Translations under genes and position numbers: made by a program
Source: Melioribacter sp.
Lineage (GTDB): Bacteria; Bacteroidota; Ignavibacteria; Ignavibacteriales; Melioribacteraceae
Assembly (NCBI GenBank): GCA_023250955.1
Contig: JAHEZQ010000026.1
Location: forward strand, 1-61,186
Length of the DNA: 61,186 nucleotides
Direction: 5' to 3'
The notes under the pieces: generated by a model
Told to the model about the DNA's origin: nothing
Database searches by the model: none
Seen by the model: the letters and a program-made list of their open reading frames with translations, nothing else
In this document: piece by piece, positions 1-61,186 of the stretch
Position numbering within the stretch: the stretch's first letter is position 1
Layout: every line of letters begins with the position of its first letter

Positions 1-1
1 T

Positions 2-601
2 CCGCAATATTTATTTCTATCACTAGATGATATGAACAAACCCGGCTTTGAAGATGCAAAATTAGTTTTCACTCCTCCTCTTAGAGAAAAATGGCATCAA
101 GAAAAACTTTGGGCAGGTATTATGAAGAATACACTTCAAATAGTTTCTACCGACCATTGTCCATTCTGTTTTAATGAACAGAAAGAATTAGGTAAAGGTG
201 ATTTCACGAAAATTCCTAATGGCGGACCCGGGATCGAACACCGCATGCAATTACTTTTTGACGGTGGAGTTAATGCAGGAAGAATTACTTTAAACCGTTG
301 GGTTGAAATTACGTCTACAGCTCCCGCAAAAATGTTCGGAATATTTCCGCGTAAAGGTACAATTGCACCCGGCAGTGATGCCGATATAGTAATTTGGGAT
401 CCGGAAAAAGAATATACAATTTCAGCTAAGACTCATCATATGGCAGTTGATTATTCCATGTATGAAGGGAAAAAAGTAAAAGGTAATGCTGATTTAGTAA
501 TCTCTCGCGGGGAAGTTATTGTTGAAAAAGAAAAGTTCTTTGGGAAAGCTGGAAGAGGAAATTTTGTTAAGAGAGATACTTACGGTACCGCATGGAATTG
601 A
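2..601 (+). CDS. Dihydropyrimidinase, C-terminal part (5' end outside window)
   Basis: This is the C-terminal third of a cyclic amidohydrolase of the dihydropyrimidinase (hydantoinase) family, which opens dihydrouracil or dihydrothymine rings. The frame is open to the window edge and begins PQYLFLSLDDMN, a typical internal stretch of the family, so the Met at position 32 is not the start. Visible features are STDHCPF, carrying the Asp that ligates the catalytic metals, then GGPGIEHRMQ, and the closing beta-sandwich segment GTIAPGSDADIVIWDP that is shared by amidohydrolases. The nucleobase transporter 56 bases downstream supports a role in pyrimidine uptake and breakdown. A D-hydantoinase with another substrate is possible. 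Family is sure; exact substrate is not. Confidence 0.93.
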   Translation, partial: PQYLFLSLDDMNKPGFEDAKLVFTPPLREKWHQEKLWAGIMKNTLQIVSTDHCPFCFNEQKELGKGDFTKIPNGGPGIEHRMQLLFDGGVNAGRITLNRWVEITSTAPAKMFGIFPRKGTIAPGSDADIVIWDPEKEYTISAKTHHMAVDYSMYEGKKVKGNADLVISRGEVIVEKEKFFGKAGRGNFVKRDTYGTAWN

Positions 602-657
602 CAGATTGAATTCTGTAAATCACGAAGAACTAATTTAATTATCATCGAAAGGATAGC

Positions 658-2079
658 ATGGAAAAACTTTTTTCCGAAGGCTTGGTAGAGACTGATCTTT
701 CTAGTCTTAATGACACTAAATTATTCAATAAAGACCTTGCACCAACAAAAATAAATCAACGCACGTGGGGAACTTACAACGTTGCATCTCTTTGGATTGG
801 AATGAGTGTTTGTATCACAACTTATATGCTTGCAAGTGGATTAATCGCCGGAGGAATGAATTGGTGGCAGGCATTAATGACAATAGCACTTGGTAACGTA
901 ATTGTTCTTATTCCAATGATACTTAATGCTCATGCCGGTACAAAATATGGGATTCCATTTCCTGTACTTGCACGTGCTGCGTTTGGTACACTTGGTTCAA
1001 ATGTTCCTGCCTTACTTCGTGCAATTGTTGCTTGCGGTTGGTTCGGAATTCAAACTTGGATTGGCGGTCAAGCTTTGAATTCACTATTAAGCGTTCTCAT
1101 TCCGCAATGGGCATCTTGGGATTTAGGTTCAGCAGCAGGATTTCTCATTTTCTGGTTGATGAATGTTTATTTTATTGTAAATGGAATGGAATCAATCCGG
1201 TGGCTTGAAGCTCTTGGTGCACCTTTTCTTCTTGTTGTTGGAATTGCTCTACTAATCTGGGCATATGTTCAAGCTGGGGGTTGGGGACCGATTTTAAGTC
1301 AACCAAGTAAATTTCAAACCGTTGGTGAATTCTGGAAATTTTTTATTCCTGCTCTTACTGGTATGGTGGGATATTGGGCAACACTTTCATTAAACATTCC
1401 GGATTTTTCACGTTTTGCGAAAAGTCAAAAAGCACAAATGTTAGGACAAGCAATTGGATTACCGCCAACAATGGTATTGTATTCTTTCATTGGTGTAGCA
1501 GTAACTTCTGCAACAGTAGTAATATTTGGTGAAGCAATCTGGGACCCGGTAATACTTCTAACAAAGTTTCATAATCCAATTATTGTTATAATTTCTTTAC
1601 TTGCATTAATGGTAGCAACATTAACTACAAATATTGCAGCAAATGTTGTTTCTCCCGCAAATGATTTTTCAAATGTATATCCCCAAAAAATAACTTTTAT
1701 ACGTGGCGGATTAATGACGGCTGTTCTTGGTATTATCATAATGCCTTGGAAATTATTATCTGATTACAGTGCTTACATCTTTGGTTGGCTTGTCGGTTAC
1801 TCAGGATTCTTAGGACCGATCGCTGGAATTTTAATTTGTGATTATTTTCTTATTAAGAAGAAGAAATTAATTGTTATTGATCTCTATAGAAGAAACGGTG
1901 AATATGAATTCACAGATGGTTTTAATTTAAAAGCAATCTATGCATTAATAGCCGGAGTGTTTGTTGCACTAATAGGTTTAATGGTTCCCTCACTTAGATT
2001 TTTATATGATTATGCTTGGTTTATTGGTTTTGGTGTATCATTCATAGTGTATTTTTTAATTATGAAAAAAAATAAATAA
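658..2079 (+). CDS. NCS1-family nucleobase:cation symporter
   Basis: This 473-residue, very hydrophobic protein has about twelve membrane helices and the NCS1 N-terminal signature: RTWGTYNVASLWIGMSV, then GIPFPVLARAAFG and ACGWFGIQTWIGG. NCS1 carriers (Mhp1, uracil, allantoin and cytosine permeases) import nucleobases or hydantoins with Na+ or H+ across the inner membrane. It follows the dihydropyrimidinase gene by 56 bases and is directly followed by a lipoprotein gene, so the three probably form one transcript. Uracil, thymine or a hydantoin is the likely cargo, inferred from the neighbour. The protein has the usual family length and no visible damage. Confidence 0.92.
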   Translation: MEKLFSEGLVETDLSSLNDTKLFNKDLAPTKINQRTWGTYNVASLWIGMSVCITTYMLASGLIAGGMNWWQALMTIALGNVIVLIPMILNAHAGTKYGIPFPVLARAAFGTLGSNVPALLRAIVACGWFGIQTWIGGQALNSLLSVLIPQWASWDLGSAAGFLIFWLMNVYFIVNGMESIRWLEALGAPFLLVVGIALLIWAYVQAGGWGPILSQPSKFQTVGEFWKFFIPALTGMVGYWATLSLNIPDFSRFAKSQKAQMLGQAIGLPPTMVLYSFIGVAVTSATVVIFGEAIWDPVILLTKFHNPIIVIISLLALMVATLTTNIAANVVSPANDFSNVYPQKITFIRGGLMTAVLGIIIMPWKLLSDYSAYIFGWLVGYSGFLGPIAGILICDYFLIKKKKLIVIDLYRRNGEYEFTDGFNLKAIYALIAGVFVALIGLMVPSLRFLYDYAWFIGFGVSFIVYFLIMKKNK

Positions 2080-2094
2080 ATGTTCGGAGATTCA

Positions 2095-2568
2095 ATGATT
2101 AAAGTTACAAAACGTTTAATAATTATTTCTTTGGTTGCAATACTTGTCTACTCATGTAAGGAAAAATCCAATGAGGAAACTGCTGCACCGACTGCTGCTG
2201 ATGTAACTACAATAGGGACAACACTAACAAATTTTAGTAACGCACTTGCAATAGTAGATTCAACAACTTTGCGGAAATTAGCATCTCCCAATTTTGTTCT
2301 CCTTGATGAAGGCAAAGATTACGACTATCCGCTAATGATTCAGCAAATTAAAACGATTCATAATATGGGTACGATGACAAGAAAACCGCAAATGTTCCGA
2401 ACAGTAATCCATAAAGATGTTGCATGGTCGTACTATCAAGTATTAGTGAATTTCCGTACACAACAAAAAAGTATTGATCTAAATTTATTAGAATCTGCTG
2501 TTTTGGAAAAGACTAAAGAAGGATGGGTAATTGTAATGATGACCACAGCTCCGCAGACTGTAAAATGA
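2095..2568 (+). CDS. Lipoprotein with DUF4440/SnoaL-like fold
   Basis: I start this gene at the ATG at 2095 and not the in-frame ATG at 2080. A GGAG lies seven bases before 2095, and from there the protein opens with a proper lipoprotein signal, MIKVTKRLIIISLVAILVYS, followed by the lipobox Cys. The remaining ~135 residues look like an NTF2-like (DUF4440) domain: an N-terminal helix, then FVLLDEGKDYDY, VAWSYYQVLVNF and a closing beta strand. It should sit in the periplasm anchored by lipid. It abuts the nucleobase transporter gene and is probably cotranscribed with it. The function is unknown; the fold call is moderate and rests on pattern only. Confidence 0.72.
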   Translation: MIKVTKRLIIISLVAILVYSCKEKSNEETAAPTAADVTTIGTTLTNFSNALAIVDSTTLRKLASPNFVLLDEGKDYDYPLMIQQIKTIHNMGTMTRKPQMFRTVIHKDVAWSYYQVLVNFRTQQKSIDLNLLESAVLEKTKEGWVIVMMTTAPQTVK

Positions 2569-2601
2569 TGGTGAGGGATATTTTTTTCAACAACAATAAA
2601 A

Positions 2602-3312
2602 TTACTGCATATTGTTATAAACTGATTGAACGTCATCATCTTCTTCTAAAGCTTCAATAAGAGTATTTACATCTTTGTGTTGTTCTTCCGTAACTTCTTT
2701 ATAGTTGGTTGGGATATACTGGAGCTCTGTTGCTTTGATCTCAATATTTTTCTCTTCGAGCGCTTTCTGCATATTACCATATTCTTGAAATGGTGTGTAG
2801 ATATAAATGAATTCATCGTCGTAAGAAAATTCATCAAGTCCAAAATCAATTAGTTCTAATTCTAGATTATCAAGATCTGTAACAGAATTTTTAGGGATTT
2901 TGAACAATCCTTTACGTTCAAACATAAACGCAATTGATCCGGTTGTTCCTAAAGAACCTTCGTACTTTCTAAAATGATGACGAACATTTGCAACAGTTCT
3001 TGTTGGATTATCAGTTGCACATTCTACAACGACACCAATTCCATGCGGTGCATAACCTTCATAAATTATTTCCTGGTAACCGGTTGTGTCTTTTGATATA
3101 GCTCTTTTAATTGCAGCTTCAACTTTATCTTTTGGCATGTTTACACTTTTTGCATTCTGAATTGCAATTCTCAATTTGGAATTTACTTTCGAATCGGAAC
3201 CTGCTGCTTTAACTGCAATTTCAATATCTTTTCTTATCCTATTGAATGCTTTTGACATGCGTGCATAACGTGCAAACATTACATGTTTTCTGGTCTCAAA
3301 TATTCTACCCAT
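2602..3312 (-). CDS. yebC: YebC/PmpR-family translation/transcription regulator
   Basis: This 236-residue protein is a full-length member of the YebC/TACO1 family, with the Bacteroidetes-type opening MGRIFETRKHVMFARYARMS followed by KAFNRIRKDIEIAVKAAG. The middle motif YEGYAPHGIGVVVECATDNP and TVANVRHHFRKYEGSLGTTGS are diagnostic. Family members are cytosolic; some are described as DNA-binding regulators and more recent work ties them to relief of ribosome stalling at proline stretches. It stands alone on the minus strand, convergent with the lipoprotein gene, and its upstream region (3313-3501) is shared with a divergent lipoprotein gene. No anomalies are visible. Confidence 0.95.
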   Translation of the reverse strand: MGRIFETRKHVMFARYARMSKAFNRIRKDIEIAVKAAGSDSKVNSKLRIAIQNAKSVNMPKDKVEAAIKRAISKDTTGYQEIIYEGYAPHGIGVVVECATDNPTRTVANVRHHFRKYEGSLGTTGSIAFMFERKGLFKIPKNSVTDLDNLELELIDFGLDEFSYDDEFIYIYTPFQEYGNMQKALEEKNIEIKATELQYIPTNYKEVTEEQHKDVNTLIEALEEDDDVQSVYNNMQ

Positions 3313-3501
3313 GAATTATTTCCTTTTACTAAAGTTATTTTTTTGACGGGACAAATTTAATAAATCATATTTAAATTAAAGTATCAATCAACTAAAAATT
3401 AATCAGTTGCAATAAAATTATAATTACATTGACATCATTCTAAAATTAATGCAATTTTTGTATGAATATGTAAATAAATTGTCGATTAAATTGTTGGTGA
3501 A

Positions 3502-4206
3502 ATGATAACTTCTAATAGAATCAGCTCGGTTTCCTTCCTTTTCAGTTTATTCTTAATTATTTCATTTTTGGGGTGTAGCGAACTTCTTGATAGGGTAATA
3601 ATTCCTAGAAATGTAGTTCTCTCTATTTATAGATCTCCCAAACTTGATCAGTATAAAATAAATTCGGTTACACTATTGCCAATGGCTCCAGATGATACGA
3701 CCGATCATGGGACTTTCTTTGCAACTAACCATTTTCTCAATTCATTAAAACAAAAATTTCCAAATACAAAATTCGAAGTACCTCCTGTAGATTCAATAAT
3801 GGCCTTTGATTCTTTAGCTATTGTGAAAATAATTGATTCAATAGAGAAATTGAGAAGACTTGATTTGAAATATTTTTTTGACACTGATCTTGGTTATGCC
3901 GTTGAAGAAAATTATGCTGATGCTATGTTAATTGGGACAATAAATAAAATTGTAAATAAAAAAGGATTTAGTTCCGGTCGAGGAATTTTCAAACCAATAG
4001 ACGCTACACTTACTTCATGTCAGTTCACTTATTATTTGATATCGTTGAAAGATGGCAGAGTACTTTGGAAAGCCCAAATACTTGGCGAAGAAGGATATTA
4101 TTTATTAGGTAAAGAAGAAGAGTTTGCACCATTGGATTATGCAATCTCAAATGGAATAGATAAAGTAATTGATAAAATCCCATTAACAGATTCTAAATTA
4201 GAGTAA
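3502..4206 (+). CDS. Lipoprotein of unknown function
   Basis: I do not recognise the family. The 234-residue product opens with a lipoprotein signal peptide whose lipobox is SFLGC near residue 25, so it should be a lipid-anchored periplasmic or outer-membrane protein. The mature part has an alternating alpha/beta pattern with short strands INSVTLLPM, YADAMLIGTINKI and FTYYLISLKDGRVLWKAQI. This resembles, loosely, CsgG-like or DUF799-like lipoproteins in which a strand ending in 'DGRVLW' is common; that resemblance is only a guess. The gene lies 30 bases before an aldehyde dehydrogenase gene and may share its transcript. Confidence 0.6.
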   Translation: MITSNRISSVSFLFSLFLIISFLGCSELLDRVIIPRNVVLSIYRSPKLDQYKINSVTLLPMAPDDTTDHGTFFATNHFLNSLKQKFPNTKFEVPPVDSIMAFDSLAIVKIIDSIEKLRRLDLKYFFDTDLGYAVEENYADAMLIGTINKIVNKKGFSSGRGIFKPIDATLTSCQFTYYLISLKDGRVLWKAQILGEEGYYLLGKEEEFAPLDYAISNGIDKVIDKIPLTDSKLE

Positions 4207-4236
4207 TTATTTAGATACAAAATATTATGGAGTCAG

Positions 4237-5802
4237 ATGAACAATCAAACAGAAGATTTTAATCCCGCTACCGGAGAAAGTTTAGGCTTTTCTAAACTGC
4301 ATTCTATTGATGAATTAAAAGAAATGATCCAACTAGCAGCAGAATCTCAAAAATTATGGGAAGAAAATTCATTAGCAGAGAGGATTAAATATGTTCTTAA
4401 GATTCGTGAATATATAGTTGATAATGCAGATAAAATTGCAGAGATAATATCGCGTGACAATGGTAAAACACGAATTGATGCATTAGCTACGGAAGTCATA
4501 CCTGCTGCTATGGGGATCTCATTCTACTGTAAAAATGCAAGAAGATTTTTACGAGACAAGAAACTCAGTAGTGGAAATATATTTTTTATCAACAAGAGAA
4601 GTAAAATAGTCAGAGTATCTTTCGGGGTTGTTGGGATAATATCTCCGTGGAATTATCCATTCTCAATTCCATTAGCAGATGTTATACTTGGTTTACTTTC
4701 AGGTAATGCAGTAATATTAAAAACTGCATCTGAAACACAAATGGTTGGATTAGTTTTGAAGGAAGCGGTTGAATATGCAAATCTACCAGACGGACTTTTT
4801 AGTTTTATTAATATGCCAGGAAAAATTGCAGGGGACGCTTTTCTTGATTGTGGTGTAAATAAATTATTTTTTACTGGGTCAGTAACTGTTGGAAAATATT
4901 TGATGGGACAAGCCGCAAAAAATTTAACACCAATTTGCCTTGAACTCGGCGGTAACGATGCAATGATTGTATGTGATGATGCTGACCCTTACCGTGCAGC
5001 AATGGGCGCTTTATGGGCTGGTTTTCACAATGCAGGACAATCTTGCGGCGGGGTTGAACGAATTTATGTCCATGAAAAAGTTTATGATTCCTTCATGTCT
5101 ATACTAAAAGATAAAATTGAAAGTCTACGTGTCGATTACGACAATGATTTTAATGCTGATATGAGTTGTATGACTACGGAAAGACAATTAGAGACCGTAA
5201 GAAATCATATTGAAGACGCTTTGAATAAAGGTGCAAATGTTTTTGCTCAGTCTAAAACTCCTAAAGATAATCAATTGGAAAATTTTCACCCGGCAGTGGT
5301 TCTTACAAACGTTAATCACGATATGATCGTTATGCGAGATGAAACTTTTGGACCGGTCGTTGGTGTTATGAAATTCAATAATTATGATGAAGCAATAAAT
5401 TTAGCAAATGATTCTTATTTGGGACTTACAGGATCTGTGTGGACAAAGAGTCAAAATCGAGGTGAGAAAATTGCGAAACAAATTAAAGCCGGTGTTGTTA
5501 CTATTAATGACCATCTTATGAGTCACGGATTAGCCGAAACTCCATGGGGAGGATTTAAGGAATCCGGTATAGGAAGAACTCATGGCGAGATGGGATTTGA
5601 TGAAATGACTCAACCATTAACTATTGTGAAAGATATTCTGCCATTTGTAAAAAAGAATTTATGGTGGCATCCTTACAATAAAAATCTTTACAACGGTTTA
5701 AAAGGATTGATAGATTTACTTTACAATAAAAAATTATCTAAACGAATCAACGGTTTAGGTAACCTAATGAAAATTGTTCTTAGAATTTTTAGAAAAGAAT
5801 AA
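4237..5802 (+). CDS. NAD(P)-dependent aldehyde dehydrogenase
   Basis: This 521-residue protein belongs to the aldehyde dehydrogenase superfamily and oxidises an aldehyde to the acid with NAD or NADP. The active site is complete: the general base Glu236 sits in LELGGND and the nucleophile Cys270 in GQSCGGVERIYV; the substrate-side motif IISPWNYPFSIPL and the late motif ETFGPVVGVM are also present. A C-terminal tail of about 50 residues beyond the usual end (NLWWHPYNKNLYNGLKGL onward) is basic and amphipathic and might touch membrane. The substrate is not evident. It differs clearly from the ALDH7-type enzyme at 48.96 kb. Possibly cotranscribed with the lipoprotein gene upstream. Confidence 0.92.
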   Translation: MNNQTEDFNPATGESLGFSKLHSIDELKEMIQLAAESQKLWEENSLAERIKYVLKIREYIVDNADKIAEIISRDNGKTRIDALATEVIPAAMGISFYCKNARRFLRDKKLSSGNIFFINKRSKIVRVSFGVVGIISPWNYPFSIPLADVILGLLSGNAVILKTASETQMVGLVLKEAVEYANLPDGLFSFINMPGKIAGDAFLDCGVNKLFFTGSVTVGKYLMGQAAKNLTPICLELGGNDAMIVCDDADPYRAAMGALWAGFHNAGQSCGGVERIYVHEKVYDSFMSILKDKIESLRVDYDNDFNADMSCMTTERQLETVRNHIEDALNKGANVFAQSKTPKDNQLENFHPAVVLTNVNHDMIVMRDETFGPVVGVMKFNNYDEAINLANDSYLGLTGSVWTKSQNRGEKIAKQIKAGVVTINDHLMSHGLAETPWGGFKESGIGRTHGEMGFDEMTQPLTIVKDILPFVKKNLWWHPYNKNLYNGLKGLIDLLYNKKLSKRINGLGNLMKIVLRIFRKE

Positions 5803-5803
5803 A

Positions 5804-5818
5804 AGAGTAAAGACGCGA
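5804..5818 (+). repeat. Half copy of the GAGACGCG palindromic repeat
   Basis: The bases AGAGTAAAGACGCGA just after the aldehyde dehydrogenase stop match, with one change, the left arm of the perfect palindrome at 9390-9417 (AGAGTAGAGACGCGA). Both are preceded by a similar GAATAAA stretch. The right arm is missing or decayed here. Confidence 0.5.
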
Positions 5819-5868
5819 CCTGCCTACCGCAAGAAGGTATATCACTTCTATAAATGATATTGACTGAA

Positions 5869-6213
5869 CTATTGATTAGGGAAACTACCTATTGCTTCTT
5901 CGAGAGTGGGGTAGATGTCAAATGCTTCATTTAACTTGGTCAATCCAAATAGTAGTCTTACAGATTCATTCAAGCCGGATAGAATCAGTTTGCTACCCAA
6001 TGATACTAATTTTCTATGAGCAACAACCATAGACCCTAAAAAAGTAGAATCAATCATTTCTATATTACTTAAATCAAAAATAATATTCAGTTCACCTTGG
6101 TCAATGTTATTCAAAATAAAATTTTTGAAACTGACTGCACTTGAAATAGTTGCCAATGGATTCAATGACTTGATAATTAGAAGATTACCAATTTTTTCAC
6201 CAGAATATTCCAT
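5869..6213 (-). CDS. STAS-domain anti-sigma factor antagonist (SpoIIAA/RsbV-like)
   Basis: A 114-residue single STAS domain. The phospho-acceptor loop is intact: DLSNIEMIDSTFLG places Ser56 where SpoIIAA/RsbV proteins are phosphorylated by their cognate anti-sigma kinase. Unphosphorylated antagonists bind the kinase and free the sigma factor or another partner; a PP2C phosphatase reverses phosphorylation. It is divergent from the porin gene across a 190-base gap, and a HAMP-PP2C phosphatase is encoded two genes further, so the phosphatase may act on this protein. No RsbW/SpoIIAB-type kinase gene is seen in the window. Cytosolic. Family assignment is strong; the pairing is inference. Confidence 0.9.
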   Translation of the reverse strand: MEYSGEKIGNLLIIKSLNPLATISSAVSFKNFILNNIDQGELNIIFDLSNIEMIDSTFLGSMVVAHRKLVSLGSKLILSGLNESVRLLFGLTKLNEAFDIYPTLEEAIGSFPNQ

Positions 6214-6403
6214 AGATCACTCTATATTTTAAGTTTTTCTTTTTTACTTATATAAAATAAATAAAATATACTATCAATTGCTCGTGCATGGACAATATAT
6301 AAAGAGTAGATAGTTCATTATTACAAATAAAATATATTACATATTGTACGATATCTTACTAAATAATAAATTAATTTTGTAATTAAAGTACGAAGGTTTT
6401 TAG

Positions 6404-7492
6404 ATGATTAAAAATATGCACAGGCAAATATTCGCTTTTCTCATTATTCTACTTGTGTTGTCACATATAGTATTTGTATCAAGTTCATCAGCGCAAGAAA
6501 AACGGTTTGAAATATATGGTTATAGCCAAATTGATTTTTCTGCTTCTAATAGTTCGGGCTCCATTTCTGGATTTAATCAAAGAAGAATAAATCTTATTGG
6601 TGAGTTTTTTCTTGATCAGAAAATAAGAGTTCTAAGCGATATAGAATTTAAAGGTGGAACTGATATTACTCCTAACGATCCCAATTCTGTGGGAACTGTA
6701 AAAGTATCTCGTGCATGGATGGAATATTCCGTTTCTTCTGAATTAAAAATTCGTGCAGGGAAAATGATCACCCCTTTTGGCCTATATAATCTTATCCACG
6801 ATGCGTCAGCATCTTATTTTGCAGTTGATCCTCCGTTATTGTATTCAGATATAAAACTATCCCCATCATTACAACCTAACAGACTGTTTGCAAAATATTA
6901 TACGGGTGTTGAGTTTTTAGGAACATTGGATTTAGATAAAGAGGGAAGCCAATTAGAATATTCTGTCGGGATAGGTAATGGGCGCGGGCTAAGTATTACT
7001 GGCGACGATTTAAATAACAACCGTTCAGTATCAGCCCGCATAATGTATAGACCATCCCTACTCAGGGGTTTTCAAATTGGTAGTTCATTTTATACAGACA
7101 GAAATTATGATGGAATTGGCGGGGTAAAAAATGATCTTGAATATGCTTATGGAATTGACCTTCAATATGAAGACAGTGAAATGCAAATCCAAGCTGAAGG
7201 ATTAGCTTCTTCCTACAAAATAATTAATGGTGACCGTATTACAACCGGAATTAGTTATATCCAAATAGCTTATACATTTTTTGATGTTCTAACTCCATTT
7301 GTTAATTATTCAATTGTTCTCGCAGATTTAAGCAATAATAACTCTATGTTCAGCAGATTCAATTTAGGTCTGAACTATGCTATATCACCGAATTTATTCT
7401 TGAAAACCGAAATTCAGTTCCATCAGTCTGAAGAAGAATTTAGTGAAAATAGTTTTAACGTATTTAAGATTAGCGCTGCTATTGCATTTTAG
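6404..7492 (+). CDS. Outer-membrane beta-barrel porin-like protein
   Basis: A 362-residue protein with an N-terminal signal peptide that ends near SSSSAQE, followed by amphipathic strands typical of an outer-membrane barrel (FEIYGYSQIDFSAS, RINLIGEFFLDQKIRVLSDIE, WMEYSVSSELKIRAGKMITP). The motif KIRAGKMITPFGLYN resembles phosphate-selective porin O/P and other 16- or 18-stranded porins, and the chain ends in an aromatic (IAF), as barrel proteins do. A GAAGG about nine bases before ATG 6404 supports the start. The next gene, 11 bases away, encodes a PstS-like periplasmic protein, suggesting uptake or sensing of an anion. Substrate unknown. Confidence 0.8.
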   Translation: MIKNMHRQIFAFLIILLVLSHIVFVSSSSAQEKRFEIYGYSQIDFSASNSSGSISGFNQRRINLIGEFFLDQKIRVLSDIEFKGGTDITPNDPNSVGTVKVSRAWMEYSVSSELKIRAGKMITPFGLYNLIHDASASYFAVDPPLLYSDIKLSPSLQPNRLFAKYYTGVEFLGTLDLDKEGSQLEYSVGIGNGRGLSITGDDLNNNRSVSARIMYRPSLLRGFQIGSSFYTDRNYDGIGGVKNDLEYAYGIDLQYEDSEMQIQAEGLASSYKIINGDRITTGISYIQIAYTFFDVLTPFVNYSIVLADLSNNNSMFSRFNLGLNYAISPNLFLKTEIQFHQSEEEFSENSFNVFKISAAIAF

Positions 7493-7503
7493 AAAAAGTA
7501 ATT

Positions 7504-7926
7504 ATGAAATTTTATTTTAAATATTTAGTTCTTATTTGTTCTTTCACCATATTTTGTGAATCTAATGCACAAGTAATAATTTCTAATACTAATAACCCTA
7601 TTGCAACACTATCAAAAGCGAATTTGAGGAATATATTTTTAGGCAATACTATAACCTGGGCGACAGATCAATTTATTAAAGTTGCAGATTATACCGCAGA
7701 GTCGAAGGTGAGAAAAGAATTTAGCAATAATTATTTGGATCTTACTCCTCAAAAAGTGAGCATGATATGGATTAAAGTATCACTCAGCGGAAAAGCTGTC
7801 CCGCCAAAAATATTCCGTGATGAAGATGAATTGAAACAATTTATAGCAGAGAATGAAAATGCAATCGGGTATGTAAGTTCATCTCAAAATCTTTCCCAAA
7901 AATTGAAAGTTATTCAGATCAGATAA
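7504..7926 (+). CDS. Small PstS-like periplasmic binding protein
   Basis: A 140-residue exported protein (signal peptide ends at SNAQ) that looks like one lobe of a phosphate/oxyanion-binding PstS-type protein: NPIATLSKANLRNIFLGNTITW resembles the 'l....l..IF.G...W' start, and ENENAIGYVSS the closing 'AIGYv' of this family. Short stand-alone versions of this fold occur beside porins and sensor genes in other bacteria. It lies between the porin gene (11 bases) and the HAMP-phosphatase gene (3 bases), so it may deliver an anion signal to the membrane phosphatase. The length is about half a normal PstS, so transport through an ABC channel is unlikely; no pstABC genes are present. Confidence 0.75.
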   Translation: MKFYFKYLVLICSFTIFCESNAQVIISNTNNPIATLSKANLRNIFLGNTITWATDQFIKVADYTAESKVRKEFSNNYLDLTPQKVSMIWIKVSLSGKAVPPKIFRDEDELKQFIAENENAIGYVSSSQNLSQKLKVIQIR

Positions 7927-7929
7927 AGA

Positions 7930-9375
7930 ATGAAGATTTTTAAAAATATATTTTTAAATTTGGATACCGTTCGATTAAGAACAAAACTTATACTATTTGT
8001 TTCCTCTCTTATCGTTTTAGTCGCTATCTTTTTTTATTTCTACATAATGAATTTGCAAAAAACATTGTATAATGAATCATTTATCAAATCAGCTAACGGT
8101 ACACTAGAAACTGTAAAATTTGGGATGGAAGAAATTTTAACTTTAGAAAGTTATGAAACTGTTAACAAAATATTCCTTCAAGCCAAGAAAGATAAATATG
8201 TAGAATTCATAGTTCTGACTCTAGATAAGGACGAGATTCTTGCAAAATATCCTGAATCACTAAAGATTACTATTGATAGACTTAACCAATTATCACTAAA
8301 GAAATCACTTCAAGATTCCGTGTTTGTATTATCATCAACTTATAAATCTAAATTATGGAGTGGAGAATTATTTATTGGTTTTTCTACAAAAGAAATTAAA
8401 GAACAAAAAGAAAAAGTTTTATCGGATGTTGGAATTACAAATCTCATTATTTTGTTTGTTATTGTAATAGGGATTATTCTTATAACTACCAATATTACTA
8501 GACCTTTAGAAAATTTAAGACGAGTTACAGAAAAAATTGGGAAAGGAAATCTAAGTACGCGTGCTGACGAGAGTAAAGGAGGTCTAGAAGTAACTTCTGT
8601 TTCAAGAGCATTCAATCAAATGATATCTAGCTTAACCGACACACAAAAAGAATTGCAATCGGAACTTTCCGAAGCAGCAATCTTTGTTTTTTCTATTTTA
8701 CCTGAACCAATAAAATCTGATTTAACTGTTGAGTGGAGATTCATTCCATCAAGGGAACTGGGTGGCGATGCATTTGGATATCATTACATCGATGAAAAAA
8801 ATCTTGCAATTTATTTGATTGATGTTGCCGGGCATGGTGTTGGTTCTGCTTTACTCTCTGTTTCGGTAGTGAATATTATGCGGACACAATCTTTAACAGG
8901 AACTGATTTTCACAATCCTTGTGATGTATTGTTTTCTCTCAATCAAGTTTTTCAGATGGAAAATCACGGGGACAAATTTTTCACTTTATGGTATGGTGTA
9001 TTAAATAAAAAAACACTTGAACTGAAATACAGTTGTGCAGGTCATCCTCCTGCATTCTTAGTGAGAAAGACTAAGACAAACATTAAAGAAATTAAAAAAA
9101 TTGGTGCGCTTAATAATTTTATCGGATTTTTACCTAATATTAAATTTGAAAGCAATGTTTTTCAAATGCAAAAAAATGATTCTCTGTATATATATAGTGA
9201 TGGTTTAAGTGAATTAATGAACGAAAAAAATAAAATGATTAGCGAAGGCGAGTTTACGCAATCATTAAAAGACTATGATGATAAAAGTATTGACGAACTA
9301 TTAATCAATTTAAGAGACAAGCAAAGAAATAATACATTTACAGATGACTGTTCAATAATCAAAATTATTATTTGA
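7930..9375 (+). CDS. Membrane HAMP-PP2C (SpoIIE/RsbU-type) serine phosphatase
   Basis: A 481-residue sensor phosphatase. TM1 lies near residues 20-40, an extracytoplasmic sensor of about 125 residues follows, TM2 is near 170-190, a HAMP domain spans roughly 190-245, and a PP2C/SpoIIE domain fills the rest. The metal-binding acidic set is complete: Asp280 in GGDAFG, Asp298 in DVAGHG, Asp424 in YSDGL and Asp472/473 in TDDCS. Such enzymes dephosphorylate STAS antagonists; the STAS gene at 5.87-6.21 kb is the obvious candidate partner. The start is three bases after the PstS-like gene, indicating tight cotranscription with it and the porin gene. The periplasmic signal is unknown. Confidence 0.92.
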   Translation: MKIFKNIFLNLDTVRLRTKLILFVSSLIVLVAIFFYFYIMNLQKTLYNESFIKSANGTLETVKFGMEEILTLESYETVNKIFLQAKKDKYVEFIVLTLDKDEILAKYPESLKITIDRLNQLSLKKSLQDSVFVLSSTYKSKLWSGELFIGFSTKEIKEQKEKVLSDVGITNLIILFVIVIGIILITTNITRPLENLRRVTEKIGKGNLSTRADESKGGLEVTSVSRAFNQMISSLTDTQKELQSELSEAAIFVFSILPEPIKSDLTVEWRFIPSRELGGDAFGYHYIDEKNLAIYLIDVAGHGVGSALLSVSVVNIMRTQSLTGTDFHNPCDVLFSLNQVFQMENHGDKFFTLWYGVLNKKTLELKYSCAGHPPAFLVRKTKTNIKEIKKIGALNNFIGFLPNIKFESNVFQMQKNDSLYIYSDGLSELMNEKNKMISEGEFTQSLKDYDDKSIDELLINLRDKQRNNTFTDDCSIIKIII

Positions 9376-9389
9376 AGAAAGAATAAAGA

Positions 9390-9417
9390 GTAGAGACGCG
9401 ATATATCGCGTCTCTAC
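9390..9417. repeat. Perfect 28-base palindrome between convergent genes
   Basis: GTAGAGACGCGATA followed directly by its exact reverse complement. It lies between the stops of the phosphatase gene (+) and the prolyl oligopeptidase gene (-). It can fold into a 14-bp hairpin and could end transcription from both sides, although there is no T run. A related half copy is at 5804-5818. Confidence 0.85.
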
Positions 9418-9426
9418 AAATAAACA

Positions 9427-11535
9427 TTAGAACTTAGGTGTTAATCCCATATTATAAAACATGAAAGAATAAAGATCAGTAACTAGATCAATAGATTTTG
9501 ATGTACTTGTCCCAGCCCCATGTCCAACTTTTGTCTCAATACGAATTAGAGTTGGGTTCTTACCGCTGTTCATTTCCTGAAGTGTTGCCGCATACTTAAA
9601 TGAGTGAGCAGGGAAAACACGATCATCATGGTCAGCTGTTGTTACCATTGTAGCAGGATAGTCTGTACCTTTCTTAATATTATGAAGGGGAGAATATTTA
9701 ATTAAATATTTGAACTGATCCGGATTATCGCTTGAACCATATTCAGAAACCCAAGCCCAACCTATAGTAAATTTATGAAACCGCAGCATATCCATAACAC
9801 CAACTTGTGGGAATGCTACTTTATATAAATCCGGTCGTTGATTAATAACAGCACCGATCAATAATCCACCATTAGAACCACCCTGAACGGCAAGTTTCTT
9901 TGGATTCGTATATTTATTTTTTATTAAATATTCCGCTGCCGCTATAAAATCATCAAAAACATTTTGTTTTTTCTCAAACATCCCTGCTTTGTGCCAATCT
10001 TCACCATACTCACTTCCACCTCGTAAACATGCAAGTGCATACACAACATTGTTCTCGAGCAATGGAATTCTTGCAACACTAAATCCGGGTTGCTGTGAGA
10101 TATTAAATCCGCCATAAGCATATAATAGTGTTGGATTATTCCCGTCTAATTTCAATCCTTTTTTATGAACAATGAACATAGGAATTTTTGTACCATCTTT
10201 ACTCTTGTAAAAAACTTCTTTTGTTTCATAAGCAGATGGTTCGAACTTTACTGCAGCTTTTCTAAATAACTCTGATTTATTGTTTTTGACATCGTACTTA
10301 TAAATTGTAGGTGGATATGTAAATGAAGTAAAAGTATAAAACGTTTCGAATTCATCCTTCTTTCCGCCAAAACCTCCGCAAGTTCCAACAGCAGGTAATT
10401 TTACATCATATAAATATTTACCATTTGTATCGAAGACAGATACTTTGCTTGTTGCGTCTTTTAAATATGTTACAAATAATTTACCGCCGACAAGAGAAAC
10501 ACTTTGCATAACCTCCTTAGTTTCCGGAATAATTGTCTTCCAATTTTCTTTTGCGGGACTTTTTGGATCAACTAAAATTAGTTTGTTGTTTGGTGCTTGA
10601 TAGTTTGTTGATATTAAAAATTTGGCACCAAGATTATCAACAACACTGTATTCTGCTTCAAATTTATCAAAGATTGGTTCGATTCTAGAAACATAGGTTA
10701 AATCTTTGTAGTAAAGCATATTTTCAGAAGCTGTTCCTTGTGATACATTAATAATTAAAAACTTTTCATCATCAGTTACGCCGGCTCCAAATCCATATTT
10801 TGGATTTTGTTTGTCTTCCATCACTAAAATATCATCAGACTGAGGTGACCCAAGTTTGTGATAATAAAGTTTTTGATATTCTACTTTTTGTTTTAATTCA
10901 TCACCAGCTTTAGGCTCATCGTAACGACTATAATAAAAACCGTCTTTATACCAAGAAGTACCGCTGAACTTAGACCATTTGATATAATCGGATGTTAATT
11001 TTTTTGTTAGAACATCCATAACATAAAATTCACGCCAATCGGAACCACCGCGGGAAATTCCGTAACACAAATATTTATCATCTTTAGAAAAAGCCAAACC
11101 TCCCAGACTTATAGAACCATCGGTGGAAAGTTTATTGGGATCAAGTAAAACTTCCGGAACCCCGCTCAAACCTTTTTGAATATAAATTACACTTTGTTCT
11201 TGAAGACCATCATTTTTTGAAAAGGTGTAGTATTCACCGTGTTTAGATGGTGCTGAAAATTTTTCATAGTTCCATAAATCCGTTAGCATTTTTCTTAATT
11301 CATCACGGAAGGGGATTTTGGAAAGATAATCGTGTGTTACTTTGTTTTCAGCTTCAACCCAATCAGCAGTTTCTTTAGAATTATTATCTTCAAGCCATCT
11401 GTAAGGATCTGAAATTTTTGTGCCGCTGTAATCATCAACATGATCTACTTTTTTTGTTGTTGGATATTGAATTTGAGCGTGTATAGAAATAGATAAGAAT
11501 AATATTAGAACAAAGAACCTTGTTACAATTTTCAT
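9427..11535 (-). CDS. Prolyl oligopeptidase (S9A), exported
   Basis: This 702-residue serine peptidase cleaves short peptides after proline. It has an N-terminal signal peptide (to SIHAQ), so the enzyme is periplasmic, unlike the cytosolic mammalian form. The opening YPTTKKVDHVDDYSGTKISD and DPYRWLED are diagnostic of S9A, followed by the seven-bladed propeller. The catalytic serine is Ser554 in QGGSNGGLL; the acid lies in TADHDDRVFP and the histidine in KVGHGAG. It is transcribed alone, convergent with the phosphatase gene. Together with the OPT transporter and PepD later in the window it fits a peptide-using lifestyle. Length and motifs are normal. Confidence 0.96.
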   Translation of the reverse strand: MKIVTRFFVLILFLSISIHAQIQYPTTKKVDHVDDYSGTKISDPYRWLEDNNSKETADWVEAENKVTHDYLSKIPFRDELRKMLTDLWNYEKFSAPSKHGEYYTFSKNDGLQEQSVIYIQKGLSGVPEVLLDPNKLSTDGSISLGGLAFSKDDKYLCYGISRGGSDWREFYVMDVLTKKLTSDYIKWSKFSGTSWYKDGFYYSRYDEPKAGDELKQKVEYQKLYYHKLGSPQSDDILVMEDKQNPKYGFGAGVTDDEKFLIINVSQGTASENMLYYKDLTYVSRIEPIFDKFEAEYSVVDNLGAKFLISTNYQAPNNKLILVDPKSPAKENWKTIIPETKEVMQSVSLVGGKLFVTYLKDATSKVSVFDTNGKYLYDVKLPAVGTCGGFGGKKDEFETFYTFTSFTYPPTIYKYDVKNNKSELFRKAAVKFEPSAYETKEVFYKSKDGTKIPMFIVHKKGLKLDGNNPTLLYAYGGFNISQQPGFSVARIPLLENNVVYALACLRGGSEYGEDWHKAGMFEKKQNVFDDFIAAAEYLIKNKYTNPKKLAVQGGSNGGLLIGAVINQRPDLYKVAFPQVGVMDMLRFHKFTIGWAWVSEYGSSDNPDQFKYLIKYSPLHNIKKGTDYPATMVTTADHDDRVFPAHSFKYAATLQEMNSGKNPTLIRIETKVGHGAGTSTSKSIDLVTDLYSFMFYNMGLTPKF

Positions 11536-11889
11536 TTTTCTCTCCCTTAAAGATGAAATAATGTTACTTTATTAATTCTAAATTAGAATTCAAAATTTAC
11601 AATTCCAACCATCTAACTGTTAATTTATGTTAGAATAATACAATATAAAAGTGCTTAAGAAACGCTATTTACATGCTAAAATGAAAAGATTCTATCATTT
11701 TTCACCTTCCTTGCTTCAGAAGGCAAACGTGTCTATTTTTCTTATGTCAATTTTCCAGAATATGGAAGTTGAGTTAACGATTTGAGAGCTGATTTTTTTA
11801 ATAAATAAATCCAATAATTCACTTCAGTATTGAATTTCAATTCGGTAACTCATCAATATTAATAACAAAATTCTAATAGAGGTTAGTTT
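11536..11889. other. 354-base gap between divergent peptidase and gdhA genes
   Basis: AT-rich, no convincing ORF or RNA gene. It must hold the promoters of both flanking genes. An AGAGGTTAG-type Shine-Dalgarno lies just before gdhA. I see no clear sigma-factor boxes or strong hairpin. Confidence 0.5.
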
Positions 11890-13179
11890 ATGAGTAGCGA
11901 CAAAGCTTTTAATCCTTTCGAGATGGCACAGACACAATTTGACAAGGTTGCAGAAATATTAAATCTCGATGATGCAACAAGACAATTATTAAGAAATCCG
12001 TTAAGAGAATTTCACTTTAGCATTCCAGTAAGAATGGATGACGGAACAACAAAAGTATTTAGAGGATTCAGAGTTCAGCATAATGATGCACGCGGTCCAT
12101 GTAAAGGCGGAATACGTTTTCACCCGCAAGAAACCATTGATACGGTTAAGGCACTTTCAATGTGGATGACGTGGAAATGTGCAGTTGTAAATATTCCATT
12201 AGGCGGTGGAAAAGGAGGAGTCATTTGCGATCCTCATAATCTTAGCATGAAAGAACAAGAACAAATTTGCCGGGGATGGATTCGTCAAATGGCAAAAAAT
12301 GTAGGTCCTTTAAATGATGTACCGGCACCGGATGTTATGACAAATGCACAGCACATGTTATGGATGCTTGATGAATTTGAAGCAATTCACGGTGCAAAAT
12401 TTCCAGGTTTCATTACTGGCAAACCTGTGGGGATGGGTGGTTCACTTGGAAGAGCAGAAGCCACTGGATATGGAGTAATTTTTACTGTTCGGGAAGCTTT
12501 AAAAGAACTTGGTATTCGTCCGCAAGATACAAGTGCAGCAGTACAAGGATTTGGAAACGTAGCTCAGTTTGCTATTGAGCTTTATCTTCAAATGGGTGGA
12601 AAAGTTGTTTGCGTTTCCAGTTGGGATCAAAATGATCAATGCTCTTATACAATTAAGCGTGCAAGCGGAGTCAATCCGCAAGAACTTTTGAAAATTACGG
12701 ATAAGTTCGGCGGCATTAATAAAGCTGAAGCAAAAAAACTTGGTTACGAAATTCTAGATGGTGATGCATGGATTGAACAAGAAGTTGATATTCTTATACC
12801 TGCTGCTTTGGAAAATCAAATCCGTCAAGACAATGTGAATAAGATCAGTAAAAAAGTAAAAATTATTGCTGAAGGTGCAAATGGTCCAACTACACCTGAG
12901 GCTGACAAAGTAATTCAAGAAAGAGGAATTTTTGTAATTCCGGATTTCTTGGCTAATGCCGGCGGTGTTACTTGCAGTTATTTCGAACAAGTTCAATGTA
13001 ACATGAATTACTATTGGGAAAAGGATGAAGTGCTCGGTAAGTTAGATGTTAAGATGACTGCCGCTTTCCATGCAGTGAGCGATTTAGCAAAGAAAAGAAA
13101 ACTTTATATGAGAGATGCTGCATATGTTATTTCTGTAAATCGTGTTGCGCAAGCATGTAAAGATCGTGGTTGGGTATAA
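11890..13179 (+). CDS. gdhA: Glutamate dehydrogenase
   Basis: A 429-residue hexameric-type glutamate dehydrogenase that interconverts glutamate with 2-oxoglutarate and ammonia using NAD(P). The substrate motif GPCKGGIRFHP and the catalytic-lysine motif PLGGGKGGVICDP are intact, followed by PAPDVMT and the Rossmann part AAVQGFGNVAQFAIELY; EGANGPTTPEAD is also typical. Length matches the bacterial ~420-430-residue class. The gene stands alone, with its own upstream region and a strong terminator after it. It would regenerate 2-oxoglutarate for aminotransferases such as the lysine 6-aminotransferase at 46.6 kb. Cofactor preference cannot be read with confidence. Confidence 0.97.
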   Translation: MSSDKAFNPFEMAQTQFDKVAEILNLDDATRQLLRNPLREFHFSIPVRMDDGTTKVFRGFRVQHNDARGPCKGGIRFHPQETIDTVKALSMWMTWKCAVVNIPLGGGKGGVICDPHNLSMKEQEQICRGWIRQMAKNVGPLNDVPAPDVMTNAQHMLWMLDEFEAIHGAKFPGFITGKPVGMGGSLGRAEATGYGVIFTVREALKELGIRPQDTSAAVQGFGNVAQFAIELYLQMGGKVVCVSSWDQNDQCSYTIKRASGVNPQELLKITDKFGGINKAEAKKLGYEILDGDAWIEQEVDILIPAALENQIRQDNVNKISKKVKIIAEGANGPTTPEADKVIQERGIFVIPDFLANAGGVTCSYFEQVQCNMNYYWEKDEVLGKLDVKMTAAFHAVSDLAKKRKLYMRDAAYVISVNRVAQACKDRGWV

Positions 13180-13215
13180 TAAGCAAATAGTTTTAACAAT
13201 TAGCCATTAGTGTTT

Positions 13216-13258
13216 AGCCGGGAATTGTGAGATATGATCAATCAATTTCCGGCTTTTT
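13216..13258 (+). terminator. Rho-independent terminator of gdhA
   Basis: AGCCGGGAATTG pairs with CAATTTCCGGCT over 12 bp (one G-T wobble), followed directly by TTTTT. It sits 37 bases after the gdhA stop. Confidence 0.9.
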
Positions 13259-13277
13259 AATCTTCATTGAGTTTTGA

Positions 13278-15029
13278 ATGCAATCAAACACAAATAACGA
13301 TAACAAATTTTTGCCTCGATTCGACCGTAATTTTTTTGAATCAAGTGAATATTATTCATGGATTGGTGAAGGATCATTCGGTGGTAAAGCAAGCGGACTT
13401 GCCTTAGCAAACAAAATCATAAAAGAAAAAATTGATCTTAACATTTTTCCGGAAGTTGAGTTAAGTATTCCACGATTGATTGTTTTACGTACAGAAATTT
13501 TTGATTTATTTATGGGACGTAACAAACTTTGCGAAATCGCTTATTCAAATCAATCCGACGACGATATAATACTTGCTTTTCTTCAGGCAGATCTTCCAAC
13601 TGAAATTCTCGGTGATTTACGCTCACTTATCGAAAGTGTGCATGTACCGTTAGCAATTCGCTCGTCCAGTATGTTGGAAGATGCAAAGTATGAACCTTTT
13701 GCCGGTATTTATGCAACAAAGATGATCCCGAATAATCAGCCAAGTACAGATACAAGATTTTTAAAACTCACAGAAGCTATTAAATTTGTATTTGCATCTA
13801 CATTTCTTAAAGCATCCAAAGATTATTTCAAGGTATCATCGCACAAAATAGAAGATGAAAAGATGGCGGTTATAATTCAGGAAGTTGTTGGATCGAAACA
13901 TGATTTTAGATTCTATCCCAATTTTTCCGGAGTTGCACGGTCTTATAATTTTTATCCAACCGGAAGAGCAAAACCTGAGAATGGTGTTGTAAATCTTGCT
14001 CATGGTCTTGGCAAAACAATTGTTGATGGCGGAATTGTATGGAGCTATTCTCCTGCATTTCCAAAAGCAGTAACTCCATTTGCCGATCCTTCCGATATTT
14101 TGAAAAATACTCAAACTAACTTTTGGGCTGTTAATATGAATCCGGTTGTCGAATACGATCCCACTAAGGAAACGGAGTATTTGATCCAGCCGGAATTAAG
14201 TGATGCAGATTATGATGATACACTGAAATATATTGCATCCACCTTTGATGCATCATCTCAACGAATCGTGATGGGAACCGGGAACAACGGACCACGTGTG
14301 ATAAATTTTTTACAATTGCTTTCCATGAATGAATTTAAATTCAACGATCTTATCAAAAAATTATTAGAGGTTTACGAGCAAGCTCTTAATAGTCCTGTTG
14401 AAATAGAATTTGCAGTTACAATTTCAAACGAACCTAAAAAATTACGATTAGGATTTCTTCAAGTTCGGCCAATGGTTGTATCCGATGAAACAATTGATGT
14501 TGATAAATCAGAAATGAATGGAGATGATGTTTTAGTCGCGTCGGATCGCGTTATGGGAAATGGGTTTGTGGATAATATTTATGATATTGTTTTTGTAAAG
14601 CCCGAAACATTTGATAAAAAGGATACTGTAAAAATTGCAGCTGAAATTGATTCCATAAATAAAGAATTGGTGAATGGAAATACAAAATATCTTTTGATTG
14701 GTTTCGGCAGATGGGGAAGTTCCGATCCTTGGTTAGGTATACCAATAGACTGGGGACAAATTGCCGGCGTCAAAGCAATTGTTGAATCTACTTTATTCGG
14801 AATTAATGTTGAATTAAGTCAAGGTTCTCATTTCTTTCATAATCTTACTAGTTTCAACGTAAGCTATTTTTCAATAACTTTTGATGGAGACTTTAAGATT
14901 GACTGGGATTGGCTTAATAAACAAACGGTAATTACTGAGAAAGATTTTGTTAAACATGTAAAACTTTCTAAATCTCTAAAAATAAAAGTTGACGGAAGAA
15001 AGAGCTGCGGAGTAATTAAAAAATGGTAA
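13278..15029 (+). CDS. PEP/pyruvate-binding (PPDK N-terminal ATP-grasp) protein, first of pair
   Basis: A 583-residue protein whose first ~400 residues match the ATP-grasp domain of PEP synthase and pyruvate phosphate dikinase: GEGSFGGKASGLALAN near the start, LAIRSSSMLEDA (nucleotide-binding Arg) and EIEFAV...LGFLQVRPM. The phosphohistidine swivel domain and the PEP-binding barrel of true PPDK/PpsA are missing. The last ~130 residues carry LIGFGRWGSSDPW and GSHFFHNL, a block also found in the next gene product and unknown to me by name. The two genes overlap by seven bases, implying coupled translation and probably a complex. The reaction is unknown; a phosphotransfer or ATP-dependent regulatory role is a guess. 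Confidence 0.8.
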   Translation: MQSNTNNDNKFLPRFDRNFFESSEYYSWIGEGSFGGKASGLALANKIIKEKIDLNIFPEVELSIPRLIVLRTEIFDLFMGRNKLCEIAYSNQSDDDIILAFLQADLPTEILGDLRSLIESVHVPLAIRSSSMLEDAKYEPFAGIYATKMIPNNQPSTDTRFLKLTEAIKFVFASTFLKASKDYFKVSSHKIEDEKMAVIIQEVVGSKHDFRFYPNFSGVARSYNFYPTGRAKPENGVVNLAHGLGKTIVDGGIVWSYSPAFPKAVTPFADPSDILKNTQTNFWAVNMNPVVEYDPTKETEYLIQPELSDADYDDTLKYIASTFDASSQRIVMGTGNNGPRVINFLQLLSMNEFKFNDLIKKLLEVYEQALNSPVEIEFAVTISNEPKKLRLGFLQVRPMVVSDETIDVDKSEMNGDDVLVASDRVMGNGFVDNIYDIVFVKPETFDKKDTVKIAAEIDSINKELVNGNTKYLLIGFGRWGSSDPWLGIPIDWGQIAGVKAIVESTLFGINVELSQGSHFFHNLTSFNVSYFSITFDGDFKIDWDWLNKQTVITEKDFVKHVKLSKSLKIKVDGRKSCGVIKKW

Positions 15030-18000
15030 ACGAAAATAAGCCGATAGATAATTTAGTTTTCGAACTTCAAGAACGTGCTAAAGAACTGAATTGTCTTTAC
15101 ACAATAGAAGATAGTTTAAACAGGTCGGATATTTCACTGCGCCAAGCGTTTCATACTGTTATTAATGCAATTCCTCCCGGCTGGCAGTTTCAAAATGTTT
15201 GTAAAGCAAAATTGGTTTACGGTGAAATCGTTTATCAAACAAGTGATTTTGAAGAAACAAAGTGGGTTATAAATTCAAATATTATTGTACAAGATCAAAT
15301 AGTTGGACGTATATCGGTTTATTATACTGAAGAAGTTCCTTCATCGGGTGACGGCCCATTTCTAAAAGAAGAAAAAAAATTATTAGATACGATTGCTGAG
15401 CGGCTTGGCCACTTCATTCTTCATCAAAAATTGAAAAATGTTTTTAATGAATTTCAATCTGTACGTCAGCAAGTTGACGGGCATACAAAAGGAGAATGGC
15501 GAATCGTTTTAGATATGATACGCAAGACAGATCCAAATTTGTTTATGAGTCTGTTAAGAAAAACGTTACATCTTTTATGTTGGAAAGGTGTTGAAGAAGC
15601 AGAAATGTTAATGAAGCACACAAGTCTTTCTTGGAAAGGTGAAACAACAGAGGAAGACCTTCAATATGATGATAATAAGCCGTTAAAAGTTTCTAAGATG
15701 GTTAACTATGATCAGTATGTTGAAACAATATTAAAATTAGCCGATGAAAATTTACCTGATGATATAATCCTTTCAAGAATACAAAAGTGGATTCAAGAAG
15801 ATAAATCCAGTGCTCTTATAAAAGTTGTTGAGACGCAAGACACTTCACTAACAGACATTGCAGATGCAATTCGGAAATATTATCACATGGCGCCGGAGAA
15901 ATTTGAACTTCCGCCATCAACAATTAAAGGTTTACGTGTATCACTCTTAAGAAGATTTTTTACCGAACAACTGGAATATATAAGTGTAGCAAAAGAATAT
16001 GTGAAGCTTACGGATTTTTATAAACTTATAGATAAAATGATTTTTCCTTCGGGAAGCCACGGTAAACTGGGCGGTAAAAGTGCAGGATTGTTTTTAGCGG
16101 CTCACATTCTTCAAAAAGTTGGTGAAAGTGTTGAAATTTTAAGCGAACTCAAAACACCAAAAACGTGGTATATAACTTCTGATGGTGTTCTTCATTTTAT
16201 GCAGCACAACAATTTGGAAGAGGTGTTAGAACAAAAATATAAAGAGATTGATGAAGTCCGAATCGAATATCCGCATGTAGTTCAATTATTTAAAAATTCG
16301 GAATTTCCGCCGGATATAATTAAAGGGTTATCTATGGCGTTAGACGACCTTGGTGATAGACCATTAGTCGTAAGAAGTTCAAGTCTTCTTGAAGATCAAA
16401 TGGGAGCTGCCTTTTCCGGTAAGTACAAAAGTTTATTTCTTGCCAATCAAGGAACAAAACAGCAGAGATTAGTTGCGCTCATGGATGCAATTGCAGAAGT
16501 CTATGCTTCAACATTCAGCCCTGACCCGATAGAATATCGTGCAGAACGAGGTTTGCTGGATTACCATGAAGAGATGGGCGTTATGATTCAAGAAGCAGTG
16601 GGCACGAAAGTCGGCAAATATTATTTTCCTGCTTTTGCAGGTGTAGCATTTAGCAATAATGAATTCCGCTGGTCACCACGTATTAAAAGAGAAGACGGAC
16701 TAATACGAATGGTGCCCGGTTTTGGTACAAGGGCTGTAGATAGATTGAGTGACGATTATCCTGTTCTTGTTTCACCCGGACAACCTAACCTGAGAATAAA
16801 TATTTCTCCTGAGGAACTAAGAAGGTATTCTCCCAAAAAAATTGATGTTATAAATTTAGAAACAAATGAATTTGAATCAATTCTGATTAATACACTTTTA
16901 GATGAATGCAGTTCGGAATATCCTTTGTTCACAGAAATATTTTCTGTTCTAGACGGAACAATGATTAGACAACCCGGACCATTAGATGTATTTGATCACT
17001 CTAAGGAATTTTTAGTAACGTTTGACGGATTAATTACAAAGACTAATTTCTTAAAACGCATTGACGTTATATTAAAAATTTTGCAAGAGAAAATTAAAAC
17101 TCCGGTAGATATTGAATTCGCTTATGATGGCAAAGATTTTTATATGTTACAATGCCGTCCGCAAAGTTTTTCCAGAGAATCGAATTCAGATTCAATCCCT
17201 AAAGAAGTGCCGGAAGAAAAAATTGTTTTTACAGCTCATAAGTTTGTTTCAAATGGAAGAGTACCTGATATTACACATATCGTTTATGTGGATCCCCAAA
17301 AATATTCTGAGATATCCGACCGGAACAAAATGCTTAGCGTGGGGCGTGCTATAAGCAAGCTTAACAAAACTTTACCTAAAAGAAAATTTATTTTAATAGG
17401 TCCGGGTAGATGGGGTAGTAGAGGTGATATAAAACTTGGAGTAAGCGTTACATACTCAGATATTAATAACACGGCGATGCTGATTGAAGTAGCAAGGAAA
17501 AAAGGGAATTATGTCCCCGATCTTTCTTTCGGAACTCATTTTTTCCAGGACCTTGTTGAAGCCGGCATTCGTTATCTGCCATTGTATCCTGACGATGCGA
17601 GAGTTGTATTTAATGAGAAGTTCCTAAATTCTTCTCCAAATATTTTTAATGATCTAGTACAGGAGTATAATTATTTAGAAGATACTATTAAAGTAATTGA
17701 TGTATTGAAAACGACCGGTGGATCAATATTGAAGATATTAACCAATGCTGAACTAGATGAAGCTATTGGAATGTTTGCCGCACAATCTGCAGAGACTAGT
17801 TTAGAAAAAGAATATAAAGAGGTGATTGAATATCATCCCAGCGATTATTGGAGATGGCGGATGAAGATGGCAGAAAAAATTGCTTTAGAATTAGATGCAG
17901 ACCGATTTGGTGTAAAAGGAATTTATGTTTTCGGAAGTACAAAAAATGCTATCTCCGGTCCGGGTAGTGATATTGATCTTATTGTTCATATTGAAAAAGG

Positions 18001-18217
18001 AAAATGTAATATTAAAGAACTTTCATTATGGTTTGAAGGATGGAGTTTAGCATTAAGTGAAATGAATTATTTACGTACTGGATACAAATCTTCGGGATTG
18101 CTTGACGTTCATTATGTAACAGATGAAGATATTACAAACAAATCAAGTTATGCTTCAAAGATAGATGCAGTTACTGATGCAGCACGTCCGTTAAAGTTTA
18201 AGACAAAAGCCAATTAG
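15023..18217 (+). CDS. GAF-like / PPDK-type ATP-grasp / nucleotidyltransferase fusion protein
   Basis: A 1064-residue multidomain protein. Residues ~1-150 look like a GAF-type sensor with a helical linker. Residues ~330-720 are a PPDK-type ATP-grasp domain (LGGKSAGLFLAAHIL, LVVRSSSLLEDQMGAAFSG, DIEFAYDGKDFYMLQCRPQ). Residues ~760-880 share the LIGPGRWGSRG and GTHFFQDL block with the upstream protein. Residues ~950-1060 form a nucleotidyltransferase domain with YVFGSTKNAISGPGSDIDL, having the G-S and D-x-D metal motif of Pol-beta/MNT enzymes. No phosphohistidine domain is seen. It overlaps the upstream gene by seven bases. The reaction is unknown; nucleotide-dependent regulation or protein modification is an inference. 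Confidence 0.8.
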   Translation: MVNENKPIDNLVFELQERAKELNCLYTIEDSLNRSDISLRQAFHTVINAIPPGWQFQNVCKAKLVYGEIVYQTSDFEETKWVINSNIIVQDQIVGRISVYYTEEVPSSGDGPFLKEEKKLLDTIAERLGHFILHQKLKNVFNEFQSVRQQVDGHTKGEWRIVLDMIRKTDPNLFMSLLRKTLHLLCWKGVEEAEMLMKHTSLSWKGETTEEDLQYDDNKPLKVSKMVNYDQYVETILKLADENLPDDIILSRIQKWIQEDKSSALIKVVETQDTSLTDIADAIRKYYHMAPEKFELPPSTIKGLRVSLLRRFFTEQLEYISVAKEYVKLTDFYKLIDKMIFPSGSHGKLGGKSAGLFLAAHILQKVGESVEILSELKTPKTWYITSDGVLHFMQHNNLEEVLEQKYKEIDEVRIEYPHVVQLFKNSEFPPDIIKGLSMALDDLGDRPLVVRSSSLLEDQMGAAFSGKYKSLFLANQGTKQQRLVALMDAIAEVYASTFSPDPIEYRAERGLLDYHEEMGVMIQEAVGTKVGKYYFPAFAGVAFSNNEFRWSPRIKREDGLIRMVPGFGTRAVDRLSDDYPVLVSPGQPNLRINISPEELRRYSPKKIDVINLETNEFESILINTLLDECSSEYPLFTEIFSVLDGTMIRQPGPLDVFDHSKEFLVTFDGLITKTNFLKRIDVILKILQEKIKTPVDIEFAYDGKDFYMLQCRPQSFSRESNSDSIPKEVPEEKIVFTAHKFVSNGRVPDITHIVYVDPQKYSEISDRNKMLSVGRAISKLNKTLPKRKFILIGPGRWGSRGDIKLGVSVTYSDINNTAMLIEVARKKGNYVPDLSFGTHFFQDLVEAGIRYLPLYPDDARVVFNEKFLNSSPNIFNDLVQEYNYLEDTIKVIDVLKTTGGSILKILTNAELDEAIGMFAAQSAETSLEKEYKEVIEYHPSDYWRWRMKMAEKIALELDADRFGVKGIYVFGSTKNAISGPGSDIDLIVHIEKGKCNIKELSLWFEGWSLALSEMNYLRTGYKSSGLLDVHYVTDEDITNKSSYASKIDAVTDAARPLKFKTKAN

Positions 18218-18241
18218 ATAAGCCGTCTGAAAAATTATGAA

Positions 18242-18315
18242 ATGTCATTTCGAAGGAGCGGAGCAACTGAGAAATCTTACTAGAAAAAGATTTCTCCCTT
18301 CGGTCGAAATGACAT
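18242..18315. repeat. 74-base hairpin repeat (TCATTTCGA type)
   Basis: ATGTCATTTCGA at the left end is the exact complement of TCGAAATGACAT at the right end, and inside them GAGAAATCTT pairs with AAGATTTCTC. The whole unit folds into one long stem. It lies between convergent genes and may act as a two-way transcription stop. It shares its layout with the repeat at 51377-51464. Confidence 0.85.
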
Positions 18316-18335
18316 AATATTATTTTCAATGGTTC

Positions 18336-19172
18336 TTAAATAAGAATTCGTTCTGCAGTTTCAGGATTACTCAATTCGAATTTAACAACAGCAAGTTCGT
18401 TTCCTTTATGAGCTGCACTGAAACAATATGTCTGACCAATTTTATCTTTCCAACTTCCCGAAATCTGTGCCGATTCATGTATATGACCGTGTAAAGTAAT
18501 CAGCGGTTGTTTCTTTTCTATAAATCTTTTTATTGCAATGCTTCCTACATGAGTATCAACAGGTACATGGTCAATTAATTTTCCGCTGGTTGCTACATTG
18601 TCTAAATTAGTCTGATATGGCGGACCATGAAAAAGAAAAATTGCTTTAGTAAGATCCTCATTTTTGGTAAGTGTATCCAAATCATCTTTTATTGTGGAAT
18701 ATTTTTTTTCGTGATTTGAAATATCAACAGTTCTTTTCCCTTCTTCGGGTGAAATAGATCCCGGGTCAACAAATCTTGAAACATCATATTTCTCCCAATC
18801 TTTTAATAAGAAAGGAGACGGAGGAGTAAAAGCATAACCGTAAATATTATATTCTAAGAAATTTGTTTTGCGGAAGTGGATATATTCTATCAATGATTGT
18901 TTGTCAAGTTCCATAATTGATGGTTCTTCAATCCTAGCGTCGTCATTTCCAAGGATAAGCATTATTCTAGGGTATTTATCCAACATTGTTGTTTTTAAGT
19001 TTTGAAGATTGGGGAGAAGAAAATCAGTTACAAAATTTGCTGAATGATATGAATGCGGAAGAAGATCTCCGCCTAAAAAAACCAAAACCGGCTGATAAGA
19101 TTCAATTGCTTGGAATAATTTTGCGTATTGATCTTCTTTACCGTGAAGATCTGAGACAAATAGTGAAATCAT
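18336..19172 (-). CDS. Calcineurin-like metallophosphoesterase
   Basis: A 278-residue cytosolic phosphoesterase with the full two-metal motif set: SDLHGKEDQY at the N-terminus (D-x-H), FLGGDLLPH (GGD), LILGNDDAR (GND in place of GNH), LFHGPPYQT and LHGHIHES (GHxH). The GND-for-GNH change puts Asp where many relatives use the catalytic His, as in a subset of archaeal-type family members. The substrate is not predictable: nucleotides, cyclic nucleotides or phosphoproteins are all possible. It is divergent from the HisH-like gene, with about 70 bases between them, and stands alone. Confidence 0.88.
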   Translation of the reverse strand: MISLFVSDLHGKEDQYAKLFQAIESYQPVLVFLGGDLLPHSYHSANFVTDFLLPNLQNLKTTMLDKYPRIMLILGNDDARIEEPSIMELDKQSLIEYIHFRKTNFLEYNIYGYAFTPPSPFLLKDWEKYDVSRFVDPGSISPEEGKRTVDISNHEKKYSTIKDDLDTLTKNEDLTKAIFLFHGPPYQTNLDNVATSGKLIDHVPVDTHVGSIAIKRFIEKKQPLITLHGHIHESAQISGSWKDKIGQTYCFSAAHKGNELAVVKFELSNPETAERILI

Positions 19173-19246
19173 AGAATATTTTTAATTAGTCTGTAACAAA
19201 ATTAATAAATATTTTTATACTTCAATTTTTTTAATTTGGGAATTAA

Positions 19247-19867
19247 ATGATAGTTATACTTGATATTGAAACCGGGCAAAGCAAAGTTTCATCTGATTTC
19301 CTAACATCTTTAGGGATTGAAAACTTAATCTCAAACAATGAACATAAAGTTCTTAAAGCAGACGGAATAATAATTCCGGATTGTAATAGCATTAATTTAG
19401 CTTCTAAGAAATTGCAGTTATGTAATTTTAACAGCTCACTTCGAATGATTAAAAAACCAATCCTTGGAATTAATGCCGGGATGAATTTAATGACTGAAGC
19501 AGTTTCTGAAGAGAATGTTATTGGGTTGGGATTTTTCAAATGTAAAAGTGTAAGATTAGATAATCAAAGAGAGCAAATTGAATCTGTCATTAAAACATCA
19601 GCAAGTTCCAAACTGTTCGGTAATCTTTCAGGTAATAAAGTGACGTTTTCTAATCTAACTTGCGGTGTCGAATCATCAAAAGATTCTACCTCAATTATCA
19701 CACTGGAAGGAAAAGAGATTTGCGGTTCGTTAGAAAATGAAAATTATTTTGGTGTGCAGTTCAATCCGGAACTATCTGGTATTAATGGAGAAGAAGTATT
19801 AAAAAGTTTTTATAAAATCTGTAAACAGAAACCCACTAACAACCAATCACCAACCACAAATAACTAA
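19247..19867 (+). CDS. HisH-like glutamine amidotransferase pseudoenzyme
   Basis: A 206-residue class-I glutamine-amidotransferase-like protein that follows the HisH layout from end to end: MIVILDIETGQ at the start, LKADGIIIP, PILGINAGMNLM, ENVIGLGFF and YFGVQFNPELSG. The catalytic residues are gone: Asn76 replaces the nucleophilic Cys of the G-I-C-L-G-M-Q motif, Asn173 replaces the catalytic His of the F-H-P-E motif, and only Glu175 remains. The oxyanion-side motif P-G-V-G-S is also changed to PDCNS. It should not hydrolyse glutamine. The last dozen residues (KPTNNQSPTTNN) are encoded by a word repeat. No hisF is in the window; a scaffold or regulatory role is inference. Confidence 0.75.
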   Translation: MIVILDIETGQSKVSSDFLTSLGIENLISNNEHKVLKADGIIIPDCNSINLASKKLQLCNFNSSLRMIKKPILGINAGMNLMTEAVSEENVIGLGFFKCKSVRLDNQREQIESVIKTSASSKLFGNLSGNKVTFSNLTCGVESSKDSTSIITLEGKEICGSLENENYFGVQFNPELSGINGEEVLKSFYKICKQKPTNNQSPTTNN

Positions 19868-19877
19868 TCACTAAATA
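19832..19877 (+). repeat. Word repeat (CCAATCACCAACCAC type) entering a coding 3' end
   Basis: A run of near-identical short words built on ACTAAC, CCAATCACC and AACTAATCACTAA covers the last codons of the HisH-like gene, its stop codon and the first bases after it. The low-complexity tail KPTNNQSPTTNN is the direct result. Confidence 0.65.
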
Positions 19878-20056
19878 ACTCTTGACCTATTCCCATTATT
19901 ATTCTAAGTTGTAAGCAGAACAAGGGGTTGTCTCTTATGATCCAAAATTCTATCAATTTCTCTTTCTTGTTTTTCATTCCACAAAGTCGTTTATCATTTA
20001 TATAAATAGATTATTCCTTTACTGCGTAGTAAAATATTTAATGTGGTAAAACACAA

Positions 20057-20081
20057 ACGCCGTCATTTAAATTGGCGGCGT
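20057..20081. other. GC-rich hairpin upstream of the HNH-like gene
   Basis: ACGCCGTCA pairs with TTGGCGGCGT (one wobble) around an AT loop, standing out in an AT-rich 286-base gap (19868-20153). There is no T run, so it may be a leader or boundary structure more than a terminator. Confidence 0.5.
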
Positions 20082-20153
20082 ACTTAATAGTTAAGCAACA
20101 CGCATAAATAATTTTGTGGCATCTTGAATCACTAATAAAAGGAGCTGTCTAAA

Positions 20154-20438
20154 ATGAAAATTAAAAATATTAATGGCACTTCGGATACTACATGTTCTTG
20201 TGGCTCTTGGCTGAAACATTGGGAAAAATTTAGTAAACAAACTGTCACTTATTGCCCAGTTTCTACGTGTTACAATAAAGATATTGTTGGTGCACATGTT
20301 CAAAAGGCGACTGGTTACGACAACAAGTGGTACATTTATCCATTGTGCAATGCACATAACCAATCTACTAGCGAATTAGAAGTTCCTGACAGCTATACAC
20401 TAGTTCCCGCTAACAAAAAGGAAACTTGTGAGAAGTAA
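20154..20438 (+). CDS. Small zinc-binding HNH-like protein
   Basis: A 94-residue protein with a Cys/His pattern of a treble-clef HNH fold: TCSCGSWLKHW, then YCPVSTCYNK, DIVGAHVQK and PLCNAHN. The AHV and HN pair are placed as in HNH nucleases, and four or five cysteines could hold a structural zinc. I recall similar short proteins as uncharacterised and scattered among bacteria and mobile regions. AAAGGAGCTG before the ATG is a strong ribosome site. The next gene, 47 bases on, encodes a coiled-coil membrane protein and has its own AAGGAGATAT site. Nuclease activity is not established. Confidence 0.65.
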   Translation: MKIKNINGTSDTTCSCGSWLKHWEKFSKQTVTYCPVSTCYNKDIVGAHVQKATGYDNKWYIYPLCNAHNQSTSELEVPDSYTLVPANKKETCEK

Positions 20439-20485
20439 TTAGTTATGTGTAATAAAAATGGGAAATAAAAAGGAGATATAAATAA

Positions 20486-21853
20486 ATGATTGAAAGAATA
20501 TGGGAACTTCTAACCACCTTCACTGAAGAATCAAATACCGCTGCACTTGCTAAGTGTACGGAAAATGGTTTTGATGTCAATCGTGGAATAGTTTCACTTG
20601 ACGAATCTTTTATAAACTTGAATTCCGCTAAAGCTATTCTTATGGATTCAATTGAAAAAAGAAAACTAATTCAATTACCAATATCAATTCAGAAAATTCT
20701 TTTTGCTAATATAGAAGCAATCTCACGATCATTAACTAACTTAATTAATGGAACTGATGAAATCGAAAATCTTACCAATTATATAGAGCAGTTGAATGTT
20801 TCAATTTGGCAATATGGATTGCATAATCTTTCTGATGAGTTACTCGGTTTCCTCAACAAAATGAATCAACTTAAGAACCAAGAAGTTGAAATTGCAAATC
20901 TGAGAAGAGAACTTAAAGCTGCTATGAGTCAAAAATCCGCTTTAGAGAATCTTGTTACAACTGCTAATAATGCAGTTGAAAATCTAAGTCAAATCGTTGC
21001 CCAGTCTGAAAATAATAAGGACAAAACAGAGGAAAATGTTTCCTATACTACGCAAGCAAATCAAAACGCTTCAGCATTAATTGCAACAATTCAACAAAAC
21101 GAAGCTATTTCTACACAACTTTTAGCAAATACTAAAACCAGTAATTCTGAGGTTATTGCACTCGAACCAAAAATAAAAGAATTTTATTCCCAAATTGATC
21201 AATATCGTAATAAGATCACATCTACTACAGAAGACGCTCATGATGCAGTAAAAATAAATAAGGAAGAAACTGATATCTTAATTAATAATCTTCAACAGCT
21301 TGAAGATCAAATCAAAGTCCAGATTGAAAAAGCAACTGGGTTTTCATTATTTCATTCATTTCAAACACGTCAATACGAATTAGCCAAATCAAAAAGACTT
21401 TGGTTTTATGCGCTTGGGTTTTTAATATTAGCATCTTGGGGTGTCTCTATTTTTGTTATTTTGACTACGACTAATTTTGATGTCGCATTTTTCGGTAAAT
21501 TATCGATGACTCTTCCACTTATCTATGCAATATATTTTTGTACTGTTCATTATGGTCGTGAAAGAAAACTTGAAGAAGAATATGCTTTCAAATCGAACAT
21601 TTCAATTTCGCTTGTCCCTTATCAAGAACTAGTTGAGAAACTTGTCAAAAGTGATCAAGCGGGTGAAAGAGAGAAATTCACAGCCTTTATTATAGATGCT
21701 ATTACAAAAGTTTATACCTCTCCAACTGATAAAGTCTTTGATGGTGAACAAAAATCAAATGTAACTCCAATAGATGGTTCCAAGCAATTAGAAAAGATTA
21801 TTAAATCAATAATAGATCCACTGGAGCCGTTAATAAAAGCTTTTAAACATTGA
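20486..21853 (+). CDS. Coiled-coil protein with two membrane helices, unknown function
   Basis: I cannot name the family. The 455-residue product has a mostly helical N-terminal half, a long coiled coil at about residues 125-285 (rich in Q, N, E and K heptads such as QEVEIANLRRELKAAMSQKSA), two membrane helices near 310-332 and 338-358, and a C-terminal cytosolic helical part. The segment HYGRERKLEEEYAFKSNIS after TM2 resembles a short motif (R-L-x-E-E-Y-x-x-K) I recall from other uncharacterised two-TM bacterial proteins. It has no signal peptide. It follows the HNH-like gene by 47 bases and could be its partner. A defence or membrane-stress role is speculation from context only. Confidence 0.65.
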   Translation: MIERIWELLTTFTEESNTAALAKCTENGFDVNRGIVSLDESFINLNSAKAILMDSIEKRKLIQLPISIQKILFANIEAISRSLTNLINGTDEIENLTNYIEQLNVSIWQYGLHNLSDELLGFLNKMNQLKNQEVEIANLRRELKAAMSQKSALENLVTTANNAVENLSQIVAQSENNKDKTEENVSYTTQANQNASALIATIQQNEAISTQLLANTKTSNSEVIALEPKIKEFYSQIDQYRNKITSTTEDAHDAVKINKEETDILINNLQQLEDQIKVQIEKATGFSLFHSFQTRQYELAKSKRLWFYALGFLILASWGVSIFVILTTTNFDVAFFGKLSMTLPLIYAIYFCTVHYGRERKLEEEYAFKSNISISLVPYQELVEKLVKSDQAGEREKFTAFIIDAITKVYTSPTDKVFDGEQKSNVTPIDGSKQLEKIIKSIIDPLEPLIKAFKH

Positions 21854-22001
21854 TTTATAATATAGAACATAACCCACACTTCAAAGGTGACCATCTGTTC
21901 GATTTGGTATTATTGAGTCGCATTTATATTTTGTCTTTAACTGCCAAAGGAATAATAATAATGAGTAATCAGTTTACCTAAATATATAGAGGGCAAGAAA
22001 A

Positions 22002-22310
22002 ATGTTATACAAAAAATTATTAGTCATAACTTTTTTGGCTTTATTAATTGTTTTGTTAAGCAGTTGTGCAGATGCTATCCAATATCAATATGCAGTAGAT
22101 ATTAAATCGGTTGGCTTTTGGTATGGATTATGGCACGGAATGATTGCGCCGATAAGTTTTATAATTTCTCTCTTCGATAAGAATGTTGCCATCTATGCTG
22201 TTTACAATAGCGGCGGGTGGTATAATTTCGGATATCTTTTAGGATTAAGCATTTCCATGGGAGGAAGCTGTACTGCAGCAAATAAGAAAAAACATTTCTG
22301 GAAAAAATAA
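22002..22310 (+). CDS. Small conserved lipoprotein, unknown function
   Basis: A 102-residue protein with a lipoprotein signal (lipobox LLSSC near residue 23) and a following hydrophobic part GFWYGLWHGMIAPISFIISL, then VAIYAVYNSGGWYNFGYLLG. I recognise this arrangement from short Bacteroidota lipoproteins of unknown role in which the GFW-GLWHG and WY-FG elements are conserved; this is memory, not a search. It probably has one further membrane-dipping segment after the lipid anchor. It is followed by the palindromic repeat at 22334, which may end its transcript. Confidence 0.7.
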   Translation: MLYKKLLVITFLALLIVLLSSCADAIQYQYAVDIKSVGFWYGLWHGMIAPISFIISLFDKNVAIYAVYNSGGWYNFGYLLGLSISMGGSCTAANKKKHFWKK

Positions 22311-22333
22311 TTCTCTTGTAAATATTTACTAGG

Positions 22334-22365
22334 CTGTCACGGTCCGACCGTGACAGTTGGTGAAA
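22334..22365. repeat. Palindromic CTGTCACGGT repeat, left copy
   Basis: CTGTCACGGT and its complement ACCGTGACAG around a CCG loop form a 10-bp hairpin, followed by TTGGTGAAA. A second copy in the same orientation, 28 of 32 bases identical, lies at 23207-23238, so the SUMF1-domain gene sits between them. Confidence 0.85.
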
Positions 22366-22428
22366 CTTTTTATAGATAATTGGAAATATTTTTTTATTAT
22401 AATTCTCGAAATAAGAGAAAGAGGCTGT

Positions 22429-23190
22429 ATGAAAAGGTATTGCACACTAACCATCTACGTGCTTTTATTCTTATTTATAAACTCTTGTTCGCAATCTCAG
22501 AAAAAAAATGTTAAAGAGGCCGAATCGTCTCCATTAATAATGGAAGGAATGGTATATGTAGAAGGAGGTAGTTTTGATATGGGGAACAAAAATGGAGGAA
22601 CGATGTTTGACGGAAAATTGGCAGAACGTGTTCACAGAGTATCAGTAAGCAGTTTTTATATAGATAAGTATGAAGTAACGCAAGCAGATTATGAAAAGGT
22701 GATGGGAAAAAATCCGTCACTTTTTAAGAACCCGGATGCACCGGTAGAAAATGTCACTTGGTATGAAGCTAATGAATATGCAAAGAAAATAGGGAAGAGA
22801 CTTCCGACAGAAGCAGAATGGGAATATGCAGCAAGAGGAGGGAACAAAAGTATGGGATATGAATATAGTGGGGGAAATAAACTTTCTGAATTAGCTTGGT
22901 TTGATGAAAATAGTATCCAGAGTACACAACCAGTTGGTAAAAAGAAACCTAATGAATTAGGAATATTTGATTTGAGCGGTAATGTATGGGAGTGGTGTTG
23001 TGATTGGTATGGTAGGGATTATTACTACAGCAGTCCAGAAAATAATCCTACAGGCCCAGACAGTGGAACCGAGCGTGTTAAACGCGGCGGCTCTTGGATA
23101 CTTCCATTTATTTGTTGCAGAGTTACATTCCGTCTCAGCAATGATCCGACAGATAGTAGCAAGGATATCGGATTTCGCTGTGCGAAATAA
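22429..23190 (+). CDS. SUMF1 (formylglycine-generating-enzyme-like) domain lipoprotein
   Basis: The ATG at 22429 is chosen because it gives a clean lipoprotein signal (MKRYCTLTIYVLLFLFINSC) and follows an AAAGAGG ribosome site; the upstream GTG at 22357 lies in a repeat flank. The mature protein is a complete SUMF1 domain: MVYVEGGSFDMGNKNGG, FYIDKYEVTQADYEKVMG, RLPTEAEWEYAARGG, GNVWEWCCDWYG and VKRGGSW...IGFRCAK. In true sulfatase-activating enzymes two Cys follow RGGS; here only the second position has Cys (ICCR), so copper-dependent oxidase activity is doubtful. It is bracketed by two copies of a palindromic repeat. Confidence 0.88.
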   Translation: MKRYCTLTIYVLLFLFINSCSQSQKKNVKEAESSPLIMEGMVYVEGGSFDMGNKNGGTMFDGKLAERVHRVSVSSFYIDKYEVTQADYEKVMGKNPSLFKNPDAPVENVTWYEANEYAKKIGKRLPTEAEWEYAARGGNKSMGYEYSGGNKLSELAWFDENSIQSTQPVGKKKPNELGIFDLSGNVWEWCCDWYGRDYYYSSPENNPTGPDSGTERVKRGGSWILPFICCRVTFRLSNDPTDSSKDIGFRCAK

Positions 23191-23206
23191 TTAAACTTTT
23201 ACAAAA

Positions 23207-23238
23207 CTGTCACGGTGTGACCATGACAGCTGGTGAAA
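23207..23238. repeat. Palindromic CTGTCACGGT repeat, right copy
   Basis: Second copy of the repeat at 22334-22365, same orientation, four differences in 32 bases. It lies 16 bases after the SUMF1 gene stop and 3 bases before the stop of the convergent cysteine-synthase-like gene, so it may serve both as a transcription stop. Confidence 0.85.
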
Positions 23239-23240
23239 AA

Positions 23241-24356
23241 CTAAAGTTTTGTATCAACCTTTCTTGGGCAACCATTCGGAAACTCAAAAACTGTTTCCAA
23301 ATGCGATTCAGAACATTCATCGGGATTACAGCAAGTATAACAAACGCGTTTGAGCGCACGTACTTCCATCAATTTAATATGCGGAGATAAGAAATCTTTT
23401 TTAATTGGTTCTTCATTAAATAAATCTGTACTTAAATATTTTTTATTGTCGTCCGAAAAGACTGTTACAATAACAGAATCCTTACCAAGTTCATTCTGAA
23501 TTTTTAAGGCGCCCAGTAAATTAGCTCCGGAAGAAATTCCAACACCGATGCCAAGTTCTGCCGCAAGTTTTTGAGCCATAATAATTGAATCACCATCGTC
23601 AACATCAACAACTTTATCTAGGGACTCTAATTTTAATATCTGCGGAATGAATTCATCGGATATACCTTGTATGCGATGTTTGCCAACTTTGTATCCGGTT
23701 GATAGCGTTGGAGAATTAGTCGGCTCCAAAGGATAAATTTTTATGTTGGGATATTTTTCCCTAAGGAATCGCCCTGTTCCCATAATAGTTCCGCCGGTTC
23801 CAACACCGGCAATAAATGCATCCGGTTTTATTCCGTGAAATTGTAATTGCCAATAAATTTCCGGTCCGGTGGTTCGGTAATGTGCTTCACAATTATCGGT
23901 ATTGGAAAACTGCCTTGGCAGAAAAGAATTTTCTGTTTTAGCTGCTAATTCTTCAGCACGCGCAATACTTCCGAGAAATCCGCCTTCTTCTTTGCTTACC
24001 AAAACAACATTAGCGCCAAAACTTTTAATGAGATTAATTCTTTCCTTACTCATCCAATCTGGTATAAAGATAGTTACAGGATGCCCGAGAGCTCTGCCGA
24101 TTGCAGAAAAAGCAATACCTGTATTTCCGCTTGTTGCTTCAATGATTAACGCACCGGGTTTTAGATTATTTTTTTCATAACCGTTCTTAAAAATGTAAAA
24201 TGCCATCCTATCCTTGATACTTCCGGTCATGTTTAGATTTTCTGCTTTGGCAAAAATTCTTCTCTTCTCACCGTTAAATAAAAGTTTAATTTCTAAAAGG
24301 GGAGTGTTACCCATTAGACTTGCAAGTCCAGCTACGGGATTGTGATTATCAGACAT
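23241..24356 (-). CDS. Cysteine synthase / cystathionine beta-synthase family enzyme with Cys-rich tail
   Basis: A PLP-dependent beta-replacement enzyme. I start at the ATG at 24356 ([11 protein letters not shown]), which has AGGA seven bases upstream and avoids overlap with the neighbouring gene; this gives 371 residues. Lys48 in NMTGSIKDR is the PLP lysine, [10 protein letters not shown] binds the substrate carboxylate and [10 protein letters not shown] the cofactor phosphate. The C-terminal ~65 residues extend beyond standard CysK and contain a Cys cluster, [16 protein letters not shown] and NGCPRK, that may bind a metal or act in sulfur transfer. Substrate choice (O-acetylserine, O-phosphoserine or homocysteine) cannot be decided from sequence. 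Confidence 0.88.
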
Positions 24357-24388
24357 ATTTTTTCCTGTAATAAATGAAATGAAATAAA

Positions 24389-25804
24389 TTACTTTATAAC
24401 ATTTAAAACCCAATCTCCTATTGCATCTAGGAAACCGGGTACAAATTCCCTTTTCAATCCTGAATATTCAGTTGGACTTCCGATTTTTGCTTCTTGATAG
24501 AGATGATTTGCCTTCGGGAAAACAATAGACTTAAAATTTTTATTTCCCGCAATAGTAAGAGCATCTTCCATTTTTTGTTTATTTAAGGAAGGAGGAAATT
24601 GCAAGTCTAATTCGCCAAATAACATTAATACCGGGATTCTAATTTTTTCTAATGTTGGAATAGGATCATACTTAACATAAAATCTAAACCAAGGATTATT
24701 AAAAACAGTTATTTGCGACTGAACATTAGAGTTAATATATGCTTCTTTATTCTGGATAGAATTTTTTACTTCCTTGCTGAAAGCTTCATAATCTTTTTCT
24801 GCAAATGTCTTTATCTCTTTTTGCAAGCTACTAATATCAATATCATTATTGAGTGCGTAATTTATTTTGTTCTGTAATGCCAAATTTTGTGCTATTAAAG
24901 AATCTGAAACGCCGCTTGCTTTCAAAATTAATTTTTGTTGTTCGATCAATGCTTTGCCGCCATCAACGCCATTGCCTGAGATCAATACAATAAAGGAAAC
25001 ATCTTTAGAATTAACTGAGGCCAGCTCTGCAATTTGTGAGCCTTCACTGTGTCCTAGCAAACCAATTTTTGTCCGATCAATATTACTTTGCTTTTTTAGA
25101 AATTCGATTGCCGCGAGTGCATCGTTAGAAAAATCTTCAGTTGTAGATTGCATTGTGTTGCCCGTTGATCCGCCAACTCCGCGGTCATCATATCTAAGAA
25201 CAGCAAAACCTTTTCGAGTTAAGTAGTCTGCAATTATTTTAAATATTTTGAATCCGAAAATATCTTCATCTCTGTCTTGCGGGCCATTTCCGGTTAGTAG
25301 AATTATTGCCGGAAATTTACCTTCTGCTTTTGGTGTTGTTAATGTTCCGGTCAGAAGAACCCGTCCATTCTTAAATGCAACATCATCTTTGAAATAGGGA
25401 ATAGGTTCATCAATCTGTTCAGTCGGTTGATTTTGAACTATTGGTTTTGTTGTCTTTACTAAACTGAATGTTCCTTTCATGCCAGCTTGAAGAAGTGAAC
25501 CATTAATCGAATCAGTTTTTAATTTGCCGTCAAAATTTGCAGTGCCGGCTGAACTTGGCAGTTCAAAATGAATCTGATTTTTCTTATACGTAAAGACCGG
25601 TAATTTAAATTCATTTACTTTCTGGGTAGGAATGCTAATGAATCCGTTTAAGGATTTATTTGTTTTTGTTACGTTAATTTGGAAATCCAATTCGATGCTA
25701 AGCATTTTCAACTTTCCTGACCAATAACCTAAAATTTCTTTTTGTGCATTGATCTGTGATAATGTTAAGATCGAGATGAAAAATATTCTTAATAAAGTTT
25801 TCAC
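24389..25804 (-). CDS. Exported alpha/beta hydrolase (X-Pro dipeptidyl-peptidase/esterase type)
   Basis: A 471-residue protein with a signal peptide (ends at SQINAQ), a ~120-residue N-terminal beta-rich domain ([21 protein letters not shown] onward, lipocalin-like in pattern) and a C-terminal alpha/beta hydrolase domain. The hydrolase part shows [16 protein letters not shown] for the oxyanion loop, [12 protein letters not shown], the nucleophile elbow [11 protein letters not shown], and late [13 protein letters not shown] (Asp) and KANHLYQ (His), a full triad. Periplasmic ester or peptide hydrolysis is likely; the substrate is unknown. It starts upstream of, and may be cotranscribed with, the cysteine-synthase-like gene. 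Confidence 0.88.
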
Positions 25805-25852
25805 ATGATTCCTATATTATGAATTCTAAGCGGTTCAAAAATAAACAGTTTA

Positions 25853-25886
25853 AAACAAAAAAGCCCCTCGCAATGCAAGGGGCTTT
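25853..25886 (-). terminator. Rho-independent terminator of rpoD
   Basis: On the minus strand AAAGCCCCT and AGGGGCTTT form a 9-bp stem with a nine-base loop followed by a T-rich run (TTTTTTG). It lies 16 bases after the rpoD stop. Confidence 0.92.
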
Positions 25887-25902
25887 AATTAATTAACTAA
25901 AA

Positions 25903-26763
25903 TTAACCAAGATAAGCTTTCAAATTTTTACTTCGTGTAGAGTGGCGTAATCTGATTAGCGCCTTCTCTTTTATTTGACGAACACGTTCACGGGTTAGAT
26001 TTAATTTTTCACCGATCTCTTCTAATGTAAGTGAATGTTCTTTCCCTAATCCAAAGTATAGACGAATAACTTCAGCTTCTCTTTCAGTCAAAGTAGAAAG
26101 TGATCTTTCAATTTCTGCTTTCAAAGATTCTTTCATAAGAGTAAAATCGGGAGCCGGCTGATCATCATTCGGCATAACATCTAACAAACTATTATTGTTG
26201 TCTTCGCTATGAGCAAACGGTGCATCCATCGAAACGTGGCGGCCTGCTATCTGCATAGCATAAGTAACATCGGAAACATCCATATCAAGTTGATTAGCAA
26301 TTTCTTCAGGACTTGGTTTTCTTTCATATTCTTGTTCTAGTTGGCTAAGTGCTTTTCCCATTTTGTTTAAAGCACCAACACGATTCAAAGGAAGACGAAC
26401 CATTCTGGATTGTTCAGCAATTGCCTGCATGATAGATTGTCTAATCCACCAAACTGCATAAGAAATAAATTTGAATCCGCGTGTTTCATCAAATCTTCTT
26501 CCGGCTTTTATCAAACCTAAATTACCTTCATTGATCAAATCGCCTAAAGGAAGGCCTTGGTTTTGATATTGTTTGGCAACGCTTACAACGAATCTTAAAT
26601 TAGCTTTGGTAAGTTTCTCAAGAGCTAATTGGTCGCCTTTTTTTATACGGATGGCTAATTCTATTTCTTCATTTGGTGTTAAAAGATCAACTTTACCAAT
26701 TTCTTGAAGGTACTGATCTAAAGATTTACTTTCCCGGTTTGTAAATTGCTTAGTAATCTTCAA
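25903..26763 (-). CDS. rpoD: Primary-type sigma-70 factor (short Bacteroidetes/Chlorobi form)
   Basis: A 286-residue sigma-70 factor without region 1.1, the size and layout of the primary sigma factor in Bacteroidota and relatives. Region 1.2 is at [20 protein letters not shown], region 2 at [20 protein letters not shown] and [19 protein letters not shown] (promoter melting), region 3 near residues 140-200, and region 4 at [16 protein letters not shown] and [20 protein letters not shown] (helix-turn-helix for the -35 box). A strong terminator follows, and a long 426-base leader region precedes it. No sign of damage. Group-2 paralogue status cannot be excluded from one window. Confidence 0.95.
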
Positions 26764-27189
26764 TTCTTACTATCTCCTTGAATTAAAATTTTCTACTATA
26801 AACTAATTTTTTACTGATTGAAACTTACTTTTGACTCTTATTTCGCTATAAAGTTCCGAAAGAAGGGCAATATTCTTTTGATGAATATTTTTTCCTTACT
26901 TTATTTGCCTCTGATGTGAATTTGAAAAGAGAGTACAAAACTTAATTTTTTATAATAAGTAGATGCTTGATATGTGCTAATAAAAATCACCGCTCAAAAA
27001 TAAGTAAATATTGTCTGATTGTCTATCAAAATCTAACTATATGGTTACAAAAGTTATCATAATATCATTAATTGCAAATTAATTATCTGAATAACATTTA
27101 AGCTATTATCTTAACCTAATAATTGTCTAGATAGTTCAATTATGCATTAAAAAAGAGCCTAAGAAAGAGTTCTTAGGCTCTGGATAATA
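26764..27189. other. 426-base gap upstream of rpoD
   Basis: AT-rich, with no coding pattern on either strand. AATATTC and GAATATT form a small inverted repeat at about 26871-26887. It holds the rpoD promoter and, at its far end, the terminator of the metal-binding gene at 27149-27181. No riboswitch fold was recognised. Confidence 0.5.
27149..27181 (-). terminator. Terminator of the copper-resistance operon
   Basis: On the minus strand a 12-bp perfect stem AGAGCCTAAGAA / TTCTTAGGCTCT is followed by TTTTTT. It lies nine bases after the stop of the last gene of the efflux operon. Confidence 0.95.
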
Positions 27190-27759
27190 TTATTTACCAA
27201 CGAATTTTGAGCCATCCTCACTTAAATTCTTCATATACTTTTCAGGATCCTTTTGGAATTTTTTAATACATCCTGAACAGCAAAATCCTATTACTTTTCC
27301 TTTAAATACTTCCGTAGGTGTATCGCTATCAACATCTTCGCCAGTTACAGGGCAAACACTGTTCCAAATTGCAAGTTTTGTCTCTGATGCGTTGTTCTTT
27401 TTTTCATTAATTTCTTTTAGTTCAGTTTCCGAAACCTTGAATCCTCTTTTTAATAATCTTTCTTTAGCTTTTTCTACTGTAACTTCTCTAATATCCATTC
27501 CACATAAAGGACATTCGCCTTTTTCATCTGATAGAACATTTGCTTCCATAGGACATTGAAAGACTTTACCATCGTTATTTTTATCAATAGACTTTAAATC
27601 TATAACTCCTTTTCGAACAATACTAGAATCAGCGGATTGTTTCGCAGACTTCATGCCTTTCATATTCATATGCATAGATTTGTCTTGCGCGAATGTTGAA
27701 GATGCAATTAATAATGCAATGATGATAAAAAGTTTTGTGAGATTACTTTTGTGGTACAT
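27190..27759 (-). CDS. Periplasmic metal-binding protein (HMBD + YHS-like)
   Basis: A 189-residue exported protein (signal peptide to SSTFAQ) at the end of the copper/silver efflux operon. It has a Met/His-rich stretch (MHMNMKGMKS) right after the signal, then a heavy-metal-binding domain FQCPMEANV...GECPLCGMDI, and a YHS/TRASH-like domain SVCPVTGEDVD...GFCCSGCIKKF. Both Cys sets are standard metal ligands in copper-handling proteins. GGAGG four bases before the ATG supports the start. The link segment DLKSIDKNNDGKVFQC is nearly the same as one in the CusB-like protein upstream (DLKTIDKNKDGKVFQ), showing duplication within the operon. Likely a periplasmic Cu(I)/Ag(I) chaperone or buffer. Confidence 0.85.
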   Translation of the reverse strand: MYHKSNLTKLFIIIALLIASSTFAQDKSMHMNMKGMKSAKQSADSSIVRKGVIDLKSIDKNNDGKVFQCPMEANVLSDEKGECPLCGMDIREVTVEKAKERLLKRGFKVSETELKEINEKKNNASETKLAIWNSVCPVTGEDVDSDTPTEVFKGKVIGFCCSGCIKKFQKDPEKYMKNLSEDGSKFVGK

Positions 27760-27777
27760 GTTTCCTCCGTTAGTTTG

Positions 27778-29361
27778 TTATTTTGTTTTATACCCGTGTT
27801 CTGTTAAATTTTTCTTTGCTTCTTCCAATGAAACTTCTTTTAGAATCATTTTGCATAGTGGACATTTACCAGGTTTATCAGAAATTACATTCCAATCCAT
27901 CAGATCTTGAAAAACTTTTCCATCTTTGTTTTTATCTATGGTTTTCAAATCAATAATTCCTTTTCGTACAATCGAACTCTCAGATGAAGAATTATTTTTT
28001 GCATTTTTCATATTCATGCTTTTTTCTTTTGATGTTTGATCTTTATGATTAGATAGATCAGCATTGTTCTCTGGACTTGAATTCAAATTATGCTGATGTC
28101 CGGTTGGCATTCCGGTTTTAAGCTGGCTTTCAGAATCAATTAAGAAACCTCCGGTAGCTGCGATTTCATCGCCTTCATTTAAACCGGAAACTATTTGGTA
28201 TTTATCTCCGAAACTATGGCCGATTTGAACACTGTGTGCTTCAAACATTCCATCACCTGTTTTTACCCATACAACAGCTCTTTTACCTGCTATGATAACA
28301 GCGTCTGCCGGGACAAGTAAACCTTGTCCACCTGAATTGTTGAATATAGTTTCACCATACATCTGCGGTTTAAGTTTGCCACCGTAACTTGAAAATTCAC
28401 TTCTTACCTTTACTGTTCTTGTCTGCGAGTTAATGACGGGGTATATGAAAGTAACTCTTCCGTTAAATTCCTCTCCGGGATAAGCACGTAAGTGCAGTTT
28501 AACTGGGCTACCAACTTTTACATTCGACAAATTATTTTCATACACTTCAGCAATATTCCAAAGAGTTGAAAGCTCGGCAACATCATAAATTGAAGTTCCT
28601 TCATTTACGTAAACACCTTCTTGAACTTTCTTTTCAATCACTGTTCCGCTAATAGGTGAGAAATATGTTAAAGTGATGTTTATCTCGCGTGTCTTTTCAA
28701 GCGTTTGGATTTGTTCTGGGGTCAATCCGAATATTTCCAACTTCTTCTTTGTTGCATTCAAAAGGGAAGTAGAGTTCGATGAATTGTTTAGAGCAATTAA
28801 ATATTCATTCTGCGCCTGCACTAAATCCGGACTGTAGATTTCAAATAACGGTTGACCTTTCTTAATATATTCTCCGGTTTTATCTACAAACAATTTTTCA
28901 ATCCTTCCGTTAAAACGAGCCGAAATTGTTTTGCGGTTGTTCTCAACAAAATCCAGATAACTGTAAGCGGTAACTTGTTGTTGTAGATTTTCTTTCTTCA
29001 CAACTATTGTTGAAACATTAGCGAGAACTTGTTTCTTACCGCTTAGCGTTACCATATTTGCCATATCTTTATCGTTTATCGGTTGTTCATTTTCATCAAC
29101 AACTTTTTTGATAAGATCCATTCCGCATATTGGGCAAGCGCCGGGTCTATCCATGTGAACTTGCGGGTGCATTGTGCATGTCCAGTACTCCTTAACCGCT
29201 GTATTTGATTGCTCGTTATTTTTTGTTGAACAAGCTACCAGTAGTACAACCAAAAGAAGAGCTATGTATAATGGTTGATGGATGATGGATGACGGACTAT
29301 GGATGATGGATGATGGACTATGGTTGATGGATGATGTAAAATATTCTTTAATAGTTTTCAT
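27778..29361 (-). CDS. cusB: CusB-like periplasmic adaptor with metal-binding domains
   Basis: A 527-residue membrane-fusion protein of a heavy-metal RND pump, anchored as a lipoprotein (lipobox LLVAC). After it comes a heavy-metal-binding domain (YWTCTMHPQV...GACPICGMDLI), then the adaptor core (RFNGRIEKLFVDKTGEYIKKGQPLFEIYSP, hairpin, LWNIAEVYENNLSNVKVG, barrel), and a C-terminal copy of the DLKTIDKNKDGKVFQ metal-binding-like segment with CPLCKM. The n-region of the signal peptide holds the odd repeat SINHSPSSIIHSPSSIIHQP, encoded by a CCATC word repeat. It sits 18 bases before the metal-binding protein gene. Links CusA to the TolC-type channel. Confidence 0.92.
   Translation of the reverse strand: MKTIKEYFTSSINHSPSSIIHSPSSIIHQPLYIALLLVVLLVACSTKNNEQSNTAVKEYWTCTMHPQVHMDRPGACPICGMDLIKKVVDENEQPINDKDMANMVTLSGKKQVLANVSTIVVKKENLQQQVTAYSYLDFVENNRKTISARFNGRIEKLFVDKTGEYIKKGQPLFEIYSPDLVQAQNEYLIALNNSSNSTSLLNATKKKLEIFGLTPEQIQTLEKTREINITLTYFSPISGTVIEKKVQEGVYVNEGTSIYDVAELSTLWNIAEVYENNLSNVKVGSPVKLHLRAYPGEEFNGRVTFIYPVINSQTRTVKVRSEFSSYGGKLKPQMYGETIFNNSGGQGLLVPADAVIIAGKRAVVWVKTGDGMFEAHSVQIGHSFGDKYQIVSGLNEGDEIAATGGFLIDSESQLKTGMPTGHQHNLNSSPENNADLSNHKDQTSKEKSMNMKNAKNNSSSESSIVRKGIIDLKTIDKNKDGKVFQDLMDWNVISDKPGKCPLCKMILKEVSLEEAKKNLTEHGYKTK
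29271..29336 (-). repeat. CCATCATCCATC word repeat inside cusB signal n-region
   Basis: On the coding strand, repeated words CATCCATCAACCATAG and CATCATCCATC run for about 66 bases and encode the SIIHSP-type repeats. It reads in the opposite direction to the similar repeats at 29791-29850 and 31157-31226. Confidence 0.8.
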
Positions 29362-29362
29362 G

Positions 29363-29737
29363 TTATTTCTTCTTTTTGTTTTCTTGTGAAGTTAATTTTA
29401 TTGATGTAAAAATTTTACATAGCTGATCGGATTCTTCTAATAAAATCTTTATCTGTTTCTTTTGATTTTCATCTTTCAACAACTCATTTAAAACTCTTAA
29501 CCAAAATTTAGATTCTCTCGCTTCTTTAGAGACAATTCCAATCTTATGAATGAAATCATCCTTTGATTCAGCAGCTTGTGATTCTTCATAATTTGCACCA
29601 ATTGAAGTAGATGATTTCGCCAATTGATATATGATGACTTTATTGGCGATCGTGTTAGATAAAGTATTCAAAAATTTTAATGTATTTACTCCGAACGAGA
29701 ATGTCCTTTGTAACAATTCTTCCGTTTTTGAGTTCAT
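29363..29737 (-). CDS. Four-helix-bundle protein (S23 / 23S intervening-sequence type)
   Basis: Started at ATG 29737 because a GGGAGGAGA ribosome site lies seven bases upstream. The 124-residue product is the four-helix-bundle protein family first seen in intervening sequences of 23S rRNA genes and related in fold to Avd of diversity-generating retroelements: LLQRTFSFGVNTLKFLNTL, IIYQLAKSSTSIGANYEESQ, AESKDDFIHKIGIVSKEARE and SKFWLRVLNELL are typical. It sits alone inside a copper-efflux operon, between tolC and cusB, and is bracketed by the inverted CCATC/GATGG word repeats. It has no evident role in metal efflux, which suggests insertion. Confidence 0.9.
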   Translation of the reverse strand: MNSKTEELLQRTFSFGVNTLKFLNTLSNTIANKVIIYQLAKSSTSIGANYEESQAAESKDDFIHKIGIVSKEARESKFWLRVLNELLKDENQKKQIKILLEESDQLCKIFTSIKLTSQENKKKK

Positions 29738-29790
29738 ATTTATTTCTCCTCCCATTTATTTTTAATAATAACTAATGAAATCATCTTTCC

Positions 29791-29850
29791 CATAAACCAT
29801 CAACCTTAATCCATTAACCATCTTTCATCATCCATCAAAACTCATCCATC
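29791..29850 (-). repeat. GATGG word repeat between tolC and the S23-type gene
   Basis: Coding-strand words GATGGATGA, GATGGTTAATGG and GGTTGATGG, overlapping the last codons and stop of the tolC gene. With the repeat at 29271-29336 it forms an inverted bracket around the S23-type gene. Confidence 0.75.
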
Positions 29851-31226
29851 TTTCTCCCAACCATCATTTCAATTTCCGCAAGCGACATTTGAATATCGGC
29901 TTTGGACATGTAATAGTTCATCTGTTGCATTAACAACATACGGTATGAATCAATTACGGTTGTAACACCGGTTCTGTTATTCTGATAAGCCGAGACTTGA
30001 GATTCTGCAGCTTTGCTATAAAGAGGAATAACTTTGTCATTGTAAAGTTTTATCAGATCAATAGCGGTGTTATATTTAACAAGAGCAGTTTTCAATTGAG
30101 AAGTCATTTCTCGCTGCATATCGTTCTTTTCAAATTCAATGCTGCTGATTCCGGCATGTAACTCTTCTTCCTTAGCTTTGTATTTATTTATAGACCAAGG
30201 CGCAAACGGAAGATTGATCGAGAACATCAGCGAATACATTGTTTCTATTTTCGGATCGAGCATTGTGAGATCGCTTTTAGAAGTTAAGATCATTCCTTGC
30301 GGCATTCTCATAAACATTCCTTGAACCATCAAATCCGGAATTAACTCACGATTGTTAGCATCAATCATTGCTTTGTTCATCTCAATCATACTTCCCATTT
30401 TTTTAAGTGTTGGATTTGAATTACCAAGCAGCTCTTCTAGTTTCGATTGTGATGAAGAAAGTATATCCGCTGAAAAGTCATTAACGGCATAAACTTCTTT
30501 TGAATCAAGATTACGTCCGAGAAGTTTATTGAGTTTGTATATCTCGGCTTCTTTCTGTTTTCCCAGAATCAAAAGCTGGGTTTCGTAAGATGCAATTTCG
30601 CTTTGAAGTGTGAGAAGATCCGCTTGATTTATTTTGTTTGTATAGTATGATGATTCGACTGATTTGATTAAATCATTAATAAGAGAAATATTTTTCTTTT
30701 GAACTTCGATTTTTCTATCGAACAACCAAAGTGTGTAGTATGACATTTTTACTTGAGCTGTAAGATTGATTTTATATATTTCATAATTGTTGCCTTCAAC
30801 CAGAGTATTCTTTCTTTCAACTTCTGCCATGGCATTTAGCTTTCCTCCTAGAGGAAACATTTGAGAGAGAGCAAAGTTGTTGGAATTGGATTGATTCCAA
30901 ACATCAAATGTGTTTGTCGGTATTTGCGAAAACTCAACCGAGAGATTCGGAGCCGGCAGAGTATTGATAGATTCAGTTCTCTTTTCCGATGCAGTAATTT
31001 TGTATTGCAGCGATTTCAACAGCGGATTACTTTTTACCGCTTCTGCAACTAAAGAATCAACTGACTGTGCGTTAAACTTTGTACCAAATAAAAGTAAAAG
31101 ACCTATCAGATAGAGCACTGAGATTCGAAGAGAAAATTTATTTTTGTTTTTTCCCTCAACCATCAGCCATCTTCCATCAACAATTTTTCTTCCTCCATCA
31201 ACCATTTTCCATTTTCCATCAACCAT
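29835..31226 (-). CDS. TolC-family outer-membrane channel of the metal efflux pump
   Basis: A 463-residue outer-membrane efflux protein (CusC-like in role). I prefer ATG 31226 because AGGAGG lies nine bases upstream; this site overlaps the cusA stop. The N-terminus is unusual: about 27 repeat-encoded residues (MVDGKWKMVDGG, IVDGRW, MVEG) precede a normal signal peptide (LRISVLYLIGLLLLFGTKFNAQS). The mature part has the two TolC repeats with long helices (NNYEIYKINLTAQVKMSYYT, EIASYETQLLILGKQKEAEI, TTVIDSYRMLLMQQMNYY). It is cotranscribed with cusA before it and with the S23-type and cusB genes after it. Function is channel formation for Cu/Ag export. Confidence 0.9.
   Translation of the reverse strand: MVDGKWKMVDGGRKIVDGRWLMVEGKNKNKFSLRISVLYLIGLLLLFGTKFNAQSVDSLVAEAVKSNPLLKSLQYKITASEKRTESINTLPAPNLSVEFSQIPTNTFDVWNQSNSNNFALSQMFPLGGKLNAMAEVERKNTLVEGNNYEIYKINLTAQVKMSYYTLWLFDRKIEVQKKNISLINDLIKSVESSYYTNKINQADLLTLQSEIASYETQLLILGKQKEAEIYKLNKLLGRNLDSKEVYAVNDFSADILSSSQSKLEELLGNSNPTLKKMGSMIEMNKAMIDANNRELIPDLMVQGMFMRMPQGMILTSKSDLTMLDPKIETMYSLMFSINLPFAPWSINKYKAKEEELHAGISSIEFEKNDMQREMTSQLKTALVKYNTAIDLIKLYNDKVIPLYSKAAESQVSAYQNNRTGVTTVIDSYRMLLMQQMNYYMSKADIQMSLAEIEMMVGRKMDEF
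31157..31226 (-). repeat. GATGG word repeat at the tolC start
   Basis: Coding-strand words ATGGTTGATGGAAAATGG, GTTGATGGAGG and GTTGATGGAAGATGG begin exactly at the start codon and run about 70 bases, giving several in-frame ATGs and the MVDG-type peptide repeats. Confidence 0.8.
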
Positions 31227-31227
31227 T

Positions 31228-34200
31228 TTATTCACCCTCCTTCATCCAGTCAGCCATTTTGGATAATTCTAATTTTCCTTTTTTGAGTGCGTGCTCTTTC
31301 ATCATAGTAAAAAGAATCGGTGTTACTACAAGAACGTGAATCGCACTAGTAAGCAAACCTCCAATCATTGGAGCTGTCAGCGGTTTCATAACATCAGAAC
31401 CGGTACCGGTAGACCACATTACAGGAATTAGTCCAACCATTGCAGTAAAGACGGTCATTAGTTTAGGCCTCAACCGGAGAACGGAACCTTCGACTGTTGC
31501 TTCATATATATCTTCGTTTGTAATTGGTCCGCGTAAACCTTTTTGATGTGCTCGTAATTTTTTATCAAGCGCTTCATGCAAATACACAACCATAATAACG
31601 CCAGTTTCGACTGCAATTCCATAGAGTGCAATGAATCCAACCCAAACTGCAACCGAAAAATTGTAACCGAGAATGTATATCATATACATTCCGCCAATAA
31701 GTGCGAACGGAACAGAGAGCATAACAACTCCTGCTTCAACATAATTTTTAAGAGTAAAGAAGAGAAGAAAAAATATTATTAAAAAAACTACAGGCATAAT
31801 GATTTCAATCGTTTGCTGTGCACGGACTTTACTTTCATATTGTCCGCTCCATGTATAAGAGTAACCGGCCGGAAGTTTCAATCCATCTTCGATAACTTTT
31901 TTCGCATCAACCATAACACTTCCCATATCGCGTCCGCGCGTATTCATAAAAACTATTGAACGAAGCATTCCATTTTCACTGCTTATCATAGGAGGTCCTG
32001 TTACTAAATTAATATCAGCTAATTCAGCGAGTGGCAGATAAGTAACAGCGTTTTGATTTGTGCTTGTGAGTGAAAAATCATTTTGAGTTGTTGGGGTTTG
32101 CGGAATAAAACTTGCTTGATTTGAACTTCCCATGGAGGAAGACATTCCACCAGAATTGTTATTACTCATACCACTACCGTTCATAGAACTTGAAGATGAT
32201 TGAGCAGCCATTGGATTTGATAATGCAACCGGAACGATTAAGCTTTTCAATTCTTCAATATTATCGCGGTAGTCCTTTTGATAGCGCATTCTGATAGGGA
32301 AGCGCATTCTTCCTTCGATAACAATTCCAAGATTTTGACCGCCGATTGCTGTTTCAATTATGTCTTGAAGATCGCGAATGTTAACTCCGTATCGTGCGGC
32401 CATACTTCGTTTGATTTGTATGTCGAGGTAATAACCATTCTGAACACGCTCAGCAACAACATCTGCAGCACCATTTATCGGTTTCAATAAATTTTCTGCT
32501 TTGATTGCATATGTTTCAAGAGTATCGAGATCAGGACCAAATATTTTAAAACCGATATCTGTTCTTACACCCGTTGCCAGCATATTGATTCTGTTAATTA
32601 TTGGTTGAGTCCATCCGTTACGAACACCGGGTATTTGTAATTTGGAATCGAGTTCGGCAACAATATCTTGTTTGGTAATACCTGGTCGCCACTCACTTTT
32701 TGGTTTTAGCAAAATAATTGTTTCAATCATACTAAGCGGTGCATTATCCGTTGCAGTTTCCGCGCGTCCTGTTTTCCCTAATACATGATGAACTTCCGGA
32801 ATGGACTTAATAATTTTATCCTGTTCCTGTAAAATTCTATTCACTTCTGTAATTGATGCGCCCGGTAAAGTTACAGGCATATAGAGAATCGAACCTTCAT
32901 CGAGAGGAGGCATAAACTCTGACCCTGTATTTAGTATCATGGGGATAGTTACAAGTAGCGCGATCACATTTATTGCAATTGTAATTTTTCTGTGTTTGAG
33001 AACCCAGTGAATCACAGGTGCATAAAGTTTAATGAAAAAGCGTGTGGTTGGATTTTTATCTTCCGGTTTGAATTTACCACGCATCAGCATGGTCATCAAG
33101 ACAGGAATAAGAGAAATAACTACAATTGCAGATCCGATCAGTGCAAATGATTTTGTATATGCTAACGGATGAAATAGTTTTCCTTCCTGCCCGGTTAATA
33201 AAAATACTGGAAGAAAAGAAACTAGAATAATTAATTCAGAAAAGAATATTGCCCTGCCGACTTGCTTAGCAGAATCAATAGAAATTTTTTTGTATTCATC
33301 CGGTGTAAGATGCTTTTTTTCTTCAAGTGCCTTCGCAAGATTTCGGTAGGCGTTTTCCACAAGCACAATTGAGGAATCTACTATAACTCCTACAGCTAAA
33401 ATAATTCCACCAAGAGACATAATGTTGGAAGAAATTCCAAGGAGATACATTAGTATGAATGCGATAAGTATAGAAATCGGAAGCTCAATCAAAATTCTTA
33501 CAATGCTTCTAAAGTGGAGAAGGAAAATCATAACCATTATTGAAACGGTTATAGAAGCTTCAATCAAAGCTCTTTCTAAAGTTCCAACGGCTTCTTTAAT
33601 TAGCGTACTTCTATCATAAGATGTTATAATTTCAACTCCGGGAGGAAGGCCGGGGGAGATTTCTTTAATTTTTTCTTTAATACGGTCAATAACTTTTTGT
33701 GCATTCTCGCCGGTTCGCATGACAACAATTCCGCCAACAACTTCTCCTTCACCATTCTTATCCAACGCACCGCGTCTTATATCTCCGCCCAAAGAAACTG
33801 ACGCGATATTTTTAATTAGAATTGGAATTCCATTTGAAGAGGTTTTTATAACTGTATTCTCAACATCATCTTTTGATTGGATGTAACCTTGACCTCGTAC
33901 AAAATATTCGGCATCACTTATCTCCAAGATTTTTCCACCAACTTCATTATTACTTCTCTGGACAGCATTAACAACATCGGCAATTGTTAAATTGTAAGCG
34001 TGTAGATCATTCGGGTTTACATCAACTTGATATTGCTTTACGTAACCGCCGATGCTTGCAACCTCTGCAACGCCATCAACGGAAGAAAGTTTGTAACGTA
34101 TATACCAATCTTGAACAGCACGAAGAGCACCAAGATCATATCTTTTTCCTTCAACAGTATACCAATAAATATGACCGACGCCTGTTCCATCAGGACCAAG

Positions 34201-34584
34201 AGAAGGTACAACACCTGAAGGTAGTTGCGCTTGGATTGTATTCATCCTTTCGAGGACGCGAGTGCGTGCAAAATATGTATCAACTCCATCTTCAAAGATT
34301 ACAAACACGAAGGACATACCGAACATTGAAGTTGCACGAACAGCTTTAACATGCGGCAAACCTTGTAAACCGGAGACAATCGGAAACGTAACTTGGTTTT
34401 CAATTATCTGAGGTGATCGTCCCATCCACTCAGTAAAGATGATTACTTGATTCTCAGATAGATCGGGAATAGCATCAACAGGTAAATTAACTACACTGTA
34501 AATTCCAAAACCGATAACAATTATATAAATTAGAATTACTATAAATCTGTTGTTAGCTGACCAATCAATAATTTTTTCTATCAT
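31228..34584 (-). CDS. cusA: CusA-type Cu(I)/Ag(I) RND efflux pump
   Basis: An 1118-residue heavy-metal RND pump. The three methionines that carry Cu(I)/Ag(I) in E. coli CusA are all present with identical spacing: Met569 (LYMPVTLPG), Met619 (APLSMIET) and Met668 (NRINMLATG). TM4 has AVGVIVDSSIVLVENA with the proton-relay Asp, as in monovalent-metal pumps. It is ~70 residues longer than E. coli CusA, mainly through a Ser/Met/Gly/Asn/Gln-rich insert at residues ~790-845 in the periplasmic loop. It is the first gene of the operon cusA-tolC-S23-cusB-metal-binding protein. Metal specificity is inferred from the Met triad, and is strong. Confidence 0.96.
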   Translation of the reverse strand: MIEKIIDWSANNRFIVILIYIIVIGFGIYSVVNLPVDAIPDLSENQVIIFTEWMGRSPQIIENQVTFPIVSGLQGLPHVKAVRATSMFGMSFVFVIFEDGVDTYFARTRVLERMNTIQAQLPSGVVPSLGPDGTGVGHIYWYTVEGKRYDLGALRAVQDWYIRYKLSSVDGVAEVASIGGYVKQYQVDVNPNDLHAYNLTIADVVNAVQRSNNEVGGKILEISDAEYFVRGQGYIQSKDDVENTVIKTSSNGIPILIKNIASVSLGGDIRRGALDKNGEGEVVGGIVVMRTGENAQKVIDRIKEKIKEISPGLPPGVEIITSYDRSTLIKEAVGTLERALIEASITVSIMVMIFLLHFRSIVRILIELPISILIAFILMYLLGISSNIMSLGGIILAVGVIVDSSIVLVENAYRNLAKALEEKKHLTPDEYKKISIDSAKQVGRAIFFSELIILVSFLPVFLLTGQEGKLFHPLAYTKSFALIGSAIVVISLIPVLMTMLMRGKFKPEDKNPTTRFFIKLYAPVIHWVLKHRKITIAINVIALLVTIPMILNTGSEFMPPLDEGSILYMPVTLPGASITEVNRILQEQDKIIKSIPEVHHVLGKTGRAETATDNAPLSMIETIILLKPKSEWRPGITKQDIVAELDSKLQIPGVRNGWTQPIINRINMLATGVRTDIGFKIFGPDLDTLETYAIKAENLLKPINGAADVVAERVQNGYYLDIQIKRSMAARYGVNIRDLQDIIETAIGGQNLGIVIEGRMRFPIRMRYQKDYRDNIEELKSLIVPVALSNPMAAQSSSSSMNGSGMSNNNSGGMSSSMGSSNQASFIPQTPTTQNDFSLTSTNQNAVTYLPLAELADINLVTGPPMISSENGMLRSIVFMNTRGRDMGSVMVDAKKVIEDGLKLPAGYSYTWSGQYESKVRAQQTIEIIMPVVFLIIFFLLFFTLKNYVEAGVVMLSVPFALIGGMYMIYILGYNFSVAVWVGFIALYGIAVETGVIMVVYLHEALDKKLRAHQKGLRGPITNEDIYEATVEGSVLRLRPKLMTVFTAMVGLIPVMWSTGTGSDVMKPLTAPMIGGLLTSAIHVLVVTPILFTMMKEHALKKGKLELSKMADWMKEGE

Positions 34585-34921
34585 ATACCTTCTCCATAAA
34601 GTGTGTTTATTCTTTAACTCATCGCGTCAATGACTATTGTATTATTTCATCGAATCAAACTTGTACAAACATCTTTAACTTCTACCAATCCACATTTAGT
34701 TTTGCCAATTTTATTCCACCGACACAGTGGAATTTCCACACTTCAAATCATTAATAATGAAAATTTTGTTTCCATAAAAACTTCTTATTTTGATGTTCGT
34801 AAAATAATTCACAGAATCTGTGCTTACGTTACAGAATTATAGAAATTTGTTATAGAATTTTATCTAATGTTCTATCCACCGAAATAATTAAATTATTTCT
34901 CAGGAATAGAAATGTGATGAA
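34585..34921. other. 337-base gap upstream of cusA
   Basis: No coding pattern. It contains a 6-bp inverted repeat TTCCAC-N7-GTGGAA at 34714-34732 followed by another TTCCAC, a possible operator for a metal regulator, and a 19-base AT palindrome at 34881-34899 just after the stop of the minus-strand Cys/His-rich gene, a possible weak terminator. No CsoR/CueR-type regulator gene is nearby. Confidence 0.4.
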
Positions 34922-35350
34922 CTAAATACGGAGAGTTGCACCAAGAATGAAAAGTGGGGGACTATGTTCTTTTTCTAGTTTTTGTTTGAAATTAGAATTG
35001 AATAACTGTGTTTGTTGATCAACATAAAAAGTAATTAAAGTTACAAGATTTTCTTTCTCTAGTTCAAAACTTTTGTTAACTGTGTAATCAGAATTTTTAT
35101 CTAAATGTGTATGGATGCATCCGCAATTAGATAGACTGTGACTTTGGTATGGCTGTGGGGATTCACAATCCATAGGTTTTTCTTCGTTCATTTCATTACA
35201 GCATGAATGAACTTTCTTGACTACCTTTTTAGTATGGCAGCAATCAGATGGATTTACATTTGCAATAAATCCACTCAATGTAAAAATTAATTGAATGCTA
35301 AGAATTAATAAGGCAAGTTTTTTCGTTATTTCTTTATAAATATTGTTCAT
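34922..35350 (-). CDS. Cys/His-rich small exported protein, likely metal-related
   Basis: A 142-residue protein with one N-terminal hydrophobic segment (LALLILSIQLIFTLSGFIA) and then a stretch of Cys and His: PSDCCHTKK, HSCCNEM, MDCES, NCGCIHTHLD. The end, EHSPPLFILGATLRI, resembles the closing of short Bacteroidota proteins found with copper systems. It lies just upstream of cusA on the same strand, separated by a 337-base gap, so it is probably part of the same regulon. Binding of Cu(I), Ag(I) or another soft metal in the periplasm is inferred from composition only. I do not know a named family for it. Confidence 0.65.
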   Translation of the reverse strand: MNNIYKEITKKLALLILSIQLIFTLSGFIANVNPSDCCHTKKVVKKVHSCCNEMNEEKPMDCESPQPYQSHSLSNCGCIHTHLDKNSDYTVNKSFELEKENLVTLITFYVDQQTQLFNSNFKQKLEKEHSPPLFILGATLRI

Positions 35351-35468
35351 TCTACTTCTTATTGTCTCTTAACAAAATAAAGATTTTTTTGCTGAATAAA
35401 AAAAGTTATTTTTGCAACAATGATGTTACAATTACTTATTCAATTTAGTTTCAAATAAAGAGGAAATA

Positions 35469-36092
35469 ATGAAGATTAAACCGATTTACATCTATTTAGG
35501 TGTATTTGTAATTTTTATTGTGGCTGTACTTTTCTTTTCGAATGCTGCAAAAAATTCTAATTCAGCGAGAGAATTAAATCCAAATGCACAAATGCCCAGC
35601 GATGATGTTCATAAGGGGATAACAGAGCAGGGTAACGGCGATATGCCTTCTAAATCTAATGTGATGAAAGAAGCTGTTGAAAAAATGAATGTTCTAAAAG
35701 CTGCAGTTGAAAAAAATCCTAATGATACATTAAAAGTTCGTGAATACGCTGAAATGGTTCAGGCTCATGATCCAAATGAAGCGATCAAACTTTACGAAAA
35801 TATTTTAAAGGTAGGACCAAAAAGAACAGATCTGTTATTAGAACTTACTTTTCTTTATTTCAATAAAGGTGATTTAAAAAAGGCTGAGGAATACAACAAT
35901 AAAGTGCTTAGTATTGATAAAACCAGTCTGATTGCTAATTATAATTTAGGCGGGTTAGCACAAGCAAAAGGAGATTTACAGAAAGCAAAAAGTATTTGGC
36001 TTGATTTAGCGAAGAAATACCCGAGCACACAAATTGGACACATGGCAGGCGAATTAGCTAAGCAACTCGATCAGATGCCTCCGAAAAAATAA
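35469..36092 (+). CDS. Membrane-anchored TPR protein
   Basis: A 207-residue protein with one N-terminal membrane helix (YIYLGVFVIFIVAVLFFSNA), a flexible linker and about four TPR-like helical repeats from residue ~80 (DTLKVREYAEMVQAHDPNEAIKLYENIL, TDLLLELTFLYFNKGDLKKAEEYNNKVL, SLIANYNLGGLAQAKGDLQKAKSIW). TPR arrays hold protein partners; the topology suggests that the repeats face the periplasm. The shape is like CcmH/CycH-type or NrfG-type TPR proteins, but no cytochrome-maturation genes are nearby. GAGGAAATA before the ATG marks the start. Single-gene transcript with its own terminator. Confidence 0.85.
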   Translation: MKIKPIYIYLGVFVIFIVAVLFFSNAAKNSNSARELNPNAQMPSDDVHKGITEQGNGDMPSKSNVMKEAVEKMNVLKAAVEKNPNDTLKVREYAEMVQAHDPNEAIKLYENILKVGPKRTDLLLELTFLYFNKGDLKKAEEYNNKVLSIDKTSLIANYNLGGLAQAKGDLQKAKSIWLDLAKKYPSTQIGHMAGELAKQLDQMPPKK

Positions 36093-36114
36093 ATTATCAT
36101 CTGTAATTAAAAGC

Positions 36115-36143
36115 CCAATTTCTTGAAGGAGTTGGTTTTTTTT
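36115..36143 (+). terminator. Terminator of the TPR gene
   Basis: CCAATTTC pairs with GGAGTTGG (8 bp, two G-T wobbles) around TTGAA, followed by eight T. Confidence 0.85.
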
Positions 36144-36159
36144 ATAATCATTTGTAATT

Positions 36160-36633
36160 CTACATCCTAGAGCTATACTGAAATCCCTTGACAGGTTCTC
36201 TCAGAGTTAACACCGGGCAAGGAGCTTTGCGTACAACTTTTTCAGCAGTACTGCCAAATAATAAATGCTCTACCCCAGTATGCCCGTGAGTTGCGATTAT
36301 GATCAAATCAATATCGTTTGCAGATGCAGCTTCAATAATCTCAACGAATGGTTTTCCTGTCTTGATTAAAATTTCTACTTGTGAATTACTGTTGATAATA
36401 TCTTTAGAAAGTTTTTTTAATTCCTCTTCTGCACGAGAATGAAGATCAATATCAGTTGAAGGAATTGCAACTTGGCCCATACTGAAATCCGCCGGGTAAA
36501 TCATTGGCTCTACAACATAGATCAAGTAGATTTTTGCATTAAATTGTTTTGCGAACTGCGTTGCATATTTAAGAGCATTCTTTGAATAGTCTGAAAAATC
36601 AATTGGCACTAAGATTTTTTTTATCTGTTCCAT
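36160..36633 (-). CDS. Universal stress protein (UspA family)
   Basis: A 157-residue single-domain universal stress protein. It opens with KKILVPIDFSDYSKNALKYA and closes with the ATP-binding motif ATHGHTGVEHLLFGSTAEKVV (G-2X-G-9X-G-S), followed by APCPVLTLR, so it should bind ATP. Cytosolic. It is the last of three tightly spaced minus-strand genes (hisA, cNMP-binding protein, uspA; gaps of 9-10 bases), so a cyclic-nucleotide-type input and a stress protein are expressed together with HisA. Target unknown. Confidence 0.92.
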   Translation of the reverse strand: MEQIKKILVPIDFSDYSKNALKYATQFAKQFNAKIYLIYVVEPMIYPADFSMGQVAIPSTDIDLHSRAEEELKKLSKDIINSNSQVEILIKTGKPFVEIIEAASANDIDLIIIATHGHTGVEHLLFGSTAEKVVRKAPCPVLTLREPVKGFQYSSRM

Positions 36634-36643
36634 GGCTTTCTCC

Positions 36644-37177
36644 TTACTTTGATCTTGTTTTATTGTAAAGAGTAAAATAATCTTGATTCAAATTTCGTAA
36701 TCGTGTTGCAACAATTTGCGATAAACCTCTTAATATTTTTATCCCATCTTTAGAATGAGTTTCAACAAACTCATCAAGATCGGGTTTAAAAATTACAGCT
36801 AATTGAGAATCTTTCAATGCAATTGCAGAAGCGGACCTTTTTTCATCATCAAGTAAAGCGAGTTCTCCGAAGAAATCGCCGCGTGTTAATAATGAAAGAT
36901 CAAATCTTTCTCCATTCATTTCTTCTGTTATTAAAATTTCACCACGGATAATTAAATATAATCCTATTCCTGGATCTCCTTGAAAAAAAACATACTCGTT
37001 AGCAGCATAAATTCTATTATGAAGTACCTTCATCAGTAGTTTAATGTTTTTATTGTTAAGATTTTTAAAAGGTGGCATAGAAAGCAATACTTCTTCCAAC
37101 TCGCTTTTTTCAGTAGGGGTCTTAAAAAGGTTTGCCCAAAAACTACTTCTTGTCATTCCTTGATAATTGTTTTCCAT
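36644..37177 (-). CDS. Cyclic nucleotide-binding domain protein without DNA-binding domain
   Basis: A 177-residue protein built from one cyclic-nucleotide-binding domain (residues ~30-160), with the phosphate-binding cassette GDFFGELALLDDEKRSASA; the Glu and Arg that hold the cyclic nucleotide are present. No winged helix follows, so it is not a Crp/Fnr regulator; it may be a small receptor that acts on a partner protein. A short N-terminal arm and a C-terminal helix may mediate dimers. It lies between hisA and uspA in one transcript. The partner is not known. Confidence 0.88.
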   Translation of the reverse strand: MENNYQGMTRSSFWANLFKTPTEKSELEEVLLSMPPFKNLNNKNIKLLMKVLHNRIYAANEYVFFQGDPGIGLYLIIRGEILITEEMNGERFDLSLLTRGDFFGELALLDDEKRSASAIALKDSQLAVIFKPDLDEFVETHSKDGIKILRGLSQIVATRLRNLNQDYFTLYNKTRSK

Positions 37178-37186
37178 AAAGACCTC

Positions 37187-37936
37187 TTATTTAAAAATTC
37201 CGGCTTCTGCAACGCGCCAAATTTTTTGACACGGGAATTTATTTTCATAAAGCGCCCGTCCAATTATAACAGAATCAACATATTCAGAAGCTGCACGCTG
37301 CAATTTAATCAAATCTTCAAAACCTCCAATACCACCTGAGTGTGTTACTTTTGTTTCTGCTGCTTCAGCAATTTGTTTTGACAACTCAATATTTGGTCCC
37401 GTCATCATACCGTTGGTAGATACATCGGTAACAACAATTCTTTTTGCACCGCATGAATTTAAGAACTTTGCGTACTGAATTGCTCGTAAGTGAGTTCTCT
37501 GTTGTCTTCCTCTAGTGATAACTTCGTCATTCGTAACATCAATAGCAGCAACAACTTTATTGGGGGTAAATTCATCTAATATTTTTATGAACTCTCTAGG
37601 ATTTTCAAAAGCCATTGATCCTATAACTACTCGAGCAACACCCAACTCAAAAGCGTCTTTTGCATCTTCGTAAGTTCTAATCCCGCCGCCAAGCTCGATT
37701 GGGATAACCACTGATTCGCAAATTTTTCTAATAATGTTAAAGTTTGCATGTGAATGCTCATGCGCAGCATCAAAATCAACAACATGAATACATTTTGCAT
37801 TTTCTGCTCGCCAAATCATAGCCATATCAACCGGGTCATTCGCATATTCAATGCATCCTAATTCCGGAATACCTTGAACAACGCGAACCGTTTTACCATC
37901 TTGAATATCAACCGAGGGTATTACTAAGATTTTTGC
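37187..37936 (-). CDS. hisA: HisA, ProFAR isomerase
   Basis: A (beta/alpha)8 barrel isomerase of histidine biosynthesis, about 249 residues from ATG 37936 (MAKILVIPSVDIQDG). The upstream TTG at 37966 would add ten residues, but homologues start near the PSVDI strand. Catalytic Asp11 (PSVDI) and Asp134 (AAIDV) are both present, as are the phosphate sites LGGGIRT and THSGGIGGFED. It is not in a his operon here; its neighbours are a cNMP-binding protein and UspA. No other complete his gene lies in the window, and the HisH-like protein at 19.2 kb is inactive in sequence. Trp-pathway dual function (PriA) is not indicated. Confidence 0.9.
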   Translation of the reverse strand, partial: AKILVIPSVDIQDGKTVRVVQGIPELGCIEYANDPVDMAMIWRAENAKCIHVVDFDAAHEHSHANFNIIRKICESVVIPIELGGGIRTYEDAKDAFELGVARVVIGSMAFENPREFIKILDEFTPNKVVAAIDVTNDEVITRGRQQRTHLRAIQYAKFLNSCGAKRIVVTDVSTNGMMTGPNIELSKQIAEAAETKVTHSGGIGGFEDLIKLQRAASEYVDSVIIGRALYENKFPCQKIWRVAEAGIFK

Positions 37937-38132
37937 CATTTTTTTAAGGAGATTTTTGATTGACAATTGAAAAATAGGGAAATGAGTGGTAAAAGAAAAT
38001 CTAATACAAAGATTCAGACTCTTAGCGTAATTAAATTAACAAATAACTTGTTCAATCAGCTTTTTTGAATTATTTCAGTCATTAGAAGGAATTCTTGACT
38101 TTACCGCCTCAAAACCTCATATTTGGCACTGT

Positions 38133-38966
38133 ATGAATAAAGACTACACTTATTCAGCTTCCGACGGAGAAAAACTTAGAATAACAACTTATTTAGATAA
38201 AGCTCTTTTCTTCGGTAAAACTCTTGTCTTTGTTCACGGTTTCAAAGGATTTAAGGATTGGGGATTTGGTCCCTACTTAGGCGAATTTTTTGCAAATAAA
38301 GGATTTTTTGTAATTACTTTTAATTTTTCGCATAATGGAGTGGGTGAAAATAAAACAGAATTTACCAAACTTGAAAAATTTGCTAAAAACACATTCTCCC
38401 GTGAGGTTAGAGAGTTAAATGAAATTATTTCTGCATTTAGAAATGATTTTTTTGAGGTAAAAGGAGATACTCCGTTAGGGTTGATTGGTCATAGTCGCGG
38501 AGGAGCCATAGTTCTTTTAACAGCATCAAAACGAAATGATGTTGATGCAATTGTAACTTGGGCTGCGATATCGAAGTTAGACCGCTATTCAAAACGGCAA
38601 AATCAAGAATGGCGGAAAAAAGGTTATTTTGAAATATTAAATACACGTACAAATCAAATGATGAGATTAAATATTGATTTGCTAGATGATATTGAGAATA
38701 ACTCAAATAGTTCTTTAAATATTGAGAAAGCATTAAAAAATCTAAATAAACAATTACTGATTGCTCACGGTGAACAGGATCTTGCAGTTCCAGTCGCAGA
38801 GGCCGAACAACTTTATGACTGGGCGGATAAATCAAAAACAGAATTTTATAAATTATTTAGTACCGGTCATACATTTGATATTGTTCATCCTTTTAACGGT
38901 ACTTCAGAGAAGTTTGAAAAACTTTTAGATAAAACAACTAATTTTTTTGTAAATCATCTTAATTAG
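38133..38966 (+). CDS. Alpha/beta hydrolase (cytosolic)
   Basis: A 277-residue alpha/beta hydrolase without signal peptide. LVFVHGFKGFKDWGFGPY provides the HG oxyanion motif, GLIGHSRGGAIVLL the nucleophile elbow (G-H-S-R-G), IAHGEQDLAVPVAEA the acid and FSTGHTFDIVHPF the histidine, so the triad is complete. Similar proteins are often annotated as dienelactone-hydrolase-like or acyl peptidases; the substrate is not evident. BioY follows within 8 bases and may share the transcript. The gene is divergent from hisA with a ~170-base shared upstream region. Confidence 0.85.
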   Translation: MNKDYTYSASDGEKLRITTYLDKALFFGKTLVFVHGFKGFKDWGFGPYLGEFFANKGFFVITFNFSHNGVGENKTEFTKLEKFAKNTFSREVRELNEIISAFRNDFFEVKGDTPLGLIGHSRGGAIVLLTASKRNDVDAIVTWAAISKLDRYSKRQNQEWRKKGYFEILNTRTNQMMRLNIDLLDDIENNSNSSLNIEKALKNLNKQLLIAHGEQDLAVPVAEAEQLYDWADKSKTEFYKLFSTGHTFDIVHPFNGTSEKFEKLLDKTTNFFVNHLN

Positions 38967-38974
38967 AGGGATTT

Positions 38975-39550
38975 ATGACTTCGAAAGAAAAAATAAAAAA
39001 TAGCTCACTATTAACAACTCTTATTAAAGTAAGAAACTCTGAATTATTTTGGATTTTAACATTTTCAGTGTTAACCGCATTATCTGCTCAGGTAGCAGTT
39101 CCAACTCAGCCAGTTCCTTTTACACTTCAGACAATGTTGGTTTTACTTTCCGGTGCGTTTCTAGGTTCGCGTAATGGTGCGTATAGTCAAATATTATATC
39201 TAGTTATTGGCGTTATTGGTGTACCGGTATTTGCAGGTTTCACTTTTGGTGTTGCAAAGTTATTTGGACCAACCGGCGGATATCTGCTCACATTTCCGTT
39301 CGCAGCTTTTTTAGTCGGATATATTCTTGAAAAGAAAAATAATTCATTCTTAATAATACTTTCGTTTATAGCAGGACAACTTTTGATTTTTCTTGCCGGT
39401 GCATTATATCTTTCTGTATTTATTGGTGGTGATTTCTCTAAAGCATTTTTCAGCGGTGCAATTATCTTTTCAGTCTGGGATATTATAAAAACTGTAGCAG
39501 CCTTCAGTATTTATAAAGCTGTTTCAAAAAAATATCCTAAACTTCCATAA
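38975..39550 (+). CDS. bioY: BioY biotin transporter (S component)
   Basis: A 191-residue membrane protein with about six helices and the BioY signature: LSAQVAVPTQPVPFTLQTM, LLSGAFLGSRNGAYSQILYL, GVIGVPVFAGFTFG and FGPTGGYLLTFPFAAF. BioY binds and imports biotin, alone or with ECF energising proteins (EcfA/A'/T), which are not encoded here. It lies 8 bases after the hydrolase gene and 17 bases before the Fe-S oxidoreductase gene. GAGGG before the ATG fits the start. No biotin-responsive element was recognised. Confidence 0.95.
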   Translation: MTSKEKIKNSSLLTTLIKVRNSELFWILTFSVLTALSAQVAVPTQPVPFTLQTMLVLLSGAFLGSRNGAYSQILYLVIGVIGVPVFAGFTFGVAKLFGPTGGYLLTFPFAAFLVGYILEKKNNSFLIILSFIAGQLLIFLAGALYLSVFIGGDFSKAFFSGAIIFSVWDIIKTVAAFSIYKAVSKKYPKLP

Positions 39551-39567
39551 GTGTTGCATACGACCGA

Positions 39568-41562
39568 ATGAAACAGATAATATTTTCTATAATATTTCTT
39601 CTAGCATTTGGATTCCTTTTCTATAATCTGAAAAGAATCTTTTCTTATATTAAACTTGGCCAACCTGAAAACCGTTTTAGTAATCCAAACGAAAGAATAA
39701 AAAATGTATTAAAGATTGCATTCGGACAATCGAAACTTTTGCAAGATCCCACGGCAGGCATAATTCACTTCTTGATCTTTTGGGGATTTATGCTTTTTCT
39801 ATTTGCTGTTCTTGAATCATTAGTGCAAGGTTTCATCCCGTCATTCTCACTTCACTTGTTAGGTCCAATATTTTCTTTAATAACATTTGTACAGGATATT
39901 TTTGGTTTACTTGTATTTGTTTCTGTGGTGTGGGCACTTTTCAGAAGATTTATTCAGAAAGTACCGCGGCTTGATGTTAAAGGACATAAACTTGATGCGG
40001 CAATTATTTTGTTACTTATTCTTGGTGTTGTAGTTTCAATGTTTGGTCAAAACATTACACATATAGTTAATTCGAATTTTATTCTTGCTGATTATGAAGT
40101 TAGACCGATCTCTTCCGTATTTGCCGGATTATTTTTTAGTGGAGGGAATGAATCTGTAAAAGTATTGTATGATGTATTTTGGTGGATGCACATTCTAATA
40201 ATCTTTGGGTTCATGAATTTTCTGCCATACTCAAAACATTTTCATGTATTTACTTCTATCCCAAATGTTTACTTCTCAAAGATTGGCGAGCATAAAAACG
40301 CATTAAAAAAGTTAAATCTTGAAGATGAAAATGTTGCTCAGTATGGAGTTGCTGATTTTGAACATCTTTCATGGAAGCAAGTACTGGACGGATTTGCTTG
40401 TACTGAATGCGGAAGATGTACAGCCGCATGTCCTGCCGCAGCAACAGGAAAGAAATTATCACCACGGGAAATTATTGTTAGCATCCGTCAACGTACAAAT
40501 GAAAAAGCACCGTTGCTAATAAAAAAAGTTGACGAAAACAACGAGTTAATGCAGAAAACCTTGGTCCACAATTATATATCTGATGAAGAACTTTGGGCTT
40601 GTACAACTTGTATGGCATGTGTTTATGAATGTCCGGTCACGATTGAACATGTTGATTCGATAATTGATATGAGAAGAAATTTAGTTCTTGGTGAATCAAA
40701 TTTTCCTCCTGAACTGAATGTTGTTTTCAAAAACATAGAGACTAATTTTACGCCGTGGGCTTTCAATGCACATGATAGAGCAAATTGGGCTGAGGGAATG
40801 AATATTAAAACAATGGCCGAAGATCCTAATACAGAATATTTATTTTGGGTTGGATGTGCGGGTTCTTTCGATGCAAGGTATCAGAAGGTTACAAAGTCTA
40901 TTACCACGCTAATGCAGAAAGCAAATATTGATTTTAGAATTTTAGGTGTTGAGGAAAAATGTAACGGAGATACGGCACGTAGACTTGGTAATGAATATCT
41001 TGCTCAAATGATGATGCAGGAGAATGTAGAAACACTTAATAACTATGGAGTTAAAAAAATTGTTACAGGTTGTCCTCATTGTTATAATTCTCTAAGGCAT
41101 GAGTATCCGCAGTTCGGTGGAAATTTTGAAGTTGTCCATCATACAGAATTGATTAATAAATTAATTGAAGATGGAAAAATCAAACTGAAAGACGAAGAAG
41201 TTAAATCTAAAATTACTTATCACGATTCGTGTTATCTTGGTAGATACAATAATATATATGACTCACCTCGCGCTCCTTTGAAGAAAATAAATGGAACAGA
41301 GCTGATTGAGATGGAAAGAAATCATGAAAAAGGATTTTGCTGTGGTGCAGGTGGGGGAAGAATGTTTCTTGAAGAAAATGAGGGCACAAGAATAAATAAT
41401 AACAGAGCACAAGAGGCGATAAAAACTAAAGCAGACACTATTGCTTCAGCTTGTCCGTTTTGCATGATGATGTTGACGGACGGTATTAAATCATTTGATA
41501 AATCAGAATCAGTAAACGTAAAAGATGTTGCAGAAATAATTCTCGAGAACACTATTCTATAA
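39568..41562 (+). CDS. Membrane-bound Fe-S oxidoreductase (HdrD/GlpC-type, NarI-like N-terminus)
   Basis: A 664-residue protein that joins a ~five-helix NarI/HdrE-like membrane domain (residues ~1-230) to two [4Fe-4S] ferredoxin motifs (CTECGRCTAACP and CTTCMACVYECP) and two CCG domains (residues ~430-650), with KCNGDTARRLG, TGCPHCYNSL, HDSCYLGRYN, CCGAGGG and CPFCMMM. This layout is that of HdrD/DsrK-like and FadF-type quinone reductases that pass electrons from ETF or another cytosolic donor to the membrane quinone. No ETF gene is adjacent. The gene is preceded by bioY and followed by the histone-like gene. Electron donor unknown. Confidence 0.9.
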   Translation: MKQIIFSIIFLLAFGFLFYNLKRIFSYIKLGQPENRFSNPNERIKNVLKIAFGQSKLLQDPTAGIIHFLIFWGFMLFLFAVLESLVQGFIPSFSLHLLGPIFSLITFVQDIFGLLVFVSVVWALFRRFIQKVPRLDVKGHKLDAAIILLLILGVVVSMFGQNITHIVNSNFILADYEVRPISSVFAGLFFSGGNESVKVLYDVFWWMHILIIFGFMNFLPYSKHFHVFTSIPNVYFSKIGEHKNALKKLNLEDENVAQYGVADFEHLSWKQVLDGFACTECGRCTAACPAAATGKKLSPREIIVSIRQRTNEKAPLLIKKVDENNELMQKTLVHNYISDEELWACTTCMACVYECPVTIEHVDSIIDMRRNLVLGESNFPPELNVVFKNIETNFTPWAFNAHDRANWAEGMNIKTMAEDPNTEYLFWVGCAGSFDARYQKVTKSITTLMQKANIDFRILGVEEKCNGDTARRLGNEYLAQMMMQENVETLNNYGVKKIVTGCPHCYNSLRHEYPQFGGNFEVVHHTELINKLIEDGKIKLKDEEVKSKITYHDSCYLGRYNNIYDSPRAPLKKINGTELIEMERNHEKGFCCGAGGGRMFLEENEGTRINNNRAQEAIKTKADTIASACPFCMMMLTDGIKSFDKSESVNVKDVAEIILENTIL

Positions 41563-41592
41563 ATTATTCATTCACTAAAAGCAGGAGGTATC

Positions 41593-41793
41593 ATGAACGA
41601 AAAATATTTAAAACTCATCGACTTCTTAAAAGGTCTGGAACCTGACGTAGCAAAGTTCTACGAAAAAGGACAGTCGGCCGCTGGTACTCGTTTAAGAAAA
41701 GGTCTTAGCGAACTAAAGAAGTTAGCTCAAGACTTGCGTAATGAAGTGCAAGAGGTAAAAGCACAACGCAAAGCTGCAAAAGGCGGAAACTAA
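41593..41793 (+). CDS. Histone H1-like (Hc1-type) small protein
   Basis: A 66-residue lysine/arginine-rich helical protein: DFLKGLEPDVAKFYEKGQSA, AGTRLRKGLSELKKLAQDLR and a basic tail KAQRKAAKGG. It matches the short Hc1-type histone-like proteins that are abundant in Bacteroidota and Chlorobi, believed to bind DNA in the nucleoid. GCAGGAGGTA ahead of the ATG is a near-perfect ribosome site and a strong terminator follows, both fitting high expression. It is a useful lineage pointer. DNA binding is inferred from the family. Confidence 0.88.
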   Translation: MNEKYLKLIDFLKGLEPDVAKFYEKGQSAAGTRLRKGLSELKKLAQDLRNEVQEVKAQRKAAKGGN

Positions 41794-41816
41794 TTTTTGA
41801 GTTTTCGATTTGTTTT

Positions 41817-41849
41817 AGGTTGGGTTAGAAATAGCTCAACCTTTTTTTA
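41817..41849 (+). terminator. Terminator of the histone-like gene
   Basis: AGGTTG pairs with CAACCT (6 bp, extended by wobble pairs) followed by seven T, 24 bases after the stop. Confidence 0.88.
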
Positions 41850-41892
41850 TTTATTCACTTGATAATAACAACTTGTAAAGTTCAGTAACAGA

Positions 41893-43029
41893 ATGAAAAA
41901 TTTATTTATACTTTTTTTAGCCGTTATATTTTCATCGCATTTCTTTCTAAATCAAACTGATAAAATATCAGCTGATAGTGATTCTACAAGCTCAGTCACA
42001 ATTTCTTTTGTTGGTGATTTAATGTGCCATTCACCTCAATTTGAATTCGCACATGTATCGAAAGATAGTTTTGATTTCAAACCAGTTTTTCGTGAAGTAA
42101 AAAAACATTTAATCAAGGCTGATCTAACAATTGGAAATCTTGAAACTACTATTTCTGGAAAAGAAAGCAGATACAATGGTTATCCACTTTTCAACTCACC
42201 GGATGAATATCTAGTTGCTCTGAAAGATGCTGGATTTGATATTTTGTTAACTGCAAATAATCACTCTTTAGATCGAGGTAAGAAAGGAATTCTTAGAACG
42301 TTAGAGATAATTAAAAATTATGGGATGGAATCAATTGGATCTTATCATTCACAAAAAGACCGTGATTCTATTAGAGTATTTGATATTAACGGAATCAAGA
42401 TTGCAATTTTTGCCTACACTTATGGATTGAACGGAAATTACATCGCAAAAAATGAAAAATATTTAGTTAATGTAATTGATACAACATTAATGAAACAAGA
42501 TATTCTAAATGCACGAAATAGAAATGCAGATCTAGTTTTTGTTTATTTTCATTTTGGGGATGAATATCAGCGCAAACCAAATTCATATCAAAAAGAAATT
42601 GTAAAACGAGCAATTGAATATGGTGCTGATTTTATAATCGGCAGTCATCCTCATGTCATTCAGCCAATGGAATATTTCCGTTCAAATAAAAATAAAATTG
42701 GTGAAGGATTTATCGCTTATTCATTAGGCAATTTTATTTCAAATCAAAGATGGCGTTATTCTGATGGTGGTCTAATTCTAAATTTAACAATTACAAAAAA
42801 TATTTTAACTAGTGTTGTTAAACTTACAAATGAGACAATAATTCCAACTTGGGTTTTCAAGGGAAAAATAAATAACAAGAATCAATTTGTAATTCTACCT
42901 GCTGATTCTACAACAATTAATTCCATCCCGAATTATTTAACTGAGAGTGATAAAATAAAATTTTTACAATCTGAGAAAGATACACGCAAAATCATGGGAA
43001 CGATTCAGTATTATTCTAAAAATCATTGA
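41893..43029 (+). CDS. CapA-family metallophosphatase-like protein, exported
   Basis: A 378-residue protein with an N-terminal signal segment (LFILFLAVIFSSHFFL) and a CapA/PGA-synthesis-type domain: VSFVGDLMCHSP, IGNLETTISG, LTANNHSLDRGKKG, IGSHPHVIQPMEYF and YSLGNFISNQRW. These are the metal-binding motifs of the calcineurin-like fold of poly-gamma-glutamate protein CapA. No capB/capC genes are present, so capsule synthesis is uncertain; a periplasmic phosphatase or peptidoglycan-linked role is possible. The gene stands alone between the histone-like gene and an MFS gene. Confidence 0.88.
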   Translation: MKNLFILFLAVIFSSHFFLNQTDKISADSDSTSSVTISFVGDLMCHSPQFEFAHVSKDSFDFKPVFREVKKHLIKADLTIGNLETTISGKESRYNGYPLFNSPDEYLVALKDAGFDILLTANNHSLDRGKKGILRTLEIIKNYGMESIGSYHSQKDRDSIRVFDINGIKIAIFAYTYGLNGNYIAKNEKYLVNVIDTTLMKQDILNARNRNADLVFVYFHFGDEYQRKPNSYQKEIVKRAIEYGADFIIGSHPHVIQPMEYFRSNKNKIGEGFIAYSLGNFISNQRWRYSDGGLILNLTITKNILTSVVKLTNETIIPTWVFKGKINNKNQFVILPADSTTINSIPNYLTESDKIKFLQSEKDTRKIMGTIQYYSKNH

Positions 43030-43109
43030 ACAAAAAAGAAGAATAAGCTGTTAGTATAATTAAATCACATTTTCTTTTTATCTTTGCAACAAATTCTTAA
43101 TGAAAATTA

Positions 43110-44309
43110 ATGGCTAATAAAAATAAAGCTTCACTTGGTATCATCTTCTTAACGATTTTTATTGATTTAATGGGATTTGGTATTCTAATACCAATATTAC
43201 CAACATTTGCAAGTAAGGAACTTGGTATATCAGATTTTGGAATCGGTTCTATAGTAGCTGTCTTTTCCCTAATGCAATTCATCTTCAATCCAATGATGGG
43301 TAAACTATCTGATAAAATTGGAAGACGCCCGGTAATATTAGTAACACAGTTAATGACAGCGTTCTCATATTTAATATTTGCATTTTCAAATTCCTTTTTA
43401 CTTCTTTTCTTATCAAGGATGTTAGCTGGTCTTGGTGGAAGTAATATTGGTGTTGCCCAGGCTTATATTGCAGACATTACTACAAAAGAAGAACGTGCAA
43501 AGGGAATGGGAGTAATTGGTGCTGCTTTCGGGTTAGGTTTTGTATTTGGACCTGTAATTGGAGCTATTCTTGCAAAGTTCGGTTACCATATTGCTGGAAT
43601 AGGGAGTGCATTTTTCACTTTATCAGCATTCACATTTGCATTTTTCAGATTGCCAGAATCACTAAAAGAAAAGAAAAGTGATGACAAATTTAAGATTAGA
43701 CTTTTTGATTTTGCATTTGCCAAACAAATTTTAACAAATCCTTCAATTAGTTTTTTAATTATTCTTTTATTTCTGATCATTTTTTCAATTGCAAATATCT
43801 TTGGAATTTTTGCTTTACTTGGTTACAAATTTTATCATTTTACGGATCAGCAAAATGGAATGCTTTTTGGCATTGTAGGATTAGTTGGTGCTATTGTTCA
43901 GGCAGGATTTATCCGATCTCTTTCACAAAAATTAAGTGACAAAACGATTGTACTTATCGGTATCTTTTTTATGACTGTTGGATTAACTCTTATTCCATAC
44001 GGTGGAAATTTTACAGGAGTTGCAATAGCAATTTCAATAATGGCTGTAGGTTCTGGAGTTCTTCAGCCGATAATTCCAAGTATGATCTCAAAATATTCAC
44101 CGGAAAATCAACAAGGTGCTGTATTAGGATTCAGTCAGTCAATATCGGCATTCGCAAGAGTGCTTGGTCCGTTATGGGGAGGATTTTCTTATGATATGTT
44201 TGGTTATCAATATCCTTTCCTCACAGGTGCATTTTTTACTTTGATTACATTTATTATATCATTTTTTATGTTGAAGTCGGATAAAATTAAAACTGTTGAT
44301 AATGTTTAA
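43110..44309 (+). CDS. MFS transporter, TetA/DHA1-like
   Basis: A 399-residue major-facilitator protein with twelve predicted helices and no signal peptide. TM1 and the first loop read IFLTIFIDLMGFGILIPILP, and the MFS motif A is GKLSDKIGRRPVILV; motif C-like GAAFGLGFVFGPVIGA is in TM5, marking it as a drug:H+ antiporter type. Tetracycline-efflux relatives share the LMGFGILIPILP start, but drug specificity cannot be read. The dusB gene overlaps its 3' end by eight bases, so they are probably cotranscribed. Confidence 0.9.
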   Translation: MANKNKASLGIIFLTIFIDLMGFGILIPILPTFASKELGISDFGIGSIVAVFSLMQFIFNPMMGKLSDKIGRRPVILVTQLMTAFSYLIFAFSNSFLLLFLSRMLAGLGGSNIGVAQAYIADITTKEERAKGMGVIGAAFGLGFVFGPVIGAILAKFGYHIAGIGSAFFTLSAFTFAFFRLPESLKEKKSDDKFKIRLFDFAFAKQILTNPSISFLIILLFLIIFSIANIFGIFALLGYKFYHFTDQQNGMLFGIVGLVGAIVQAGFIRSLSQKLSDKTIVLIGIFFMTVGLTLIPYGGNFTGVAIAISIMAVGSGVLQPIIPSMISKYSPENQQGAVLGFSQSISAFARVLGPLWGGFSYDMFGYQYPFLTGAFFTLITFIISFFMLKSDKIKTVDNV

Positions 44310-45294
44310 AGTTGGAAAAATAAATATTGAAAAAGCTCTTCTTCTGGCTCCAATGGAAGATGTAACTGATATTGCATTCAGAAGACTTTGTAAAGAATTG
44401 GGTGCTGATGTAGTCTATACAGAATTTGTAAATTCAGACGGATTGATTCGATCAAATAAAAAAACAGAAAGGAAACTGGAAATAACTGAAAATGAGCGTC
44501 CGGTTGGTATTCAAATCTATGGTGGAAACCTTGAGCCAATGATTGAAGCTGCGCAAATTGCTGAATCGAAAAATCCGGATATAATTGATATTAATGCAGG
44601 TTGCTGGGTAAAAAAAATTGCGAACCGAGGAGCTGGTGCTGGCCTACTTAAAGATCCGCTTTACATGCAAACAATGGTGGAAGCAATTGTTAAAGCTGTG
44701 CATGTTCCAGTAACAGTGAAAACTCGAATTGGTTGGGACACAGATTCGATTAATATTTTGGAAGTAGCTAAAAGAATTGAAGATGCTGGTGCTTCTGCAT
44801 TGACTATTCATTGCAGGACTAAAACTCAAGGACATAGTGGTGAACCGGATTGGAGTTGGATTCCTAAGATTAAAGAAGTTGTAAATATTCCTGTAGCGTT
44901 AAATGGTGGAGTTTTTAATGCTCAAGATGTTAAAAGAGCTTTTGAAGAAACCAATGCAGATGCAGTAATGATTGCGCGTGGTGCAATTGATCATCCATGG
45001 ATATTTAGAGAAGCTAAATTGTTATTAGAAGGGAAATCTGTGTCTGAAATTTCTGTTGAAGAAAGAATTAATACCGCATTACGTCATCTTAAGTATTCAT
45101 TAGAAATTAAAGAAACAAAAGCTGCTATAATTCCTTTTAGAAAATATTATACCGGTTATTTGAAAGGACTTAATCATTCTAAGGAAATTCGGCAAGAACT
45201 TTATAAACAAATCGAATATGCTCCCATTGAGAGTATTCTTTTAGGCTATCTTCATAAATTAAAATCTCTGGAACAGATTAAAGATTTTAGTTAA
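44302..45294 (+). CDS. dusB: tRNA-dihydrouridine synthase (DusB type)
   Basis: A FMN-dependent dihydrouridine synthase, 330 residues from ATG 44302; the TTG at 44296 would add only two residues. It opens with LLLAPMEDVTDIAFRRLCKE, then VGIQIYGGN, the catalytic Cys101 in INAGCWVKKIANRGAGAGLL, VTVKTRIGWD and the FMN phosphate motif VALNGGVFNAQD. At the catalytic loop Trp follows the Cys where most bacterial enzymes have Pro. Its start overlaps the MFS gene end. It reduces uridine in the tRNA D-loop. apt follows within 14 bases, probably the same transcript. Confidence 0.93.
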   Translation: MFKVGKINIEKALLLAPMEDVTDIAFRRLCKELGADVVYTEFVNSDGLIRSNKKTERKLEITENERPVGIQIYGGNLEPMIEAAQIAESKNPDIIDINAGCWVKKIANRGAGAGLLKDPLYMQTMVEAIVKAVHVPVTVKTRIGWDTDSINILEVAKRIEDAGASALTIHCRTKTQGHSGEPDWSWIPKIKEVVNIPVALNGGVFNAQDVKRAFEETNADAVMIARGAIDHPWIFREAKLLLEGKSVSEISVEERINTALRHLKYSLEIKETKAAIIPFRKYYTGYLKGLNHSKEIRQELYKQIEYAPIESILLGYLHKLKSLEQIKDFS

Positions 45295-45308
45295 TAAAAG
45301 AGGTATAA

Positions 45309-45830
45309 ATGGAACTTAAAAAGTTAATTCGCGACGTACCTAATTTTCCAAAACAAGGAATAATTTTTAAGGATATAACCACACTTCTTAAAGATCCGAA
45401 AGGTCTGAATAGTGCTGCAGATGAATTGTTTAACTTACTTTATAACAAGCAAATAACAAAAGTAGCTGGAATAGAATCGCGTGGTTTTATACTAGGTGCT
45501 ATTGTTGCTCAAAAGCTAGGAGTGGGATTTGTACCAATTAGGAAACCTAGTAAATTGCCTGCTGAAACTATTTCTGAAAGCTATGCACTGGAGTATGGAA
45601 CTGATAGAATTGAGATACACAAAGATGCTATTCAAGAAGGTGATAAGATCTTGCTCCACGATGATCTTCTTGCTACCGGAGGAACAATGGAGGCTGCATG
45701 TAAATTAGTAGAAAGATTAGGTGGGGAAGTTGTCCAAATTTCATTTTTGATTGAACTAAATTTCTTAAACGGCAGAGATAAATTAAAAAAATATGATGTT
45801 CGTTCTTTGATTCAGTATGACTCTGAATAA
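45309..45830 (+). CDS. apt: Adenine phosphoribosyltransferase
   Basis: A 173-residue purine-salvage enzyme that makes AMP from adenine and PRPP in the cytosol. It opens [20 protein letters not shown], shows the adenine-side [12 protein letters not shown] and [11 protein letters not shown], and the PRPP loop [17 protein letters not shown]. Length and motifs are standard. AGAGGTATAA before the ATG supports the start. It runs directly into the convergent rsmI gene, with one base between the stops and no room for a terminator. Confidence 0.97.
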
Positions 45831-45831
45831 A

Positions 45832-46518
45832 TTAAATTTCTTTCCAGTTCAGAGGTGCTATCAAAACAACAAATTCACCTTTTGTAATTCTTTTCTCAAA
45901 ATTCTGTAAAAGTTGAGAAGCTGTTCCGCGCCAAGTTTCCTCAAATTTTTTTGTTAATTCTCGAGCAATTACAATTAAACGATCCGGCATGTTTGCGTTC
46001 AATTCTTCCACCAGTTTTTTAATTCTGTAAGTCGATTCATATAAAACAATTGTTCTTTCTTCCTCTGAAAGTTGTTTTATTTTTTTTTGTCTTCCTTTTT
46101 TTTGAGGTAGAAATCCTTCGAAGACAAAAGAATCAGTTGGTAGGCCACTAATGCTCAATGCTAAAATTGCTCCACTTGCACCGGGAATCCCAACAACATC
46201 TATATTTTCAGAAATTACTTTATTCACAAGACGAACCCCTGGATCAGATATACATGGAGTACCTGCGTCTGTAACAAGAGCACAAGATTCTCCTGAGAAT
46301 AACTTTGTCAAAATTTTTTCTATACTTTTTGATTCGTTGTGAGCATTTACAACAAGCAACGGTTTATTGATTTGATAATAATCTAGCAGAATTTTTGTTA
46401 CACGCGTGTCTTCGCAAATAATGAAGTCAACTAATTTCAATGTGTCAATTGCCCGGAACGTAATATCACCAAGGTTACCAATTGGGGTTGCTACAACGTA
46501 TAATTTCCCGTTTTCCAT
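45832..46518 (-). CDS. rsmI: 16S rRNA 2'-O-ribose methyltransferase RsmI
   Basis: A 228-residue AdoMet-dependent enzyme of the tetrapyrrole-methylase fold that methylates C1402 of 16S rRNA. LYVVATPIGNLGDITFRAI at the start, ICEDTRVTKILLDYY, ALVTDAGTPCISDPG and VFEGFLPQKKGRQK are diagnostic of RsmI. It is about 50 residues shorter than the E. coli enzyme at the C-terminus, as in many Bacteroidota. Its stop faces the apt stop; the terminator of the next minus-strand gene lies upstream of it, so it has its own promoter or relies on read-through. Confidence 0.95.
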   Translation of the reverse strand: MENGKLYVVATPIGNLGDITFRAIDTLKLVDFIICEDTRVTKILLDYYQINKPLLVVNAHNESKSIEKILTKLFSGESCALVTDAGTPCISDPGVRLVNKVISENIDVVGIPGASGAILALSISGLPTDSFVFEGFLPQKKGRQKKIKQLSEEERTIVLYESTYRIKKLVEELNANMPDRLIVIARELTKKFEETWRGTASQLLQNFEKRITKGEFVVLIAPLNWKEI

Positions 46519-46544
46519 CTAAAACTCTTTTTACAAAAATAAAT

Positions 46545-46568
46545 AAACCCCGATAACAATCGGGGTTT
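46545..46568 (-). terminator. Terminator of lysine aminotransferase gene
   Basis: AAACCCCGAT and ATCGGGGTTT form a perfect 10-bp stem around a four-base loop, with a T-rich stretch (TTTATTTATTT) following on the minus strand. It lies 19 bases after the lat stop. Confidence 0.9.
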
Positions 46569-46587
46569 TTCTTTGAAGAATTTAATT

Positions 46588-47952
46588 TTACAGTTTATGC
46601 AACATATTCAGAACATTTTTGATTCTTAATATTCCATCATCAATATTTTCTTGGGATACAATTAGAGAAGGGCGGAAACGCACTGAATGAGCACCACAGC
46701 CGAGCATTATCATCTTATTTTCATAAAGCTCAGCTAAAAATTTATTCCTTATTTCTTTTGATGGTAGATTAAACGAGCACATTAATCCTAACCCGCGCGC
46801 TTGAGAAACATATTCAGGGAATTCATTTTGTAAATCAATAAGGCTATTCAACAAATAATTTCCCATTATTCTAGCATTCTCAACTAAATTTTCTTCTATA
46901 ATGATTTGAAGATTTTTTTCTGATCGGACCATGTCAGTTAAATTTCCACCCCAAGTGGAGTTAATACGGCTTGATTTTTTAAATACGTTCTCGGAGATGT
47001 CATCAATTCTATCGTTAACCATAATTCCACAGACTTGCACTTTTTTACCGAATGAAATTATGTCAGGCTCAACAAAATGTTCAAACGCCCACAACTTTCC
47101 TGTCATTCCAAGTCCGGTTTGAACTTCATCAAACATCAATAAAATTTCATTCTCATCCGCAATCTCTCGAAGCTTCATAAAAAATTCCTTACGGAAAAAA
47201 TTATCTCCGCCTTCTCCTTGGATTGGTTCAATTATTATAAGTGCTATATCATCACGATTATATTTAATAGCCATATTAATTTCATCAATAGCTTGGTTTT
47301 CAATATTTATAATGTGATTCAAGTTTTCATTTATTGGGAAAGTAATTTTTGGATTAATAATTCGTGGCCAATTAAATTTTGGATATAATGCAATCTTAGC
47401 TGGATCGGTATTTGTCAAAGACATTGTGTATCCTGTACGTCCATGAAATGCTTCGCGAAAATGAATAACTTGTGTGCCGCGCTCTTCTTTATATCCGCGT
47501 ATAAAATTCTTTTTTACTTTCCAATCGAATGCAACTTTTAATCCGTTCTCGACAGCTAAGGCACCACCTTCAATAAAGAATAAATGTTTCATAAAATCCG
47601 GGACAGCGATGCGCGAAAATGTTTCTACAAATTTTGTCATTTCAATTGTATAAATATCTGAATTAGAAGTTTTGTTCATCGCAGCATCAGCAAGTCTTTC
47701 ACGGAATTCCGGTGTGTTTATCTTGGGATGATTTAGTCCTACTGGCGACGATGCAAAGAAAGAGAAGAAATCTAAATATTCATCCCCGGTTTTTTTATCT
47801 ACAATTGTTAATCCGTGACTTCTTTCAAGATCAAGAACGAAATTAAATCCATCAACTAGCATTTTCTCCCGAAGAACATCATGCACATTTTGTGCTGTAA
47901 TTTTAGGACTTATTTTTTCTGTTTCCATTATGTTGATTGATGTATCCATCAT
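46588..47952 (-). CDS. lat: L-lysine 6-transaminase
   Basis: A 454-residue class-III PLP aminotransferase that takes the epsilon-amino group from lysine to 2-oxoglutarate, giving 2-aminoadipate 6-semialdehyde. The specific LAT features are VHDVLREKMLVDGFNFVLDL, YLDFFSFFASSPVGLNHPK and SNSDIYTIEM; the cofactor lysine is 303 or 304 in ISFGKKVQVCG and the Asp of LMFDEVQTG holds the pyridine nitrogen. AGGTGG precedes tandem ATGs at 47952 and 47949. The divergent neighbourhood encodes the ALDH7-type enzyme that uses the product, and PdxJ, which supplies PLP. Strong pathway context. Confidence 0.93.
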   Translation of the reverse strand: MMDTSINIMETEKISPKITAQNVHDVLREKMLVDGFNFVLDLERSHGLTIVDKKTGDEYLDFFSFFASSPVGLNHPKINTPEFRERLADAAMNKTSNSDIYTIEMTKFVETFSRIAVPDFMKHLFFIEGGALAVENGLKVAFDWKVKKNFIRGYKEERGTQVIHFREAFHGRTGYTMSLTNTDPAKIALYPKFNWPRIINPKITFPINENLNHIINIENQAIDEINMAIKYNRDDIALIIIEPIQGEGGDNFFRKEFFMKLREIADENEILLMFDEVQTGLGMTGKLWAFEHFVEPDIISFGKKVQVCGIMVNDRIDDISENVFKKSSRINSTWGGNLTDMVRSEKNLQIIIEENLVENARIMGNYLLNSLIDLQNEFPEYVSQARGLGLMCSFNLPSKEIRNKFLAELYENKMIMLGCGAHSVRFRPSLIVSQENIDDGILRIKNVLNMLHKL

Positions 47953-48021
47953 ATTCCACCTAATAATAAAGTGTGAATGAAATAGTTGAGTGAAAAAGAA
48001 AGATGGATATATATTAGAATA

Positions 48022-48062
48022 CCTGCTCGAAGCGGGAGGCCGCGTAATTACGTAGGTTTTTT
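48022..48062 (+). promoter_or_regulatory. Double hairpin with T run between lat and a lipoprotein gene
   Basis: A GC-rich pair of hairpins in an AT-rich gap: CCTGC-TCGAA-GCGGG at 48022-48036, then CCGCGTAATTACGTAGG (palindromic core CGTAATTACG) at 48040-48056 followed by six T. The second hairpin looks like a terminator or attenuator pointing toward the lipoprotein gene. The first stem has a tight 5-base loop. No known riboswitch class was recognised. Confidence 0.45.
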
Positions 48063-48185
48063 CTGCCTGTTATTTTGGAAAAAATAATATACTTATGCAT
48101 AGCGTTGTCAATTTTCTCCCTAAAGATACTTATATTTGACTGTATTTTCAATTTTATTGGTTATCAGGCAGAAGATGGGAAGTAT

Positions 48186-48812
48186 ATGAAAATCAGTTTC
48201 GGTAAGAATAAATATAATATTATACACTTTGTTCTCTTCGCTTCATCAGTTTTATTTCTGATATCGTGCGGAAAAGGAAAAAACGATGAAACTGATTTGA
48301 GTGATTTCATTGCATTTGATAAATCAAAACTTGGTATTGAAGTAGTTGATCAAAATCTTGGAATAAAATTTTTCCCTCCAAATGGCTGGGAACTTAAACA
48401 GTCTTCACTTTCACGCAAGGTAGAATCACGCGGTACAACCACAAACCCAAACGATAATTTTTTCTATCAGCCGGTTTATCTTTTTTTTGACCAAACTACT
48501 GGCGGATTATTGAGCGTTGGTAAAGTTGAAACGAACGATACTACCATTTCGAAAAGTTCACGTTTGAATTATTACAAAGGCCTACTAAACACAAAGTATA
48601 AGAGTAATGATCTTACTGTCGGAAATTTTATTCATTCAAAGATTTATTTTTCACAATTCAAATTCCGGAAAGAAAAACTCGTCTCATACAAAATTATCTT
48701 TGAAAATTCATCCGGCAATATCATCCAATTTGATTATACAATTCCTATGGATTATTTAGAGAATGCCAATCTTTCCATTAGATCTTCTGTTGGCTCTATC
48801 CAACCAATGTAA
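48186..48812 (+). CDS. Lipoprotein of unknown function
   Basis: Started at ATG 48186, which is followed by a clean lipoprotein signal (KISFGKNKYN, then HFVLFASSVLFLISC with the lipobox LISC); the upstream in-frame start at 48075 would place a second hydrophobic stretch and a Cys ahead of it and lacks a ribosome site. The 208-residue product has a mature part with GIKFFPPNGWELKQSS and a late SGNIIQFDYTIPMDYL that look like a PsbP/DUF1795-type beta sandwich, though this is weak. It is probably a periplasmic or outer-membrane lipoprotein. Its neighbours are lysine-degradation genes; no link is evident. Confidence 0.65.
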   Translation: MKISFGKNKYNIIHFVLFASSVLFLISCGKGKNDETDLSDFIAFDKSKLGIEVVDQNLGIKFFPPNGWELKQSSLSRKVESRGTTTNPNDNFFYQPVYLFFDQTTGGLLSVGKVETNDTTISKSSRLNYYKGLLNTKYKSNDLTVGNFIHSKIYFSQFKFRKEKLVSYKIIFENSSGNIIQFDYTIPMDYLENANLSIRSSVGSIQPM

Positions 48813-48958
48813 ATATTCAAATCATGATAATTTTGTTTAACGTTCAAAGTTGCTAATCGAAATCCATTCTGATTAACTTGCATTAGAAAAATTTATTTAA
48901 TAATGTAGATTCACTACTGTTCTTCTCGAAATAATAATTAGAAAATAATGAGGTAGTT

Positions 48959-50491
48959 ATGGATTTCTTAAAAGTATTAGGTATTAAAGACGAAAATTAT
49001 GGTGCTTCAACCGGATTAAATTGGCTTCATACTAAAGATCAAGGTGTGATTGAAGTTGTCTCTCCGACAGATGGGAAACCGATAGCAAAAGTATTTCAAT
49101 GTTCAGAAAAAGATTATGAAGAAATAGTCTCAAAATCTTATGAGGCATTTAAGTATTGGAGAACTGTTCCAGCACCGAAGCGCGGAGAAATTGTTAGACA
49201 GATAGGACATAAGTTGCGAGAATATAAGCAACCGCTTGGAACTCTTGTCTCTTATGAAATGGGAAAATCTTTACAAGAAGGTTTGGGTGAAGTTCAAGAA
49301 ATGATTGACATCTGTGATTTTGCTGTGGGACTTTCTCGGCAACTTTACGGATTTACAATGATGAGTGAACGCGAGAATCATAGAATGTATGATCAATATC
49401 ATCCGCTTGGAGTTGTGGGGATTATAACTGCATTTAATTTTCCGGTTGCAGTGTGGGCATGGAATTCTGCACTTGCTACAATTTGCGGAGATGCAAATTT
49501 GTGGAAGCCTTCATCTAAAACTCCACTTTGTGGAATAGCCGTTCAAAATATTTTAGCAAATGTAATTAAAGAAAACAATTTGCCCGAAGGATTATTCTCT
49601 CTTGTAATCGGGAAAGGTTCTACAATAGGTGAAAGAATTTTAAATGACAAAAGAATTCCGTTGATCTCACTTACCGGATCAACCGCAATTGGAAAACACG
49701 CAGCAGAAGTTGTTTCAAAAAGATTTGGTAAAACAATTTTGGAACTTGGCGGTAACAACGCAATTATTATTTCTTCAGAAGCAGATTTGAAATTAGCTAT
49801 TCCGGCTGTTGTGTTTGGATCAGTCGGTACAGCGGGACAGCGTTGTACAACCACAAGAAGATTGATTGTTCATAACGACGTTTATGGAAAGGTAAAAAGA
49901 TCATTGCTGAAAGCGTACAAGAGTTTGAAGATTGGTAATCCTCTCAATCAAGAAAATCATGTTGGACCATTGATTGATAAAGGAGCTGTTGAAGAATTTA
50001 AGCTTGCACTAAAACAAGTTGAGAAAGAAGGCGGTAAAATAATTTTTGGCGGAAATGTTTTGAATGGGAAAGAATATTCTTCCGGATGTTATGTAGTTCC
50101 TGCAATCGTTGAAGCTCAAAATAATTTTAAGATTGTTCAAGAAGAAACATTTGCACCTATACTTTATCTAATTAAATATAAAGGTGATGTCCAAAATGCA
50201 ATTGAAATTCAAAACTCAGTTGTACAAGGATTATCTTCTTCGATCTTTACAAACAATATGAGAGAAGCCGAAACATTTTTATCTCATTGGGGAAGTGATT
50301 GTGGAATTGCAAATGTGAATATCGGAACATCTGGTGCGGAAATCGGCGGTGCGTTCGGCGGTGAAAAAGAAACCGGTGGCGGGCGTGAATCCGGTTCCGA
50401 TGCTTGGAAACAATATATGCGGCGTCAAACAAATACAATTAATTTTGGAACGAAGTTGCCGCTTGCTCAAGGAATTAAATTTGATTTGTGA
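48959..50491 (+). CDS. L-aminoadipate-semialdehyde (piperideine-6-carboxylate) dehydrogenase, ALDH7 type
   Basis: A 510-residue ALDH7-family enzyme that oxidises 2-aminoadipate 6-semialdehyde to 2-aminoadipate with NAD. Signatures are the start [52 protein letters not shown], general base Glu262 in LELGGNNA and nucleophile Cys296 in [13 protein letters not shown]. The ALDH7-type GQRCTTTRR and the C-terminal [20 protein letters not shown] are characteristic (antiquitin, AmaB). It lies about 1 kb from the divergent lysine 6-transaminase gene, its natural partner. GAGGTAGTT precedes the ATG. Confidence 0.94.
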
Positions 50492-50496
50492 AAACA

Positions 50497-50601
50497 GAAG
50501 TCAGAAATAAGAAATCAGTAGTCAGAATTATGTTGCTATTAATTCTTTCTTCTTATCTCTGATCCCTTACTTCTTATTTCTTACTCCTTATTTCTGATTT
50601 C
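50497..50601. repeat. Inverted AAATAAGAAATCAG word repeat
   Basis: Between the ALDH7 gene and pdxJ, words such as AGAAATAAGAAATCAG and GTAGTCAGAA on the left face complements such as TTCTTATTTCTTACTCC and CTGATTTC on the right, giving an imperfect long hairpin. Same style of short-word repeat as those at 19.8, 29-31 and 60.7 kb but different words. Confidence 0.7.
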
Positions 50602-50638
50602 TTTATTTATTAGATTTGTAAAAAGTGAAAGGAATAAC

Positions 50639-51355
50639 ATGAGATTCTGCTTAAACGTTGATCACATTGCTACATTACGAAATGCACGCGGAGAAACACA
50701 ACCAGATCCAGTAACATTTGCTTTAATGGCAGAACAATACGGTGTTGATGGAATTGTTGTTCATCTCCGAGAAGATAGAAGACATATCAATGAACGTGAT
50801 GTAAGATTATTACGCGAACTTATCACAACAAAACTCGATCTTGAAATGGCTGCAGTTGATGAGATTATTAAAATCGCTTGTGATGTTCAGCCGGAACTTG
50901 CAACTCTTGTTCCAGAACGAAGGCAAGAATTAACAACTGAAGGCGGCATAAGTGTTATTGATGATATAAAAAATATCCGCACAACAATTCAGAGATTGCA
51001 TGATGCAGAAATTTCTGTTTCTCTTTTTATTGAACCGGATATAAATCAAATTGATGCAGCAGCAGAAATTAATGCTGACTTTATTGAAATACATACCGGG
51101 CATTATGCAAACGCAGTTGGCGAGGAAGATATTTTTGATGAATTAGAACGTGTACGTATTGCAGCAAAACATGCAAAGAAACTTGGTCTTGGTGTTAATG
51201 CAGGACATGGATTAAATTATAATAATATGAAAGAGTTTATAGCAATCTCAGAAATTGATGAAGTTAGTATTGGTCACGCAGTTTTAGCTCGCGCAGTTTT
51301 TGTTGGCGTTGAACAGGCAATAAAAGAAATGATTGCATTGACAAGGACTCGTTAA
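50639..51355 (+). CDS. pdxJ: Pyridoxine 5'-phosphate synthase PdxJ
   Basis: A 238-residue (beta/alpha)8 barrel enzyme that condenses 1-deoxyxylulose 5-phosphate with 3-amino-2-oxopropyl phosphate to form PNP in vitamin B6 synthesis. FCLNVDHIATLRNARG at the start (with the substrate His and Arg), GVDGIVVHLREDRRHI, LVPERRQELTTEGG, IEIHTGHYAN and LGVNAGHGLNYNN are diagnostic. Length is normal for the short Bacteroidota/Proteobacteria form. It is separated from the lysine dehydrogenase gene by the word repeat at 50497-50601, so cotranscription is uncertain, but PLP from this route serves the lysine aminotransferase. Confidence 0.97.
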   Translation: MRFCLNVDHIATLRNARGETQPDPVTFALMAEQYGVDGIVVHLREDRRHINERDVRLLRELITTKLDLEMAAVDEIIKIACDVQPELATLVPERRQELTTEGGISVIDDIKNIRTTIQRLHDAEISVSLFIEPDINQIDAAAEINADFIEIHTGHYANAVGEEDIFDELERVRIAAKHAKKLGLGVNAGHGLNYNNMKEFIAISEIDEVSIGHAVLARAVFVGVEQAIKEMIALTRTR

Positions 51356-51376
51356 ATCCTAATACAAAAAATCTTC

Positions 51377-51464
51377 TGTCATTGCGATCCCGATGTAATC
51401 GGGAGAAGCAATCTCTTTCATTTTGGATTGCTTCAGTTCAACTACGTTGACCTTCGCAATGACA
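51377..51464. repeat. 88-base hairpin repeat (TCATTGCGA type)
   Basis: TGTCATTGCGA and its complement TCGCAATGACA (51454-51464) close a unit that also contains the sub-hairpin TCCCGATGTAATCGGGA and the pair GAAGCAATC / GATTGCTTC. Same layout as 18242-18315, with T-T-G replacing T-T-T in the outer word. Confidence 0.85.
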
Positions 51465-51545
51465 AAGAAACAAACCAAAGCAATCTCCAAGCAAGTGATG
51501 TAACAATTATTTATTTTGTTGCTGTCTTCTTCAATTGAGGGCTTT

Positions 51546-53134
51546 ATGAACTACCTTTACCTTGGTGATTGCTTAAACGTTCTGCAAGATAATATTAAAG
51601 ACGAATCCGTTGACCTTATCTACATTGACCCGCCGTTCAACAGCAAACGTGATTACAATATTTTCTTTGACGACAAAGAAATACAAACCCAGCGCATTGC
51701 GTTTGAAGATACCTGGACGTTGAAGAACATTCAAGATTCTCTTAACGAACTTCATACGATGAAAACCGAAAATCTTTTTTATCTTCTTCTTACTTACCAA
51801 AAAGTTGCGCCGCACGCTTTTCCGTATTTGGTTATGATGAGTTTACGTATAGTTGAACTGCATAGAGTTCTTAAACCAACCGGAAGTTTTTATCTCCATT
51901 GTGATCCGACTATGAGCCATTATTTGAAAACATGCTGCGATATAATTTTCGATGAGAAGAATTTTAGAAATGAAATATCTTGGAAACGATCGCAACCCAA
52001 AAGCCATACTTCCATAAACTTTGCGAAATGTCGTGACATTATTTTAAGATATACAAAAACTGAGGGAGCTATTTTTAATAAAGTTCATGGAGATTATAAT
52101 ATAATAAAGAATATTTGGAAAAATTTTATAGATATGAAGATGAAAATGGTAGGAGATATCAACTAGACAATCTAGTTAATCCAAATAAGAATAGACCCAA
52201 TTTAACATATGAGTTTTTAGGTGTGACAAGAGTCTGGCGATGGACTAAACAAAGAATGATGAAAGCATATGCTGATGGATTGGTAATTCAATCAAGCGAA
52301 GGTGGAGTTCCAAGATTTAAAAGATATCTTGATGAAATGTTAGGTCAGCCGATTACTGATGATTGGAGCGATATTGAGCATTTACATGGTTCTAACTCAG
52401 AGACGCTCGGTTATCCAACACAAAAATCAAAAGTGCTGTTAGAAAGAATAATACAAGCAAGCAGTAACGAAGGAGACACAATACTTGACGGTTTCTGCGG
52501 ATGCGGAACTACAGTTGATGCGGCGGAAGGGCTTCACCGCAACTGGATTGGAATAGATATTTCTCCGATAGCAATTTCACTTATCAAAAGAAGATTAAAC
52601 GATACATACGGAAAATCCTTAAATAGTTTTGAAGTACGCGGCACACCAACGGATGAAGTAAGCGCAGTAGAATTGTGGAAACAAAATCCGAATGCGTTTC
52701 AAGATTGGTGGCTTACAGAGTTTGAAGTATTCTCAACAACATTCGGCACCAAAGGTTCGGATAAAGGAATTGATGGCGTTGGACAATATCTTATTGATCA
52801 AAAAGGTAACGACACAATCAAAGTCGGTTTTCAGGTTAAAGGCGGAACACATATTCAATCGAAAGATATTGATGCGCTTGTTGGTGCAATGGATAAACAT
52901 AAATGCCAACTTGGAGTTTTTCTAACAATAGAAAATCCAACTAAACCGATGATGGATACGGTTGCTGGATCGGGATTTGTGGAAGTGCCGGGTTTCAAAT
53001 ATCCGCGTCTGCAAATTCTAACACTCAAAGATTATTTTTTGAACAAACGTCCGAGACTTCCGAAAGTGAATATCACATTCAAAGCCGCAGCTAAGAAAGG
53101 GAAGAAAACTCATCAAGAGGAATTGGATTTGTAA
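51546..53134 (+). pseudogene. Beta-class DNA methyltransferase fused to Mrr-like endonuclease domain, frameshifted
   Basis: Two overlapping frames encode one protein of about 525 residues. Frame one (51546 to stop 52166) has the catalytic motif YIDPPFNSKRDY; frame two (from about 52100) has the FYRYEDENGRRY region, the AdoMet motif DGFCGCGTT, and, from ~52690, a C-terminal PD-(D/E)XK-type domain (EVFSTTFGTKGSDKGIDGVG ... KVGFQVKGGT, a D...Q-x-K site as in Mrr). The frames are split at 52095-52104, where TATAA is duplicated; removing one copy restores D-Y-N-K-E-Y-L-E-K-F in one frame. It may be dead, or phase-switched, or a sequencing error. Intact relatives would be single-chain modification-restriction proteins. 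Confidence 0.85.
52095..52104 (+). other. TATAA tandem duplication that causes the frameshift
   Basis: TATAATATAA (two copies) in GATTATAATATAATAAAG. Deleting one five-base copy gives GAT TAT AAT AAA GAA TAT, joining the two methyltransferase frames exactly. Confidence 0.8.
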
Positions 53135-53152
53135 AAACATAAAGTTTTAAAA

Positions 53153-53615
53153 GTCCCCTCTACAGAGGGGATTTAGGGGTGTGTCAAAAAAATATTTATC
53201 ACAATGAGAAGAAAAATTATTCCTTACAATAAAGAACTAAAAGAAAAAGCACGTAAACTTCGTAACAATAGTACACTTACAGAAATTATGTTATGGCAGC
53301 AGATCAAAGGAAAACAAATTTCCGGTTTAGATTTCCACAGACAAAAACCACTTGGGGATTATATTGTAGATTTCTTCTGTAATGAATTGAACCTTGCAAT
53401 TGAAGTTGATGGCGAAAGCCACTTTGGTAAAGAAGCGTATGATCTTAAAAGAGAAAATGATTTGAAGAAATTGGGTATACATCTTTTACGTTTTAGCGAT
53501 ATTGATGTTAGATATAATTTAGATCGAGTAATAAATAATATTTTGGAATGGATAAAACAAAATAAAGTTTAACTAAAAGTATGACACACCCCTTCGTCCC
53601 CGCTCATGAGGGGAT
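53153..53615 (+). mobile_element. DUF559 cassette bracketed by perfect 12-bp inverted repeats
   Basis: The left end has a hairpin GTCCCCTC-TACA-GAGGGGAT (53153-53172) and then AGGGGTGTGTCA (53175-53186). The right end has TGACACACCCCT (53582-53593), the exact complement, and then a hairpin GTCCCC...GAGGGGAT (53596-53615). The single gene inside fills the space between them. The mirror-image order of both elements at the two ends looks like terminal inverted repeats of a small mobile unit of about 460 bases. Confidence 0.7.
53204..53572 (+). CDS. DUF559 (Vsr-like) endonuclease-fold protein
   Basis: A 122-residue protein of the DUF559 family, a single PD-(D/E)XK nuclease fold related to Vsr mismatch endonuclease. 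The N-terminus has RRKIIPYNKELKEKARKLRN and LTEIMLWQQIKGKQ; the active-site part is PLGDYIVDFFCNELNLAIEVDG, with Asp and Glu at the metal site, followed by HLLRFSDIDV. No partner methylase gene is intact; the methyltransferase upstream is frameshifted. It is enclosed by the inverted repeats of the cassette above. Homologues are usually annotated as hypothetical or endonuclease-like; the substrate is unknown. Confidence 0.88.
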   Translation: MRRKIIPYNKELKEKARKLRNNSTLTEIMLWQQIKGKQISGLDFHRQKPLGDYIVDFFCNELNLAIEVDGESHFGKEAYDLKRENDLKKLGIHLLRFSDIDVRYNLDRVINNILEWIKQNKV

Positions 53616-53659
53616 GACGCGTTATTTTTTTTATAATATTATAAGCACAAAAAAATAGA

Positions 53660-54484
53660 TTGAACAATAACATATTGGAAAAAACAGCTTTGGTGTTATC
53701 TCAAAAAGAAACTTTGTTAAAGAAAAAGTTAGATCATCATTATAAATATTTTGACAAAAGTAAAATCTCTCCTGATCCTTTAGAATTCCCGCGCAGGTAT
53801 AAAAATTATTATGATGTAGAAATCTCCGCATTCATATCTTCCGTCTTTGCTTATGGAAATGTAAAACAAATTATCAACTCACTTGAAAAGATTCATGACT
53901 TAATGGATAATCAACCGTATAAGTTTGTTGCGGATTATTCTTTCGAAAAAGGAATGAAATTATTTCGTTCAGTTAAGCATCGTTTCTATACAAGCGAAGA
54001 CATTGCATATTTATTTTATGCATTGAATCATATCTATATCAATTACGGTTCATTAAAATATTTTTTTCTCCTTTACTACTTTGAAAAGGATTTGAATCTA
54101 AAGAGCGCCATTTCATTTTTCTCTCAACATTTTTTAGAAATAATTTCCAAAAAGGAAAGTGTAACGCATGGCATTAAGTTTATGTTTCCTGATCCTAATA
54201 AGGGAAGCGCATGTAAGAGAATGAATTTATTTTTGAGATGGATGATACGAAAAGATGAACTTGATTTTGGATTATGGACTGAAATCTCTCCATCTAAACT
54301 TGTAATTCCGGTTGATACACACGTTGCAAAGATCTGTTCAAAACTAAAACTGACTAAACAAAAATCTGTATCATGGAAAATGGCAGAAGAAATAACTGGA
54401 AAATTAAAAAGGTTTGATCCTAACGATCCTGTGAAATATGATTTTGCAATTTGTCACATTGGAATGAGAAAAATGAATTTCTAA
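53660..54484 (+). CDS. TIGR02757-family protein of unknown function
   Basis: A 274-residue cytosolic protein with the uncharacterised TIGR02757 pattern: DPLEFPRRYKNYYDVEISAF, ISSVFAYGNVKQIINSLEKI, CKRMNLFLRWMIRKDELDFG, KLVIPVDTHVAKICSKLKL and DPVKYDFAICHIGM. The helical HhH-GPD-like pattern near DTHVAKI recalls DNA glycosylase relatives, but I would not claim activity. The start is a TTG at 53660, since no ATG fits the conserved N-terminus. It follows the DUF559 cassette. Family is recognised from memory; role unknown. Confidence 0.78.
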   Translation: MNNNILEKTALVLSQKETLLKKKLDHHYKYFDKSKISPDPLEFPRRYKNYYDVEISAFISSVFAYGNVKQIINSLEKIHDLMDNQPYKFVADYSFEKGMKLFRSVKHRFYTSEDIAYLFYALNHIYINYGSLKYFFLLYYFEKDLNLKSAISFFSQHFLEIISKKESVTHGIKFMFPDPNKGSACKRMNLFLRWMIRKDELDFGLWTEISPSKLVIPVDTHVAKICSKLKLTKQKSVSWKMAEEITGKLKRFDPNDPVKYDFAICHIGMRKMNF

Positions 54485-54487
54485 AAC

Positions 54488-56548
54488 TTAGCGGTGCTTC
54501 TGTTGATATTCCAGGTACTCAGAATTGTACTTAGCCACAAGATCCATGTGGTATTTATACTGATCATAATTTTTTGCTATCGCAAATTTTTTGCCCAAGT
54601 AAAAATGAGCTAAAGATAAATAATCATCTTTGCCGGCTATTTCTTCCATGATTGAAAAAACTTTTTCGTCGTTATTTAATCTCTGATACGTTAATGCAAG
54701 CTGATATTGAGCCCAGTAAAAATTTAATGGTTTGATCTTATCTATCTTTTCACAGAGAGCGATCACACGATCGTTATTCTGAGGTTTGGATTTAAGATTT
54801 AAAATCTCGTTGTAAAGGTTAACATAATTTGAATCGAAGTCTGGATTAGAGCTGAATCTTACAAAATTATTTTTATCAATTGTATCAGGTTTCCTTTTAA
54901 AAATTGTTTCAACGAAATCAACAATATTGTTGAAGAAATACGGGTAATAATTATTTATAAAATCTTCAGATAAAAAAAGTGCACGTTCAGCATAAGCACT
55001 CGGTTTAATCCCCGTTGAGAAATAAATGTAATCCGGTTGACGTGATAAAATATAATTCACATTATAATTTCTCTCTTTCCATCCAGTATTTGTTCCGGAA
55101 ATTATTCGAAGCGGTTTAGGATGATGTGCAATGGTCTCATCTGTCAATCCGAGCATATCAATTATTACGGCATCGGTGTAATATGATACTGCGCCAATGG
55201 TTGAACATGCAACTGTTAACTTACGGTTATACTGAATTTGCTTTTCTTGTAACCATCTTCCGGTCGCACTCATCTTTTCAACAAGTTGGGTTTCATAAAA
55301 TGAGAATTTTTTTATTTGATCATTTGGGATAAAATAATTAAAAGAAGTTATTGCTAAAACTATCACGTTAATAGTTGGGTAAAAATATTTTATACTAAGA
55401 ATTTTTCTTTGCTCAATGATATTTGATGCAAAAAAATAAACTGAGATAACGAATAAAATATAAATTAAAGGGAGAACAGGGAGTAAAAATCTAAAAAGGG
55501 GAAGCACATCACCGCCGACAGAAATTGTATAAATAAAAAATGAAATAATTAGGATAAAGAATAAACAAAAAGCATTACGGGAGGATTTTGCTTTCTTAAG
55601 TATTATTAGAGGGAAAAGCAAAATTGTTCCATATAACAAATATGTCTTAATGAAATCCCAAATATATTCCAAACCGGAAATTAAATATGGTAAGGAGAAT
55701 CCGGTTTTAGCATAGAAAGTATTTGGTAACGGATAACCGTAATAGCTTAAACGAAAAATTAGCAACAAGAAATTAGGAACAATAAAAATTAAAAAAGATA
55801 TTCGGTATTCCGGTGAGAATATTTCCTTCATTAATTTTCTAATATCATTTCGGAAATAGTTTTTATACAAATAGAACAAATGATATAAAACAATAATTGC
55901 AAAAAACATTATTCCTTCAGGACGCACTAGAGAATTTAAAGTCGCAATAGTTGAAAAAAGAATTAATGATTTCTGTTTTATAATTGCATCTAAATAAAGA
56001 TATACCGACAACAAACATAAAAACCCGAATAGAGAAACTTCCATACCGCTTACTGACCAATATTGAAATGCACCTGTAAATGTTAACATGACGGCTGGGA
56101 GGAATTGAACAGATGTATAATAAAAGGATTGGTCTTTTTCTTGGTGACTATTTATTTGTGGTTTTAAAAATGTAAAATTATTTTTGGTAATAAAGTAAGT
56201 TATCCATATTGAACAAACACCAAGTAGTATCCCGAAATTCTGAGAGAATGAAATAATATCAAGATTAAAGAGATGAATTACGCTAAGGATCAGTACCCAT
56301 AAAATACTGGTATACCCCTCAACATGCTCGCCTGCATTAAAGACTAATCCGTTACCACTGGTAAAATTTTTAACATATCTAAAAGTAATAAATGCATCAT
56401 CTTGAATGTGCTTGTATTCCAAGCACAAAAGGACAAAAACAACACTTAACAATGACAAAACTATTAGAGAAAAATATTTACGGGAAGTCGGATTTTTTAA
56501 TTGGATTCTTTCTTTGTTTTTGTGCTCTTTGAGTCTATTCTTTTTCAT
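54488..56548 (-). CDS. GT-C-type membrane glycosyltransferase with TPR-like tail
   Basis: A 686-residue inner-membrane protein with roughly ten to twelve helices. The start of the first extracytoplasmic loop, HIQDDAFITFRYVKNFTSGN, has the D-D motif that marks GT-C/GT39-like (arabinofuranosyl or mannosyl-type) transferases that use lipid-linked sugars. A periplasmic globular part follows, and the last ~100 residues contain TPR-like helices (NFYWAQYQLALTYQRLNNDE, SLAHFYLGKKFAIAKNYDQY). It stops three bases from the convergent TIGR02757 gene and has a basic N-terminus. Sugar and acceptor are unknown. Confidence 0.82.
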   Translation of the reverse strand: MKKNRLKEHKNKERIQLKNPTSRKYFSLIVLSLLSVVFVLLCLEYKHIQDDAFITFRYVKNFTSGNGLVFNAGEHVEGYTSILWVLILSVIHLFNLDIISFSQNFGILLGVCSIWITYFITKNNFTFLKPQINSHQEKDQSFYYTSVQFLPAVMLTFTGAFQYWSVSGMEVSLFGFLCLLSVYLYLDAIIKQKSLILFSTIATLNSLVRPEGIMFFAIIVLYHLFYLYKNYFRNDIRKLMKEIFSPEYRISFLIFIVPNFLLLIFRLSYYGYPLPNTFYAKTGFSLPYLISGLEYIWDFIKTYLLYGTILLFPLIILKKAKSSRNAFCLFFILIISFFIYTISVGGDVLPLFRFLLPVLPLIYILFVISVYFFASNIIEQRKILSIKYFYPTINVIVLAITSFNYFIPNDQIKKFSFYETQLVEKMSATGRWLQEKQIQYNRKLTVACSTIGAVSYYTDAVIIDMLGLTDETIAHHPKPLRIISGTNTGWKERNYNVNYILSRQPDYIYFSTGIKPSAYAERALFLSEDFINNYYPYFFNNIVDFVETIFKRKPDTIDKNNFVRFSSNPDFDSNYVNLYNEILNLKSKPQNNDRVIALCEKIDKIKPLNFYWAQYQLALTYQRLNNDEKVFSIMEEIAGKDDYLSLAHFYLGKKFAIAKNYDQYKYHMDLVAKYNSEYLEYQQKHR

Positions 56549-56760
56549 TAATAAATAGTGTTAATTATTATATAATATGATTATAATCGCTAAGTAATTC
56601 AAGTTTCACAAATAGTTTATGCCAAAATAATTGGGATACCATTCATAACAAAAAATGTTGCTCTGCTGTTTATTCATCTTTATATTAACCAACGCATTAT
56701 GGAATAGTTTTCAATTGATCTTCATTAAATAAACTATCTCACCATTTACAGGAGAAAAAT

Positions 56761-58752
56761 ATGGCGGAACAAAAGAAACATGTTCCATTTGTTTCATCAG
56801 AAACAAACATGGCAGAATTTACAATACGCGCTCTTGTTATCGGACTTGTTCTTGCTGTTGTTCTGGGTGCAGCGAATGCCTACCTAGGATTGAAAGCCGG
56901 AATGACAATTGCCGCTACATATCCTGCCGCTGTTATTGGAATGGCAATCATTAAACTTTTCAAGGGTACTATACTTGAAGAGAACTTTGCTCGTACTGTT
57001 GGTTCAATAGGAGAATCAATAGCCGCGGGTGCAATTTTTACATTACCTGCATTTTTCATCGCGGGAATTTGGAATCCATTTTTTACTCCTGGAAATTATA
57101 TGCTTTCTGCCGCAATAATGATGGCGGGCGGTGTACTGGGAATTATGTTTGTTGCTTTATTGAGAAGAGTTATGGTCGAAGATGTTGAACTTCCATTTCC
57201 GGAATCAGTTGCTGCTGCAGAAATTCATAAAGCAGGTCGTCACGGAGGAACAGGCTCAAAATATTTATTTGGTGCTATGGGTTTTGGTGCAGCTATTCAA
57301 GCATTAGGTCAATTTAAATTATTTGCTACAAGTGCTGATGGAATGATTTCTTTAAGTAAAGGAAATATATTATTCCGTTCACCGGATGTTAGCCCTGCAT
57401 ATATGGGTGTTGGTTATATTATTGGTCCACGTTTAGCCGCTTTGAACTTTAGCGGTGGCGTTCTTGCTTGGGGTCTTTTAGCTCCTATCATTTCATATTT
57501 TAAATTCGGTAGTGTACTACCTGATGCCGCACTTTGGACAGAAACTTTCAAAACTGTTCCACCTGCAGTTGTGGATTGGACAGCGACAATAGTTCAAGTG
57601 TGGAAAAGTTATGTACGTCCAATTGCTATCGGAGGTATGTTGGTAGGTGCCGCTTTTACATTATGGAAAATGAGAAAAAATTTAATCGTCGGAATTTCAC
57701 GCTCAATCAGTGATGTTAAAAAAGCTGCTGTTGGTGAACATGTTGTTGATAGAATTGAAAAGGATATTTCATTTAAGTGGGTTGTAATAGGAATTCTTTT
57801 AACCGGTGTTGCTACATTTTTTATTTATAATTATTTCGCTCAAGATATGATTGCAGCTTTGGTTGCAACTGTAGTAATGATTGTTGCCGGATTTTTCTTT
57901 GCTGCTGTTTCTGGGTACCTTGTTGGAATAATTGGTTCCAGTAATAATCCTATAAGCGGACTTACACTTTCAACATTAGTAATTGCAGCATTATTAATGG
58001 TTGCTCTTGGTATGAAAGGAATTCAAGGTGTGGCTGCTGTACTTGGAGTTGCAGCAGTTGTTTGTGTTGCTGCTGCTGTTGCCGGTGAAATGCTTCAGGA
58101 TTTAAAAGCAGGACATATTCTCGGTGGTACTCCTTGGAAAATGCAAGTTGGTGATCTTATCGGTGTAGCTGTTGCTTCTGCAGTAATGTTCATACCGCTA
58201 ATTATTTTACATGAAGGAGATATAAAGATGGGTGGAACAGGATTTGGCGGAGAACATCTTCCTGCACCACAAGCAAGTCTGATGGCAATTCTCTCTAAAG
58301 GAATCGTCTCCGGCGATATGGAATGGATCTTAATATTTACCGGAATGCTTATGGGTGTCGGATTTATTATGATGAACGTAAAAAGTCCGATGTTAGTAAG
58401 CGTTGGTATGTATCTACCTTTAGGAACAACTTTTGCAATTTTTGTAGGTGGTTTGATAAAAGGAGTTGTTGAAAGAGTAAATGCAAAAAAACTATTTAAT
58501 GATGCTCAAAAATCAAGAGTAGAAAATAACGGAATATTGATAGCGGCAGGACTAATTGCAGGAGAAGCGTTAATTGGTCTTCTGTTTGCCGGGTTGGCAT
58601 TTTTTGAAATACCGGTCTTCCGCTTTTTTGAAACGCCAAGTTTCTACGTTAGCTTATTAGTATTTGCATTGATCGCATGGTTGCTGATTAGAATACCTGT
58701 TAAGAATGCAGGTAAACCGGATGATCCTGCACCTCCTCAAGTTTCTATGTAA
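56761..58752 (+). CDS. OPT-family oligopeptide transporter
   Basis: A 663-residue inner-membrane protein with about 14-16 helices belonging to the OPT family. AEFTIRALVIGLVLAVVLGA, AYLGLKAGMTIAATYPAAVI, NFARTVGSIGESIAAGAIFT and EDVELPFPESVAAAEIHKAG are the family core; GSSNNPISGLTLSTL is the second repeat signature. Bacterial members import oligopeptides, or metal-peptide complexes, using a proton gradient. ACAGGAG precedes the ATG. The gene is followed by a hairpin, a PqqD-like gene and pepD, so imported dipeptides may be hydrolysed in the cytosol by the neighbour. Substrate not proven. Confidence 0.93.
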   Translation: MAEQKKHVPFVSSETNMAEFTIRALVIGLVLAVVLGAANAYLGLKAGMTIAATYPAAVIGMAIIKLFKGTILEENFARTVGSIGESIAAGAIFTLPAFFIAGIWNPFFTPGNYMLSAAIMMAGGVLGIMFVALLRRVMVEDVELPFPESVAAAEIHKAGRHGGTGSKYLFGAMGFGAAIQALGQFKLFATSADGMISLSKGNILFRSPDVSPAYMGVGYIIGPRLAALNFSGGVLAWGLLAPIISYFKFGSVLPDAALWTETFKTVPPAVVDWTATIVQVWKSYVRPIAIGGMLVGAAFTLWKMRKNLIVGISRSISDVKKAAVGEHVVDRIEKDISFKWVVIGILLTGVATFFIYNYFAQDMIAALVATVVMIVAGFFFAAVSGYLVGIIGSSNNPISGLTLSTLVIAALLMVALGMKGIQGVAAVLGVAAVVCVAAAVAGEMLQDLKAGHILGGTPWKMQVGDLIGVAVASAVMFIPLIILHEGDIKMGGTGFGGEHLPAPQASLMAILSKGIVSGDMEWILIFTGMLMGVGFIMMNVKSPMLVSVGMYLPLGTTFAIFVGGLIKGVVERVNAKKLFNDAQKSRVENNGILIAAGLIAGEALIGLLFAGLAFFEIPVFRFFETPSFYVSLLVFALIAWLLIRIPVKNAGKPDDPAPPQVSM

Positions 58753-58760
58753 CTTTTATA

Positions 58761-58786
58761 ATGTCCCGATTGTATAATCGGGACAT
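58761..58786 (+). terminator. Hairpin after the OPT gene
   Basis: ATGTCCCGATT and AATCGGGACAT form a perfect 11-bp stem around a four-base loop, followed by TTAATTT. It may attenuate read-through into the PqqD-like gene 21 bases on. The T run is weak. Confidence 0.75.
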
Positions 58787-58807
58787 TTAATTTCCCTAAA
58801 GGATTCT

Positions 58808-59188
58808 ATGCAGTTAAGTTTTTCCGAAAGAAGAAGAATATTGAAAGGTGCAAACTATTTGGAACTCACTCCGTTAAGATTGCACAAAGAAGAAATTTCA
58901 GAAGAAAATTTAGTTACAGTTCTAATTCCAAAATTTCAGAACAGATTTGTTGTACGTTTCATTGTCCCCAAATTAAAATCAGATGTATTCAAATTAAAAT
59001 TAGATGAACTAGGTTCAGCAGTTTGGTTATCACTTGACGGGAAAAAGACAGTAGATCAAATAGCAAAACAACTTCTGATAAAGTTTGGTGATAAAATAGA
59101 ACCTGTTAATGAAAGAGTAACAAAATTTTTAACCGGACTTTATGAACAGCGTTTAATTACATTTCAAGAAATAAATAAAGGAGATTAA
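58808..59188 (+). CDS. PqqD-like (RiPP-recognition-type) small protein
   Basis: A 126-residue cytosolic protein whose second half is a PqqD-type winged-helix-like domain: KLDELGSAVWLSLDGKKTVD, QIAKQLLIKFGDKIEP and FLTGLYEQRLITF. In RiPP systems PqqD domains present a precursor peptide to a radical-SAM enzyme. No PqqE-like enzyme, precursor or other RiPP gene is visible here. It lies 2 bases before pepD and ~55 bases after the OPT gene, so a role in peptide transport or handling is possible. The N-terminal ~45 residues (LSFSERRRILKGANYLELTP) are not part of the standard domain. Function unknown. Confidence 0.8.
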   Translation: MQLSFSERRRILKGANYLELTPLRLHKEEISEENLVTVLIPKFQNRFVVRFIVPKLKSDVFKLKLDELGSAVWLSLDGKKTVDQIAKQLLIKFGDKIEPVNERVTKFLTGLYEQRLITFQEINKGD

Positions 59189-59190
59189 CT

Positions 59191-60651
59191 ATGGGAGAAA
59201 TTTTAGGTCAGTTAAAACCGAACTTATTGTGGAATCATTTTGAAGAACTATGCAAAATTCCACGTCCTTCTCGTAAAGAAGAAAAAGTTGCGCAATATGT
59301 AATCTCTGTCGCAAAGAAAAATAATTTACAATATGCGACTGATGATTTTGGCAATGTTGTAATTCGAAAACCTGCAACACCTGGAAAAGAAAATTTGATT
59401 CCAGTGGTTATGCAAGGACATCTTGATATGGTAGCTGAAAAGAATGCAGATGTTAAACACGATTTTGACAAAGATCCGATCCTACCATATATTGATGGTG
59501 ATTGGGTAAAAGCTAAAGGCACAACACTTGGCGGTGACAACGGTGTAGGAGTTGCTGCAGCTCTCGCAGTTATGGAATCGAAAGATCTTGAACACGGTCC
59601 GATCGAAGCATTATTTACTCTTGATGAAGAAACAGGATTGTTCGGTGCACAAGCGCTTAAATCCGGATTTTTAAACGGAAAAATATTGATGAATTTAGAT
59701 TCCGAAGAAGATGGTGCACTATATATTGGTTGCGCCGGCGGACAAAATACGTTTGTGAAATTCAAATCTACTTTGAATGATGTACCGGCAAATACAACCG
59801 CGCTCGAAATTAAAGTATCAGGTTTGAAAGGCGGACATAGCGGGTTGGATATTAACACAGGTCGCGGTAATGCAATTAAATTGATGACACGTTTATTACA
59901 CGAGTTGAATTACACATTCGGTATTCGTCTTGTAAGTATTAACGGTGGAAGTAAACACAATGCAATTCCTAGAGAAACATTTTCTGTAATTCGTGTGGCT
60001 AAAAAATTTGCTGCCGATACTCTTACCTATATTGAAAGATATAATAAAATTGTACAAGCTGAGTTATCATCAGTTGAACCGTCCTTAAATGTTGTTGCAG
60101 TGGAAACAAAATCAAAATCTAAGGTGATGGATAAAACAACAACGAAGAATTTGATTGATTCTCTTTACGCAGTTCCTAATGGTGTTATCAAAATGAGCGC
60201 AGATATTCCCGGATTAGTTGAAACATCAACTAATCTTGCTGTTGTTGTTACAAAAGGTAAAGAGGTTGTAGCAACTTTAAGCCAGCGAAGTTCTGTTGAA
60301 TCAGAAAAAAATGATATCTCAAATTCAATTGCTGCATTTTTTAAACTTATAAAGGCAGAGGTAAAGCAAAGTGACGGTTACCCGGGATGGAAACCGGATA
60401 TTCATTCTCCGGTGCTTGGTACAATGAAAAATGTGTACAATCAGTTGTATGGAAGTGACCCTGAAGTTAAAGCAATTCATGCCGGTCTTGAATGCGGTAT
60501 AATTAAAGAACGTTACCCTGATATGGATATGATCTCGTTCGGTCCAACTCTTATGGATGTTCATTCGCCCGATGAGAAAATAAAGATTAGTACTGTCCCA
60601 AAATTCTGGGCATTATTAACAACAGTCCTTAAAAAAATTCCTTCTAACTAA
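59191..60651 (+). CDS. pepD: Aminoacyl-histidine dipeptidase PepD
   Basis: A 486-residue M20-family dipeptidase (carnosinase-type) that cleaves Xaa-His and other dipeptides with two zinc ions. WNHFEELCKIPRPSRKEEKV at the start, VVMQGHLDMVAEKN (His/Asp), LGGDNGVGVAAALAVM (bridging Asp), FTLDEETGLFGA (catalytic Glu and ligand), LNLDSE-like MNLDSEEDG and GGHSGLDI are all typical. Length is the normal PepD length. It starts directly after the PqqD-like gene, and the OPT transporter gene lies before that, so the three are likely coexpressed for peptide use. Cytosolic. Confidence 0.96.
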   Translation: MGEILGQLKPNLLWNHFEELCKIPRPSRKEEKVAQYVISVAKKNNLQYATDDFGNVVIRKPATPGKENLIPVVMQGHLDMVAEKNADVKHDFDKDPILPYIDGDWVKAKGTTLGGDNGVGVAAALAVMESKDLEHGPIEALFTLDEETGLFGAQALKSGFLNGKILMNLDSEEDGALYIGCAGGQNTFVKFKSTLNDVPANTTALEIKVSGLKGGHSGLDINTGRGNAIKLMTRLLHELNYTFGIRLVSINGGSKHNAIPRETFSVIRVAKKFAADTLTYIERYNKIVQAELSSVEPSLNVVAVETKSKSKVMDKTTTKNLIDSLYAVPNGVIKMSADIPGLVETSTNLAVVVTKGKEVVATLSQRSSVESEKNDISNSIAAFFKLIKAEVKQSDGYPGWKPDIHSPVLGTMKNVYNQLYGSDPEVKAIHAGLECGIIKERYPDMDMISFGPTLMDVHSPDEKIKISTVPKFWALLTTVLKKIPSN

Positions 60652-60660
60652 AAATTATTC

Positions 60661-60726
60661 TTGCTCTTGATCGTGCTCATACTCTTGATCTTTATGTTTT
60701 TAGATAACGAGCATGATCAAGAGCAA
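60661..60726. repeat. Inverted CTCTTGATC word repeat before an MFS gene
   Basis: TTGCTCTTGATCGTGCTC at 60661-60678 is the complement, with one mismatch, of GAGCATGATCAAGAGCAA at 60709-60726; further copies of the CTCTTGATC and AAGATCATGAT words lie inside and after. The unit ends about 20 bases before the MFS start codon. Confidence 0.85.
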
Positions 60727-60748
60727 GATCATGATATTAAGAGTAATA

Positions 60749-61186
60749 ATGGAAAATCAAATCACAACTAAACCCGAACCAGGTGTTTTCTTCAGGTGGG
60801 GAATTCTGCTCTTTGTAAGTCTTGCAATGTTCGGCAACTATTATATTTATGATAGCATAAGTCCTCTTGCGGATCTTCTTGCTAAACAATTAAAATTTAC
60901 TGATTCCAACATTGGATTACTCCAGGGCATTTACAGTGTACCAAATGTTTTTATGGTCTTAATCGGCGGGATCATAATTGATAAAATCGGTACACGTATT
61001 TCAACTTTTATTTTTACTCTACTCTGTTTAACCGGTGCAGTCATCACAGCTTCATTCAGCGATATAACAATGATGGCTATTGGTCGTCTTGTGTTTGGGC
61101 TTGGTGCAGAATCAATGATTGTTGCAGTTACAACTGTAATAGGTCGCTGGTTTAAAGGAAAGCAATTATCATTTGCATTTGGATTA
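60749..61186 (+). CDS. MFS transporter, N-terminal part (3' end outside window)
   Basis: An ATG at 60749 opens a frame that runs to the window edge (146 residues visible). The first helices read WGILLFVSLAMFGNYYIYDS and then SPLADLLAKQLKFTDSNIGL, LQGIYSVPNVFMVLIGGIII, DKIGTRISTFIFTLLCLTG and GRLVFGLGAESMIVAVTTVI, a standard MFS first half with the D-x-x-G-x-R loop between TM2 and TM3. The shape is like nitrate/formate-oxalate-type or sugar-phosphate-type carriers, but the substrate cannot be read. The word repeat at 60661-60726 lies immediately upstream and may affect its expression. Confidence 0.85.
   Translation, partial: MENQITTKPEPGVFFRWGILLFVSLAMFGNYYIYDSISPLADLLAKQLKFTDSNIGLLQGIYSVPNVFMVLIGGIIIDKIGTRISTFIFTLLCLTGAVITASFSDITMMAIGRLVFGLGAESMIVAVTTVIGRWFKGKQLSFAFGL

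Follow-up and report, generated by a model that had tools for sequence, protein, structure and literature searches.

Between positions 53,153 and 53,615 of a 61,186-nucleotide stretch of Melioribacter sp. DNA (contig JAHEZQ010000026.1; the whole stretch is referred to here as the window), a single small gene of the DUF559 family stands between two inverted repeats. This locus raises the question of whether the gene and the repeats belong together and, if they do, what the encoded protein does to the repeats. An earlier note, made from the sequence alone, had seen here the layout of a minimal mobile element, in which a nuclease and not a classical transposase would cut at hairpin repeats. The present analysis leads to a related reading, held with somewhat more than even confidence: DUF559 would be the cognate nuclease of triplex-type repeats, and its cutting would let these repeats spread, in a manner like that of the RAYT/REPIN systems.

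The DUF559 locus of the window

The locus comprises the following features, each given with the evidence on which it was called:

51516 to 53134, forward strand: companion DNA methyltransferase, two overlapping open reading frames (open reading frames, Pfam, comparison with congeners)
53155 to 53186, forward strand: left unit, putative triplex repeat (sequence, hairpin pattern, rule-based finder)
53204 to 53572, forward strand: DUF559 gene, 122 amino acids, predicted Vsr-like PD-(D/E)XK nuclease (open reading frame list, Pfam, predicted fold)
53582 to 53613, reverse strand: right unit, putative triplex repeat, inverted and slightly decayed (sequence)

The perfect 12-bp inverted repeats that the earlier note had described around one DUF559 gene are present: AGGGGTGTGTCA lies at 53175–53186 on the forward strand and its exact reverse complement at 53582–53593, with the open reading frame (53204–53572) between them, and the two exact copies of this 12-mer in the genome are those that flank the gene. 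Taken alone, the 12-mer is not enriched, with 13 matches in the window at up to 3 mismatches (20.5 expected) and, at 1 mismatch, 4 matches in the whole genome versus 5 for the reversed pattern. Each of the two copies forms the tail of a larger unit, which is composed of a C-run/G-run hairpin, a short spacer, and a second G-run. The combined pattern of hairpin plus tail, CCCCTN{2,14}AGGGGN{1,12}AGGGGTG, has 4 copies in the genome of the window, and the second DUF559 gene of this genome (L002) has a back-to-back pair of such units downstream. In the left unit, a hairpin with a perfect stem (CCCCTCT-AC-AGAGGGG, 53155–53170) is followed by a spacer (ATTTA), the putative third strand (GGGGTGT, 53176–53182), and GTCA. 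In the right unit, the third strand is contained, as its reverse complement, in 53582–53593, and the hairpin (53598–53613) is imperfect, having one extra base in the stem; the earlier description of a CCCCTC/GAGGGG hairpin at each 12-mer is therefore accurate for the left side and slightly overstated for the right. The strict rule-based finder accepts the left unit alone in the window and fails the right one. A search of Rfam gave nothing above the gathering score in the window between 53000 and 53800 or in seven loci. Upstream of the methyltransferase, at 51380–51480, the window also has an inverted-repeat stretch (CATTGCGA ... TCGCAATGAC), which we take to resemble a dispersed repeat.

The gene between the units encodes a DUF559 protein (PF04480; E = 7.1e-32; 110 bits versus a curated cut-off of 20.6), and apart from MTES_1575, which scores below its own cut-off, Pfam gave no other family for it. 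The AF2 model of the protein has a pLDDT of 90.5, and the predicted structure matches those of 3hrl (Z 16), a gonococcal endonuclease-like protein, 3r3p (I-Bth0305I; Z 12.4), and 1cw0 (Vsr; Z 9.6). Profile comparison of the sequence likewise led to 3hrl (E = 8e-27) and to the homing endonuclease I-Bth0305I (E = 3e-4). Asp56, Glu67, Asp69, and His73 are invariant in 37 homologues and likely form the predicted active site. On the basis of this model, the protein is a predicted Vsr-like PD-(D/E)XK nuclease; we know of no joining activity for a Vsr-like fold. Elsewhere, the EDxHD family is described as including a DUF559 gene (passage of PMC9403480), and a passage of PMC12308824 counts segments that carry a transposase together with a DUF559 gene among the mutation and recombination hotspots of another species.

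The surroundings of the locus can be compared with congeners through the TIGR02757 protein encoded next to it, which has 8 other matches in 12 congeneric genomes, with pdxJ directly upstream in 5. Relative to these five, the window carries an additional ~2.2 kb between the two genes, made up of the methyltransferase region and the DUF559 unit. The methyltransferase frames (51516–52166 and 52115–53134, the second fused to Mrr_cat, an Mrr-type nuclease domain) are possibly the product of a frameshift. Homology to one congener (L209) resumes at 53645 through a short match (E = 0.011) and to four others at 53696–53699, and the right unit ends at 53613. The site was considered as a clean empty site for the DUF559 unit and rejected, as the insert holds the methyltransferase too. 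DUF559 is the sole cargo of the repeats, as had been proposed, and not of the insertion; the unit may have arrived either alone or together with the methyltransferase.

The repeat as a candidate three-strand motif

In purine intrastrand triplexes, the third strand follows a code in which G is placed on a G-C pair and A or T on an A-T pair. By reading, the third strand of the left unit matches 7 of 7 stem pairs (G on C-G, T on T-A), and GGGGTGT mirrors the purine arm AGAGGGG, a T standing against each A-T pair. In the folded unit, the second G-run would lie in the groove of the hairpin as a third strand. A larger sample was drawn from all collected loci, using hairpins of at least 6 pairs with a GGGG tail; the selection ignored the tail beyond its four Gs, and stem positions 5–9 were tested. 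Among 398 distinct units, the third strand obeys the triplex code in 989 of 1246 positions, versus 643 (sd 17) after the third strands were shuffled among these units. When each locus contributes a single unit, as 74 of the 80 loci can, the figure is ~185 of 216 versus 118, which is the fairer comparison because the shuffles leave relatedness in place. For instance, where a T-A stem pair has become C-G, the third strand has G in place of T (TGGGT instead of TGTGT). In sequence, the stem and the third strand covary as triplex rules require, and the units of the window appear as members of the BoxC/PIT/intrastrand-triplex class, in which the hairpin would supply two of the three strands.

This class leads to Escherichia coli. 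In strain K-12, DUF559 is represented by ycjD, and the palindrome near the 3' end of this gene has the coordinates of TM_ECO no. 9, a BoxC/PIT repeat in Table 1 of Holder 2015 (PMC4666352). Passages of that paper state that knowledge of BoxC/PIT/triplex repeats goes back to the 1990s, that intrastrand triplex motifs are dispersed in more than 260 genomes, that the triplex form of the E. coli motif was shown in vitro and is unsupported in vivo, and that genome instability occurs at BoxC sites and differs between E. coli strains (PMC4666352). The same passages report no mobility genes near these repeats, and the words endonuclease, ycjD, DUF, and Vsr are absent from the main text. A link between DUF559 and BoxC/PIT was not found in the literature searched, which covers few subscription papers. 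The earlier view that the element is of an undescribed type thus has to be given up for the repeat, which is known (Holder, 2015), and stands, within that literature, for its link to DUF559.

Occupancy of BoxC sites differs among E. coli genomes. The BoxC query has matches in 5375 of 5426 genomes, at a median of 17 places. Between pstB and pstA, 40 records sampled evenly down the ranking comprise 16 with BoxC, 23 that are shorter by 92 bp, and 1 that is another place. When two alleles of each kind were aligned, the 92 bp proved to be bounded by an 8-bp direct repeat, with a further copy of the 8-bp sequence inside the insert. The polymorphism fits either an insertion with target duplication or a deletion between short repeats. 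BoxC is also polymorphic at adk-hemH and yjdP-phnP, where no clean target duplication was seen; the 8-bp repeat is clean at 1 of the 3 sites aligned. The fabI-sapF site (L176–L181), occupied either by ycjD or by an efflux operon, was considered as a clean empty site and rejected, since five records without ycjD carry the efflux genes there (named eef in a passage of PMC12817139). Repeat number was set against the presence of ycjD on listings of 20 of 5410 and 30 of 5375 records, which comprise different genomes: one ST131 record (H12) has, among the matches listed, a single BoxC place, and in another ST131 record (L181) efflux genes adjoin sapF.

Association of DUF559 genes with the repeats

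For a wider survey, species genomes were scanned with a DUF559 alignment, thus by protein only, and the best 80 of 554 loci were kept; four long fused frames were dropped and eight loci with cut flanks retained, leaving 76 stand-alone loci, many of them from metagenome-assembled genomes. A unit lies within 250 bp of the gene in 71 of these 76 (best 80 of 554), and on both sides in 36. Counted by flank, 107 of 152 windows contain a unit, versus 19 of 1937 control windows from the same loci (odds ratio 240, p = 1e-121), where the controls mix coding and intergenic DNA and the units are mostly intergenic. Record titles gave phylum names for 71 of the 76 loci, and each of the 17 phyla so named has a locus with a classed unit. 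Among close relatives (31 loci, of which ten fused or long frames were excluded), a unit stands beside 20 of 21 stand-alone DUF559 genes, in 3 cases on both sides, compared with 2 of 83 controls. The loci without a unit number 5 of 76 in the wider set and 1 of 21 among the close relatives. It had been proposed earlier to test homologues for the same repeats on both sides, and that rarely flanked homologues, or equally frequent repeats around unrelated genes, would speak against the pairing; neither was found. That DUF559 genes and the repeats are tightly associated is virtually certain.

The orientation of the units is less uniform than their presence. The nearest unit points towards the gene in 50 of 58 loci on the upstream side and in 38 of 49 on the downstream side, so that the mirror order described for the window is that of the majority; it is no rule, as the nearest downstream unit is direct, not inverted, in 11 of 49 loci, and one-sided loci occur too. 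In several loci, inspected by eye, the stop codon lies within the downstream unit.

The repeats also occur away from the gene. In 57 related genomes, the exact pattern has 80 copies, versus 1 for the reversed pattern. Of these 80, 26 have a DUF559 match within 500 bp, where ~0.0006 would be expected per copy, and the other 54 are gene-less, being more than 500 bp from any such match; the earlier note had proposed to look for copies of this kind. Gene-less copies are found in 22 of 41 genomes with DUF559 versus 0 of 16 others (p = 1.3e-4). Conversely, a unit of the exact pattern is within 500 bp of only 20 of the 98 DUF559 matches in these relatives, a figure that is low because a single exact pattern covers just some of the repeat classes. 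DUF559 itself is multi-copy, with up to 10 matches per genome.

These distant copies bear on the idea that the units serve the DUF559 gene as terminator or attenuator hairpins and spread along with it by ordinary horizontal transfer. GC-rich hairpins beside the gene, on one side or on both, and the stop codons inside downstream units, would agree with such a role, which is nevertheless extremely improbable: 54 of the 80 copies in the relatives have no DUF559 gene at hand to terminate, 11 of 49 nearest downstream units are direct, and covariation of a third strand plays no role in a terminator. Earlier work cited in a passage of PMC4666352 also describes the E. coli copies as being without promoter or terminator activity.

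At the level of genomes, the repeat and the protein co-occur. In a sample of 296 genomes of the phylum Bacteroidota, the pattern is present in 105, with 960 copies (1 for the reversed control), and DUF559 is present at E ≤ 1e-15 in 125. Both were found in 89 genomes, the pattern only in 16, DUF559 only in 36, and neither in 155 (odds ratio 24, p = 2e-29); that is, DUF559 is present in 89 of 105 repeat-positive versus 36 of 191 repeat-negative genomes, and 900 of the 960 copies are in genomes with DUF559. At E ≤ 0.001 for DUF559, the same table reads 93, 12, 77, and 114 (odds ratio 11). The association is also seen in this sample when each genus is represented by a single genome (median p 3e-13, worst 3e-9) and within genera (odds ratio 14, ten informative genera). 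A draw of 78 genomes from the phylum to which the Nostoc locus L140 belongs gave 32, 8, 9, and 29 (odds ratio 13, p = 1e-6), with DUF559 in 32 of 40 repeat-positive versus 9 of 38 repeat-negative genomes and 596 of 648 copies in genomes with DUF559. The reversed pattern has 1 copy versus the 648 in these 78 genomes, and 0 versus 461 in another count; chance or base composition as the source of the repeats was rejected on the reversed-pattern and control-window counts. The genome-level totals include copies beside DUF559, and the association in them is therefore partly built in; the test on distant copies is the cleaner one. In the 296- and 78-genome samples, respectively, the pattern is absent from 36 of 125 and 9 of 41 genomes with DUF559, and a DUF559 match at E ≤ 1e-15 is lacking in 16 of the 105 and 8 of the 40 genomes that are repeat-positive. 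Among the latter are G137, with 20 triplex repeats, and G354, with 31, and their orphan repeats possibly date from an enzyme since lost.

The repeats fall into classes, which can be compared with the phylogeny of the protein. The 71 genes of 69 loci, the window, and L002 were each assigned the repeat class of their neighbouring unit, which gave groups of 31, 24, and 16 genes. On the DUF559 tree, many forks of which are weakly supported, the repeat class needs 9 changes versus 32 after shuffling, and 0 of 200 shuffles are as low. With shuffling restricted to within phyla (65 genes), 8 changes were observed versus a mean of 22 and a minimum of 16. Within Bacteroidota, there are 2 changes versus 11.5; the remaining phyla together give a weaker signal (7 versus 12.5, minimum 9), and the cyanobacteria are uninformative (1 versus 1.0). 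As far as the tree can be read, the repeat class follows the DUF559 clade, within phyla too.

DUF559 has also been found inside other genes. In four proteins scanned, it is in frame within methionine synthase, where it separates the cap from the Rossmann part of the cobalamin module. The metH frame has 1365–1405 amino acids with DUF559 in 7 of the 57 relatives, and mostly 1225–1278 elsewhere; 4 of the 57 are without a strong metH match, and one (G032) has a long frame (1533 amino acids) without a DUF559 match. In the genus of the window, 2 of 12 genomes have the insert, and congeners with an empty site exist, which provides the empty target sites for which the earlier note had proposed to test. 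Comparison of filled and empty alleles indicates that the inserts are flanked by repeat sequence that is translated, and a rule-conforming unit is present on at least one flank in 6 of the 6 filled loci examined. In the congener L151, the same site holds a repeat-like insertion without DUF559. Pfam (E ≤ 0.001) found no intein domain in the four metH proteins, and the insert is read in frame. At L008, L011, L015, L019, and further metH loci, the nuclease domain and its translated flanking repeats are patchily distributed within one genus.

The fact that the metH inserts occupy one site would suit a homing-type parasite that lands in pre-existing triplex repeats, the gene dropping between two repeats since its nuclease cuts there, and the repeats having spread otherwise, by slippage or gene conversion. 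Of the two solved proteins to which the profile comparison led, one is a homing endonuclease, which agrees with this, as do the repeat-positive genomes without DUF559. Such a parasite is unlikely, as gene-less copies in the 57 relatives are confined to genomes with DUF559, and the repeat class follows the protein clade within phyla, of which a generic landing site would have no need. Furthermore, the repeats accompany the gene into metH, where the empty sequences shown are repeat-free except for L151. Alternatively, DUF559 could be a repair or guard nuclease that processes triplexes (at stalled forks or in slipped strands) and is kept near them without any movement. Its Vsr-like fold is consistent with such a task, as are the instability of BoxC loci in E. 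coli (passages of PMC4666352) and Caulobacter VsrA, which carries a DUF559 domain, is SOS-linked, and has a proposed role in mismatch repair (passages of PMC12907096). This role is distinctly unlikely, for it leaves unexplained why units frame the gene, why the gene occurs in frame within metH and in multiple copies, and why repeat class tracks with clade.

Two further settings of DUF559 were observed. In the HsdR proteins of L007, L009, and L013, the domain lies between the N-terminal and SWI2/SNF2 parts, and HsdR of L013 additionally carries a GIY-YIG domain; 2 of these 3 embedded domains have no unit, and they therefore look like plain domain fusions. In five related genomes, a DUF559 gene is inside a CRISPR-Cas operon, with neighbours confirmed by Pfam: cas1 is upstream and cas2 downstream of it in L024, L030, and L034, and it lies between cas6b and cas1 in L018 and between cas7 and cas4 in L021. 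The gene is there either as a part of the CRISPR system or as an insertion.

A proposed mechanism and comparison with known systems

In the reading preferred here, the window gene and its two flanking units would be one copy of a widespread nuclease–repeat pair. That DUF559 acts on its unit is probable, and that it mobilises the repeats is moderately likely. The protein would bind and cut the unit, most likely recognising folded or nicked unit DNA, with the triplex, and not the hairpin or the duplex, as the signal. Cutting at or near the unit would drive movement, probably via a nick or break that is followed by host repair, and the repeats would spread through the genome either alone or with the enclosed gene. 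As the same pairing recurs across phyla, including E. coli, DUF559 may be the missing partner of the repeat family. BoxC/PIT/triplex repeats have so far been without a known agent and the DUF559 family has been largely unexplained; the link between them makes both testable in E. coli K-12, and mobilisation, if true, would account for repeat remnants and for in-frame nuclease inserts such as that in methionine synthase. A broader proposal, which is tentative and given slightly less than even weight, is that of a new class of mobile element, in which a Vsr-like nuclease recognises triplex-capable DNA and moves both gene-carrying units, even into housekeeping genes like metH, and gene-less repeats, coevolving with a repeat class of its own across the bacterial domain. 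BoxC would then be its non-autonomous progeny and YcjD the resident enzyme.

BoxC/PIT/TM_ECO repeats are the same repeat, namely a dispersed hairpin with a purine third strand; what differs from their published description is that the repeats are here linked to a nuclease gene, that the repeat classes are clade-specific, and that 17 named phyla are covered. A classical insertion sequence or MITE has terminal inverted repeats and a target-site duplication; the units here may be inverted, direct, or one-sided, and an 8-bp direct repeat was seen at 1 of the 3 E. coli sites aligned. E. coli Vsr shares its fold with DUF559 (Z 9.6), and Caulobacter VsrA has the same domain; passages of PMC12907096 propose for VsrA a role in very-short-patch repair linked to cytosine methylation, and do not discuss repeats. 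The EDxHD/Vsr-like homing endonuclease I-Bth0305I also has this fold (Z 12.4), and homing endonucleases resemble DUF559 in having a fixed site in a conserved gene (here metH) with empty alleles in relatives. Unlike them, DUF559 was seen with no intron or intein, and its free-standing copies are framed by repeats.

The closest likeness in logic, which the earlier note had already drawn, is to the RAYT/REPIN systems, and it fits. Both have a small enzyme gene framed by palindromic repeats, a repeat class matched to the enzyme clade, and gene-less copies dispersed in the genomes that carry the enzyme (22 of 41 versus 0 of 16 here). RAYTs are HUH/Y1 tyrosine enzymes that act on hairpins tagged with GTAG. 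DUF559, on the other hand, is a predicted PD-(D/E)XK enzyme with a Vsr fold and no HUH/Y1 transposase, and its repeat is three-stranded by prediction. Beside the two units of the window, no GTAG/CGTC tag was seen. As the enzyme is unrelated and the DNA fold different, the DUF559 pair is no member of the RAYT-REPIN family, which by analogy provides the best working model for its logic. To our knowledge, no known element combines this enzyme fold with this DNA structure. The repeat and the protein family were each known already; what is new, within the literature searched, is the pair as a system.
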